Shown here: positions 1 through 42,718 of the stretch, piece after piece | How positions within the stretch are numbered: position 1 is the stretch's first letter | Layout: each line of letters opens with the position of its first letter | Source: an uncultured Clostridia bacterium | GTDB taxonomy: Bacteria; Bacillota; Clostridia; Oscillospirales; Acutalibacteraceae | Reading direction: 5' to 3' | DNA: 42,718 nt | Assembly: GCA_947169745.1 (NCBI GenBank) | Contig: CAMVQZ010000008.1 | Span: 1-42,718, forward strand | Translations under genes and position numbers: made by a program | The notes under the pieces: model-generated | Database searches by the model: none | Seen by the model: only the letters and a program-made list of their open reading frames with translations | What the model was told of the DNA's origin: nothing

Positions 1-145
1 TAGCAGCGTGACGCTGCACCCGTGTTCGCGGTGCGTGCTCGCACTGAGCGATTCGCGTTATCGCTCATTCCATTCGCTCGGTCGTGTGTACCAATACTTT
101 CATTCCGCGGTATCCGGCGCTCACCGCCTCAGACAATGCTCCTCC
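1..145 (+). repeat. Mosaic palindromic repeat, locus A (left side cut by window)
   Basis: GC-rich intergenic block. In order it shows a palindrome (GCAGCGTGACGCTGC near base 4), the segment ACCCGTGTTCGC, a small hairpin unit GTGCGTGCTCGCAC, a CGCTCATTCCATTCGCTCG segment and a GGTATCCGGCGCTCACCGCC segment. The same units in the same order recur at six other loci in this window. No coding potential is believed here. The next promoter (-35 at 173) starts about 28 bp after the block. Confidence 0.85.
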
Positions 146-172
146 GCCGATCCGGCATCGAAAAAAATACTA

Positions 173-201
173 TTGACATTTATTTAAGGATTATTTAATA
201 A
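173..201 (+). promoter_or_regulatory. Promoter of the ABC transporter/two-component operon
   Basis: A consensus -35 box TTGACA (173-178) is followed by TTTAAT (194-199, 15-bp spacer) or TAATAA (196-201, 17-bp spacer) as the -10 box. A 10-bp palindrome AGTTATAACT (214-223) lies just downstream and could be an operator. The -35 is clear; the choice of -10 is not. Confidence 0.55.
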
Positions 202-270
202 TTGCAATGGTATAGTTATAACTGTAAGGAACACAAGGTAACAAAATGCGGCAAGAAAGGATGAGTGCTT

Positions 271-2646
271 ATGTTTTATAATATCCTGAAACGTGACCTC
301 AAAAGAAAGAAGACAATGAATGTTATCCTGCTTTTGTTTATGATCCTGTCGGTAACATTCGTTTCGTCCAGTGTAAATACAATGATGTCTCTGATGTCTG
401 CAGCTGATAAGTTCCTTGATATTTCGGGGGCAAAGGATTATTTTGTGGCTACTATCGGAACAAATGCAGAAAAAGAGCTTAACGCCAGGCTGGAATCCTT
501 GTCCTGCGTGGACTCGGTAAAAAGCGAAAGGATACTTTACCTGACAGAAAACTCGGTGAAATATAAGGGAAAGGCCATTGATCTGAGCTCGACCGGACTT
601 CTCAACAGCGTCGATGATATCAGCATCAATTTGTATGATGAGAATAAATCTCTCCTGACCGAGGTTGAGGATGGGGGGATCTATCTGAAGCGCACCTTTA
701 TGGAGAATAATAATATTCCGGTGGGCGGAAAAATAACCGTAAAAACAGGGGATTATACCGGAGAATTCGTGGTAAAGGGTGCTATGCTGGATGCTCTTTT
801 CGGTTCGGAAATGATGGGAACACCCAGGTTTGTCATCAGCAGAAATGATTTTAATAAATTCCTCGAAAACTGCTCTGACGAAAAATACGATATCAATAAG
901 GGTATCATCTATAATATCGGGACAAGTGATGTCAATAAGGTGGCAAATACGGTCAGCGGAATAAACGGAGTTGCCTTTACCGGCACAAGGGAAGTCATAA
1001 AGCTGACTTATATAATGGATATGATAATTGCCGGAATATTTCTCATTGTAAGCCTATGCCTGATTATAATATCCATCGTTCTTCTCAGGTTTACAATAGG
1101 GTTTACGATCAGCGAGGAGTACCGGGAGATCGGAGTAATGAAGGCTATCGGTATCAGGAATTCAAAGATACGTACCCTTTATATGGTCAAATATCTTGCT
1201 ATGTCTGTTGTGGGTGCTGTTATAGGACTTGCCGCAGGAATACCCTTTGGTAATATGATGATGCAGCAGTCCTCAAAAAGCTTTGTCACTGGAGTAAGTC
1301 AGGGATATCTTGTCAACCTGCTCTGCTCGATAGCTGTACTTTTTGTGATTGGTCTCTTTACCTGGGTAAGTACAAGAAAGGTGAAGAAGTTTACGCCTGT
1401 AGATGCCATCCGCAACGGAGAAAGCGGAAAGCGCTACAAGAAAAAAGGACTGATGAGGCTTTCAGCCAGCAGACAAAAGCCTGTATTTTTTATGGCGTTC
1501 AATGACGTTTTAAGTGGATTCAGACATTTTGCAGTAATGACAGTTACGTTTATTATCGGAGTACTTATGATAACCATAATTCTGAATTCGATCTCAACTC
1601 TTACAAGTCCGGAGCTTCTCGGTTGGTTCTCTATGGCGGACTGTGACCTGGTGCTTTCTGATAAGGAAAGCGCCGAAAAATATAACAATCCGGATGGAAA
1701 AAAGCAGAGGGAAAAGTATTTGAGAAATATGGAAAAGACCCTTGCGGAAAATGGTATTCCGGCCAGATGCTTCTCGGAAACCCTTTTTAGATATGCTGTT
1801 CAGAACGGCGATATAAAAACAGTTACCCTTTCCTTTATAGGCTCAAACTCCACAACGGATATGTATTCATATATAGAGGGAACTCCGCCGGAAAATGAAA
1901 AGGAAATAGCCCTGACATATATCATAGCTGAAAGATTAGGTGTAAGCATCGGTGATACGGTCACAGTCAAAACAGGTACAAAAAGCGGGGAATATATGAT
2001 CACAGCCTTGTACCAGAGTATGAATAATATGGGCGAGGGTCTCCGCTTCCATCAGGATGTGGAGCTGGATTATTCAGAAGCGCTGGGTTATTTCGGATAT
2101 CAGATAAACTATACGGATTCCCCCTCAGCGGATGAGCTTCAGTCCAGAAAAGAGTTGATAGGAAAGCTTTATCCCGGATATACCCTCCGTACCGCAGGAG
2201 AATATGTGGACTACTCAATAAGCGGGGTCGCAGCGATGCTTGGCAGTACAAAGAATTTTCTGGTTATTATAGTAATGCTTATCAATATTCTTGTGGTAGT
2301 GCTTATGGAAAGATCCTTCCTGACAAAGGAAAGAGGGGAGATAGCTCTCCTCAAGGCTCTTGGATTCAGGAACCGTTCCATAGTTTTATGGCAGACCTTA
2401 AGAGTAGCGATTATAATGGCGGCAGCAGTCATTATTGCAGTGCTTCTGACAGAGCCGGCAAGTCAGCTTGCTGTGGGAGGCGTTTTCAGAATGATGGGTG
2501 CAAAATATATCGTCTTTGATATAAACATACTGGAATCCTTCGTACTGTATCCGTTAGCAGTATTTATCGTGACGGTTTTAGCGGCTATGCTCAGCGCCCT
2601 TGGAATAAGGACGATATCTTCTCAGGAAGTAAATAATATAGAGTGA
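271..2646 (+). CDS. ABC transporter permease, FtsX/MacB type, two-domain
   Basis: Membrane permease of an ABC exporter of the FtsX-like family. It is about 790 residues. A first transmembrane segment lies near residues 17-37, followed by a large extracytoplasmic region. A first FtsX core with three hydrophobic segments lies near residues 250-370, another membrane segment near 425, a second extracellular region, and a second FtsX core near 670-785. The motif EYREIGVMKAIG in the first core and its counterpart ERGEIALLKALG in the second are the usual FtsX coupling-helix signature. The start is set at ATG 271, ten bases after AGAAAGG; a GTG at 265 is in frame but too close to that site. The ATPase follows after 10 bp and a two-component system after that, an arrangement typical of peptide-sensing or peptide-exporting modules. 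The substrate is not evident. Confidence 0.9.
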   Translation: MFYNILKRDLKRKKTMNVILLLFMILSVTFVSSSVNTMMSLMSAADKFLDISGAKDYFVATIGTNAEKELNARLESLSCVDSVKSERILYLTENSVKYKGKAIDLSSTGLLNSVDDISINLYDENKSLLTEVEDGGIYLKRTFMENNNIPVGGKITVKTGDYTGEFVVKGAMLDALFGSEMMGTPRFVISRNDFNKFLENCSDEKYDINKGIIYNIGTSDVNKVANTVSGINGVAFTGTREVIKLTYIMDMIIAGIFLIVSLCLIIISIVLLRFTIGFTISEEYREIGVMKAIGIRNSKIRTLYMVKYLAMSVVGAVIGLAAGIPFGNMMMQQSSKSFVTGVSQGYLVNLLCSIAVLFVIGLFTWVSTRKVKKFTPVDAIRNGESGKRYKKKGLMRLSASRQKPVFFMAFNDVLSGFRHFAVMTVTFIIGVLMITIILNSISTLTSPELLGWFSMADCDLVLSDKESAEKYNNPDGKKQREKYLRNMEKTLAENGIPARCFSETLFRYAVQNGDIKTVTLSFIGSNSTTDMYSYIEGTPPENEKEIALTYIIAERLGVSIGDTVTVKTGTKSGEYMITALYQSMNNMGEGLRFHQDVELDYSEALGYFGYQINYTDSPSADELQSRKELIGKLYPGYTLRTAGEYVDYSISGVAAMLGSTKNFLVIIVMLINILVVVLMERSFLTKERGEIALLKALGFRNRSIVLWQTLRVAIIMAAAVIIAVLLTEPASQLAVGGVFRMMGAKYIVFDINILESFVLYPLAVFIVTVLAAMLSALGIRTISSQEVNNIE

Positions 2647-2656
2647 GGTAATCGAT

Positions 2657-3412
2657 ATGAAAAAGATAATAGAAGTGACCGACCTTTGCAAAACCTATGT
2701 TATCAATAAAAGACAGAATAATGTTCTGAGAAATGTCAGCTTTTCAGTCGAGGAAGGAGAAATGGTGGCAATAATGGGTCCCTCCGGTTCAGGAAAAAGC
2801 ACCCTTCTCTATACGGTTTCGGGAATGGACAATATGACCTCCGGTACGGTGCTATTCGGAGACAGGGATATTTCCGCTCTGAAGCCGGATGCTCTGTCTG
2901 AGTTAAGGCTTGATGAAATGGGCTTTATCTTCCAGCAGATGTATATGCTCAAAAATCTGAGTGTGCTTGATAATATCATTCTGCCGGCGCGTCAGTCAAA
3001 GGCGAACAGGCTTTCCCCGAAGGAAAAATCAGAACGGGGAAAAGAGCTTATGAGAAAGCTGGATATTATCGGGATAGCAGACAATGACATAAATGAAGTT
3101 TCCGGAGGTCAGTTGCAGAGAGCCTGTATCTGCCGCAGTATGATAAATGACCCGAAGGCGATTTTCGCAGACGAGCCTACAGGCGCTCTTAACCGTCAGA
3201 GCTCAAACGAGGTGATGGAGGAGCTGTGCAGGATAAATAAAGAAGGCACGACTATTATGCTTGTGACCCATGATATAAAGGTGGCTGCAAAATGCTCCAG
3301 AGTATTATATTTAGTTGACGGAAACATTCAGGGAGAGTATAATTTAAAAGGAACCGATACACGTGAAAAAGAACGGGCGCTCAATAACTGGCTGTTAGAG
3401 ATGGGATGGTAA
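2657..3412 (+). CDS. ABC transporter ATP-binding protein (MacB/LolD/Bce type)
   Basis: Cytoplasmic ATPase that powers the permease encoded just upstream. It is 251 residues, normal for the family. Visible motifs are Walker A GPSGSGKS (near 41-48), a Q-loop around IFQQMYML, the signature VSGGQLQRA (near 148-156), Walker B AIFADEPTGAL, and the switch histidine in VTHD. The start ATG has GAGGT seven bases upstream. The gene sits 10 bp after the permease and 16 bp before the response regulator start, so all four genes are likely one transcript. The C-terminal 30 residues after VDGNIQGEYN extend past the core and are not recognised. Family assignment is secure; substrate is unknown. Confidence 0.93.
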   Translation: MKKIIEVTDLCKTYVINKRQNNVLRNVSFSVEEGEMVAIMGPSGSGKSTLLYTVSGMDNMTSGTVLFGDRDISALKPDALSELRLDEMGFIFQQMYMLKNLSVLDNIILPARQSKANRLSPKEKSERGKELMRKLDIIGIADNDINEVSGGQLQRACICRSMINDPKAIFADEPTGALNRQSSNEVMEELCRINKEGTTIMLVTHDIKVAAKCSRVLYLVDGNIQGEYNLKGTDTREKERALNNWLLEMGW

Positions 3413-3428
3413 ATCCGGATTCGGAGTG

Positions 3429-4118
3429 ATGAATGTGATCGATATTATTGTGGTTGAGGATAATATGGAAATGGGCGGTTTGTTTTGTGATTTTCTGAAA
3501 GCAGAAGGATATACTGTTGAGCATTGCACCGACGGTGAAGCTGCGCTGCGGCTGTTTGAGGAGCAGGGAGCAAGGCTTCTGGTAATTGATATTATGCTTC
3601 CCGGACTGGATGGCTTCGGAGTGTGCAGTAAGATCAGAGAGGTATCGAATACCCCCATATTCATTGTCAGTGCCAAGACGGAAAAGAACGACAAGCTCAA
3701 GGGTCTGGTGACCGGGGCTGATGATTATATCGAGAAGCCGTATGATATCGACATTCTTCTTGCCAAGATACAGGGCGTTTTTGCCAGAAGATACAGGACG
3801 GATACTATCTCTGACGGAGATTTAACGCTGGATAAATCCAAGCGTACAGTTGTCAGGAAGGGTAAGAAACTTGAGTTGACCCAGAAGGAGTTTGATCTTC
3901 TTCTGCTTCTTATGGAAAACAGCGGAAAAACAATGAATAAGGATTTTCTGTTTAATAATATATGGGGTTTTGACAGCTTTTCTGAGCCGCAGACACTGAC
4001 TGTACATATCAAGTGGCTGAGGCAGAAGATAGAAGCTGATCCCAGAAAGCCGGAGAGAATAAAAACAGTCTGGGGAGTGGGCTACCGCTACGAGAGAGGA
4101 GCCCCGGAAACTGTATGA
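3429..4118 (+). CDS. Response regulator, OmpR/PhoB family
   Basis: DNA-binding response regulator of about 229 residues. The receiver domain starts IIVVEDN and carries the likely phosphoacceptor Asp in LLVIDIMLPG (codon at 3588) and the conserved Lys in IEKPYD. The C-terminal half is a winged-helix output domain (residues about 130-228) with the typical ends LTQKEFDLLLLLMEN and TVWGVGYRYE. Several starts are possible (GTG 3426, ATG 3429, GTG 3435); GTG 3435 gives the best distance from CGGAG at 3422-3426 and the commonest family N-terminus, so the start is uncertain by two codons. The histidine kinase begins 3 bp after its stop. It probably regulates the adjoining ABC transporter; this is inferred from context only. 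Confidence 0.92.
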   Translation: MNVIDIIVVEDNMEMGGLFCDFLKAEGYTVEHCTDGEAALRLFEEQGARLLVIDIMLPGLDGFGVCSKIREVSNTPIFIVSAKTEKNDKLKGLVTGADDYIEKPYDIDILLAKIQGVFARRYRTDTISDGDLTLDKSKRTVVRKGKKLELTQKEFDLLLLLMENSGKTMNKDFLFNNIWGFDSFSEPQTLTVHIKWLRQKIEADPRKPERIKTVWGVGYRYERGAPETV

Positions 4119-4121
4119 CCT

Positions 4122-5387
4122 ATGGAGAATAAAGCCGTGAAGAATAGCAGCAAAATCAGCAGGGCATTCAGGAGCTATCTTAAGCTTATATCCGTTGTCG
4201 TGATATTAATGGCTATACTGTTTGCAGGATGTATACTGATCCTTGACAGCGCAGGAAAGGGTGGCTCAGGCCGCCCTTATCGTGTTGAGGCAGAAAGGAT
4301 CGCGACAAGGATCGAAAAGGGGGAAAGCTATGATCTTTCCTCATATAAATACATAACGGATGTCCGCAGCCTGGATGAGGGATATCAGGGCGGAAGCAGC
4401 GATCATCTCGTAATGGAGATCAACGGGAAGCTTTATCGCTTTGAGTATTCTTATCTGCAGAATGATGACACTTCCCGGACGTTGTTTATGATAAGCTTTG
4501 TGCTGATAGCAGTCTTTGTCCTTGTGCTGCTTACCGCACTGTATTTTATGCTGATCCGCCCCTTTGAAAGGATCAGCGGATATCCGGAGGAGCTGGCAAA
4601 GGGCAATCTGACTATTCCTCTGAAGGAAAGCAAAAATGAATATTTCGGAAGATTCCTCTGGGGTCTGGATATGCTCCGGGAAAAGCTGGAAAAACAGCGT
4701 TCGGCACAGCTTGCTCTGCAAAAGCAGAACAAGACAATGATTCTGTCCCTCTCCCATGATATCAAAACTCCGCTGGGAGTTATAAAGCTTTATGCAAAGG
4801 CTCTTGAAAAGGGTCTTTACAAGGATGAAAAAAAGAAGCTGGAGATCGCAGAAAGCATAAATGATAAATGCGGAGAAATCGGTGAATATGTAGACGCTAT
4901 AGTAAGATCCTCCAGCGAGGATTTTCTTGACCTGGAGGTGCATAACGGGGATTTCTATCTCTCGGAGCTTATGACAGATGTCCGGGAGTTTTACAGTGAC
5001 AAGCTGGAGCTTCTGAAGATCCCCTTTTATACCGGCAGCTTTTCCGACTGTATACTGTACGGAGACCCGGAGCGGGCTGCGGAGGTTATGCAGAATATAA
5101 TCGAAAACGCCATAAAATACGGAGACGGCAAGGAAATATCCATTTCCTATTCCCGGGAGGAGGACTGCCAGCTGATACATATTTTCAGCAGCGGCTCCGC
5201 ACTGGGAGAAAATGAAATATCCCATATCTTTGACAGCTTCTGGAGAGGCTCTAATACCGGCTCTCAGAGCGGCAGCGGTCTGGGACTGTACATCTGCCGT
5301 TCCCTGATGCACAAAATGAACGGAGATATCTATGCCAGAATGGAAAATAACGGTCTGACTGTGACAGTGATATTTGTTATTTCCTGA
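4122..5387 (+). CDS. Sensor histidine kinase (HisKA type), two transmembrane segments
   Basis: Membrane sensor kinase of 421 residues, partner of the response regulator immediately upstream. A first transmembrane segment (near 21-46) and a second (near 120-147) bracket an extracytoplasmic loop of about 75 residues. A HAMP-like stretch follows (IRPFERISGYPEELAKGN), then the dimerisation/phosphoacceptor box LSHDIKTPLGVI with His212, an N box NIIENAIKYG and a G2 box GSGLGLYICRSLM. The start lies only 3 bp after the previous stop with no clear ribosome site, suggesting translational coupling; GTG 4137 is an alternative start. The signal is not evident. A bidirectional terminator follows. Confidence 0.92.
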   Translation: MENKAVKNSSKISRAFRSYLKLISVVVILMAILFAGCILILDSAGKGGSGRPYRVEAERIATRIEKGESYDLSSYKYITDVRSLDEGYQGGSSDHLVMEINGKLYRFEYSYLQNDDTSRTLFMISFVLIAVFVLVLLTALYFMLIRPFERISGYPEELAKGNLTIPLKESKNEYFGRFLWGLDMLREKLEKQRSAQLALQKQNKTMILSLSHDIKTPLGVIKLYAKALEKGLYKDEKKKLEIAESINDKCGEIGEYVDAIVRSSSEDFLDLEVHNGDFYLSELMTDVREFYSDKLELLKIPFYTGSFSDCILYGDPERAAEVMQNIIENAIKYGDGKEISISYSREEDCQLIHIFSSGSALGENEISHIFDSFWRGSNTGSQSGSGLGLYICRSLMHKMNGDIYARMENNGLTVTVIFVIS

Positions 5388-5406
5388 TCTGTATTATGTA
5401 AAAAAC

Positions 5407-5443
5407 AAGCTGCTTTCAGGACAAAAAAGTCTGGAAGCAGCTT
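5407..5443. terminator. Bidirectional intrinsic terminator
   Basis: A 13-bp stem (AAGCTGCTTTCAG paired with CTGGAAGCAGCTT, one G-U pair) with an 11-base loop. A T-rich run follows on the plus strand and an A-rich run precedes it, giving U-tracts in both directions. It separates the convergent histidine kinase (plus) and acetyltransferase (minus) genes. Confidence 0.9.
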
Positions 5444-5455
5444 TATCTTTTTGTT

Positions 5456-5920
5456 TCAGTTTCCGACCCTGTGCATAAGCTTTAGCCGCAGAGCCTCATT
5501 GGAATCAAAGCCGAATTTTTCGTAAAAGGGAATCTTGTCAGGCATTGCACACAGCTCTACAAAAACATTTGTTCCGCTGATACCGTTTCTGTCGATGAAG
5601 CCCAGCAGTTCATTTATAAGAAGCCGCCCGATGCCCTTTCCCTGATATTCAGGTCTGACAATTACATCCTTGATATAATGATCCAATCCCATATCGCCCA
5701 GCATTCTTGCCATAGCTATGAGCTTATCGCCGTCAAATACAGAGACCCGGAACAGAGTATGCTCCATTGCCAGCCTCGTCTGTTCAACAGGCGGCGCACC
5801 GCCCCACACAGTTTTCCATAATTCGATAAACTGCTCCGCACTCAGCTCGTTATGTTTTACGGTCAGAGCGCTGATATCCCACGCCTCCGGGATCTCATCG
5901 GACTTTACTGATGTATTCAT
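5456..5920 (-). CDS. GNAT-family N-acetyltransferase
   Basis: Small acetyl-CoA dependent acetyltransferase of 154 residues. The acetyl-CoA binding motif A is clear as VIVRPEYQGKGIGRLLINELL (near 88-108, core QGKGIG), preceded by the beta-strand segment DGDKLIAMARML and followed by the C-terminal IPFYEKFGF typical of GNAT proteins. The start ATG has an excellent GGGGAGGT about ten bases upstream. It is the last of four minus-strand genes (response regulator, histidine kinase, methyltransferase, acetyltransferase) before the terminator at 5407-5443. The acyl acceptor cannot be told from sequence. Confidence 0.88.
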   Translation of the reverse strand: MNTSVKSDEIPEAWDISALTVKHNELSAEQFIELWKTVWGGAPPVEQTRLAMEHTLFRVSVFDGDKLIAMARMLGDMGLDHYIKDVIVRPEYQGKGIGRLLINELLGFIDRNGISGTNVFVELCAMPDKIPFYEKFGFDSNEALRLKLMHRVGN

Positions 5921-5963
5921 TTGCTTACCTCCCCGTATATGACATACTTACTATAACGCAGAG

Positions 5964-6755
5964 TCAGGTTTTCCTGCTTTTCAGCACAGCCATTGCAGCA
6001 TAGTGCCTGACATCAAATTCCTCCGGAGCGATTTCCGAAAGAAGCTTTTTGTGCTCCTTTTCCCACTGGGATAATTCAGCCGGTGAAAGGGAAGCGCCCA
6101 CTCCCCGGCAGGCTCTCATCCTTCCGTGCCAGCCTTCCCTTGTGAAATGAACGTCAAGGGGGTATTCGGAATGGCTCACAAGCTCAAAGCTCTGATTATA
6201 GCATTCGGGAATATATATCGGGTGCCGGGTCTCTCCGGCGCCGTTCCAGTCGGGGCTGTATTTCAGAACAAGCTCCTCGCTTTTTCCTGCTATCTCATCC
6301 TCAAAGGGCAGCCACGCCATATAGAGGAGAAGAAATATTCCTCCCGGTTTCAGCATACTGTAAAGCTTTGGTATTATCTTATTGTGGTCAAAATACCAGA
6401 AGCACTGACAGGCTGTCACGATATCAAAGGTATTCTCCGGGAAATCAATATCCTCGGCAGAGGATGCGAAATACTCAATATCCATCCCCTCGGAAAGCTC
6501 CTTTGCCTTGTTTATCTGCTCCGGGGAGATGTCCGCTGCGGTCCAGTCAGCCCCGAAGGGATACAGGTTTCTTGGAAGCACCCCTGTGCCTGTTCCCAGA
6601 TCCAGTACCCGCTGCCCATTTATGCAGAGGCTCTGATCGGTTATCCTTCTGTAGAATTCTTCGGGATAGATATCCCGGTATTTTGCATAATCCCCGGATG
6701 TTCGTCCCCAGTCAAAGGGCTTTCCCTTGTCTATATCACTGTTTATTATTTCCAT
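5964..6755 (-). CDS. Class I SAM-dependent methyltransferase
   Basis: Methyltransferase of 263 residues with a Rossmann-type SAM site. Motif I is VLDLGTGTGVLPRNL (near 50-64), followed by the acidic strand end AADIS, a motif near SSAEDIDFPENTFDIVTACQCFWYFD, and LKPGGIFLLLYM, as in UbiE/Methyltransf_11-like enzymes. It begins 22 bp after the histidine kinase stop and ends 43 bp before the acetyltransferase, so it is probably in the same operon. Its ribosome site is weak. Substrate unknown. Confidence 0.85.
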   Translation of the reverse strand: MEIINSDIDKGKPFDWGRTSGDYAKYRDIYPEEFYRRITDQSLCINGQRVLDLGTGTGVLPRNLYPFGADWTAADISPEQINKAKELSEGMDIEYFASSAEDIDFPENTFDIVTACQCFWYFDHNKIIPKLYSMLKPGGIFLLLYMAWLPFEDEIAGKSEELVLKYSPDWNGAGETRHPIYIPECYNQSFELVSHSEYPLDVHFTREGWHGRMRACRGVGASLSPAELSQWEKEHKKLLSEIAPEEFDVRHYAAMAVLKSRKT

Positions 6756-6777
6756 ATTTTTTCATCAGAATACTATT

Positions 6778-8457
6778 TCAGAATATAGCACGGAAAATAA
6801 CAGTATCCTTTCCTTTCATAGTTATATCAAATTTCACCTTGTGGAGTACAAGGATAGATCTTACGATAGAAAGCCCCAGACCATTTCCGCTTTTGTGCCG
6901 GCTCTTGTCCTTTCTGACATAGGGCTGCCAGATTTTTTTCAGATCGCTCCTTGTCAGCGGCTCGCTCTTGTTTGAGATCGTAAGAGTTTTTTCATCGGTT
7001 GTTATATTTATAGGAGAATCCTTCAGGGAATATTTTACGGCATTGTCAATGAGATTCCGCAGGGCAGTCTTTATCAGATCCTTGTCTCCGGAAATGACGC
7101 AGCTTTCTCCGTGCTCAAAGCTGATGGTCTTTCCGTCCTTCAGTACCTTGTAGTTTTCCAGTATATTGCTTATCATTTCATTGATATCAAAGTCAGTTTT
7201 ATCCAGGCTCATAGATCCGGAATCCAGCTTTGTGAGTTCCAGCATATTGTGAACAAGCTCGTTTATTTCATCTGTCTGTTTTATTATCCTGTCCAGATAG
7301 CTGTCTCTGTTTTCCGAGTCAATATCCTCTTTCAGACTGTAAGCAAATCCGCTGATGACAAAAAGCGGAGTTTTTATATCGTGAGCCAGGGCGTTTGTCA
7401 TATCAGTCCGTTTCTTTTCCTGCAGCATTTCCACCCGGAGCACCTTCCATATCGTCAGACACAGGATAGTCCCGATAATAAGAAAGAACAGGAATATAAC
7501 GATAGTCCCGAATATCAGGTCATTCATACAGTTTTCCAGGAGGTTTATTTTCTTTGCATACTGGATCAGATAAAAGGTTTCGTTTGAGGAATAATCATCC
7601 AGTACAGCGGCTGAGGTTGATTTTTCACGGGGAATATATGCATTGAGGTAAAGGTATTCGCTGGAATAGAAAATATATTCTGTCAGCGAACAGGAAATGG
7701 TGGTTACAGACTCCTTTTTCTGTTCATCAGAAAGAGTTCCGATAATATCCTTGTTGTAATTGTCTCCGAAAAGAAAGCTCTCCGGGATGATATTCAGTCT
7801 TATATCACTGCACTCATAGACTTTTTTGCCGGGAGAATTATCCTTCAGAGTAAAGGTTTCCAGTACATCCTCGGAAAGATACGGGTCATTTTCATTTTCC
7901 ACCGGTAATACCGTCAATTCCACAGGGATAATCCTGTCGTAATTCCGGTGAAATTTTGAGCATATCATCATATTCCGGCTGCCGTTTTCGTTTTTTTCAG
8001 CCAGAAGCTCCTTTATTCTTTCTGTCTGTTTTTTGCTTATACTGTCCAGTATTTCCCGGCGGTCGATAAAGCCGTAATCCTCCCAGGAGGAGCCTGTCCC
8101 GACGCTGATGCTGTACTTGACCAGAGTTTTTTCTGCAGAATCGGTAATAACTCTGTCGTTATCCCCGTTGATGACGATCAGATGGCGGTTATAATTTATT
8201 CCGCTCTGATTCTGGTAATAAAGCATATTTGTATCATTGAGGAATATGTGGAGCATACTGTCCGGATTTCCCGGCTCTCCCGAAAGCTTTCTCTGTATTT
8301 GCGAAAAGGCGGCATATTCTCTGTCCTGTACGTTGCTCTTTTCGCTGTATAATCTGATAGCGCAGTATGTGGCGGTCACCACAAGAAATACCCCGGTCAG
8401 TATCAGTGCCACCAACAGGAACAGTTTATTTCTTTGCTTTTTGAATCTTTTTTCCAT
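6778..8457 (-). CDS. Sensor histidine kinase with large extracytoplasmic domain
   Basis: Membrane sensor kinase of 559 residues. One transmembrane segment lies near residues 11-34 and a second near 313-337, leaving an extracytoplasmic sensor region of about 275 residues with no recognised domain. The cytoplasmic part has the phosphoacceptor box LAHDIKTPLFVI with His359, an N box LRNLIDNAVKYS and a G box GNGLGLSIVRSIL. No obvious HAMP domain separates the second segment from the kinase core. It starts 3 bp after the response regulator stop and is followed by methyltransferase and acetyltransferase genes. The signal is unknown. Confidence 0.92.
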   Translation of the reverse strand: MEKRFKKQRNKLFLLVALILTGVFLVVTATYCAIRLYSEKSNVQDREYAAFSQIQRKLSGEPGNPDSMLHIFLNDTNMLYYQNQSGINYNRHLIVINGDNDRVITDSAEKTLVKYSISVGTGSSWEDYGFIDRREILDSISKKQTERIKELLAEKNENGSRNMMICSKFHRNYDRIIPVELTVLPVENENDPYLSEDVLETFTLKDNSPGKKVYECSDIRLNIIPESFLFGDNYNKDIIGTLSDEQKKESVTTISCSLTEYIFYSSEYLYLNAYIPREKSTSAAVLDDYSSNETFYLIQYAKKINLLENCMNDLIFGTIVIFLFFLIIGTILCLTIWKVLRVEMLQEKKRTDMTNALAHDIKTPLFVISGFAYSLKEDIDSENRDSYLDRIIKQTDEINELVHNMLELTKLDSGSMSLDKTDFDINEMISNILENYKVLKDGKTISFEHGESCVISGDKDLIKTALRNLIDNAVKYSLKDSPINITTDEKTLTISNKSEPLTRSDLKKIWQPYVRKDKSRHKSGNGLGLSIVRSILVLHKVKFDITMKGKDTVIFRAIF

Positions 8458-8460
8458 TTA

Positions 8461-9135
8461 TCAGTCCTCTATTTTGTAACCTCTGCGGATCACTGTCTTT
8501 ATCTGTTTTCCGTTTTGCCCCAGAGCCTTGCGAAGGTTCCGCATATGGGTATCCAGAACTCTCTCGTCAGTACCGCTGCAGTATCCCCAGACTATATCGA
8601 GAAGCTTTTCCCGGCTGATTATCATTCCCTTGTTTTCAATGAGTACCTTGAGAATTCCGTATTCTGTGGCTGTGAGCTTGACTTCCTTTCCGTCGCTGAT
8701 AACTATGCCGTTATTCGGGTTAAGGGAAATATCTCCGGAGGTGAATATTTTCGAGCGGACAAGACCCTTTGAGCGGTTGATGAGCGCCTTCGCCTTTTCA
8801 TAAAGAACAGGGAATGGGAAAGGCTTTATAACATAGTCATCGCACCCCAGAGCATAGCCGCTTAGGACATCGCTCTCGTTTGACCGCGCTGTAATGAACA
8901 TTATAGGAACATCGCTTTCCTTTCTTGTTTCCCTGCATATCTCAAAGCCGTCCACCTCAGGGAGCATCACATCAAGCAGCAGTAGATCATAATTGTTTTC
9001 ATAAACCTTTTCAAGTCCTTCTTCGCCGTCAGAGGCAATGTCTATGTCGAAAAGTCCTTTTTCTTTTTTAGTAAAATAATTGAAAATAAGATCCTGGATA
9101 TTTTTGTCGTCTTCTACGAGTAAGATTTTGTACAT
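8461..9135 (-). CDS. Response regulator, OmpR/PhoB family
   Basis: Response regulator of 224 residues. The receiver domain (1-120) has acidic residues ED in ILLVEDDKN, phosphoacceptor Asp55 in LLLLDVMLPE and Lys in VIKPFPF; the winged-helix domain (about 125-222) ends in TVIRRGYKIED. It heads a four-gene minus-strand operon with a promoter at 9170-9198. Its upstream region is shared with the divergent lipase-like lipoprotein gene and holds 11-bp spaced direct repeats, which makes that gene a plausible target; this is inference. Confidence 0.93.
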   Translation of the reverse strand: MYKILLVEDDKNIQDLIFNYFTKKEKGLFDIDIASDGEEGLEKVYENNYDLLLLDVMLPEVDGFEICRETRKESDVPIMFITARSNESDVLSGYALGCDDYVIKPFPFPVLYEKAKALINRSKGLVRSKIFTSGDISLNPNNGIVISDGKEVKLTATEYGILKVLIENKGMIISREKLLDIVWGYCSGTDERVLDTHMRNLRKALGQNGKQIKTVIRRGYKIED

Positions 9136-9169
9136 AAACTATCACCCGGTCTGTTAGTATTTCAAAAAT

Positions 9170-9198
9170 ATTATACTTTAAAAACAAAAAAATCGCAA
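9170..9198 (-). promoter_or_regulatory. Promoter of the second two-component operon
   Basis: Reading the minus strand, TTGCGA (9193-9198) is followed by a 17-bp spacer and a perfect TATAAT (9170-9175), about 35 bp before the start codon of the response regulator. Confidence 0.7.
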
Positions 9199-9200
9199 TA

Positions 9201-9220
9201 TCTTTAGATTATCTTCAGAT
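9201..9220 (+). promoter_or_regulatory. Direct repeats resembling an OmpR-family binding site
   Basis: TCTTTAGAT (9201-9209) and TCTTCAGAT (9212-9220) are near-identical and spaced 11 bp start to start, one helical turn, as in PhoB/OmpR-type boxes. They lie between the divergent promoters and cover the place where a -35 box for the lipoprotein promoter would be. Confidence 0.55.
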
Positions 9221-9225
9221 ATATA

Positions 9226-9234
9226 TGTTATTAT
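9226..9234 (+). promoter_or_regulatory. Extended -10 promoter of the lipase-like lipoprotein
   Basis: TGT followed by TATTAT forms an extended -10 element. No -35 match is present 17 bp upstream; the direct repeats at 9201-9220 occupy that position, which suggests an activator-dependent promoter. Confidence 0.45.
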
Positions 9235-9279
9235 CTTATCAGAAAAGATCCGGACGATAATAATTGAGGAGGAAATGAT

Positions 9280-11772
9280 ATGAAAAAAGCGATTTCTGTC
9301 TGTCTTGTAGCAGCAATGATAACAGCGGCGGCAATGAGCGGCTGCGCCAATGATAACAAAGGTTCCGGAGGAGTTTCCGGTGCGGACGGGGAAAGTGTCT
9401 TTGAGCTTAAGAATGACAAGGACAAGGACGGTGTGAGTGATATTGTTGAGGAGCTTATGGGCTGTGATCCTGAAAAAGAAGATACAGACGGGGACGGTCT
9501 GAATGACTATCAGGAGATATTTCTCACAGGAACAGACCCGGCTATGGCTGATACCAGCGGCGACGGAAAAAAGGATACTGAGAGCGACAGTGACGGAGAC
9601 GGAATCGACAATGTTACGGAGATCAAAAATGAAACAGATCCCGTGATGAAGGATACCGATGGTGATGGGCTTACCGATAAGGAAGAAAAGGCTAAGGGAA
9701 CAAATCCGAAAAAATATGATACCGATGGTGACAGTGCAATGGACGGCTGGGAGGTTGCACATAAGTATGATCCTCTGAAGAAGGATAGCAAATTCAAGGT
9801 TACTGAAACTGCCGCCGAGGGAGGAATTTCAATAACCGTGAAGCTCCAGCTTCTGGGAGAAGAAGTGGACAGACTTGTTCTGACCCCGTCAAGGAATATG
9901 CTTCTTGACAGCAAGGTGCCGGGATATATGGGACCTGCCTTTGAGGTGTCCGCTGATGACGAGGACATAAAGAATGTGGAAATAAGCTTTAAATCCGATA
10001 AGAAACTGGATGAGGATAAAAACACCGTACCTGCTATATACAGCTTCGATAAGGATACACAGCTCCTGACTGAGCTTAAAACAACAGTAAAGGGCGATAC
10101 AGCCTCTGCGACTGCAGAAAAGGGCTCTGCCTTTATCCTTCTTGACAAAAAGAAATATGATAAGGTCTGGGGTGCAGAGATAGAAAAGGATCCGGAAAAT
10201 GCTCCGGATAAAAATAAGGATAAGATATCTGACAATTATACAAAGCTTCTCTGTGACGGAACTCTCAGAATGGGAACAGGAAGAGAAAATCCCTTCCGTG
10301 TTTCCGGATATACCTTTGAAAAGCTCCAGTCCGGGGCTGATGCTGACGGTGACGGTCTGATGAATGGTGACGAGATAGAGGTGATACAGAAGGGCTCAGG
10401 GGCATATGTCAAGATGAAATCCGATCCCTGCTCCAAGGATTCTGACTATGACGGCATAGATGACAAAAAGGATGATGCACCTCTGAATAATCATTTCGAT
10501 GTTATCTACTCCTCTTATTATGATTCCAATATGGACTATACGATGGATCTGAGAGATTTCTTCCGTCCGAATGATGAATACAGCAGAAATATTTGTTCTG
10601 CATCTGTTCTCTTTGCAAATTCTGTGGCGAAACAGACAGTTTCCTGCAATGGCTCAACTGTTCTGTCCAATGTCACTCAGTTCCTGGAATTCCACGGCTT
10701 CAGTGATGTAATAAATTACTCATATACTGACGGCTGTGATAAAGAGGGTATAGATATAGCTCCCATAAGTGATGACGATGTAACGGAGATCGGAATAGGA
10801 CACCGTACAGTGACCTATAACGGGGAAACAAAGACGATAATCGCACTCGGCTTCCGCGGAACACAGGGAGTTACTGAATGGTCAAGCAACTTTGATATAG
10901 GTGACCCTGATGAGTGGAAGGAGGACGATCTCAGAGGTTTCACAAAGACAAAGGAAAGAGCTAAGGTTTTTGTGGAAAAATACATAAATAAATATCTCTC
11001 TGATAAAAAGGATATCGTTTACTGGGTAACGGGACATTCCAGAGGTGGCGGACTGACAAATGTAATGGGTGCCGATCTTGTCAGAAATGGAAAGACCGTT
11101 TATGCATACGGACTGGCAGGCCCTTGCCCTACAACATCAAAGGATATAAATGACCCGAAATATAACTGTATTTTCAATATCTGCAATAATGTGGATATGG
11201 TCACTATGCTCCCGATGGTAAGGTGGGGCTTTGGAAGATACGGCGTTACCAGATGCTATGATATGGATGCTCCGAAAGCAATGGAAATATGGAATGACAA
11301 TATAACATATTCTAATTACAACAATGCCTTCAGCAGAAGTGTTTTCAAGCTTAGTACTGATAAGCTTTCAGCGCAGATAAAGACAAGGGAGGATCTTTAC
11401 AAAAAAGGCAAGCCTGTGGAAATGACAAAGGAAGAAGCAGATATGATACCGGAAAGAGCTAAGAAATTCTGCGAAATAAAGAAGACCTCCTCCGGCAGCT
11501 ATGAGGTAAGCCCTTCTCTTATGTTCGTGTGCCAGCTGATGGCAAATGTTCTCGGCAAGAGCGAAACAAAGGAATCCCTTATGACTCTTCTCAAGCTCTG
11601 GGGTACGGATTATTCTCCGGCGATAGCATTTTTCCTTGAGGGGAGCCTTAAAAAAGCAGACTCATTTGAGGGAATGAAGCTGACAGAGGCTATCTGCAAT
11701 GATGCTCATTATCCATACTCCTGCTATATCATCACCCGCTACTGCCAACCCACAGAAAGCATCAATTCATAA
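9280..11772 (+). CDS. Lipoprotein with calcium-binding (thrombospondin type 3-like) repeats and a lipase class 3-like domain
   Basis: Secreted lipoprotein of 830 residues. The signal peptide ends in a lipobox MSGC, with Cys near residue 23. Residues about 45-165 hold four to five DxDxDG repeats (DTDGDG, DSDGDG, DTSGDG) typical of calcium-binding EF-like/TSP3 repeats; two more (DADGDG, DSDYDGIDD) lie near 355-400. A middle beta-rich region (170-300) is not recognised. The C-terminal half is an alpha/beta-hydrolase of the lipase class 3 sort: an oxyanion-like ALGFRGTQG, nucleophile elbow GHSRG with Ser587, likely acid Asp639 in NNVDMVTMLP and likely base His810 in NDAHYPYS. The start has GAGGAGG at a good distance. 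It may hydrolyse a lipid or ester at the cell surface; the real substrate is unknown. Transcribed alone, divergent from a two-component operon. Confidence 0.85.
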   Translation: MKKAISVCLVAAMITAAAMSGCANDNKGSGGVSGADGESVFELKNDKDKDGVSDIVEELMGCDPEKEDTDGDGLNDYQEIFLTGTDPAMADTSGDGKKDTESDSDGDGIDNVTEIKNETDPVMKDTDGDGLTDKEEKAKGTNPKKYDTDGDSAMDGWEVAHKYDPLKKDSKFKVTETAAEGGISITVKLQLLGEEVDRLVLTPSRNMLLDSKVPGYMGPAFEVSADDEDIKNVEISFKSDKKLDEDKNTVPAIYSFDKDTQLLTELKTTVKGDTASATAEKGSAFILLDKKKYDKVWGAEIEKDPENAPDKNKDKISDNYTKLLCDGTLRMGTGRENPFRVSGYTFEKLQSGADADGDGLMNGDEIEVIQKGSGAYVKMKSDPCSKDSDYDGIDDKKDDAPLNNHFDVIYSSYYDSNMDYTMDLRDFFRPNDEYSRNICSASVLFANSVAKQTVSCNGSTVLSNVTQFLEFHGFSDVINYSYTDGCDKEGIDIAPISDDDVTEIGIGHRTVTYNGETKTIIALGFRGTQGVTEWSSNFDIGDPDEWKEDDLRGFTKTKERAKVFVEKYINKYLSDKKDIVYWVTGHSRGGGLTNVMGADLVRNGKTVYAYGLAGPCPTTSKDINDPKYNCIFNICNNVDMVTMLPMVRWGFGRYGVTRCYDMDAPKAMEIWNDNITYSNYNNAFSRSVFKLSTDKLSAQIKTREDLYKKGKPVEMTKEEADMIPERAKKFCEIKKTSSGSYEVSPSLMFVCQLMANVLGKSETKESLMTLLKLWGTDYSPAIAFFLEGSLKKADSFEGMKLTEAICNDAHYPYSCYIITRYCQPTESINS

Positions 11773-12010
11773 AGAACGAGGGATTGCCAAAAATATAAGG
11801 TTTCGCCAGCCTTTTTAAAGGCCGCAGGCTGAGAAGCGCTGACCGAGCCGACAATCGAGACCAGCGCTCCTGGTCGCACCCTGCAGAGTGCGAAATCCCC
11901 CAAAATGCCGCAGGCAGAAAAAAACAAGAACTTTCCTGACGGAAATAAGAAAAAGCCGGTGAATCCAACAATTCATCGGCTTTGCGATTTGCCCGTAACG
12001 GACGGCTATT
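11773..12010. other. Non-coding, hairpin-rich intergenic stretch
   Basis: Contains several short inverted repeats: AGCGCTG/CAGCGCT (near 11836 and 11859), TCGCAC/GTGCGA (near 11873 and 11887), and a 13-bp stem at 11952-11983 with one G-U pair (AAAGCCGGTGAAT/ATTCATCGGCTTT). The last could terminate the lipoprotein gene, although the T-run after it is poor. The open frames across it look like by-products of repeats. No gene recognised. Confidence 0.55.
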
Positions 12011-12176
12011 TTAAGGAAGCATTGAATAAATTAAGTGCCCATATCGTGCTGTCAGATTGTATCAAATGAGCGCCGTAAACCTGACGGTTTGGGGGCGAAT
12101 TTGGTGCAAGATGACGGAAAAGATGCAAGCGAGAGGGGGTGAGCCGTAAGGCGTGATTTATTCAGTGATTCCTTAA
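12011..12176. mobile_element. MITE-like element 1 with TTAA target duplication
   Basis: A 158-bp element (12015-12172) has imperfect terminal inverted repeats: the left end starts GGAAGCATTGAATAAAT and the right end, read inward, GGAATCACTGAATAAAT. It is flanked by TTAA on both sides (12011-12014 and 12173-12176). Its interior (CAGATTG, CTGACG, ATGACGGAAAA, GCCGT..AGGCG in order) matches the interior of the element at 17746-17916. It encodes no protein. The right-hand TTAA supplies the stop codon of the neighbouring TSCPD gene. Confidence 0.75.
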
Positions 12177-12427
12177 TATTCGTCAAGGATTTCCTGCAGA
12201 GCCTTGGCGAGCTGATCGGGGCAGGAGGTACCTCTGCCGCCGCAGTCGATATCCTTTAGTCTTTCAATGACATCATCAGCCCTCATACCCTTTACCAGGG
12301 AGGAGATACCCCGGGTATTTCCCATACATCCGCCCCTGAAGGTCACATTTTTTATTACCAGATCATCATCCACTTCTATCTCGATAGCTCTTGAACAGGT
12401 TCCGCTGGTATAATAAGTCTTTTTCAT
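12173..12427 (-). CDS. TSCPD domain protein (small conserved protein)
   Basis: Protein of 84 residues with the hallmark sequence GRGTSCPDQLAKAL near the C-terminus and an N-terminal YYTSGTCSRAIEIEV, matching the small TSCPD family found in Clostridia and in the tail of vitamin B12-dependent ribonucleotide reductases. Cysteines near positions 11, 34, 62 and 69 suggest metal binding or redox work; no function is proven. The start has GGGAGGT. It follows rpsR but after an intrinsic terminator (12448-12470), so it depends on readthrough or an unseen promoter. Its stop codon TAA lies in the TTAA duplication flanking a MITE-like element. Confidence 0.85.
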   Translation of the reverse strand: MKKTYYTSGTCSRAIEIEVDDDLVIKNVTFRGGCMGNTRGISSLVKGMRADDVIERLKDIDCGGRGTSCPDQLAKALQEILDEY

Positions 12428-12447
12428 AATTACCTCCCAAAAAGTAA

Positions 12448-12470
12448 GACCGATGCAAAATGCACCGGTC
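12448..12470 (-). terminator. Intrinsic terminator after rpsR
   Basis: A 10-bp stem (GACCGGTGCA/TGCATCGGTC on the minus strand, one G-U pair) with a three-base loop is followed on the minus strand by TTACTTTTT. It lies between rpsR and the TSCPD gene. Confidence 0.85.
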
Positions 12471-12478
12471 GTTTTTTA

Positions 12479-12730
12479 TCAGTCACTTGTGTAGGGGAGA
12501 AGTGAAAGATATCTTGCGCGCTTGATAGCAACGGTAAGCTCACGCTGATGACGAGCACATGTACCTGTTACTCTGCGGGGGAGAATCTTAGCTCTCTCCG
12601 AAACAAAGCGGCGAAGTCTGGAAATATCCTTATAATCTATCACATCGATTTTGTCAACACAAAATGCACAAACCTTTTTACGACCTTTGCGGCCGCCTCT
12701 GCGGTTATCTCTTTCAACTCTTTCAGCCAA
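12479..12730 (-). CDS. rpsR: 30S ribosomal protein S18
   Basis: Ribosomal protein S18, partner of S6 on the small subunit platform. It is 83 residues, with the family pattern [31 protein letters not shown] and [19 protein letters not shown] followed by LSLLPY. The basic N-terminus [14 protein letters not shown] is usual. The start codon is TTG at 12730, supported by GGAGG eight bases upstream; there is no in-frame ATG. It follows ssb by 24 bp and ends the rpsF-ssb-rpsR operon at a strong terminator. Confidence 0.97.
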
Positions 12731-12754
12731 TTCAGTTTCCTCCTTTACAATTGA

Positions 12755-13222
12755 TTAAAAGGGAAGATCTTCATCTGTAGGCATATCTACGAAATCTCCT
12801 GCATCTCCGTTTGAGAATGAGGGAGCCGGTTCAGATTCCTGACGATAAGATCTCCTGCTGTCGCTTCCTCCGTTATAGCTGCCTGAGCCGCTGTAAGAGG
12901 AATCTTGTTTTGAATCACAGAACTCTGCATTATCCACCTGTACATCAAATGTATAACGCTTGTTTCCGTCCTGACCCACATATGAGCCGGTACGGATAGA
13001 ACCTGTGACAGCGATCCGCCTACCCTTGGAAAAATACTTGCAGATAAATTCTGCGGTCTGGCGCCACGCAACGAGATTGATAAAGTCAGCCTGTCTTTCC
13101 TCACCCTGCTTGGAGTAATTCCTGTCGACTGCAATACTGAATCTTGTTGTAGCAATGCCGGACTGTGTATGTCTCAGCTCCGGGTCTGCGGTAAGTCTGC
13201 CGATCAGTGAAACGTTGTTCAT
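12755..13222 (-). CDS. ssb: Single-stranded DNA-binding protein
   Basis: Ssb of 155 residues. The OB-fold domain (1-105) starts MNNVSLIGRLTADPELR and includes FSIAVDRNY, DFINLVAWRQTAEFICKYFSKG and GSIRTGSY. A Gly/Ser-rich flexible linker follows, ending in the acidic tip DEDLPF that binds repair and replication partners. It sits between rpsF and rpsR, the standard Gram-positive arrangement. Identification is secure. Confidence 0.97.
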   Translation of the reverse strand: MNNVSLIGRLTADPELRHTQSGIATTRFSIAVDRNYSKQGEERQADFINLVAWRQTAEFICKYFSKGRRIAVTGSIRTGSYVGQDGNKRYTFDVQVDNAEFCDSKQDSSYSGSGSYNGGSDSRRSYRQESEPAPSFSNGDAGDFVDMPTDEDLPF

Positions 13223-13239
13223 ATCTGTTTACCTCCTGA

Positions 13240-13533
13240 TCAAGCATCCTTTTTGATGATCATTGAACGGAGAACACCGTCAGTGATCTTTGCAACTCTG
13301 TCAAGCTCTGCAGGAAGACCTGCTTCGGATTTGAAGTTATAGAGAACATAATATGCATCTGACTCTTTATTGATCAGATAAGCAAGCTTTCTCTTACCCC
13401 ACTCATCGACACTCTCAAGTGTAGCGTGCTTTTCGATAAGATCCTTGAACTTCTTAACAGTTTCTGCGACAGCCTCTTCGCCCTGCTTTAAAGAAATAAC
13501 GAATACGGCTTCATAAGAATTGATAACTGCCAT
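13240..13533 (-). CDS. rpsF: 30S ribosomal protein S6
   Basis: Ribosomal protein S6, 97 residues, first gene of the S6-Ssb-S18 operon. The pattern YEAVFVISLKQGEEAV, the central WGKRKLAYLINKESDAYYVLYNF and the C-terminal RVAKITDGVLRSMI are typical. The start is ATG 13533, because the longer GTG option at 13542 lies inside the ribosome binding site GGAGGTG. A consensus promoter lies at 13607-13635, and a small hairpin (GCCCC/GGGGC, 13560-13576) in the 5' leader could be a binding site for S6:S18 autoregulation, which is known in other bacteria; I could not match the published motif. Confidence 0.97.
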   Translation of the reverse strand: MAVINSYEAVFVISLKQGEEAVAETVKKFKDLIEKHATLESVDEWGKRKLAYLINKESDAYYVLYNFKSEAGLPAELDRVAKITDGVLRSMIIKKDA

Positions 13534-13606
13534 TTTCTGCACCTCCTTCTGGACTTTTGGCCCCCGTTAAAGGGGCAAGGATATTATGTAAAACATAACA
13601 AATAAT

Positions 13607-13635
13607 ATTATATCACCCCTGACCCAAAAAGTCAA
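13607..13635 (-). promoter_or_regulatory. Promoter of rpsF-ssb-rpsR, overlapped by a dyad
   Basis: On the minus strand TTGACT (13630-13635), a 17-bp spacer and TATAAT (13607-13612) form a near-perfect sigma-A promoter. The whole promoter lies inside an inverted repeat (TTATATCACCC at 13608-13618 and GGGTGATATAA at 13636-13646, plus inner TGAC/GTCA), which could be an operator. Confidence 0.85.
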
Positions 13636-13639
13636 GGGT

Positions 13640-13683
13640 GATATAACACATCCAGCGTTGAGATATAACACATCCAGCGTTGA
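13640..13683. repeat. Perfect 22-bp tandem repeat upstream of the rpsF promoter
   Basis: Two exact adjacent copies of a 22-bp unit that begins GATATAACAC and ends CCAGCGTTGA (13640-13661 and 13662-13683). The unit joins part of the promoter dyad (GATATAA) to part of the repeat-family palindrome (CCAGCG). It lies directly upstream of the -35 box. Confidence 0.9.
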
Positions 13684-13686
13684 TAT

Positions 13687-13798
13687 CCAGCGTCGACGCT
13701 GGACCCGTGTTCACGGTGCGTGCTCGCACTGAGTGATTCGCGTTATCGCTCGTTTGCACTCGCTCGACTGTGTAAGCATAAGCTTTCGTGCCGCGGAA
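13687..13798 (+). repeat. Mosaic palindromic repeat, locus B
   Basis: Begins with the palindrome CCAGCGTCGACGCTGG (13687-13702), then ACCCGTGTTCACGG, GTGCGTGCTCGCACTGAG, a CGCTCGTTTGCACTCGCTCG variant and a TTTCGTGCCGCGG end. It fills the space between the galU stop and the rpsF promoter, palindrome end toward the promoter. Confidence 0.85.
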
Positions 13799-13807
13799 AA
13801 TTATATA

Positions 13808-14680
13808 TCAGAGTGTAGGAACGAGCTTCTTGAGATATGCCTTGAAGGGCTCTCCGAGAGCGGGATTTCTGAGGGCGATTTCTACAGTTGCTTCCAGTAT
13901 TCCCAGCTTGTCGCCCATATCATAGCGTTTTCCTGTGAAGTCAACGCCGGTTATGCCTACTGTCTGAGCCAGAGTTTTCATAGCATCTGTGAGCTGGATC
14001 TCTCCGCCGGCGCCGGGGGCCGTATTGTCAAGTATATCAAATATGTCCGGAGTGAGGACGCATCTTCCGAGAATGGAATAGAGGGAAAGAACAGCTTCCT
14101 TTGTCTGGGGCTTTTCCACCATATCGGTGCAGTTGTAAAGATTATCCTCCAGATGGTCTACCTTGAGTGAGCTGTATTTTGAGATAGCCTCTTCCGGTAC
14201 TGATTTGATACCCACAACTGATTTGCCGTATTTCTCATAAGCTCTGATAAGCTGTCCGCAGGCCGGATCGTCTCCGATTATTACGTCATCTCCGTAAAGA
14301 ACTGCGAAGGGTTCATTTCCCACAAAGGAGCGGGCGCAGTTTACAGCGTGACCCAGACCCTTAGTCTCTTTTTGTCTTACAAAGTAGATATTTGCCAGCT
14401 TTGAGATAGATACAACCTGGTCATATACGTCCTTTTTACCGGAAGCAAGAAGTCTCTCCTCCAGCTCAGGGCTGCGGTCAAAGTGATCCTCGATAACGCC
14501 CTTTCCTCTGTTTGTGATGATAAGGATATCGGTTATTCCGGAGTTGACTGCCTCTTCGACTATATACTGTATAGCCGGCTTATCCACGATGGTAAGCATC
14601 TCCTTAGGCATGGATTTGGTTGCCGGAAGAACTCTTGTTCCAAGTCCTGCGGCAGGGATTACAGCTTTTGTTACTTTCAT
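13808..14680 (-). CDS. galU: UTP--glucose-1-phosphate uridylyltransferase
   Basis: Makes UDP-glucose from UTP and glucose 1-phosphate for cell-envelope glycans and glycolipids. It is 290 residues, normal for bacterial GalU. The nucleotide-binding start is AVIPAAGLGTRVLPATKSMPKEML, followed by VDKPAIQYIVEEAV, the AVLYGDDVI metal-site region and the later KRYDMGDKLGILEATVEIAL. The start has AGGAGGAC. It follows the RING/zinc-ribbon membrane protein by 37 bp, probably in one operon. No classical terminator is seen after it; the locus B repeat follows directly. Confidence 0.96.
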   Translation of the reverse strand: MKVTKAVIPAAGLGTRVLPATKSMPKEMLTIVDKPAIQYIVEEAVNSGITDILIITNRGKGVIEDHFDRSPELEERLLASGKKDVYDQVVSISKLANIYFVRQKETKGLGHAVNCARSFVGNEPFAVLYGDDVIIGDDPACGQLIRAYEKYGKSVVGIKSVPEEAISKYSSLKVDHLEDNLYNCTDMVEKPQTKEAVLSLYSILGRCVLTPDIFDILDNTAPGAGGEIQLTDAMKTLAQTVGITGVDFTGKRYDMGDKLGILEATVEIALRNPALGEPFKAYLKKLVPTL

Positions 14681-14717
14681 TTTTTTGTCCTCCTGTAATA
14701 TTTTGTTTGGTTTAAAA

Positions 14718-15749
14718 CTAGTTGATCGTGGTCAGAAAATACAGAAACGCTCCGTAAAGAATCAGGCTGCATACAGTGATCAGGAATGCGGCTCCGAAGT
14801 GAGTACCACCCTTTGCGGCTATTTTTTTTCGCATTTCTTCTTCATCGGTCCCGGGGTTCTTTTTCCGGATGGCTCTGACGGCTTTCAGAGATTTTTTATA
14901 ATATCCCTTGTTTGCCGTGAATCCGCAGACGAACATCAGTACCCATGTCAGAAGTCCGAATAATCCGGGGAGACACATTATCAGCATCTGCTGAAGGGTG
15001 TAGTGCTCAATGATCCAGTTGTAATACTGGACATAATTGACCCTTGCTCCGGGCCCGGCGATGGCTTCCTGTGCATTTTTCCAGAGATCGTTGGCCCAGA
15101 AATAAGATACTATGTTTTCTCCTATTCTTGTGGCTGCAAACAGCAGAGTAAAGATAATTCCCTTGATGTACTGCTTTCTGAAAAAATACCAGGGTCCTCC
15201 CAGAACAAAAGCGGCGAAGTTGAATTTGGAGGAGCCGGTCTTTTTGATCCTGTGAAATATCGGCAGATAATAAATCGCATTGACACCCGTGTAATCGATC
15301 AGGTCTCCGCTCTTTACACCATCAAAGTCATCGTCTCTCCCGAATTCATTTTCCGAGTCACCGATGCTTCCTGCAAAGAAAACAGAGCCCGGAAAAATAT
15401 CCGGGTCGATCTCCGGGGCGTCGTTCTTTTTGCTGTTATTATCATTGATATCAAAGCTTCCCGAAAGAAAATCTCCGCATTTTTCACAGACTATTGAATC
15501 CTTGCTGTTTTTGTGTCCGCATCTGCGGCAGATGAAGCTGTCCTCCGTTTCCAGAGGTCTGTCCGGAATCTCTTCGTCGGGGCTTTTCCAGGTCTCTCCC
15601 TTTTTATGAAGAGACGGGAATATGCATTTGCCCTTTTCCATATAGCAGTCCCTGTGATATGGCGCTCCGCATTTCGGGCAGACTACAACATCGTCGCCTT
15701 CTTTGAACACTACAGAGCATACGGGACATTTTTTTCCAAAAAAATCCAT
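14718..15749 (-). CDS. RING-like/zinc-ribbon protein with DUF2628-type membrane domain
   Basis: Protein of 343 residues with two zinc-binding modules and a membrane part. Residues 8-50 (CPVC...CPKCGAPYHRDCY...C) look like a prokaryotic RING finger; residues about 74-92 (CRRCGHKNSKDSIVCEKCG) form a zinc ribbon. A linker of about 90 mostly acidic residues leads to a DUF2628-like region (FNFAAFVLGGPWYFFRKQYIKGIIFTLLF, near 174-202) and further hydrophobic segments near 255-275 and 320-342. Its start has GGGAGA and a consensus promoter at 15799-15827. It is followed by galU. Function unknown. Confidence 0.8.
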   Translation of the reverse strand: MDFFGKKCPVCSVVFKEGDDVVVCPKCGAPYHRDCYMEKGKCIFPSLHKKGETWKSPDEEIPDRPLETEDSFICRRCGHKNSKDSIVCEKCGDFLSGSFDINDNNSKKNDAPEIDPDIFPGSVFFAGSIGDSENEFGRDDDFDGVKSGDLIDYTGVNAIYYLPIFHRIKKTGSSKFNFAAFVLGGPWYFFRKQYIKGIIFTLLFAATRIGENIVSYFWANDLWKNAQEAIAGPGARVNYVQYYNWIIEHYTLQQMLIMCLPGLFGLLTWVLMFVCGFTANKGYYKKSLKAVRAIRKKNPGTDEEEMRKKIAAKGGTHFGAAFLITVCSLILYGAFLYFLTTIN

Positions 15750-15798
15750 AAATATCTCCCGATTTCATTATTAAAACTATTTTACCCTATTTTGAACA

Positions 15799-15827
15799 AT
15801 TATACAATATTTTTTTTAATTAATCAA
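15799..15827 (-). promoter_or_regulatory. Promoter of the RING/DUF2628 gene and galU
   Basis: On the minus strand TTGATT (15822-15827), a 17-bp A/T-rich spacer and TATAAT (15799-15804). The -35 box begins 6 bp from the palindrome of repeat locus C. Confidence 0.8.
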
Positions 15828-15833
15828 CCGGCG

Positions 15834-16062
15834 GCAGCGTCGACGCTGCACCCGTGTTCGCGTAGTCGCTCGTTTACACTCGCTCGGTCGTGCGCACATA
15901 AGCTTCCGTGGCGCGGCATCCGGCGCGAACTGCCCCGGCCTCTGCGCCTCCCTCCGCCGCCGCACCCCTTTCGGGGCGCTTTTCGCGGCTGGATTATTCT
16001 GAGCTGCGGTATTTTTCTTTCCGACAGCGTGCGCCTGTTTTGTGTTATGTAGTCGGGATAGT
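15834..16062 (+). repeat. Mosaic palindromic repeat, locus C
   Basis: Starts with the palindrome GCAGCGTCGACGCTGC (15834-15849), then ACCCGTGTTCGCG, a CGCTCGTTTACACTCGCTCG segment, CATCCGGCGC, and the second module seen elsewhere in reverse (CCGCCGCCGCACCCCTTTCGGGGCGC, then CGGCTGGATTATTCTGA and a GCGCCTGTTTT end). The GTGCGTGCTCGCAC unit is missing from this copy. Intergenic, no gene. Confidence 0.8.
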
Positions 16063-16104
16063 CTGTGCGTGTCTGGTTTTGTTTATTATTATCTGATAGC
16101 TTTG

Positions 16105-16456
16105 TGCGGTGCGTGCCTTCGGCACGGGACAAAAGGTGGATCCACAAAAGGGACTGCGCCCCCTTTGAGGTTGCCCCCTTTTGAAATCCCCCTCCTTGAA
16201 CCCCTGCTGTGTTTGTCGGGTAGTATTTATGCTGAGGGCGGCTTTTTATGAACCGGGCAGAACGGATATGTAAGCTGTCGGTCTGTATGAGAATCCGCGG
16301 CTACATACGAACCTCCGCATTTGTTCACAAAATCAGAGGAACATACGAAGTTTCTTTAGCCGTCAGCACGTTCGGCACAAAGAAAAGGATGAGGGATTTC
16401 CAAAAGGGGGAACCTTGGTTCACCTCTTTGGCTCCGTGCCGGAGGCACGCACCGCA
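16105..16456. mobile_element. Long-armed inverted-repeat element
   Basis: Outer arms are a perfect 13-bp inverted pair, TGCGGTGCGTGCC (16105-16117) and GGCACGCACCGCA (16444-16456). An inner pair is CCCCCTTTTGAAATCCC (16174-16190) against GGGATTTCCAAAAGGGGG (16393-16410), one base different. Sequence between the inner arms (about 200 bp) is not recognised. It may be a non-autonomous element or a decayed insertion. Small open frames crossing it look spurious. The stretch 16457-16614 shows nothing. Confidence 0.55.
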
Positions 16457-16614
16457 GAGATTGTCGCTTCGGAAAAACAAGCTGGATGCGCAGCATAATG
16501 CTTAGTCAATAAAATTATACCATTCAGTCCGGATGCCTGTGCTCTCTGTACGTTTTATTGCTTCTGCCGAAAAAAATATTCTTTGATAAAGCAGTTCTCA
16601 TAGACGGGAATATA

Positions 16615-16623
16615 TGCTATAAT
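16615..16623 (+). promoter_or_regulatory. Extended -10 promoter of the frameshifted lipoprotein
   Basis: TGC followed by a perfect TATAAT (16618-16623). No good -35 at normal spacing. It overlaps an in-frame ATG at 16622, which argues that translation starts later, at GTG 16649. Confidence 0.5.
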
Positions 16624-16648
16624 GAAAAAACGCTTTGGAGGGATCACT

Positions 16649-17336
16649 GTGAAAAGAGCTGTTTCTGTTATTCTGATATTTTCGGCGGTCATAGGCTGTT
16701 TTATTTTTTCGTCCTGCGCTAAGTCGGATCTGAGCTATGATCTTGACGACCCGTCAGGTATGACCTTTGTCAATATCCATTTCCTCATAGAGGGAGAATA
16801 TGATAGTGACGAATATCTAAAAGGTCTTAAAAATGAGCTGAAGGATGAATTAAGCTACGGCTGTCTTTGCATACTTAACCAGAATGCAAAGGGAGATGTG
16901 ACAATACCAAAAAAGGGCAATAATAAGCTTGATGTGGTGTGTGTGACAGAAAGACCCGGGGATAAGAGCGCTCAAAACAAGATGATCTCCCTGACTCTTG
17001 AAAGAAAAGTGGTTATTTTATATAAGCTCTGTAATTACAGCTCACCTGGTACCACACTTAAGGCTGTGGATTTTTCAACAAATGTAGAACACTGTTGTCA
17101 GCTCCTTCTGTAACTGCAGCGCGCTTTCCGGTATCACAAATCAGAAAACCCGTTCCGATTCCTTCACCAACTGTCCAGTGTTAGAGGCAAATAAAAAGAA
17201 ATATGACGCAAAGACAGGGGAGGCTGTGCATTTACATAAGATCGGAACAAAAAAGCCTGTTGTGGAAACTTCTATATTCATCGGGGAAACTATGTCGGAT
17301 GAAGCCTGGAAATATGTGGAAACCATCGTAAAGTAA
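16649..17336 (+). pseudogene. Small lipoprotein gene with a +1 frameshift
   Basis: Reading from GTG 16649 (GGAGGG six bases upstream) gives a signal peptide with lipobox FSSC and then about 140 residues ending at a stop at 17111. The next frame is open from 17088 and continues to a stop at 17334-17336 with sensible sequence (SGITNQKTRSDSF..., GTKKPVVETSIFIGETMSD, AWKYVETIVK). Joining the frames between 17088 and 17110 would give a protein of about 229 residues. Either the gene is broken by one base, or this is a sequencing error or recoding site. No slippery run is obvious there. The family is not recognised; it resembles small secreted lipoproteins with a beta-rich body. It is isolated between repeat blocks. 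Confidence 0.65.
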
Positions 17337-17439
17337 TAATCTGAAACGGGTGAGTCCACGGCAGCGTTGAAATAAGTATGAAATTATAGTTTGCAAAACA
17401 TTTATACTATCAGTCTGTGACAATTAATCCAGATAACAC

Positions 17440-17740
17440 AAAGTAGGCGCTCAGTGCCGAGAGAATGGGATAACGGAAGTCAGAATAAACCAGACGCAAG
17501 AAGCAGCCCGTAAGGGGTGCGGCGGCCATCGTGACGCTGGACCCGATTCGCGGGGTTCGCTCATTCCATTCGCTCTGTCGTGCGTGTGGACACTTTTGTC
17601 CCGCGGCAAAAAGATAGTCGGTATCCTCTTTACACAGATCTGACAACCGCGCCACGAGAGTATATGTATGTACGACAGAGCGAGTGTAAACGAGCGACTA
17701 CGTGAATTGCTCAGTGCGAGCACGCACCGCTGGGGTTTGT
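17440..17740. repeat. Mosaic palindromic repeat, locus D (two opposed copies)
   Basis: Starts with the AGGCGCTC...CCGTAAGGGGTGCGGCGG module, then a forward partial copy (GTGACGCTGGACCCGATTCGC, TTCGCTCATTCCATTCGCTC, TTTTGTCCCGCGG) and then a reverse copy (CGCGCCACGAGAGTATATG, GACAGAGCGAG, CTCAGTGCGAGCACGCACCGC). The opposed copies can pair with each other over part of their length. No gene. Confidence 0.8.
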
Positions 17741-17741
17741 G

Positions 17742-17920
17742 TAAAGGCAACACCGCACAGAGATTGCGCGTCAGATTTCGAGCATAATTTTTTGTCAGAT
17801 TGACAAAATCGACGCAGGAATACTGACGTATTTCAAGGAGATTTTGGCGAAAATGACGGAAAATTTGCCGAAAGATGGCGTGCAAAGCCGTCAGGCGGTC
17901 TTTGTGCGGTGTTGCCTAAA
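17742..17920. mobile_element. MITE-like element 2 with TAAA target duplication
   Basis: A 171-bp element (17746-17916) has 14-bp perfect terminal inverted repeats GGCAACACCGCACA, flanked by TAAA on both sides (17742-17745 and 17917-17920). The flanks joined across one TAAA give GTG-TAAA-ATAATTCTG; the uninterrupted version is seen at locus G (minus strand, GTGTAAAATAGTTCTG, near 42640). This supports a true insertion into a repeat. The interior matches element 1 at 12015-12172. It encodes no protein. Confidence 0.85.
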
Positions 17921-18173
17921 ATAATTCTGGGAGAAACAGGCGCTCTATTCCGAGAGAGTGATATGATAGAAGTTAGTAAAAACCAGCCGCATATAGCAGC
18001 CCGTAAGGGCTGCGGCGGCGAGGGGTGGGAGCATTGTCTGAGGCGGTGAGCGCCGGATGCCGCGCCACGAAAGTATATGTACACACGACCGAGCGAATGA
18101 AATGAGCGACTACGCGAACACGGGTGCAGCGTCGACGCTGCCGAATCGCTCAGTGCGAGCACGCACCGCTGGG
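17921..18173 (-). repeat. Mosaic palindromic repeat, locus E (upstream of prfB)
   Basis: The most complete copy. In order on the plus strand: ATTCTGGGAGAAACAGGCGCTC, GTTAGTAAAAACCAGCCGC, the hairpin GCAGCCCGTAAGGGCTGC, GGCGAGGGG, GCGCCGGATGCCGCGCCACG, ACGACCGAGCGAATGAAATG, CGCGAACACGGGT, palindrome GCAGCGTCGACGCTGC (18126-18141), CAGTGCGAGCACGCACCGC. It ends about 9 bp before the prfB -35 box. Confidence 0.85.
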
Positions 18174-18181
18174 AAAAAGTC

Positions 18182-18210
18182 TTTACAATGGTGCAAATTT
18201 ATTTTATAAT
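18182..18210 (+). promoter_or_regulatory. prfB promoter
   Basis: TTTACA (18182-18187), a 17-bp spacer and a perfect TATAAT (18205-18210), about 35 bp before the prfB start codon. Confidence 0.85.
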
Positions 18211-18245
18211 ATACAGTGAAATAAAAAGGAAATGGTGGAGCGTTT

Positions 18246-19382
18246 ATGATACAATTTGAAGAACTGAGATTAGAGCTGGAGGGACTGGATCCCGAAATAA
18301 AGGAGCTTGCAAATGCTCTGGGACTTGATAAACTGAAAATGGAGATAGAGCAGCTGGAGCAGAGGGCGTCACAGCCGGGCTTCTGGGATGACGCTGAAAA
18401 TTCCCAGAAGATACTGCAAAAGACAGGGGCTCTAAAAAACAAGGTCGCCGAATACGACGGACTTGTCACAGCCTTTGAGGACGCAATGGCGCTTATTGAG
18501 CTGGCTGACGAAGAGGAGGATCTTTCCCTTCTGGAGGAAGCTCAGGGCGAGGTGGAAAAGATAAAGACAAGTTTGGAAAACCAGAGACTCCAGACCCTTC
18601 TTACAGGAGAGTATGATTCCAAGAATGCGATCCTGACATTCCACGCAGGTGCCGGCGGCACAGAGGCTCAGGACTGGGCTATGATGCTTTACAGGATGTA
18701 TATGAGATGGGCAGAAAGACATAACTTCAAGGTCAAGGAGGTTGACTATCTTGACGGAGAGGAAGCAGGTCTGAAAAGTGCAGTTCTGCTTATCGAGGGG
18801 GAAAACGCCTATGGTTATCTCAAGAGTGAATCAGGCGTGCACAGACTTGTAAGAGTATCTCCCTTTGATTCATCGGGCAGGAGACATACCTCATTTGCTT
18901 CTCTGGAGGTAATGCCGGAGATAGATAATACTATCGAGGTGGATATCAGACCTGAGGATATCAAGATGGATGTATATCGTGCCAGCGGCGCAGGCGGACA
19001 GAAGGTCAATAAGACCTCATCTGCAGTAAGACTTACTCATATTCCCACCGGAATCGTAGTTGCGAGCCAGGTGGAAAGAAGCCAGTACCAGAACAGGGAT
19101 GTGGCTATGACTATGCTTAAATCAAAGCTTATCGAGATAAAGGAAAGAGAGCATCTCGATAAGATCGAGGATATCAAGGGCGTCCAGAAGGAGATCGCAT
19201 GGGGCGCTCAGATCAGATCTTATGTATTTATGCCATATACAATGGTCAAGGATCACAGGACAAGCTTTGAAACCGGAAATGTAAACGGCGTTATGGACGG
19301 AGATCTGGACGGCTTCATAAATGCTTATCTCAAAGCTGCCAGCCTGAACCAGCTTAATGAGGATTTTTCAGAGGAAGTCTGA
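18246..19382 (+). CDS. prfB: Peptide chain release factor 2
   Basis: RF2 releases the finished peptide at UGA and UAA stop codons. It is 378 residues with a helical N-terminal domain, the tripeptide anticodon region (SPFDSSGRRHTSFAS, near 203-217) and the catalytic GAGGQKVNKTSSAVRLTH loop (GGQ near 247-249). In many bacteria prfB needs a programmed +1 frameshift at a CUU UGA C site near codon 25. Here the frame is continuous: the matching site reads CTT GAT at 18324-18329 (Leu27-Asp28), so the autoregulatory stop is absent. GTGGAG precedes the start. addB follows after 74 bp. Confidence 0.97.
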   Translation: MIQFEELRLELEGLDPEIKELANALGLDKLKMEIEQLEQRASQPGFWDDAENSQKILQKTGALKNKVAEYDGLVTAFEDAMALIELADEEEDLSLLEEAQGEVEKIKTSLENQRLQTLLTGEYDSKNAILTFHAGAGGTEAQDWAMMLYRMYMRWAERHNFKVKEVDYLDGEEAGLKSAVLLIEGENAYGYLKSESGVHRLVRVSPFDSSGRRHTSFASLEVMPEIDNTIEVDIRPEDIKMDVYRASGAGGQKVNKTSSAVRLTHIPTGIVVASQVERSQYQNRDVAMTMLKSKLIEIKEREHLDKIEDIKGVQKEIAWGAQIRSYVFMPYTMVKDHRTSFETGNVNGVMDGDLDGFINAYLKAASLNQLNEDFSEEV

Positions 19383-19404
19383 TAAAATGTAATACAATAA
19401 ATTG

Positions 19405-19432
19405 TACGCCAAATGCTTTTGTATTTGGCGTA
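19405..19432 (+). other. Hairpin between prfB and addB
   Basis: A perfect 10-bp stem TACGCCAAAT/ATTTGGCGTA with an 8-base loop. No T-run follows, so it is a weak terminator at best; it may act as an attenuator or RNA-stability element. The addB ribosome site AAAGGAGGT lies 10 bp further on. Confidence 0.6.
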
Positions 19433-19456
19433 TACCTGTATAAAGGAGGTATAAAA

Positions 19457-22400
19457 GTGGTTACATTCATAAGAGGACGGAGCGGAAGCGGGAAAAGCGA
19501 GCTTCTGATCCGGTATATAAAGGAACTGCCTGAAAACAGCCGGGCAGTCATAATAGTTCCGGAACAGAGCTCATTCCAGACGGAAAAGAGGATGCTGGAG
19601 GCTCTGGGGGAATACAGGGCAAAGAATACAGAGGTACTGTCATTCCGCCGTCTTTGCGGGATTATTTTCGAGGAGAAGGGCATTGACGACCGGGAAAGGA
19701 TAGACGGAGGCGTAAAGGCTGTTCTGATGAAAATGGCGATAGAAAATGCTCCGTCGGAGGGAGGAGCGCTGGAGATCTTCGGAGCCGGCGGAAAAGGCGG
19801 CGCAAAAAAGACGATGGATCTCATTGAGCCTATGCTGGTAGCGGTCAATGAATATAAGATGTGTCTGATAACTCCCGAAATGCTCAGTGACGCCGCCAGT
19901 GCCGAGGAAAATCAGCTTCTGGCAGCAAAGCTCAGGGACAGCGCCAGGATATATTCAGCATATAACGCTCTTCTTGAAAACAGCTACGCCGATCCGGATG
20001 ATGATCTGATAAGGCTCTGGGATATCCTGGAGGATTATGAATATTTCCGGGATATGTATGTATTCATAGATTCATTTACCGGTTTTTCTGCTCAGGAGAT
20101 GAAGGTGATCGAGAGGATCTTTTCTCAGGCCAGGGATGTAGTGATATCCCTGTGTGCGGATAAGGACAGTCTGGGAAATGGCAGCAGCTTTTTTATGGAG
20201 GCAAATGAGACCTATCTCAGACTGCTTTCGGCTGCCAGAAAATACAACCCTGAATGTATCATAAAGGACAGTGAAACACCGGGTATCAGATTCAGAAATG
20301 ATTCTCTCAAGGTTCTGGAGGAAAGACTGTTTCCGGCATACCGCAGTATTCCCCGGGAGCAGCCTGCTGTAGTCAGCGGAAATGCGGTAAGCCTTTATGA
20401 AGCCGGTGATATCTATGACGAGGTTACCTTTGCCGCAAGAAAGATATTTGACCTTGTACATGATGAGGGCTTGCGGTACAGTGATATCGAGATAATTGTA
20501 AAGGATCCTGCGGCATATTCTACAGTTGTAAGAAGCGAATTTGAAAAATATGATATCCCTTATTTTCTTTCAGATCCGGAAAGCCTGGAAAACAGGTCTG
20601 TAGTCCGTCTTGTGATATCTGCTCTGGAGGCTGTCCGCAGCAGCTTTGATACGGAAGCTGTTCTCAGGACTGCAAAAACAGGTCTGACCCCTCTTTCAGA
20701 GGAAGAAATATTTGATCTGGAGAATTATGTCTATGTGTGGAATATACGGGGAAAGCGCTGGAGAGATAGTTTTACCATGTCCCCGGAGGCGGACCGCAGC
20801 CGTGACAAGGATCCGGAGGAAACAAGAGCCCGGATAGCCCGTATCGAGGATATCCGGAAAAGACTGATCGCTCCCTTGGAGTCACTTTATGAAAAGCTTT
20901 TGGAGAGCGACAGGGGTGATGAAATTACAAAGGCGGTATATGAGCTTCTGGAGGATTATGGAGCAGCCGGGAGATTCAGAGAACATATATCAGACTATTC
21001 CCGGAGTATGGACAGCCAGGCCGCTGAGAGAGAGGCTTCGGTGTGGGATATACTTATGGTCATACTTGACAGGCTCTATAATGTTCTCAGAAACAGCCGC
21101 GTCACTATTCAGGAGTATCTGGAGCTTTTCAGGATATATATAAAAAAGACTCCTGTTTCAGCAATACCCGATACGGTCAACAGCGTGACTATCGGTAAAG
21201 CCGGAAGCATCCGTAGCGCAGGACCGAGGGTGGTATTTGTGATGGGGGCAGTCGAAGGGGTATTTCCTGCATACAACAGCTCTGTGGGAATATTTACGGA
21301 TAATGAGCGTAATTACCTGAGAAATGACCGTCCGCCGGAATCCAGGCTGCCTTTGTATGAGACAGTCTATGAAAATTCGCTGAAGGAAAAATTCAATGTG
21401 TATTCGGCTCTGACAGCAGCCAGGGAAAGGCTGTTTGTGAGCTGGTATACAGAAAGTCTTTCCGGGAGTGCCTGTGAACCCTCAGTTATAAAAAGAGAGC
21501 TGGAAAGCATTTTTCCGGATCTGAAAACAGAGCAGAGAACGGTTTCCGGCAGCAGTGCTCCAAAGGATATGATCTATACGGAAAGACAGGGCTTCGATGT
21601 ATTTGCCGGCCTCTGCGGAGAGAAGGACAAGAGAGAGGTATCCCTTGAAAGATATTATACCGATTCCGAAAAATACAGGAGCAGGGCGGAGGCGGTTATC
21701 AACGCTGCGAAAAAAGAGCGTATGAGACTTAAGGACGGAAAAACACCCAGAATGCTTTACGGAAACAGGCTTCGCTTGTCCAGCACAAAGCTTGATATCT
21801 TTGCGGGATGCAGGTTTTCCTTTTTCTGTAAATTCGGTCTTGAGGCTCTTCCGCTGAGAAAGGCGTCTATGGATTACGGGCTCTATGGCTCCGCAATGCA
21901 CTATATACTTGAGTATACTCTGAAAAACAACAGTATCCCTGATTTTGTAGCAATGAGCGCAAAAGAGCTCAGGGAGGAGATCTCCCGTTATCTGGATGAT
22001 TATGTAGATTCCCTGGGAGACAGTGAAGAGCGCAGCAGCAGGTTCAGGGCTGTCTGCAGGAAGATCAGGACAAATGCCTTTGTTGTTCTGAGGAGGATGC
22101 AAAGGCAGTTTGAGGTCGATCATTTCCGGCCTATAGATTTTGAATTAAGGATAGGCGGCAGCGATGATGGGTCGATCCCGGCATATGAGCTTCAGCTGCC
22201 CACCGGGGAAGCGCTGTATGTCAATGGCTTTGTGGACAGAGTTGATGCAGGAGATTTCGGGAACGACAGATATATCCGGATCATCGACTACAAGACAGGC
22301 GGGGACGTTTTTGAATTACGGAACATAGCAAATGGTATGAAGCTGCAGATGTTTATCTATCTTTCAGCAATTCTGAAAAACGGGGCAAAAAAATGCTCGG

Positions 22401-22906
22401 ACGGCAAAAGAATGCTTCCGGCAGGTGTTTTATATGTTCCGGCAAATGTAAAGGCCAGGGTAGGAGCTTCATATTATTCTTCGGAGGAAGTGGAAAAGGA
22501 TCTGGAAAAGAACCTGAAAATGAAGGGGCTTCTCACTGATGATATTGAGGTGCTGAAAAAAATGGAGGATCCGGTGGCAGGAAATTTCATTCCGGCTTCT
22601 CTTACAAAAACGAAAGGACTTTCTGCTGCCAGCAGCGTGGTTGCTCCGGAGGTCTTTGAACGAATATTTGATTATGTGGATATCTGCCTTAAAAGAATGG
22701 CAGTGGAGGTTTATTCGGGAAATATAGATGTATTCCCGAAATCAGGAACCTGCGATAATTGTGATTACAGCTCGGTGTGCCGCTTTGAAAAGGGACGGAA
22801 AACTGAAAAGGTCAGGCAGCTGAATAAATCAGAGGCTATCGGTATAATATTGGATGAGGTGGAAGCTGTGAAAGAAAACGGATCGGAGGGAAAAGAAAAT
22901 GAGTAA
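19457..22906 (+). CDS. addB: ATP-dependent helicase/nuclease subunit B (AddB)
   Basis: Second subunit of the AddAB complex that resects double-strand breaks for RecA loading. It is 1149 residues. Walker A GRSGSGKS lies near 7-14. The C-terminal RecB-like nuclease has GFVDRVD and IIDYKTGG near 918-945. Four cysteines for the iron-sulphur staple are present: Cys785, Cys1099, Cys1102 and Cys1108, the same spacing (CX2CX5C) as in Bacillus subtilis AddB. The start is GTG 19457, with AAAGGAGGT seven bases upstream. It overlaps addA by 8 bp. Confidence 0.96.
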   Translation: MVTFIRGRSGSGKSELLIRYIKELPENSRAVIIVPEQSSFQTEKRMLEALGEYRAKNTEVLSFRRLCGIIFEEKGIDDRERIDGGVKAVLMKMAIENAPSEGGALEIFGAGGKGGAKKTMDLIEPMLVAVNEYKMCLITPEMLSDAASAEENQLLAAKLRDSARIYSAYNALLENSYADPDDDLIRLWDILEDYEYFRDMYVFIDSFTGFSAQEMKVIERIFSQARDVVISLCADKDSLGNGSSFFMEANETYLRLLSAARKYNPECIIKDSETPGIRFRNDSLKVLEERLFPAYRSIPREQPAVVSGNAVSLYEAGDIYDEVTFAARKIFDLVHDEGLRYSDIEIIVKDPAAYSTVVRSEFEKYDIPYFLSDPESLENRSVVRLVISALEAVRSSFDTEAVLRTAKTGLTPLSEEEIFDLENYVYVWNIRGKRWRDSFTMSPEADRSRDKDPEETRARIARIEDIRKRLIAPLESLYEKLLESDRGDEITKAVYELLEDYGAAGRFREHISDYSRSMDSQAAEREASVWDILMVILDRLYNVLRNSRVTIQEYLELFRIYIKKTPVSAIPDTVNSVTIGKAGSIRSAGPRVVFVMGAVEGVFPAYNSSVGIFTDNERNYLRNDRPPESRLPLYETVYENSLKEKFNVYSALTAARERLFVSWYTESLSGSACEPSVIKRELESIFPDLKTEQRTVSGSSAPKDMIYTERQGFDVFAGLCGEKDKREVSLERYYTDSEKYRSRAEAVINAAKKERMRLKDGKTPRMLYGNRLRLSSTKLDIFAGCRFSFFCKFGLEALPLRKASMDYGLYGSAMHYILEYTLKNNSIPDFVAMSAKELREEISRYLDDYVDSLGDSEERSSRFRAVCRKIRTNAFVVLRRMQRQFEVDHFRPIDFELRIGGSDDGSIPAYELQLPTGEALYVNGFVDRVDAGDFGNDRYIRIIDYKTGGDVFELRNIANGMKLQMFIYLSAILKNGAKKCSDGKRMLPAGVLYVPANVKARVGASYYSSEEVEKDLEKNLKMKGLLTDDIEVLKKMEDPVAGNFIPASLTKTKGLSAASSVVAPEVFERIFDYVDICLKRMAVEVYSGNIDVFPKSGTCDNCDYSSVCRFEKGRKTEKVRQLNKSEAIGIILDEVEAVKENGSEGKENE

Positions 22907-25900
22907 CAAAAAAATATCCTTCGAGCCTACACCCCGTCAGGCAGATGCGATAACTGCTTCGGGCGGCTCTGTGATCGTATCTGCAGCGGCAGGCTCAGGA
23001 AAAACAAGGGTTCTGGTGCAGAGAGTTATCAGACATATGACAGAGGAGAAAATTCCTGCAGACAGACTTCTTATACTGACCTTTACAAATACGGCAGCTG
23101 CAGAAATGAAAACCAGGATAGGGGATGCCCTGGATCAGCTTATCGATGAAGAACCGGATAATGATTTTTACCGGCGGCAGCAGCTTTTGCTCTCCGGAGC
23201 TGATATCTGCACCATAGACAGCTTCTGCAGCAAGATGGTAAGAGAAAACTTCTTCCGGCTTGGCGTCAGCAGAGACTTCAGGATAGGAACTGCCGCCCAG
23301 CTCTTTGAAATGAGAAGAAGCATAATGTCAGATGTTATCGAAAAGTTTTACAGCTCAACGGAAAAGAGCCGGGAGAATACCCCCTCTCCCTTCGGACTTC
23401 TCAGCCTGATACTGACTGATCCGAAGCTGGATACCGATCTGGAACAGCAGCTTCTGAGAGCTTATGACAAGTATGTTTCCAATGCCTTTCCTGAAAAATG
23501 GATGGAGATGGCTATAAAAAGCTATTCCCCGGATACAGACGCAAAAAGTAGTGATGTCGCGGCTTTTCTCACAGAAAAAATCAGAGCGCTGGTTCCGGAG
23601 CTCAGGAGCATATATGATGAAGCCTCGGTATACAAGGATGAAATAGCAGAGCAAAACAGCAGGAAATCGAAAAAAATGTATGAAAGCGCCCTGGGCGCAT
23701 ATGACAGATATGAGTATTTCCTTGAGGAACTTGAGGAGATCTTTTCCGGAGATAAGCCGGATCCTGATGAAATATCGGAGCTTATCAGGGACTTTGAAAA
23801 GATAACTGTATCTACCGGCGCCACAAAGGAGGAGGGCATCAGGTCAGCGGCATTTTTCCTGGGGGAGTTTGCGGATATGGTTATGGAAAAAATGGTTCCC
23901 GTGATGTCTTTTTCGACGGAAAGCATAACAAGTGACAACAGTCAGCTTTATCCGGTCATATTATGCCTGAGGGATATTCTTGAGGAATTCGGCAGCAGGT
24001 TCTTTAAAGCTAAGTGCGATAAGAATATACTGGATTTCCACGATCTTGAAAGTCTTATGCTCAGGCTTCTCTATGATAAGGATGATTCTACAGGAGAATA
24101 CAAAAAAAGCGGATTTGCTCAGGAGCTTGCTGCAAAATATTACGAGATTATGGTGGATGAATATCAGGATACAAATGATGTTCAGGAAAATATATTCCGG
24201 GCAGTTTCAAGAAATGAGGAAAACCTTTTTGTGGTGGGAGATGTCAAACAAAGTATTTACCGCTTCAGGGATGCCAGACCTGTTCTTTTCAGGGACAGAT
24301 GTAAAGCCTCCCGGATGTATGACAATGCTTCCCCTGAATTTCCTTCTATGATAGTTCTTGACAAGAATTTCAGGAGCCGCAGAGGTATAATTGAATGCGC
24401 CAACTTTATTTTCGGACTGCTTATGTCTGAAAAAATGGGGGATATAGACTATGATGAAAACCACAGGCTGGAATACGGCGCCAACTATACAGAGAGCGAT
24501 GAACCGGAAGTTGAGCTTCATCTTGTGGATTATCTGAAGGGCAGCGGAGACGACGCCCCCGAGGGAGACGAAGAGGAACCGGACAAGATCAGGACAGAGG
24601 CAGCTTACTGCGCTTCCCTTATCCGGGAAATGATGGACAGAGGCATAAAGGTCACTAAAAAGGGTAAGCTTGTTCCGGCAGAATACGGGGACTTTTGTGT
24701 TCTTCTCCGGGCAGTCAGGAGTACGGCACATTATTATTCCGCTGAGCTGGAAAAGGCAGGCATACCTGCATATACAGATACAGAATATGACCTTCTCCAG
24801 TGCTATGAGATAAAAGCCGCTATGTCCTTCCTTAAAGTGATTAATAACCCCTCCTCTGATGTGGATATGCTGGCTGCACTGATGTGTCCTGTTATCGGTT
24901 TTACACCGGACGAAGCAGCTTATATCAAAACTGCAAAGGGGAAAAGCTTCTATAAAAAGCTTATGAATCTCGCATACATAGAGAAGAACGACAGTCTTTC
25001 GGACAGGTGCGCTGAATTTCTGCAGCTTATCCGGGAATTCAGGCTTATCTCTGTCTCTACCTCCGTTGACAGGCTGATGTCCCTGTTTTTTGAAAGAACA
25101 GGCTTTATCCCTGTGATGAGCGCAATGGATAAGGGAGAAATGAGAGTGAGAAATATCCGCAGGTTTCTCAGTGTTGCGGAGGAATATGAGAAGGGAAGCT
25201 TCGGCGGACTGACCGGCTTCGTGCGCCATATAAAATATCTGGAGGAGACCGGAAACGGTATCACTGTTTCGGATACGGCCTGCGCCAATGCGGTCAGAAT
25301 AATGACGATCCATCATTCAAAGGGACTGGAATTTCCTATCTGTATCCTGGCAAATACAAATTCCTCAGCGAAAAAGGATTTCGATAAGATCAATTTCAAT
25401 CCGGAACTGGGCATAGGGCTGAGAGCTGTGAACGAAGGAAAACTGACAAAGCATAATACTGTCCAGTATAACGCTATAAGGATGCTCACTGAGGAAGAGG
25501 AAAAAAGTGAACAGCTGAGGGTTCTCTATGTTGCTGTCACGAGAGCAAAGGAAAAGCTGATTGTTCTTTCAACTGTTACCTGTAAGGGCGATGTACCGGA
25601 AAATGAGAAAAAAACTGATTATCTGAAATATATCTGCCGGCTTGCCGATAAGATCAGATATGATGAGGAGGGACAGAGGCTCGATCCGCTGGTGACATCA
25701 GAATGCCGTAATTATTCAGACTGGATATTCACAGCGGCGCTTCTGAATAAAAATATGACCGAGCTGAGGAAGGATGCCGGAGAGGCACTGGATGAGAGCA
25801 GGCTTCCGGAGCTTTCCTGTCCGGCTTTGTCTGAATTCAGACATGTCACACATTTTTATCCGGCTTCGGTAAGCAGAAAGAAGGCCGACCGCCGGACATA

Positions 25901-26606
25901 TGATAAGGGTCTTGACGGTTTCCTGAAGGAAAGATTTTCAGATAAGTATAAAAACGATATTTCAGTGAATATCCCTGCAAAGGTGTCCGCTTCTGTATTG
26001 GCACACAGAGGGCTTCAGGCGGAATTTGTGGCTTCTTCAAAGCCCGCATTTGCCATAGGCAGTGGCTCCGATCCCGCCGCTGTTGGTACGGCAGTTCATC
26101 TCTTCCTCCAGAAGGCCGATTTTGACAGGCTTTATGATGAAATTCGGGAGCAGGGAGATATCAGCCGGGAAAAACAGAGGCTTGTCAGTCAGGGACTTAT
26201 GCCGGCTGACAAAGCAGAGCTTGTGGAAAAGGAGCACGTTGAAAAATTTGTAAAAAGCTCCTTGTTTGAAAGAATGAGAAATGCGGACAATATTTTCAGG
26301 GAATACAGATTTACCGCCAGACTGCCTGCGGATATCCTGTATCCTGATGAAAGCTCTGAGTGCGTAGACGCCGGAAAATATGAAACAGTTCTCCAGGGAG
26401 AGATCGACTGTCTCTTTGAGGAAAATGGCGGTATCGTTATAGTGGATTACAAAACAGACAGGACAAGGGATATGCAGGCTCTCGCCGGAAGATATTCCCT
26501 GCAGCTGGAGTTATATAAAAAAGCTGCTGAAAAGCTTTTTGACAAGAAAGTTACTGAGTGCTGTATTTTTTCACTCTATAACGGAGAAGCAGTATTTACA
26601 AACTGA
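22899..26606 (+). CDS. addA: ATP-dependent helicase/nuclease subunit A (AddA)
   Basis: Motor and nuclease subunit of AddAB, 1235 residues. UvrD-type helicase motifs run in order: Q motif TPRQADAI, Walker A AAAGSGKTR (near 27-35), LTFTNTAAAEM, Walker B IMVDEYQDTND, VGDVKQSIYRFRDA, MTIHHSKGLEFPI, LYVAVTRAKEKL. The C-terminal nuclease has GEIDCLFEENGGIVIVDYKTDR (core residues D, E/D, K). GGAGGGAAAAG precedes ATG 22899 inside the end of addB. Two hairpins follow the stop. Confidence 0.97.
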   Translation: MSNKKISFEPTPRQADAITASGGSVIVSAAAGSGKTRVLVQRVIRHMTEEKIPADRLLILTFTNTAAAEMKTRIGDALDQLIDEEPDNDFYRRQQLLLSGADICTIDSFCSKMVRENFFRLGVSRDFRIGTAAQLFEMRRSIMSDVIEKFYSSTEKSRENTPSPFGLLSLILTDPKLDTDLEQQLLRAYDKYVSNAFPEKWMEMAIKSYSPDTDAKSSDVAAFLTEKIRALVPELRSIYDEASVYKDEIAEQNSRKSKKMYESALGAYDRYEYFLEELEEIFSGDKPDPDEISELIRDFEKITVSTGATKEEGIRSAAFFLGEFADMVMEKMVPVMSFSTESITSDNSQLYPVILCLRDILEEFGSRFFKAKCDKNILDFHDLESLMLRLLYDKDDSTGEYKKSGFAQELAAKYYEIMVDEYQDTNDVQENIFRAVSRNEENLFVVGDVKQSIYRFRDARPVLFRDRCKASRMYDNASPEFPSMIVLDKNFRSRRGIIECANFIFGLLMSEKMGDIDYDENHRLEYGANYTESDEPEVELHLVDYLKGSGDDAPEGDEEEPDKIRTEAAYCASLIREMMDRGIKVTKKGKLVPAEYGDFCVLLRAVRSTAHYYSAELEKAGIPAYTDTEYDLLQCYEIKAAMSFLKVINNPSSDVDMLAALMCPVIGFTPDEAAYIKTAKGKSFYKKLMNLAYIEKNDSLSDRCAEFLQLIREFRLISVSTSVDRLMSLFFERTGFIPVMSAMDKGEMRVRNIRRFLSVAEEYEKGSFGGLTGFVRHIKYLEETGNGITVSDTACANAVRIMTIHHSKGLEFPICILANTNSSAKKDFDKINFNPELGIGLRAVNEGKLTKHNTVQYNAIRMLTEEEEKSEQLRVLYVAVTRAKEKLIVLSTVTCKGDVPENEKKTDYLKYICRLADKIRYDEEGQRLDPLVTSECRNYSDWIFTAALLNKNMTELRKDAGEALDESRLPELSCPALSEFRHVTHFYPASVSRKKADRRTYDKGLDGFLKERFSDKYKNDISVNIPAKVSASVLAHRGLQAEFVASSKPAFAIGSGSDPAAVGTAVHLFLQKADFDRLYDEIREQGDISREKQRLVSQGLMPADKAELVEKEHVEKFVKSSLFERMRNADNIFREYRFTARLPADILYPDESSECVDAGKYETVLQGEIDCLFEENGGIVIVDYKTDRTRDMQALAGRYSLQLELYKKAAEKLFDKKVTECCIFSLYNGEAVFTN

Positions 26607-26612
26607 AAAAAA

Positions 26613-26650
26613 GCCGGATATCGGAGGTCTCGAAGCTTCCGGTATCCGGC
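26613..26650 (+). terminator. Probable addA terminator hairpin
   Basis: A 13-14 bp stem (GCCGGATATCGGA with TTCCGGTATCCGGC, one or two G-U pairs) starts 7 bp after the addA stop. The sequence after it (CTAAAAAG) lacks a T-run on the plus strand, so efficiency is uncertain. Confidence 0.55.
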
Positions 26651-26654
26651 CTAA

Positions 26655-26810
26655 AAAGACCAAAGGCACAGAGGAAAACCCCTGTGCCTGCGGCCTAAAA
26701 GGAATAAAAAGAAAAAAGGAAAAAGGAAAGAAAAGGAATAATCAGAATGAATGGTACACCGTCTACACAAAGTGAATAAAGAGCCCTGTGCAGAACTGGT
26801 TTCTTGTACC
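26655..26810 (-). ncRNA. Candidate small RNA between addA and repeat locus F
   Basis: A good minus-strand promoter (26817-26845) and a minus-strand intrinsic terminator (stem GGCACAGGGG/CCTCTGTGCC with an A-C mismatch, 26665-26688, then TTTGGTCTTTTT) define a transcript of about 155 nt with no recognised gene. It contains a striking stretch of about 40 nearly pure pyrimidines (complement of 26698-26742). A 53-codon frame starts at an ATG almost at the predicted start site (26812) and encodes a Phe/Leu-rich segment from the pyrimidine tract; it could be a leaderless small membrane peptide or chance. Confidence 0.4.
26665..26688 (-). terminator. Terminator of the candidate small RNA
   Basis: Hairpin with a 7-bp perfect outer stem GGCACAG/CTGTGCC and a CC/GG inner pair, followed on the minus strand by TTTGGTCTTTTT. 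Confidence 0.6.
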
Positions 26811-26816
26811 ATATTT

Positions 26817-26845
26817 ATAGTACACCAAAATAATGCATTTGTCAA
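26817..26845 (-). promoter_or_regulatory. Minus-strand promoter of the candidate small RNA
   Basis: On the minus strand a perfect TTGACA (26840-26845), a 17-bp spacer and TACTAT (26817-26822). No recognised gene lies downstream on that strand before addA, which runs the other way. Confidence 0.6.
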
Positions 26846-26939
26846 TAGAATTTTATATATTTTTTGACGATTTTTTTCAGTTTTTTCTAAAAATGGCAAT
26901 AAAAGGAAGCAGGGGATGAAGAATAGATATTGACGGAAA

Positions 26940-27306
26940 GTGAAGTAACGGAAGTCAGAATAAGCCAGCCGCGTATAGCAGCCCGTAAGGACTGCGGCGG
27001 CCAGCGTGACGCTGCTAAAATAATTCTAGGAGAAAGCAGGCGCTCTGTGCCGAGAGAGTGATATGATAGAAGTTAGTAAAAACCAGCCGCGTATAGCAGC
27101 CCGTAAGGACTGCGGCGGCGAGGGGTAGGAGTATTATCTGAGGCAATACGCGCCGGATGCCGCGCCACGAAAGTATATGTACACACGACCGAGCGAATGA
27201 AATGAGCGATAACGCGAATCGCTCAGTGCGAGCACGCACCGCGAACAAGGGTGCAGCGTCGACGCTGCCGAATCGCTCAGTGCGAGCACGCACACGTCGA
27301 CGCTGG
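26940..27306 (-). repeat. Mosaic palindromic repeat, locus F (tandem modules, upstream of rfbA)
   Basis: Two copies of the module with CCAGCCGCGTATAGCAGCCC and the GTAAGGACTGCGGCGG hairpin, one after the other, then GCGCCGGATGCCGCGCCACG, ACGACCGAGCGAATGAAATG, CAGTGCGAGCACGCACCGC, palindrome GCAGCGTCGACGCTGC (27253-27268), a second CAGTGCGAGCACGCAC and a partial CGTCGACGCTGG. Ends 6 bp before the rfbA -35 box. Intergenic. Confidence 0.85.
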
Positions 27307-27312
27307 GCTGGG

Positions 27313-27341
27313 TTGACTAATGGCAGATTGTGTAATATAAT
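27313..27341 (+). promoter_or_regulatory. rfbA promoter
   Basis: TTGACT (27313-27318), a 17-bp spacer and a perfect TATAAT (27336-27341), about 100 bp upstream of the rfbA start. Confidence 0.85.
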
Positions 27342-27442
27342 AATAGACATATATGTAAATATTATGGACAGGTGACAGATACAATAATAAAGCAGAGACC
27401 GGATTTCACTATGAACTGATCAATCAGGGAGGTAAACAGAAT

Positions 27443-28363
27443 ATGAAGGGCATTATATTAGCAGGCGGCTCGGGAACGAGACTTTACCCTCTTACAAAAG
27501 TAACATCAAAGCAGCTTCTTCCGATCTACGACAAGCCAATGATATACTATCCGATGTCTGTGCTTATGAACGCAGGTATAAGGGATATCCTTATCATCTC
27601 AACTCCGCAGGATACGCCAAGGTTTGAGAGTCTCCTGGGAGACGGACACCAGTTTGGTGTAAATCTTTCATATGCTGTCCAGCCATCACCCGACGGACTG
27701 GCGCAGGCTTTCCTTATCGGCGAGGAGTTCATCGGGGATGATACGGTAGCCATGATACTGGGAGATAATATCTTTGCCGGCCACGGACTCAACAAGAGAC
27801 TGCGGAAAGCTGTCAATAATGCTGAAACCGGAAAAGGGGCTACTGTTTTCGGATATTATGTGGATGATCCGCAGCGTTTCGGAATCGTAGAATTTGACAG
27901 TGACGGACGGGCTATTTCTATCGAGGAAAAGCCGGAGCATCCCAAGAGTAATTATTGTGTGACAGGACTTTATTTTTGTGACAATAAGGTCATAGAATAT
28001 GTAAAGAGCCTTAAGCCTTCTCCGAGGGGAGAGATAGAAATAACTGATCTCAATAAGATATATCTCGAAAAAGGCGAGCTTAATGTAGAAATACTGGGAC
28101 AGGGCTTTACATGGCTTGACACCGGAACACACGAGAGCCTTGTCGAGGCTACTAATTTTGTCAAGACAGTAGAGGATCACCAGCACAGGAAGATTGCCTG
28201 CCTGGAGGAGATAGCCTATATGAAGGGCTGGATCACAAAGGAGGATGTTCTCGCGGTATACGAACAACTGAAAAAGAATCAGTACGGCCAGTATCTCAAG
28301 GATGTCATTGATGGAAAATATCTTGATGTTGTCCATGACGGGATAATGGATTTCAAGGCGTAA
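27443..28363 (+). CDS. rfbA: Glucose-1-phosphate thymidylyltransferase
   Basis: Makes dTDP-glucose from dTTP and glucose 1-phosphate, first step to dTDP-rhamnose and other deoxysugars. It is 306 residues. The nucleotidyl-transfer motif [30 protein letters not shown] opens the protein (core GGSGTRL at 8-14), with [12 protein letters not shown] near 104-115 and [13 protein letters not shown] near 223-235. GGGAGGT precedes ATG 27443. The usual partners rfbB, rfbC and rfbD are not adjacent. The gene leads into glmS after 56 bp with a short GCCGGT/ACCGGC hairpin (28374-28394) between. Confidence 0.95.
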
Positions 28364-28419
28364 GCTGTAAAGAGCCGGTGATTGTCTGACCGGCCATAAA
28401 CAAACAAGGAGAGGTGCAA

Positions 28420-30288
28420 ATGTGCGGAATAGTTGGATTTGTGGGAAAACATCAGGCAGCCCCCATACTTCTTGATGGACTTGCAAGGCTTGAATACAGA
28501 GGATATGATTCAGCCGGTCTTGCCATCAGGAACGGAGAAGAACCGGCGGAGGTAGTCAAATCCAAGGGCAGACTGAAAATTCTTGCCGAAAAAACAGATA
28601 ACGGAAATTCACTTGTGGGAAACTGCGGCATCGGTCATACGAGATGGGCTACCCACGGCGAACCGAGTAAAACAAATGCTCACCCCCATGTCAGCGGAAA
28701 CTGTACCGGCAGCGGATCCGGTGAGGTTGAATCCGAGGTTGTCGGAGTGCACAACGGAATAATCGAGAACTTCAAGGAGCTGAAGGAAAAGCTTCTGAAG
28801 CACGGATATGCTTTTTATTCCCAGACTGATACAGAGGTCGTTGTAAAATTAGTTGATTATTATTATAAGAAATATAACACAGATCCTGCGGATGCGATAG
28901 CAAAGACCATGGTCAGGGTCAGGGGCTCCTATGCTCTCTGTATGATGTTCAAGAGCCACCCCGGAGAGATCTGGGTCGCAAGGAAGGACAGCCCGATGAT
29001 TATCGGTGTATCAAACGGAGAGACCTTTGTGGCGTCTGATGTCCCGGCTATTCTGAAATACACAAGAAATGTCTATTATATAGGCAATATGGAAATAGCG
29101 AGACTTACACCCGGTGAGGTCACCTTCTTTAACCTTGACGGCGACGTTATCGAAAAGAAGCTCACGGAGATCAAATGGGATGCAAAATCTGCCGAAAAGG
29201 GCGGCTTTGAGCATTTTATGATGAAAGAGATACACGAGCAGCCGAAGGCAGTCAGTGACACAATTGCTTCTGTGGTTAAGGACGGCAGGATCGAGCTTGA
29301 GAATATCGGGCTTGACGAAGAGGCTATAAAGAACATTTCCCATATCTATATAGTAGCCTGCGGTTCTGCATATCATACGGGAGTTGTGACTCAGTATGTC
29401 ATCGAGGATCTCGCAAAGATACCTGTTCGTGTGGAGCTTGCGTCTGAATTCCGTTACAGGAAGCCGCTGCTTGATAAAAACGGGCTTGTAATAGTTGTGA
29501 GCCAGTCGGGAGAAACAGCGGATACCCTTGCGGCTCTCAGACTTGCAAAGGAGAAGGGCATAAAGACACTGGCAATAGTCAATGTTGTGGGAAGCTCCAT
29601 TGCGAGAGAGGCTGATAATGTTTTCTATACCCTTGCTGGTCCTGAAATAGCAGTTGCAACCACAAAGGCATATTCCACACAGCTGATAGCAGGATATCTT
29701 CTTGCAATCCAGTTTGCCCTTGTAAGGGGTCAGATCGATGAGGAAAAATATTCATTACTTATAACTGAGCTGGGAACCATCCCGAAGAAGATAGAAAAGA
29801 TACTGGAGGATAAGGAAAGGATACAGTGGTTTGTCGCAAAGCAGGCAAATGCCCAGGATGTTTTCTTTATCGGAAGAGGCATAGATTATGCAGTGTGCCT
29901 TGAGGGAAGCCTTAAAATGAAGGAGATATCCTATGTTCATTCTGAGGCATATGCAGCCGGAGAACTGAAGCACGGCACCATAAGTCTGATCGAGGACGGT
30001 ACTCTTGTAATAGGAGTGCTGACCCAGGGCGAGCTTTATGAAAAGACAGTCAGTAATATGGTGGAGGTCAAGAGCAGGGGAGCGTATCTTATGGGGCTTA
30101 CCTCCTATGGCCACTATGAGATAGAGGATACAGCCAACTTTACTGTATATATCCCCAAAACAGATGAGCATTTCAGCGCCAGCCTTTCTGTGATACCGCT
30201 GCAGCTCATGGGTTATTATCTGTCCGTTTCAAGGGGACTTGATGTGGATAAGCCCAGAAACCTCGCAAAGAGTGTAACAGTTGAATAA
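28420..30288 (+). CDS. glmS: Glutamine--fructose-6-phosphate aminotransferase (isomerising)
   Basis: Makes glucosamine 6-phosphate for peptidoglycan. It is 622 residues. The glutaminase domain opens MCGIVGFVG; Cys2 is the nucleophile, so the start must be ATG 28420 (AAGGAGAGG just upstream), not the in-frame GTG at 28414. GNCGIGHTRWATHGEPS and GVHNGIIENFKEL are standard glutaminase motifs. Two SIS isomerase domains follow (VACGSAYHTG and VVSQSGETADT; GRGIDYAVCLEGSLKMKEISYVHSEAY), ending in DKPRNLAKSVTVE. Only 56 bp separates it from rfbA, so a glmS ribozyme has no room here. Confidence 0.98.
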   Translation: MCGIVGFVGKHQAAPILLDGLARLEYRGYDSAGLAIRNGEEPAEVVKSKGRLKILAEKTDNGNSLVGNCGIGHTRWATHGEPSKTNAHPHVSGNCTGSGSGEVESEVVGVHNGIIENFKELKEKLLKHGYAFYSQTDTEVVVKLVDYYYKKYNTDPADAIAKTMVRVRGSYALCMMFKSHPGEIWVARKDSPMIIGVSNGETFVASDVPAILKYTRNVYYIGNMEIARLTPGEVTFFNLDGDVIEKKLTEIKWDAKSAEKGGFEHFMMKEIHEQPKAVSDTIASVVKDGRIELENIGLDEEAIKNISHIYIVACGSAYHTGVVTQYVIEDLAKIPVRVELASEFRYRKPLLDKNGLVIVVSQSGETADTLAALRLAKEKGIKTLAIVNVVGSSIAREADNVFYTLAGPEIAVATTKAYSTQLIAGYLLAIQFALVRGQIDEEKYSLLITELGTIPKKIEKILEDKERIQWFVAKQANAQDVFFIGRGIDYAVCLEGSLKMKEISYVHSEAYAAGELKHGTISLIEDGTLVIGVLTQGELYEKTVSNMVEVKSRGAYLMGLTSYGHYEIEDTANFTVYIPKTDEHFSASLSVIPLQLMGYYLSVSRGLDVDKPRNLAKSVTVE

Positions 30289-30302
30289 TAAGGGGTAAAA
30301 TA

Positions 30303-30926
30303 ATGTCAAGGGGAAGATTTATAGTTTTCGAGGGTCTTGACGGCTCAGGAAAGGGAACACAGATAGAGCTGCTGGTCAGTGAAATGAAAAAACAGGGCAG
30401 GACTGTATTTCAGACTGCAGAGCCCACAGCCTCTTCTACGGGAGGAATGATAAGGGACGCGCTTTCCGGGCTTGTCAAAAGAGATGCCTATGAGCTTTCA
30501 GCGCTTTTTCTTGCGGACAGGATATTTCATAATGTGAACCCCTCCGGGATAAGACATTACCTGGATGAGGGGATAGATGTAGTGTGCGACAGATATTATT
30601 ATTCATCCTTTGCATACCAGGGCAGTGAGGCTGACCCGGACTGGGTGATGGATATGAATCTGGGATGCCGGGAGATAACCAGGCCGGATCTGTGTTTTTT
30701 TCTTGATGTGGATATAGATTCCTGTGACGAGAGGATATCCCGTGGGAGACTTTCAAGGGAGATCTATGAAAACAAGGAAGCCCAGACCAGGATAAGAAAA
30801 AAATTCTTTGATGTCTTTGAGAAGCTGGGAGACAGGGAAAACATAAGGATAATAAATGCAGCAAGGGATATCCCTGAGGTTGCTGCTGAAATATTAAAAA
30901 TCTATGAGGAAATAAAGGAGAAATAA
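30303..30926 (+). CDS. tmk: Thymidylate kinase
   Basis: Phosphorylates dTMP to dTDP. It is 207 residues. The P-loop is FEGLDGSGKGTQ (near 9-20), followed by the AEPT of the substrate site and DRYYYSSFAYQG (near 97-108). LFLADR and the lid region RLSREIYENKEAQTRIR are as expected, though the lid is shorter in basic residues than in Escherichia coli. AAGGGG lies before ATG 30303. It starts 14 bp after glmS and ends 2 bp before metY, so the three genes are probably cotranscribed. rfbA upstream would use the dTTP this enzyme helps to make. Confidence 0.95.
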   Translation: MSRGRFIVFEGLDGSGKGTQIELLVSEMKKQGRTVFQTAEPTASSTGGMIRDALSGLVKRDAYELSALFLADRIFHNVNPSGIRHYLDEGIDVVCDRYYYSSFAYQGSEADPDWVMDMNLGCREITRPDLCFFLDVDIDSCDERISRGRLSREIYENKEAQTRIRKKFFDVFEKLGDRENIRIINAARDIPEVAAEILKIYEEIKEK

Positions 30927-30928
30927 AG

Positions 30929-32200
30929 ATGGAATACCATATCAATACGAAATGCCTTCAGGCAGGCTATGATCCGAAAAACGGAGAACCAAGGGTAGTA
31001 CCTATAGTTCAGAGTACAACCTTCAAGTATGACAGCGCAGAAACTCTGGGAAAGCTTTTTGACCTGGAGGAGGACGGCTTTTTCTATACACGTCTTACAA
31101 ATCCCACACTCAGCACAGTTGCTGCAAAGATAGCAGCTCTTGAGGGCGGCGTGGGTGCAATGCTTACTTCCTCTGGTCAGGCTGCCAATATGATAGCGAT
31201 CACAAATCTGTGTCACGCAGGAGATCATGTGATATCTGCAGCTGCAATATACGGAGGCACCTTCAATCTCTTTAATAAGTCCCTCCGAGAACTGGGAATA
31301 GATTTTACATTTATCCGTCCCGATGCAGATGAGGATGAGATCAATGCTGCCTTCAGGGAAAATACAAAGGCTGTATTCATCGAAAGCGTTTCAAATCCCT
31401 CTCTGGATATACCGGATATCGAGGCATATGCAAGGGCAGCTCACTCACACGGAGTACCTCTTATCGTAGACAATACCTTCCCGACTCCGGTAAACTTCCG
31501 TCCGTTTGAGTGGGGTGCGGATATTGTGACTCATTCTACTACAAAATATATGGATGGTCACGCAGTTGCTCTGGGAGGAGTAATCGTTGACAGCGGTAAT
31601 TTTGACTGGAAAAGCGGAAAATTCCCTCAGTTTACCGAGCCGGATGAATCCTATCACGGCGTAATTTATGCTGAAAAATTCGGCAGAGCTGCATATATTA
31701 CAAAGGCAACAACACATCTTATGCGTGACTATGGTTCTCAGCAGAGCCCCCAGAATGCTTTCCTTCTCAATCTTGGACTGGAGACGCTTTTCCTGAGAAT
31801 GGAGCGCCACTGTCAGAATGCCCAGAAGGTTGCGGAGTTCCTGGAGTCAAACGACAAAATTGAGTGGGTAAATTATCCCGGACTTCCCGGTAACAAATAC
31901 TTTGAAAGAAGCAAAAAATATATGCCGGGCGGCTCCTGCGGAGTTATTTCCTTCGGCGTAAAGGGCGGCAGAGAAAAGGCAATGGAGTTTATGAATAACC
32001 TTGATATGATCAAGCTGGTCATTCATGTTGCGGACGCAAGAACCTGTGCTCTTCATCCTGCAAGCACCACCCACCGTCAGCTCAATGACAAGCAGCTGGA
32101 GGAATGCGGAGTAAAGCCCAATCTCATCAGAATGTCTGTAGGAATAGAGTATATCGACGATATAATTGCAGATATAAAACAGGCTCTGGATAAGATCTGA
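30929..32200 (+). CDS. metY: O-acetylhomoserine sulfhydrylase (Cys/Met PLP enzyme)
   Basis: Pyridoxal-phosphate enzyme of the Cys/Met metabolism family, 423 residues. The PLP lysine is Lys206 in HSTTKYMDGH; GAMLTSSGQAAN and SVSNPSLDIPDIEAYARAAH are typical. Length and sequence (start YHINTKCLQAGYDPKNGEPRVVPIVQSTTFKYDSAE, core GYDPKNGEPRVVPI) fit the O-acetylhomoserine branch that adds sulphide to make homocysteine. metA at 41421 has the acetyl-transferring residue, so the pathway agrees. AAGGAG lies inside the end of tmk, with ATG 2 bp past its stop. A strong terminator follows. Confidence 0.92.
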   Translation: MEYHINTKCLQAGYDPKNGEPRVVPIVQSTTFKYDSAETLGKLFDLEEDGFFYTRLTNPTLSTVAAKIAALEGGVGAMLTSSGQAANMIAITNLCHAGDHVISAAAIYGGTFNLFNKSLRELGIDFTFIRPDADEDEINAAFRENTKAVFIESVSNPSLDIPDIEAYARAAHSHGVPLIVDNTFPTPVNFRPFEWGADIVTHSTTKYMDGHAVALGGVIVDSGNFDWKSGKFPQFTEPDESYHGVIYAEKFGRAAYITKATTHLMRDYGSQQSPQNAFLLNLGLETLFLRMERHCQNAQKVAEFLESNDKIEWVNYPGLPGNKYFERSKKYMPGGSCGVISFGVKGGREKAMEFMNNLDMIKLVIHVADARTCALHPASTTHRQLNDKQLEECGVKPNLIRMSVGIEYIDDIIADIKQALDKI

Positions 32201-32228
32201 TAACAGGATGACTTTTCCGGAAATCAGC

Positions 32229-32276
32229 GGCAGCCGGCGGTCACAGTATGATCGCAGACTGCCCTTTTTATTTTTT
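32229..32276 (+). terminator. Terminator after metY
   Basis: GGCAG/CTGCC outer stem and CGGTC/GATCG inner stem separated by a 4x4 internal loop, seven-base loop, then CTTTTTATTTTTT. Confidence 0.85.
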
Positions 32277-32307
32277 CAGAAAAAAAGGTTTCCGGGCTTT
32301 TTTTGCG

Positions 32308-32313
32308 TATAAT
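32308..32313 (+). promoter_or_regulatory. Possible -10 box of the dgt-dnaG-sigma operon
   Basis: A perfect TATAAT lies about 68 bp before the dgt start. No convincing -35 box is seen at 16-18 bp upstream. Confidence 0.4.
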
Positions 32314-32381
32314 ACTATAGAGTAGGTTGTGTTCCTGCTGATAGCCCTTGCACCGCAGCAGACAGTCCGGAGGTGATTATT

Positions 32382-33389
32382 TTGAATATTCGGGAACAAA
32401 GCGAAAAAAATGAAGGCCTGATACTTTCACAGTATGCCTGCCTGTCTTCCTGTTCAAGGGGCAGGGGAAGGGAAGAGGAGAAATGTTCTGTCCGGACTGA
32501 TTTCCAGAGAGACAGAGACAGGATAATCCACTGCAAGGCATTCCGTAGGCTGAAGCATAAGACCCAGGTGTTTCTTTCGCCGGAGGGGGATCATTACCGC
32601 ACAAGGCTCACCCATACACTGGAGGTCTCACAGATAGCCAGGACGGTAGCCAGAGGACTGAGACTGAATGAGGATCTCACAGAGGCTGTTTCTCTCGGGC
32701 ATGACCTTGGTCATACTCCCTTTGGCCACGCGGGAGAAAGGGCACTGGATATGCTGATGGACGGGGGCTTCCGCCACTACGAGCAAAGCCTGAGAGTGGT
32801 GGATACCCTTGAAAAGGACGGCAAGGGACTTAATCTTACATATGAAACAAGAAACGGAATATTGTGCCATACAAGGGGAAAGGAAGCGGATACTCTTGAA
32901 GGAAGGATAGTCAGGATAGCTGACCGGATAGCATATATAAATCATGATATCGACGATGCTGTCCGGGCAGGGATAATCCATCAGGAGGATCTTCCCGATG
33001 ACGCTCTGAGAGTACTGGGATATAGTACCTCCGAGAGGATAAACACCCTTGTTATTTCTCTTCTGGAAAATTCCACCGAAGGAGAGCTGAAAATGTCCGG
33101 GGAGGTAAGCGAGGTTTTTGAAAGGCTTCATAAATTTATGTTTTCCTGTGTCTATTCCAACAGGAATGCAAAGCTGGAAGAAAAAAAGGTTCCTGATCTG
33201 ATGAGCTTTCTGTATGAATACTTTGTTGCTCATCCGGATAATCTCCCTGTAGAGAATAAGCTTACTGCCAGCAGTGAGGGAATTCCCAGGGCAGTTTGCG
33301 ATTATCTTGCAGGAATGACTGACAGATATGCTATTGAACAGTTTGAAAGATTATTTGTGCCCCGGTCGTGGGGCTGGAAAAGAAGTTGA
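32382..33389 (+). CDS. dgt: Deoxyguanosinetriphosphate triphosphohydrolase-like protein
   Basis: HD-superfamily dNTPase, about 335 residues, which removes triphosphate from dNTPs and so tunes their pool. The region RDRIIHCKAFRRLKHKTQVF, the TRLTHTLEVSQIAR histidine and the HD motif LGHDLGHTPFGHAGE are clear, with a later RIADRIAYINHDIDD metal-site Asp. The likely start is TTG 32382, six bases after GGAGGTG; the longer GTG 32373 lies inside that site. It overlaps the longest dnaG frame but ends 14 bp before the dnaG start chosen here. It opens the operon that carries dnaG and three sigma genes. Confidence 0.92.
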   Translation: MNIREQSEKNEGLILSQYACLSSCSRGRGREEEKCSVRTDFQRDRDRIIHCKAFRRLKHKTQVFLSPEGDHYRTRLTHTLEVSQIARTVARGLRLNEDLTEAVSLGHDLGHTPFGHAGERALDMLMDGGFRHYEQSLRVVDTLEKDGKGLNLTYETRNGILCHTRGKEADTLEGRIVRIADRIAYINHDIDDAVRAGIIHQEDLPDDALRVLGYSTSERINTLVISLLENSTEGELKMSGEVSEVFERLHKFMFSCVYSNRNAKLEEKKVPDLMSFLYEYFVAHPDNLPVENKLTASSEGIPRAVCDYLAGMTDRYAIEQFERLFVPRSWGWKRS

Positions 33390-33403
33390 AAAGGAGTGAT
33401 GTG

Positions 33404-35170
33404 ATGCCTATACCTGAGGATTTCATAAATGAATTAAAATCCCGTACGGATATATCCGAGGTTATATCTGGTTATGTCAGACTGAAAAAAACCGGAAGAA
33501 GCCTGATGGGGCTCTGTCCCTTCCACAGTGAGCACACACCCTCCTTCAGTGTTTCCAGGGAGAACGGATTTTTTTATTGCTTTGGCTGTGGAGTCGGCGG
33601 TGATGTCATAACCTTTATCCGGAGGATCGAAAACCTTGATTATGTGGAGGCAGTAAAGCTTTTAGCAGACAGGGCAGGAATGACCTTGCCGGAGCAGAAT
33701 GCAGACAACAGTATGACCATACTGAGAAACAGGATATATGAAGCAAACCGGGAGGCTGCAAGGTTTTACAATAAACAGCTCTATTCACCTGCGGGAGCAG
33801 CTGCAATGGGATATCTGAAAAAAAGAGAGCTGAGCGAAAAAACTATAATACATTTCGGACTGGGTTATTCCCCGGCTTCCAGATTTGAGCTGGTTAATCA
33901 TTTGCGTAAGAAGGGCTTCACAAACAGTGAGCTTATCGCAGCTAATCTTGCCAATCAGACAAAAAACGGAAATGCCATAGACCGTTTCTCTGACAGAGTG
34001 ATGTTTCCCATAATTGATCTGAGAGGAAATGTAATAGGCTTCGGAGGCAGGATAATGTCGGATATAAAGCCGAAATATCTCAATACCTCAGAGACACCGG
34101 TATTCAATAAGAGCAGGAATCTGTTCGCCCTTCAGTTTGCCAAAAACAAGGCTAAAGGTCAGCTTATACTTGTGGAGGGCTATATGGATGTTATTGCTTT
34201 GCATCAGGCAGGCTTTGAAAATGCAGTGGCAACTCTGGGTACAGCTCTGACCGCTGAGCAGTCAAACATAATAAAGAGATACTGCGATGAAGTTGTCATA
34301 TGCTATGATTCAGACGAAGCCGGTCAGAAGGCTACAGCAAGGGCAATATCCATTCTCAGACCCACCGGTCTGAATATAAAGGTGCTTACAGTACCCAACG
34401 GCAAGGATCCTGATGAATTCATCAGATCATATAAGGATCAGGGCAGCGCCAGATTCAGGATGCTCCTTGAAAAATCGGGAAATGATATAGAATACAATAT
34501 TTCAAAGCTGAAGGCTTCCTTTGATCTGAATGTGCCCTCACAGAGGGTTGAATTTCTCACCAAGGCTGCCAGAATGATTTCTGAACTGGATAACCCGGTG
34601 GAGAGGGATGTATATATATCCAGACTATCAAAGGAGCTTAATGTGGAAAAAAATTCCATGAAGCAGCTTGTAGACAGGGGTATCAGACAGCATGAGAAAA
34701 AGCAGTACAGTCAGGAGCAGATCCGGGCTGAAAATATAATGAATGCGAGAAATGACAGGCTCAATTCAGAAAAACGCTTCAATCTCCGGGCAGCCAATGC
34801 CGAAGAGGCACTGATCTCTCTGATGATACTCAATCCGGATGCGGCGGTCTTTGTTGCACAGAAAGTCAGGCCGGAATTATTTGTTACTGCCTTCAACAGA
34901 AGGATCTATGAGATACTGATGAAAAGAGCGGAGAGTGGTCTTGATATATCAATGACCAGTATTGCAGGAGAGTTTTCCGCTGAAGAAATGAGCCGGATCG
35001 CAGGGATGCTGGCGGCTCATCCCAGAGAAAATGATGCAGTTGCTGCAGCAGGGGAATATATATCCATTCTGGAGGAGGAGAGCGGAAGGCTTACCTATGA
35101 CCAGATAGCGGCGGCAGACAATGAAACGATAATGGAACAGCTCAGAAAAATGAAGAAAAAAAAGCAGTAG
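33404..35170 (+). CDS. dnaG: DNA primase
   Basis: Makes RNA primers for replication, 588 residues. The CHC2 zinc finger is [14 protein letters not shown]...[11 protein letters not shown] near the N-terminus. The Toprim core has [18 protein letters not shown] and [13 protein letters not shown] (acidic metal ligands), and a C-terminal helicase-binding region of about 150 residues follows ([21 protein letters not shown]). The start is ATG 33404 with AAAAGGAG about nine bases upstream; an earlier in-frame GTG 33368 lies inside dgt. Two bona fide sigma-A genes and one degenerate sigma gene follow, an extended form of the dnaG-rpoD macromolecular synthesis operon. Confidence 0.97.
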
Positions 35171-35183
35171 CAGGAGGATTATT

Positions 35184-36269
35184 ATGGGTACACAACAGCC
35201 TGAAAAGAAAAATGTTCTCGGTGATCTTATTGAAATAGGAAAAGCCAAGGGACAGCTTACCAATAAAGAGATCTTTGATGCTACAGGTGAGATGGATATC
35301 GAGCCTGAACAGATGGAGCGCTTTTATGATATGCTGGAGTCCAGCGGAGTTGAGATAGTCGAGACGATGGAAGACATTATGCTGGATGATGAGGAGCTTT
35401 CAAATATCACCGATGAAAGTGAAAAGGAAGCCTCCTACTCAGATACTATAGTTGCCACGGATGACCCGGTAAGGATTTACCTCAAGGAGATAGGAAGAGT
35501 TCCGCTTCTGACTCCTGAGGAGGAGACAGAAATAGCCAAAAGGATACTGGAGGGAGACGATCAGGCAAGCCAGAGACTTGTAGAAGCAAACCTACGTCTT
35601 GTGGTCAGTATTGCAAAAAGATATCTGGGAAGAGGAATGCAGTTCCTTGATCTTATCCAGGAGGGAAATTTAGGCCTGATGAAGGCTGTCGAGAAATTCG
35701 ACCATACGAAGGGCTTTAAGTTTTCAACATATGCCACATGGTGGATAAGACAGGCTATAACCAGAGCTATTGCCGATCAGGCAAGAACTATCCGGATACC
35801 TGTACATATGGGAGAGACAATAAATAAGATAAAGAAGGCTTCAGGTCAGCTCCTTCACGAAAACGGACATGAGCCTACAATGGAGGAGATAGCGGATTTT
35901 CTGAATGTTCCTATTGATAAGATCAGGGAGGCTATCAGGGCTTCTCAGGAGCCGGTGTCTCTGGAGACGCCTATCGGAGAAGAAGAAGACAGCCATCTGG
36001 GAGATTTTATTCCTGATGACTCAGCAATCACTCCCCAGGATGCCGCTTCTCAGTCAATGCTGAAGGAGCAACTGTCATCTGTGCTTTCTACACTGACTCC
36101 CAGGGAGGAAAAGGTCATTCGTCTCCGTTTCGGACTTGATGACGGCAGACCCAGAACTCTTGAAGAGGTGGGAGAAGAATTCAATGTCACAAGAGAGCGT
36201 ATCCGCCAGATCGAGGCAAAGGCTCTCAGAAAGCTCCGCCACCCCAGCAGGAGCAAAAAACTGAAATGA
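35184..36269 (+). CDS. rpoD: Primary-type RNA polymerase sigma factor, first copy
   Basis: Sigma-70/SigA-type protein of 361 residues. Region 1.1-like [17 protein letters not shown] lies near 14-30, and region 1.2 from [17 protein letters not shown] (near 93-109). Core binding is [27 protein letters not shown], melting/-10 region [24 protein letters not shown] (Trp186, Trp187), finger [17 protein letters not shown], and region 4.2 [30 protein letters not shown]. It differs from the second copy at Gly210 (HMGETIN; the usual residue is Val) and ends at RSKKLK, lacking the usual DFL(D/E) tail. It begins 13 bp after dnaG with AGGAGG in front. Confidence 0.95.
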
Positions 36270-36283
36270 GGTTCGGAGAATAA

Positions 36284-37252
36284 ATGGAAAAGGAAAAATA
36301 TATTGAAGAAGCAGGGGACAGACTGATTGAAAAGGGTGCCGCAGGGGGCAATATACTTTATCGCGATGATATTCTCAGTGAGTCGGGGGAAAAGTTGACT
36401 GATTCAGAGGATATGCTGTCCCTGCTGCGGATGATTGCCGATGAGGGAATGACTGTGGTCGTTCTCAGGGATGATGAAATACCCGGAGACAAAAAGGCTT
36501 TTGCAAAGAAAATAAAGAACAGCTGTGATGAAGAAAAAAGAGCAGCCGTTTCCGGTATTGATACTGTGGAGACGTACCTCCGGGATATTGGTGAAGTATC
36601 TCTGCCCTCATACGAAACAGAAATGAAGCTTATGGACGATATTGCCGGGGGCGATGAAAATGCTGCCGGAGAGCTGATCTCATCCGGTCTTGTCCTGCCT
36701 GTGGTGATGTCTGAAAAATACATAGGCAGAGGCGTCTTGTATATGGATCTGGTGCAGGAGGGTAATCTTGCCCTGATGAATGCAGCGGAAAGCTTTGATT
36801 TTAATTCTAATATCAGCTTCTTTGCCTTTGCTGCCATGATGATAGATGCCGCCCTGAGAAATGCCGTCCGTGAGTGTGACGCTGCTCTGAATATTCCCTC
36901 GGGGATGACCGGGGATGTGGAAAAGATACGAAAGGAGTATGAGGCTCTTAAATCAGAAAAGGGACGTGAGCCTACAAGCTCGGAGATGGCAGAAAGACTT
37001 GTTCCCGGGAAAAAAGAGAAAAAACCGGAGAAGAAGAAAAAAGAGCCGGGAAGCGGTGATGAAGCGCTTTCCAGGCAGGTACAGGAAATGCTTGCAGCCC
37101 TGCCCGAAAGAGAGGCAAGGGTCATATCATTGAGATTCGGACTGGGAGGAAAACCTCCTATGACCTGCGAGGAGATCGCAGAGGCTGTCTCTCTTGATGT
37201 CGGAGAAGTCAGGCTTGCAGAGGAAAATGCAATGAGAATACTGGGAAAATAA
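36284..37252 (+). CDS. Degenerate sigma-70 family protein between two sigma-A genes
   Basis: Protein of 322 residues, intact and in the same operon (14 bp after rpoD copy 1, GGAG before the start). The sigma-70 frame is recognisable: VETYLRDIGEVSLPSYETEMKLM (region 1.2, near 95-117), EKYIGRGVLYMDLVQEGNLALMNAAESFDF (region 2.1-2.2, near 144-173) and ALPEREARVISLRFGLGGKPPM (region 4.1, near 272-293). But the melting region reads FAFAAMMIDAALRNAVREC, with the Trp pair and the region 2.4 QARTIRIP residues gone; the region 3.2 finger is replaced by a Lys/Glu linker (about 242-260), and the recognition helix is AEAVSLDVGEVRLAEENAM instead of [14 protein letters not shown]. It could bind core RNA polymerase but probably cannot open a normal promoter. 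I do not know a named family for it. Confidence 0.75.
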   Translation: MEKEKYIEEAGDRLIEKGAAGGNILYRDDILSESGEKLTDSEDMLSLLRMIADEGMTVVVLRDDEIPGDKKAFAKKIKNSCDEEKRAAVSGIDTVETYLRDIGEVSLPSYETEMKLMDDIAGGDENAAGELISSGLVLPVVMSEKYIGRGVLYMDLVQEGNLALMNAAESFDFNSNISFFAFAAMMIDAALRNAVRECDAALNIPSGMTGDVEKIRKEYEALKSEKGREPTSSEMAERLVPGKKEKKPEKKKKEPGSGDEALSRQVQEMLAALPEREARVISLRFGLGGKPPMTCEEIAEAVSLDVGEVRLAEENAMRILGK

Positions 37253-37312
37253 TGGTGACTGAGCCTTAGGGCAAACAGATTCAGTTCATCCATAAGGAAA
37301 ACGGAGGAAAAA

Positions 37313-38413
37313 ATGTCTAATAACACACAACCTGATAAAAGATCAGTTTTAAAGGATCTTACAGAGCTGGGAAAAACAAAGGGTCAGCTCACAAACAAGG
37401 AAATACTGGATGCAATCGGCGAAATGGATATAGACGCCGAGCAGATGGAAAAATTCTATGATGTTCTTGAAACCAGCGGTATCAAGATCGTTGAAACAGT
37501 AGATGATATTATGCTGGATGATACTGAGCTTTCCAGTATCGGAGACGAAACGGATGATGACAATTCAGACTATCTGGATTCAGTCTCCGTAGACGACCCT
37601 GTCAAGATATATCTCAAAGAGATAGGAAGAGTGCCTCTCTTGTCTATAGAGGAGGAGACCAATCTCGCTATCAGAATACAGAACGGGGATGAGGAAGCAA
37701 AGCAAAGGCTTTCAGAGGCAAATCTCCGTCTTGTAGTAAGTATTGCAAAGAGATATCTGGGAAGAGGAATGCAGTTCCTTGATCTGATACAGGAGGGAAA
37801 TCTGGGACTTATCAAGGCCGTGGAAAAGTTCGATCACACAAAGGGCTTTAAGTTTTCCACATATGCTACATGGTGGATAAGGCAGGCTATAACCAGAGCT
37901 ATCGCAGATCAGGCAAGGACTATCAGGATACCTGTACATATGGTGGAGACCATCAATAAGGTGAAAAAAGCCTCCGGTCAGCTCCTCCACGAAACAGGAC
38001 ATGAACCCTCCGCAGAGGAGATTGCTGAGCTGCTGAGAATGCCTCCGGATAAGGTCAGAGAGATAATGAAGGTTTCTCTGGAGCCGGTTTCTCTGGAAAC
38101 ACCTATCGGAGAGGAAGAGGACAGCCATCTGGGAGATTTTATTCCGGATGAGGATGCTCCGGCTCCCCAGGATGCAGCTTCAAACGCTCTTCTTAAGGAG
38201 CAGCTGGCAGCGGTACTGGAGACCCTGACCCCCAGAGAAGCAAAGGTGCTCAGTCTCAGATTCGGACTTTATGACGGACGTTCCAGAACTCTTGAAGAGG
38301 TGGGAGAGGAATTCAATGTCACAAGGGAGCGTATCCGCCAGATCGAGGCAAAGGCGCTGAGAAAGCTCCGTCACCCCAGCAGAAGCAAGAAGCTCAAGGA
38401 TTTTCTTGACTGA
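37313..38413 (+). CDS. rpoD: Primary-type RNA polymerase sigma factor, second copy
   Basis: Sigma-70/SigA-type protein of 366 residues, very close to the first copy from region 1.2 through the recognition helix. It retains Trp186-187-type residues in [13 protein letters not shown], the canonical HMVETIN, the finger [17 protein letters not shown] and the full ending [10 protein letters not shown]. Region 4.1 reads [17 protein letters not shown]; canonical SigA has [15 protein letters not shown], so some positions have drifted. The start has GGAGGAAAAA. The region 60 bp upstream has no clear promoter. It is followed by a strong terminator. Which of the two copies is the essential sigma-A cannot be told here; the intact tail favours this one. 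Confidence 0.95.
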
Positions 38414-38419
38414 ATAACA

Positions 38420-38471
38420 GACCCCGGACAAATCCGTGCAAGACAAACGGAGAACTGTCCGGGGTCCTTTT
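38420..38471 (+). terminator. Terminator of the dgt-dnaG-sigma operon
   Basis: A perfect 11-bp stem GACCCCGGACA/TGTCCGGGGTC (38420-38430, 38456-38466) with an inner ATCCGT/ACGGA pairing, then CTTTT. Confidence 0.9.
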
Positions 38472-38556
38472 GTATCTGTCAGAGAGCCTGGGTTCTGGAA
38501 CCGCTCCTGGTGCTTTGAATATTTCCGGCTGATAAAAGCAGAAAGATAAAAGAAAA

Positions 38557-38592
38557 TCCCGGACTACACTTGGCTATGCCTGTAGTCCGGGA
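38557..38592 (-). terminator. Terminator of the YhgE/Pip-like gene
   Basis: A perfect 12-bp stem TCCCGGACTACA/TGTAGTCCGGGA with a 12-base loop, followed on the minus strand by TTTTCTTTTATCTTT. Confidence 0.92.
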
Positions 38593-38605
38593 ATATTATG
38601 AAAGA

Positions 38606-40768
38606 TTATTCCAGAATATCGCTTTCCTTGCATCTCTTGTTGAAGAATTCCGTGATACCGATGCAGGGTTTTCTCAGTACTGTTCCTAAGAGCAGGGCAA
38701 AGGGTATGAAGGCAAGAAGGAAGAGAAGCTCCTTTGTATATGCTTCCGGATCCGCTCCTGCAACAGCCTCCCTGAGAATATTGACTCCGTATTTGAAGGG
38801 GAGGTATGGGGATAACAGCTGGAAGGGTGCGGGGAGGACCTCTATGGGGAATGTGCCGCCGGCTCCTGCTATCTGAATGACAAGTATTATGACTGAAAGT
38901 GCTTTTCCGATAACGCTGAAGGTTATAGTCAGGGAATAGATTATCAGTGTATATACCAGGCTGGAGATCATACAGCTGAGGATAAACAGCACCGGATTAT
39001 CACATTGTATCCGCAGGAAATACAGATCTCCGAGGGATATTATCAATGCCTGTATCTGTCCCAGCATGAAGAATAACAGATATCGTCCGAAATAAAGCTG
39101 TGTGGAATTGTGCTTCGGAAGTTTTTTCAGATCCCGGCGTGTAAGCTCTGTTTTCATTACTGCTACAAGGACTATACCTCCGACCCAGATGGCAAGAGAG
39201 GAATAGAAAGGTGTCATAGCAGTGCCGTAGTTATCAAGATGGTAAAAATGCTCTGTTTCTGTCTTTACCGGACTGGAAACAAATTCACCCAGAGCTCTGG
39301 GGTTCTCAATTACGGGTGTTATGATATCCTCGATGACAGTAGAATTTTTCAGATCAGATATCTTATTGATAAGGCTGTCTACCTTCTTGATGGTATCGTT
39401 TATATAGGTCTTGACATTGCCGAAGGATTTCTTCATAGCGGCAATGCTGTTGCTTGCGTGGGTAATTGAGGAATCGACCTCCGGAACCTCATCTCCGAAG
39501 CTTGTGAGAACATCTGTTACCTTGTCGAGAGCTGAATAGGTTTTTGTAACTCCGCGGTTGAGTGAGCCCTTGACAGCTTCAAAGGAATTATCCACATCCT
39601 TGATATCTGTTTTGGCTTCTGTCATCAGGGTGTCGATTTTTTTCTGGATATCAGACGGAAGCTTTCCTGTTTTTTCAACAGTGCTGCTTGCGCTTTTTAT
39701 GGTTTTAATGATCTCATTCTGTCTGTTGATTGCTTTTGTTATCTTTGCCTTAAGATCGGAACAGTCCACATCGAAATCCTTTTCCAGTGTTTCGATGGCG
39801 GTTTTGAATTTACTGTATACCGTAACCAGTTTTTCGTTTATTTCAGAGACCTTTTTAAGATTATCGGCTCCGTCCTTTGATCCGGAGGCTATCTTCTTAA
39901 AGGCAGAATCCATCTCTTTTTTTGCGCTTTCTCCCAGAGTCTCAGCTGTTCCTGTCACAGCCTCCACCGAGGTTACTATCTGGCCGGAGAAATCCTTTAT
40001 ATTCTTGACAGAGGTCTTGACCTCATCACTGACCGCTCCGGAGCTTTCGAGAGCCTTTTGTATATCCGGAAGAAGAGCTTTTGTGGATTTGAGAACACTG
40101 TCAACAGAATCCAGACTTTCAATAAGCATATCCATAATACTGATATATGCCTTGAGGTCTGTTTTTGCTGTAGTCAGGGATTCAATCACCTTTTTTGCAA
40201 GAGCCTCTTTATTGTCTGTGATTTCACCGGAGGAAATATTCAATGTAGTTGCGATGATCTGTGTTGCGGTGCTGACATAGGTGGAGTTTACATTTTCCTG
40301 GATAGCCTCAACGCCCTTGTCTGTGATTTTTGGCGCTATTGCATTTTTCTTTTCATTTGTATAATACAGAAGCTTTGCCTGCTGGAATTTACCGGTAGTA
40401 ACAGACATCAGGTTTTCTGTGAAATTCTCCGGGATAATAACAGCAGCATAGTATCTGCCTTTATTGACGCCGTCCACAGCTTCTTTCTGAGAAACAAAAC
40501 GCCATCCCATTTTATCATTTTGTTTCAGACCGTCAACAATTTTATCGCCGGCATTTATTGTAAGCGCCCTGAAGGTATAGCCCTTGTCATTTGAGCATAT
40601 TGCAAAGGGGATGCCTCCTGTGCTGGAATAAGGATCCCAGTTAGCCGCGATGTTGAACCAGGCATAAAGCGCAGGTAGTATGGATATTCCGATTATTACC
40701 ACGAATACTATGATATTCCTGAATATACCCTTTAAATCGTTTTTGAAAATGGTAAATATGGTTTTCAT
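38606..40768 (-). CDS. YhgE/Pip-like membrane protein
   Basis: Integral membrane protein of 720 residues of the YhgE/Pip (phage infection protein) type. The N-terminal segment FKNDLKGIFRNIIVFVVIIGISILPALYAWFNIAANWDPY (one membrane helix near 15-37) with GIPFAICSNDKGY is typical. A long extracytoplasmic part (about 60-510) is rich in predicted coiled coil, with many SVD/KTLK-like heptads. The C-terminal part has five to six membrane helices (near 528-700) resembling ABC-2 permeases. The family has been linked to phage adsorption and to type VII-like export in Firmicutes. It overlaps the upstream gene by 4 bp (ATGA). Confidence 0.88.
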   Translation of the reverse strand: MKTIFTIFKNDLKGIFRNIIVFVVIIGISILPALYAWFNIAANWDPYSSTGGIPFAICSNDKGYTFRALTINAGDKIVDGLKQNDKMGWRFVSQKEAVDGVNKGRYYAAVIIPENFTENLMSVTTGKFQQAKLLYYTNEKKNAIAPKITDKGVEAIQENVNSTYVSTATQIIATTLNISSGEITDNKEALAKKVIESLTTAKTDLKAYISIMDMLIESLDSVDSVLKSTKALLPDIQKALESSGAVSDEVKTSVKNIKDFSGQIVTSVEAVTGTAETLGESAKKEMDSAFKKIASGSKDGADNLKKVSEINEKLVTVYSKFKTAIETLEKDFDVDCSDLKAKITKAINRQNEIIKTIKSASSTVEKTGKLPSDIQKKIDTLMTEAKTDIKDVDNSFEAVKGSLNRGVTKTYSALDKVTDVLTSFGDEVPEVDSSITHASNSIAAMKKSFGNVKTYINDTIKKVDSLINKISDLKNSTVIEDIITPVIENPRALGEFVSSPVKTETEHFYHLDNYGTAMTPFYSSLAIWVGGIVLVAVMKTELTRRDLKKLPKHNSTQLYFGRYLLFFMLGQIQALIISLGDLYFLRIQCDNPVLFILSCMISSLVYTLIIYSLTITFSVIGKALSVIILVIQIAGAGGTFPIEVLPAPFQLLSPYLPFKYGVNILREAVAGADPEAYTKELLFLLAFIPFALLLGTVLRKPCIGITEFFNKRCKESDILE

Positions 40769-41328
40769 TGTTTGCCTCCGTTCTTTCCGGGATCGTTTTC
40801 TGATTCTTCCTCAGATTCAGCCGCAAGCAGTTCTTTTTCATACTCGTCGGATTCATCCGCGATCCCCAGCATTTCCTTGTAGCAGTGATATCTGTAATCT
40901 GCTCTTATCATCAGAAAGACGCAGTAGAGCACAGTAACGATCCACAGACACAGGAACAATATTTTGGTGCTAAGACTGAACATCAGAGCCAGGAAAACAA
41001 ATGCAGAGATAAGAATAAACAGTGTACCGTATCTTCTGTAATGTATCCTCTTGACTTTTGCGTCATTATATTTTCTCAGCACTCTCAGGTATGTCAGGTG
41101 TTCCTGCTCCCTTTGGGAAAGGGGCGGATTTTCAGTTTTGACTGTCACAGGCTTTGCTGTCTGAATTGCAGCCGGGGCATCCTCCGTTACGCTTTTCTTC
41201 ACGGTTGCCGGATCATCTGAAGGCTTCGGCTTTGAAGTAGCCGGGGAAGAAGCAGTATTGCTTTCAGGTGTAATCCCGGATGCCTCAGGCTCCGGAGATT
41301 TTATTTTCGGTCTGTTATCATCGGGCAT
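40765..41328 (-). CDS. Small membrane protein with Pro/Ser/Thr/Ala-rich N-terminus
   Basis: Hypothetical protein of 187 residues, translationally coupled to the YhgE/Pip-like gene (ATGA overlap). The first 70 residues are disordered and rich in Pro, Ala, Ser and Thr (SPEPEASGITPESNTASSPA). A basic segment (RVLRKYNDAKVKRIHYRRYG) leads to two membrane helices near 105-125 and 127-147, then an acidic tail (DESDEYEKELLAAESEEESEND). GGGAGG precedes ATG 41328. Family not recognised; it may be a partner or regulator of the downstream protein. Confidence 0.75.
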   Translation of the reverse strand: MPDDNRPKIKSPEPEASGITPESNTASSPATSKPKPSDDPATVKKSVTEDAPAAIQTAKPVTVKTENPPLSQREQEHLTYLRVLRKYNDAKVKRIHYRRYGTLFILISAFVFLALMFSLSTKILFLCLWIVTVLYCVFLMIRADYRYHCYKEMLGIADESDEYEKELLAAESEEESENDPGKNGGKQ

Positions 41329-41378
41329 AATTCATCCTCCCTTATAAGGATATTTTTTTGCAGCAGATGCAATAAAAA

Positions 41379-41414
41379 CGGCGCATTAAACATACATAAA
41401 CAGTTTGTGCGCCG
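41379..41414 (-). terminator. metA terminator
   Basis: CGGCGCA/TGCGCCG 7-bp stem (41379-41385, 41408-41414) with an inner AAAC/GTTT helix, followed on the minus strand by TTTTTATT. Confidence 0.8.
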
Positions 41415-41420
41415 CTGTTA

Positions 41421-42350
41421 TTATTTTTCAAAACCCGTTATATCAGTAATGTTATAGGGGGTCTGCTGATATACAAAGTAATTCAGCCAGTTGGTATAAA
41501 GGATATTTGCATAGCTTCTCCATGTAAGAGCCGGAAGAGCTCTGGGATCATTTCCGGGGAAGTAATTATATGGAAGCTGTGGATGTATCCCCTTCAGGTT
41601 ATCTCTCAGGTATTCATTGGCAAGGGTTGTTCTGTCATATTCTGCATGACCCATTACGAAGAATTGTCTGCCGTTTTTATTGGCAACTATGGCAACGCCG
41701 GCGATGTTTGAGGATGCGAGTATCTCCAGCTCCGGGTGTTCCCTGATATCTGATCGGTGTGTCCCGGTATATCTCGAATGAGGAAGGAGTATCTTATCGT
41801 CAAAGCCTCTCATCAGAGGATGGAATACATTCATAACCCTGTGAATGTAAACGCCGGAAAGCTTTTCCTCAAGGGTGAATTTAGGTATTCCGTAGTGATA
41901 ATAAAGCCCGGCCTGAGCTCCCCAGCATATATGGAAGGTGCTGTAGACATTCTGCTTTGACCACTTCATTATTTCACAAAGCTCCGGCCAGTAGTCCACC
42001 TCTTCAAATTCCATTTTCTCCACCGGGGCACCTGTTATTATCATTCCATCATAATGCTGATCCTTTATTTCGTCAAAGGTTTTGTAAAATGATGTCAGGT
42101 GATCCTGAGAGGTATTTTTTGAAACATGGGTAGCTGTCTGCAGCAGTTCCACATCCACCTGCAGAGGAGTGTTTCCCAGAAGCCTGAGCAGCTGCGTTTC
42201 TGTTTCTATTTTATTCGGCATCAGGTTCAGTATTACAATTTTTAGCGGCCTGATATCCTGTCGGACAGCTCTTTCGTCTGTCATTACAAATATGTTTTCA
42301 GCCTCCAGCGTCTTGAGTGCCGGCAGCCCGTCTGGAATCTTTATTGGCAT
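41421..42350 (-). CDS. metAA: Homoserine O-acetyltransferase (MetA family)
   Basis: First committed step of methionine synthesis. It is 309 residues, the usual MetA length. The catalytic Cys142 lies in [10 protein letters not shown], and a partner Glu/His site in [14 protein letters not shown]. Residue 111 is Glu ([16 protein letters not shown]); in this family Glu111 goes with acetyl-CoA use and Gly111 with succinyl-CoA use, so this is an acetyltransferase despite homology to succinyltransferases. metY at 30929 uses the product. The promoter is at 42390-42418; no SAM riboswitch fits in the 30-bp leader. Confidence 0.93.
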
Positions 42351-42389
42351 ATCATTTCCTCTTTCTGATTTTGTCCTTTTTCTCTACTG

Positions 42390-42418
42390 ATTCTACCACA
42401 AAACATATTCTTTTTCAA
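42390..42418 (-). promoter_or_regulatory. metA promoter
   Basis: On the minus strand TTGAAA (42413-42418), a 17-bp spacer and TAGAAT (42390-42395), about 40 bp before the metA start. The palindrome of locus G starts 11 bp beyond the -35 box. Confidence 0.8.
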
Positions 42419-42429
42419 CCCTCACTCAA

Positions 42430-42718
42430 CCAGCGTGACGCTGGACCCATGTTCGCATTATCGCTCATTCCATTCGCTCTGTCGTGCGTACATATACTTT
42501 CGTCGCGCGGCATCCGGCGCTCGTTTCTTTTGTCAATACTCCCTACCACCGCCGCCGCAGCCCTCACAGGCTGCTTCTTGCGGCTGGTTTATTCTTACTT
42601 CTACTGTTTCACTCCCTTGACAGTAAGCGCCTGTTTTTTCAGAACTATTTTACACAGATCACCCAGCGGTGCGTGCTCGCACTGAGCAATTCGGCAGCGT
42701 GACGCTGCACCCGTGTTC
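42430..42718 (+). repeat. Mosaic palindromic repeat, locus G (right side cut by window)
   Basis: Starts with CCAGCGTGACGCTGG (42430-42444), then ACCCATGTTCGC, CGCTCATTCCATTCGCTC, GCGCGGCATCCGGCGCTCG, and the reverse of the second module (CCGCCGCCGCAGCCC, GCGGCTGGTTTATTCTTAC, AAGCGCCTGTTTTTTC). A new copy begins with GCGGTGCGTGCTCGCACTGAG and GCAGCGTGACGCTGC at 42665-42710 and runs off the window. Near 42640 it shows the empty insertion site matching MITE-like element 2. Confidence 0.85.

Follow-up and report, generated by a model that had tools for sequence, protein, structure and literature searches.

The window, that is, the whole stretch of DNA analysed, is contig 8 (42,718 bases), one of the 177 that make up a 2.53-Mb genome likely to belong to the genus Ruminococcus, its AddA sequence being 51 and 53% identical to those of two uncultured Ruminococcus MAGs. 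An earlier note, made from the letters of this DNA, had described seven intergenic blocks of palindromic repeats, five of which turn the end carrying a CAGCG-type palindrome, here called the cap, towards the -35 box of a promoter. All seven blocks, with their palindromes and promoters, were found at the positions it gave (Table 1), the cap palindromes starting at 13688, 15835, 18127, 27254 and 42431, and at 4. The promoters faced by the cap are those of rpsF, the RING gene, prfB, rfbA and metA, each reproduced to the coordinate, and the gene names hold (the products are S6, PrfB, RfbA and MetA, and the RING gene is Prok-RING_1). The gaps from cap to -35 agree with the earlier figures to within about one base, at 6 bp for the RING gene, 11 for metA, 50 for rpsF, about 40 for prfB and about 44 for rfbA. 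Locus A stands as the exception it was said to be, with a truncated inner end and not the cap towards its promoter.

The view that the blocks share the same ordered modules is correct in part. The distal part is missing from the rpsF locus and locus A, one module stands inverted in the composite element behind the prfB element, and at rfbA there is an additional partial copy. Tandem 22-mers separate the repeat copy from the promoter at rpsF, and the tail of the prfB element, at the end opposite the cap, is interrupted by a second MITE-like repeat (17746-17916).

Table 1. Repeat elements, target duplications and promoters in the window.
Feature	Position	Strand	Remarks
Locus A element	2-145	+	Cut by contig start; cap 4-16, GTGCG hairpin 31-44, truncated body
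Locus A promoter	173-202	+	Faced by inner end of element
rpsF promoter	13607-13635	-	-35 at 13635-13630
rpsF locus	13685-13797	+	Short copy, first module only; cap palindrome 13688-13701, GTGCG hairpin 13716-13729
RING-gene promoter	15799-15827	-	
RING-gene locus	15832-16040	+	Near full-length element without tail; cap palindrome 15835-15848, 6 bp to -35
Composite element behind prfB element	17441-17725	-	One module inverted (17441-17708)
prfB element, distal copy of 9-bp target-site duplication	17726-17734	-	CCCAGCGGT
prfB element	17735-18164	-	Cap side 18164; tail ACACAAAC at 17735
prfB element, promoter-side copy of duplication	18165-18173	-	CCCAGCGGT; junction 17 bp from -35 (18182)
prfB promoter	18182-18210	+	Similar TTTACA/TATAAT pair before prfB in element-free relatives
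rfbA locus	26936-27308	-	Two stacked partial/full elements, cap units repeated
rfbA promoter	27313-27341	+	
metA promoter	42390-42418	-	
metA element	42436-42658	+	Junction 17 bp from -35
Further copy, cap only	42668-42718	+	Cut by contig end

Orientation and promoter association across the genome

The prfB copy matches 66 pieces of its own genome, in which the palindrome GCAGCGTCGACGCTG occurs, at up to one mismatch, 113 times forward and 115 times in reverse, the backward control giving 0 and 1. A profile was built from 60 stretches fetched around repeat places, and hence picked because they bear the repeat. Searching with it gave at least 170 matches at no fewer than 101 loci within 535,343 bases, the window included, and these copy counts are lower bounds because places on C134, C146, C150 and C157 and further palindrome places were not taken in, and because only part of the initial candidates was scored. 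The ends of every locus were assigned to classes according to the position in the profile that they reached, with genes called by our own script and promoters scored by another of our own, using a sigma-A weight matrix; 47 of the 202 ends, which lay at a contig edge or had no called gene, were dropped.

Cap ends (the CAGCG/GTGCG side) face the start of a gene in 79 of 83 cases and the end of a gene in 4, as against starts at 27 of 53 tail ends (Fisher p 1.6e-9, loci being treated as independent in this as in the binomial tests); the figure for ends lying inside the element is 7 of 19. Genes were called on either side of 54 loci. At 25 of these the two genes run in the same direction and the locus has just one cap end, which in all 25 points towards the start of the downstream gene. 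A near-consensus sigma-A promoter (score at least 9) lies at 66 of the 79 start-facing caps, against 36 of 124 control gene fronts (p 1.2e-14), and at 8 of 27 start-facing tail ends. The median score over the 79 caps is 11.97, the shuffled mean being 5.6, and the spacer is 17 in 54 of the 66 promoters, the promoter picked at L074:6095 and L112 probably not being the true one. In a small sample of the same genome chosen blind to the repeat, the cap lies just upstream of two of seven exact-consensus promoters. The earlier note had staked its reading on a preference for promoters and for one orientation among genome-wide copies, and over the 101 loci that preference is present.

Target duplications and distance to the -35 box

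In the genome and its relatives together 135 tails were collected, of which 107 are usable, the others having no flank or being duplicates. The nine bases that follow the tail recur exactly upstream at 21 of the 107, compared with 1.9 expected when nine-mers are dealt among the loci, and at 41 when one mismatch is allowed, compared with 10.6 expected, so about a quarter of these 41 are expected by chance; tandem copies are included in both counts. The other 66 tails have no nine-base repeat within one mismatch.

With tandem cases and those behind another tail removed, 32 duplication-defined cases are left, 25 of them with a promoter score of 7 or more. The junction in these 25 lies 16 bp (10 cases), 17 bp (9), 18 bp (2) or 11, 21, 22 and 30 bp (one each) from the -35 box, which places 19 of the 25 scorable junctions 16 or 17 bp upstream of it. 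The 14 exact duplications give distances of 16 bp (5), 17 bp (5) and 18, 21 and 30 bp (one each), one case having no promoter that reaches a score of 7. Two of the seven cases without a promoter scoring 7 still lie at 16-17 bp with weaker scores, and two have no upstream sequence. To the 19 junctions at 16-17 bp the own genome contributes 4 and seven relatives 14; the remaining one belongs to an untraced locus, there being four (L211-L214) among 30 tail loci that were not traced to a genome. In at least four of the one-mismatch cases (L110, L276, L283 and L294) the mismatch falls on the last base, which fits the hairpin of the element, and the duplication there is probably 8 bp long. The window itself provides an exact duplication at 17 bp, that of CCCAGCGGT at prfB, which is outside the tail list because its tail is split, and one with a single mismatch at the same distance, at metA (CAACCAGCG at 42427-42435 and CACCCAGCG at 42659-42667). 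Duplications of 8-9 bp, taken together with an offset of 16-17 bp, mean that insertion alone can produce the observed order.

Distances measured from the hairpin are more spread. The first GC-rich hairpin lies 4-50 bp from the -35 box, at 12-17 bp in 26 of the 58 cases measured in the own genome, and 34 of these 58 caps begin at 4-15 bp, nearer to the -35 than 16-17; no GC-rich hairpin is present within 70 bp at 8 of the 66 cap-end promoters.

Relatives and ISLre2-type insertion sequences

A search with the whole element matches 7 of 99 genomes, the own genome and six others of the genus, mostly as fragments. Of 64 genomes from the genus, 19 contain the tail CCCAGAATTATTTTACACTAAC at up to one mismatch, with 39 occurrences in the own genome and none for the backward control; the other 45 genomes, some of them incomplete, are without it, as are all 293 that represent other genera of the order. 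In the order-wide sample of 295 genomes, two of which belong to the genus, the tail is present in one, the own genome. Viral contigs contain no exact match to the tail, and carriage by phage was rejected. In G041 the cap is shared and the body different, and it lies beside the -35 in four of the five loci listed, as judged by eye; G047 has an unrelated palindrome-capped repeat at the same place.

The region before prfB was compared in 15 relatives. In L149 a repeat capped by a palindrome lies at the -35, in L152 there is a GC-rich block about 40 bp off, and none was seen in the other 13. That the element supplies the -35 box was rejected, as a similar prfB promoter is present in relatives without the element. 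Even the nearest relatives reach no more than 83% similarity for most of the prfB query and 84% for a part, a divergence at which the intergenic DNA beyond the promoter cannot be aligned for an empty-site comparison.

The Pfam family PF06782 has matches in 6 of the 64 genomes of the genus, and in three of them (G047, G054 and G012) the gene starts just inside the tail, which there reads as the left inverted repeat GTTAGTGTAAAATAATTCTGGGAG of an insertion sequence (IS), slightly different in G012. The G047 protein (475 residues), the one protein put to the test, scores 218.7 bits against the NCBIfam ISLre2-family cut-off of 200. The right end of the IS is TTCCCAGAACTAYTTGACAC plus four bases. 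Both non-nested right ends (G054 and G017) face a promoter and lie 17 bp from TTGACA, counted from the terminal C, while the IS of G047 is inserted in an apparent element body (compare L221), with TCTGGGCTC(G) on both flanks. The own genome has no match to PF06782, a negative that rests on the six matching relatives, none of 14 control genomes matching this family. An IS256-type Mutator transposase was rejected as the mover, there being none in the own genome and matches in 6 of the 14 controls.

According to Guerillot et al. (2014; PMC3942029), insertion of TnGBS and the ISs related to it is oriented and takes place 15-17 bases upstream of the -35 box, the distance from the right inverted repeat being 16 bp and the direct repeats 8 or 9 bp long. 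The elements described here have the same target upstream of a sigma-A -35 (16-17 bp in 19 of 25), the same length of direct repeat (exact over 9 bp in 21 of 107, with several others of 8 bp) and one fixed orientation (79 of 83 caps), and their left inverted repeat is that of ISLre2-type ISs within the genus. They differ in that no ISLre2-family (UPF0236) transposase was found with them in the own genome, in that they are mostly 100-270 bp or shorter fragments, in high copy and stacked into mosaics, and in that inverted repeats of 18-39 bp are not present at both ends; the tail fits (about 24 bp, with a terminal C), whereas the cap is a variable hairpin. Like bacterial MITEs they are short, numerous, flanked by insertion duplications and share one terminus with an autonomous IS, but the second terminal repeat of a classical MITE was not found, the other end being a palindrome that varies between and within species.

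Proposed origin and alternatives

Orientation and promoter association across the genome, target duplications, the distance kept from the -35 box and the sharing of a left inverted repeat with ISLre2-type ISs are all observed. The blocks are very probably non-autonomous elements of the ISLre2 type (TnGBS, p-MULT 3, Mutator-superfamily DDE), together with mosaics derived from their repeated insertion. An ISLre2-family transposase of the kind present in relatives would have been supplied in trans to move them, inserting them one way, so that the hairpin-capped end faces the promoter and 16-17 bp separate the junction from the -35 downstream of it, and creating a target duplication of 8-9 bp. Later insertions at the same site, tandem duplication and inversion would have given rise to stacked copies and extra cap units, which in turn would make the gaps variable, from about 4 to 50 bp.

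The roles that the earlier note had suggested, insulator, terminator, upstream activator or target site, fare unequally. Duplications and offset argue for the last, and little was found for the other three. Terminator-like sites in 13540-18260 number nine against 4.8 expected (sd 2.3), two of them overlapping the rpsF promoter and one, weak and on the minus strand (17985-18001), lying within the prfB element; no Rfam family matches the window at the gathering score, and a structured RNA was rejected on that ground. Most likely no insulator, terminator or activator role is needed for the observed order. That the blocks are cis-regulatory parts (insulator, upstream activator or roadblock) kept by selection, with function setting their orientation, we regard as unlikely. 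Such parts would agree with the strong orientation and the near-consensus promoters, with a promoter-side hairpin that changes in sequence and keeps its pairing, and with the G-rich spacers at element promoters of the own genome (0.33 against 0.19, significant). Yet in other species the spacer difference falls short of significance (0.27 against 0.19, p 0.23), only L149 and L152 among the 15 prfB fronts have anything comparable, most genomes of the genus, some incomplete, have no tail, and duplications with a fixed offset account for both position and orientation by insertion. As a signal for the choice of target, too, G-rich spacers were rejected, being significant in the own genome alone.

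Untargeted insertion, followed by purifying selection against hits in genes and core promoters, is in our view very unlikely. Tail ends are indeed spread, about half of them at gene starts, and an insertion falling downstream of the -35 box would presumably do harm, but neither the orientation of the caps, without exception in the co-directional gaps, nor the sharp peak at 16-17 bp is explained in this way. The mosaic intergenic arrays of palindromic modules, with more than 100 palindromes per genome, recall the BIME/REP sequences of E. coli (PMC2817692). Spread of REP/BIME-type elements by a RAYT (Y1 transposase) is nevertheless scarcely credible here, as Y1_Tnp (PF01797) has no match in the own genome, in a search in which 5 of 14 controls match, and as insertion makes 8-9-bp duplications and is locked in orientation to the promoter. 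BOX elements of Streptococcus are likewise mosaic intergenic arrays of palindromic modules.

The promoter-facing end

Returning to the proposed insertion by an ISLre2-type system, the end that faces the promoter was analysed at 21 duplication-defined junctions. A perfect stem of at least 5 is present at the promoter-facing terminus in 13 of the 21, compared with 1.9 in shuffles, and at the tail end in none; the remaining 8 have no such stem at the promoter-facing end. The stems vary while their pairing is kept (CCAGCG/CGCTGG, CCGGCG/CGCCGG, GCGGAG/CTCCGC, GCAGCG/CGCTGC and CAGTGCG/CGCACTG), and at some loci the palindrome lies partly within the target copy. Comparison of this end of the element with the right inverted repeat of the IS revealed no likeness. 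A hairpin is unexpected at an end where the IS has an ordinary inverted repeat, and we infer that it acts as the second end. A further step, which we offer tentatively and consider somewhat doubtful, would be a DDE transposition in which one end, the ISLre2 left repeat, is defined by sequence and the promoter-facing end by structure, as a short hairpin free to change in sequence.

Fresh insertions at the same site account for the stacking at prfB and L062. Extra cap units, tandem arrays (L091, L079 and L120) and inverted modules (L120, L094, L105 and 17441-17708 of the window) indicate later rearrangement. A docking order in which the copy nearest the promoter is the youngest was not supported, the proximal copy being the better-scoring one in only 5 of 9 multi-copy loci.

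Implications

An odd pattern that looks regulatory is recast here as an insertion rule, its likely source being a transposition system of known kind that targets its insertions, here in a new and non-autonomous form. Open-licence papers on Ruminococcus, on ISLre2/p-MULT/UPF0236 or, among those listed, on MITEs with target duplications yielded no account of such elements, which is no proof of their absence from print; the one paper on ISLre2 together with MITEs (PMC9208149) concerns IS-gene couples. A single genome preserves, as a natural archive, dozens of insertions directed at promoters (66 cap ends beside a promoter in the part examined). Junctions defined by duplication mark the -35 box to within a base or two, and could aid the mapping of promoters. 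The repeat also accounts for many assembly breaks, contig ends often lying within it.

If the transposase truly uses a hairpin as its second end, this would bear on how ISLre2 and TnGBS recognise promoters and how their orientation is set. Were that end defined by structure, many unrelated bodies could become substrates of one promoter-targeting transposase, and each Ruminococcus species would grow its own family of promoter-tagging repeats.

Promoters beside the elements

In the Ruminococcus-type genome, the -35/-10 spacers adjoining the palindromic mosaic elements are G-rich and C-poor (G 0.33, C 0.04, n=66), against G 0.19 and C 0.11 in comparison spacers from other promoters of the same genome (n=36); in other species the G excess beside elements is not significant. 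A search made independently of the repeat sampled seven exact-consensus promoters (TTGACA-N16-18-TATAAT) in this genome, and the cap, the palindrome end facing the promoter, lies immediately upstream of two of them (L182 and L190). The rpsF promoter is enclosed by a long inverted repeat, in which 20 pairs are counted with G-T allowed, adjoined by two tandem 22-mers with CCAGCGTTGA. Elsewhere in the window stand three tandem sigma-70-type genes, two of them full, with regions 1.1 to 4 and DNA 80-82% alike across two stretches, and between these two a divergent third.

Repeat organisation and copies

The repeat also occurs as a tandem array of three 323-bp units, each with two cap modules, one of them inverted, plus a tail module. 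The repeat seems to have broken up the assembly, since many contigs of this genome, among them C8 (the window's own), C18, C29, C72 and C120, have their start or their end within it; copy numbers of the repeat are accordingly lower bounds.

A second MITE-like repeat, 171-172 bp long with ends GGCAACACCGC...GCGGTGTTGCC, has 11 copies in the 535 kb of this genome examined (the window and stretches chosen for the mosaic repeat), most of them with TTAA on both flanks. Its window copy interrupts the tail of the prfB element, the end opposite the cap.

Locations of the features described
Feature	Sequence	Position
Sigma-70-type genes	window	35184-38413
Tandem 323-bp units	L120	291-1224
Inverted repeat, rpsF promoter	window	13605-13649
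Second MITE-like repeat	window	17746-17916
Second MITE-like repeat, 10 other copies	L068, L069, L082, L087, L097, L103, L104, L109, L114, L116	
Exact-consensus promoters sampled	L170, L174, L178, L182, L186, L190, L194
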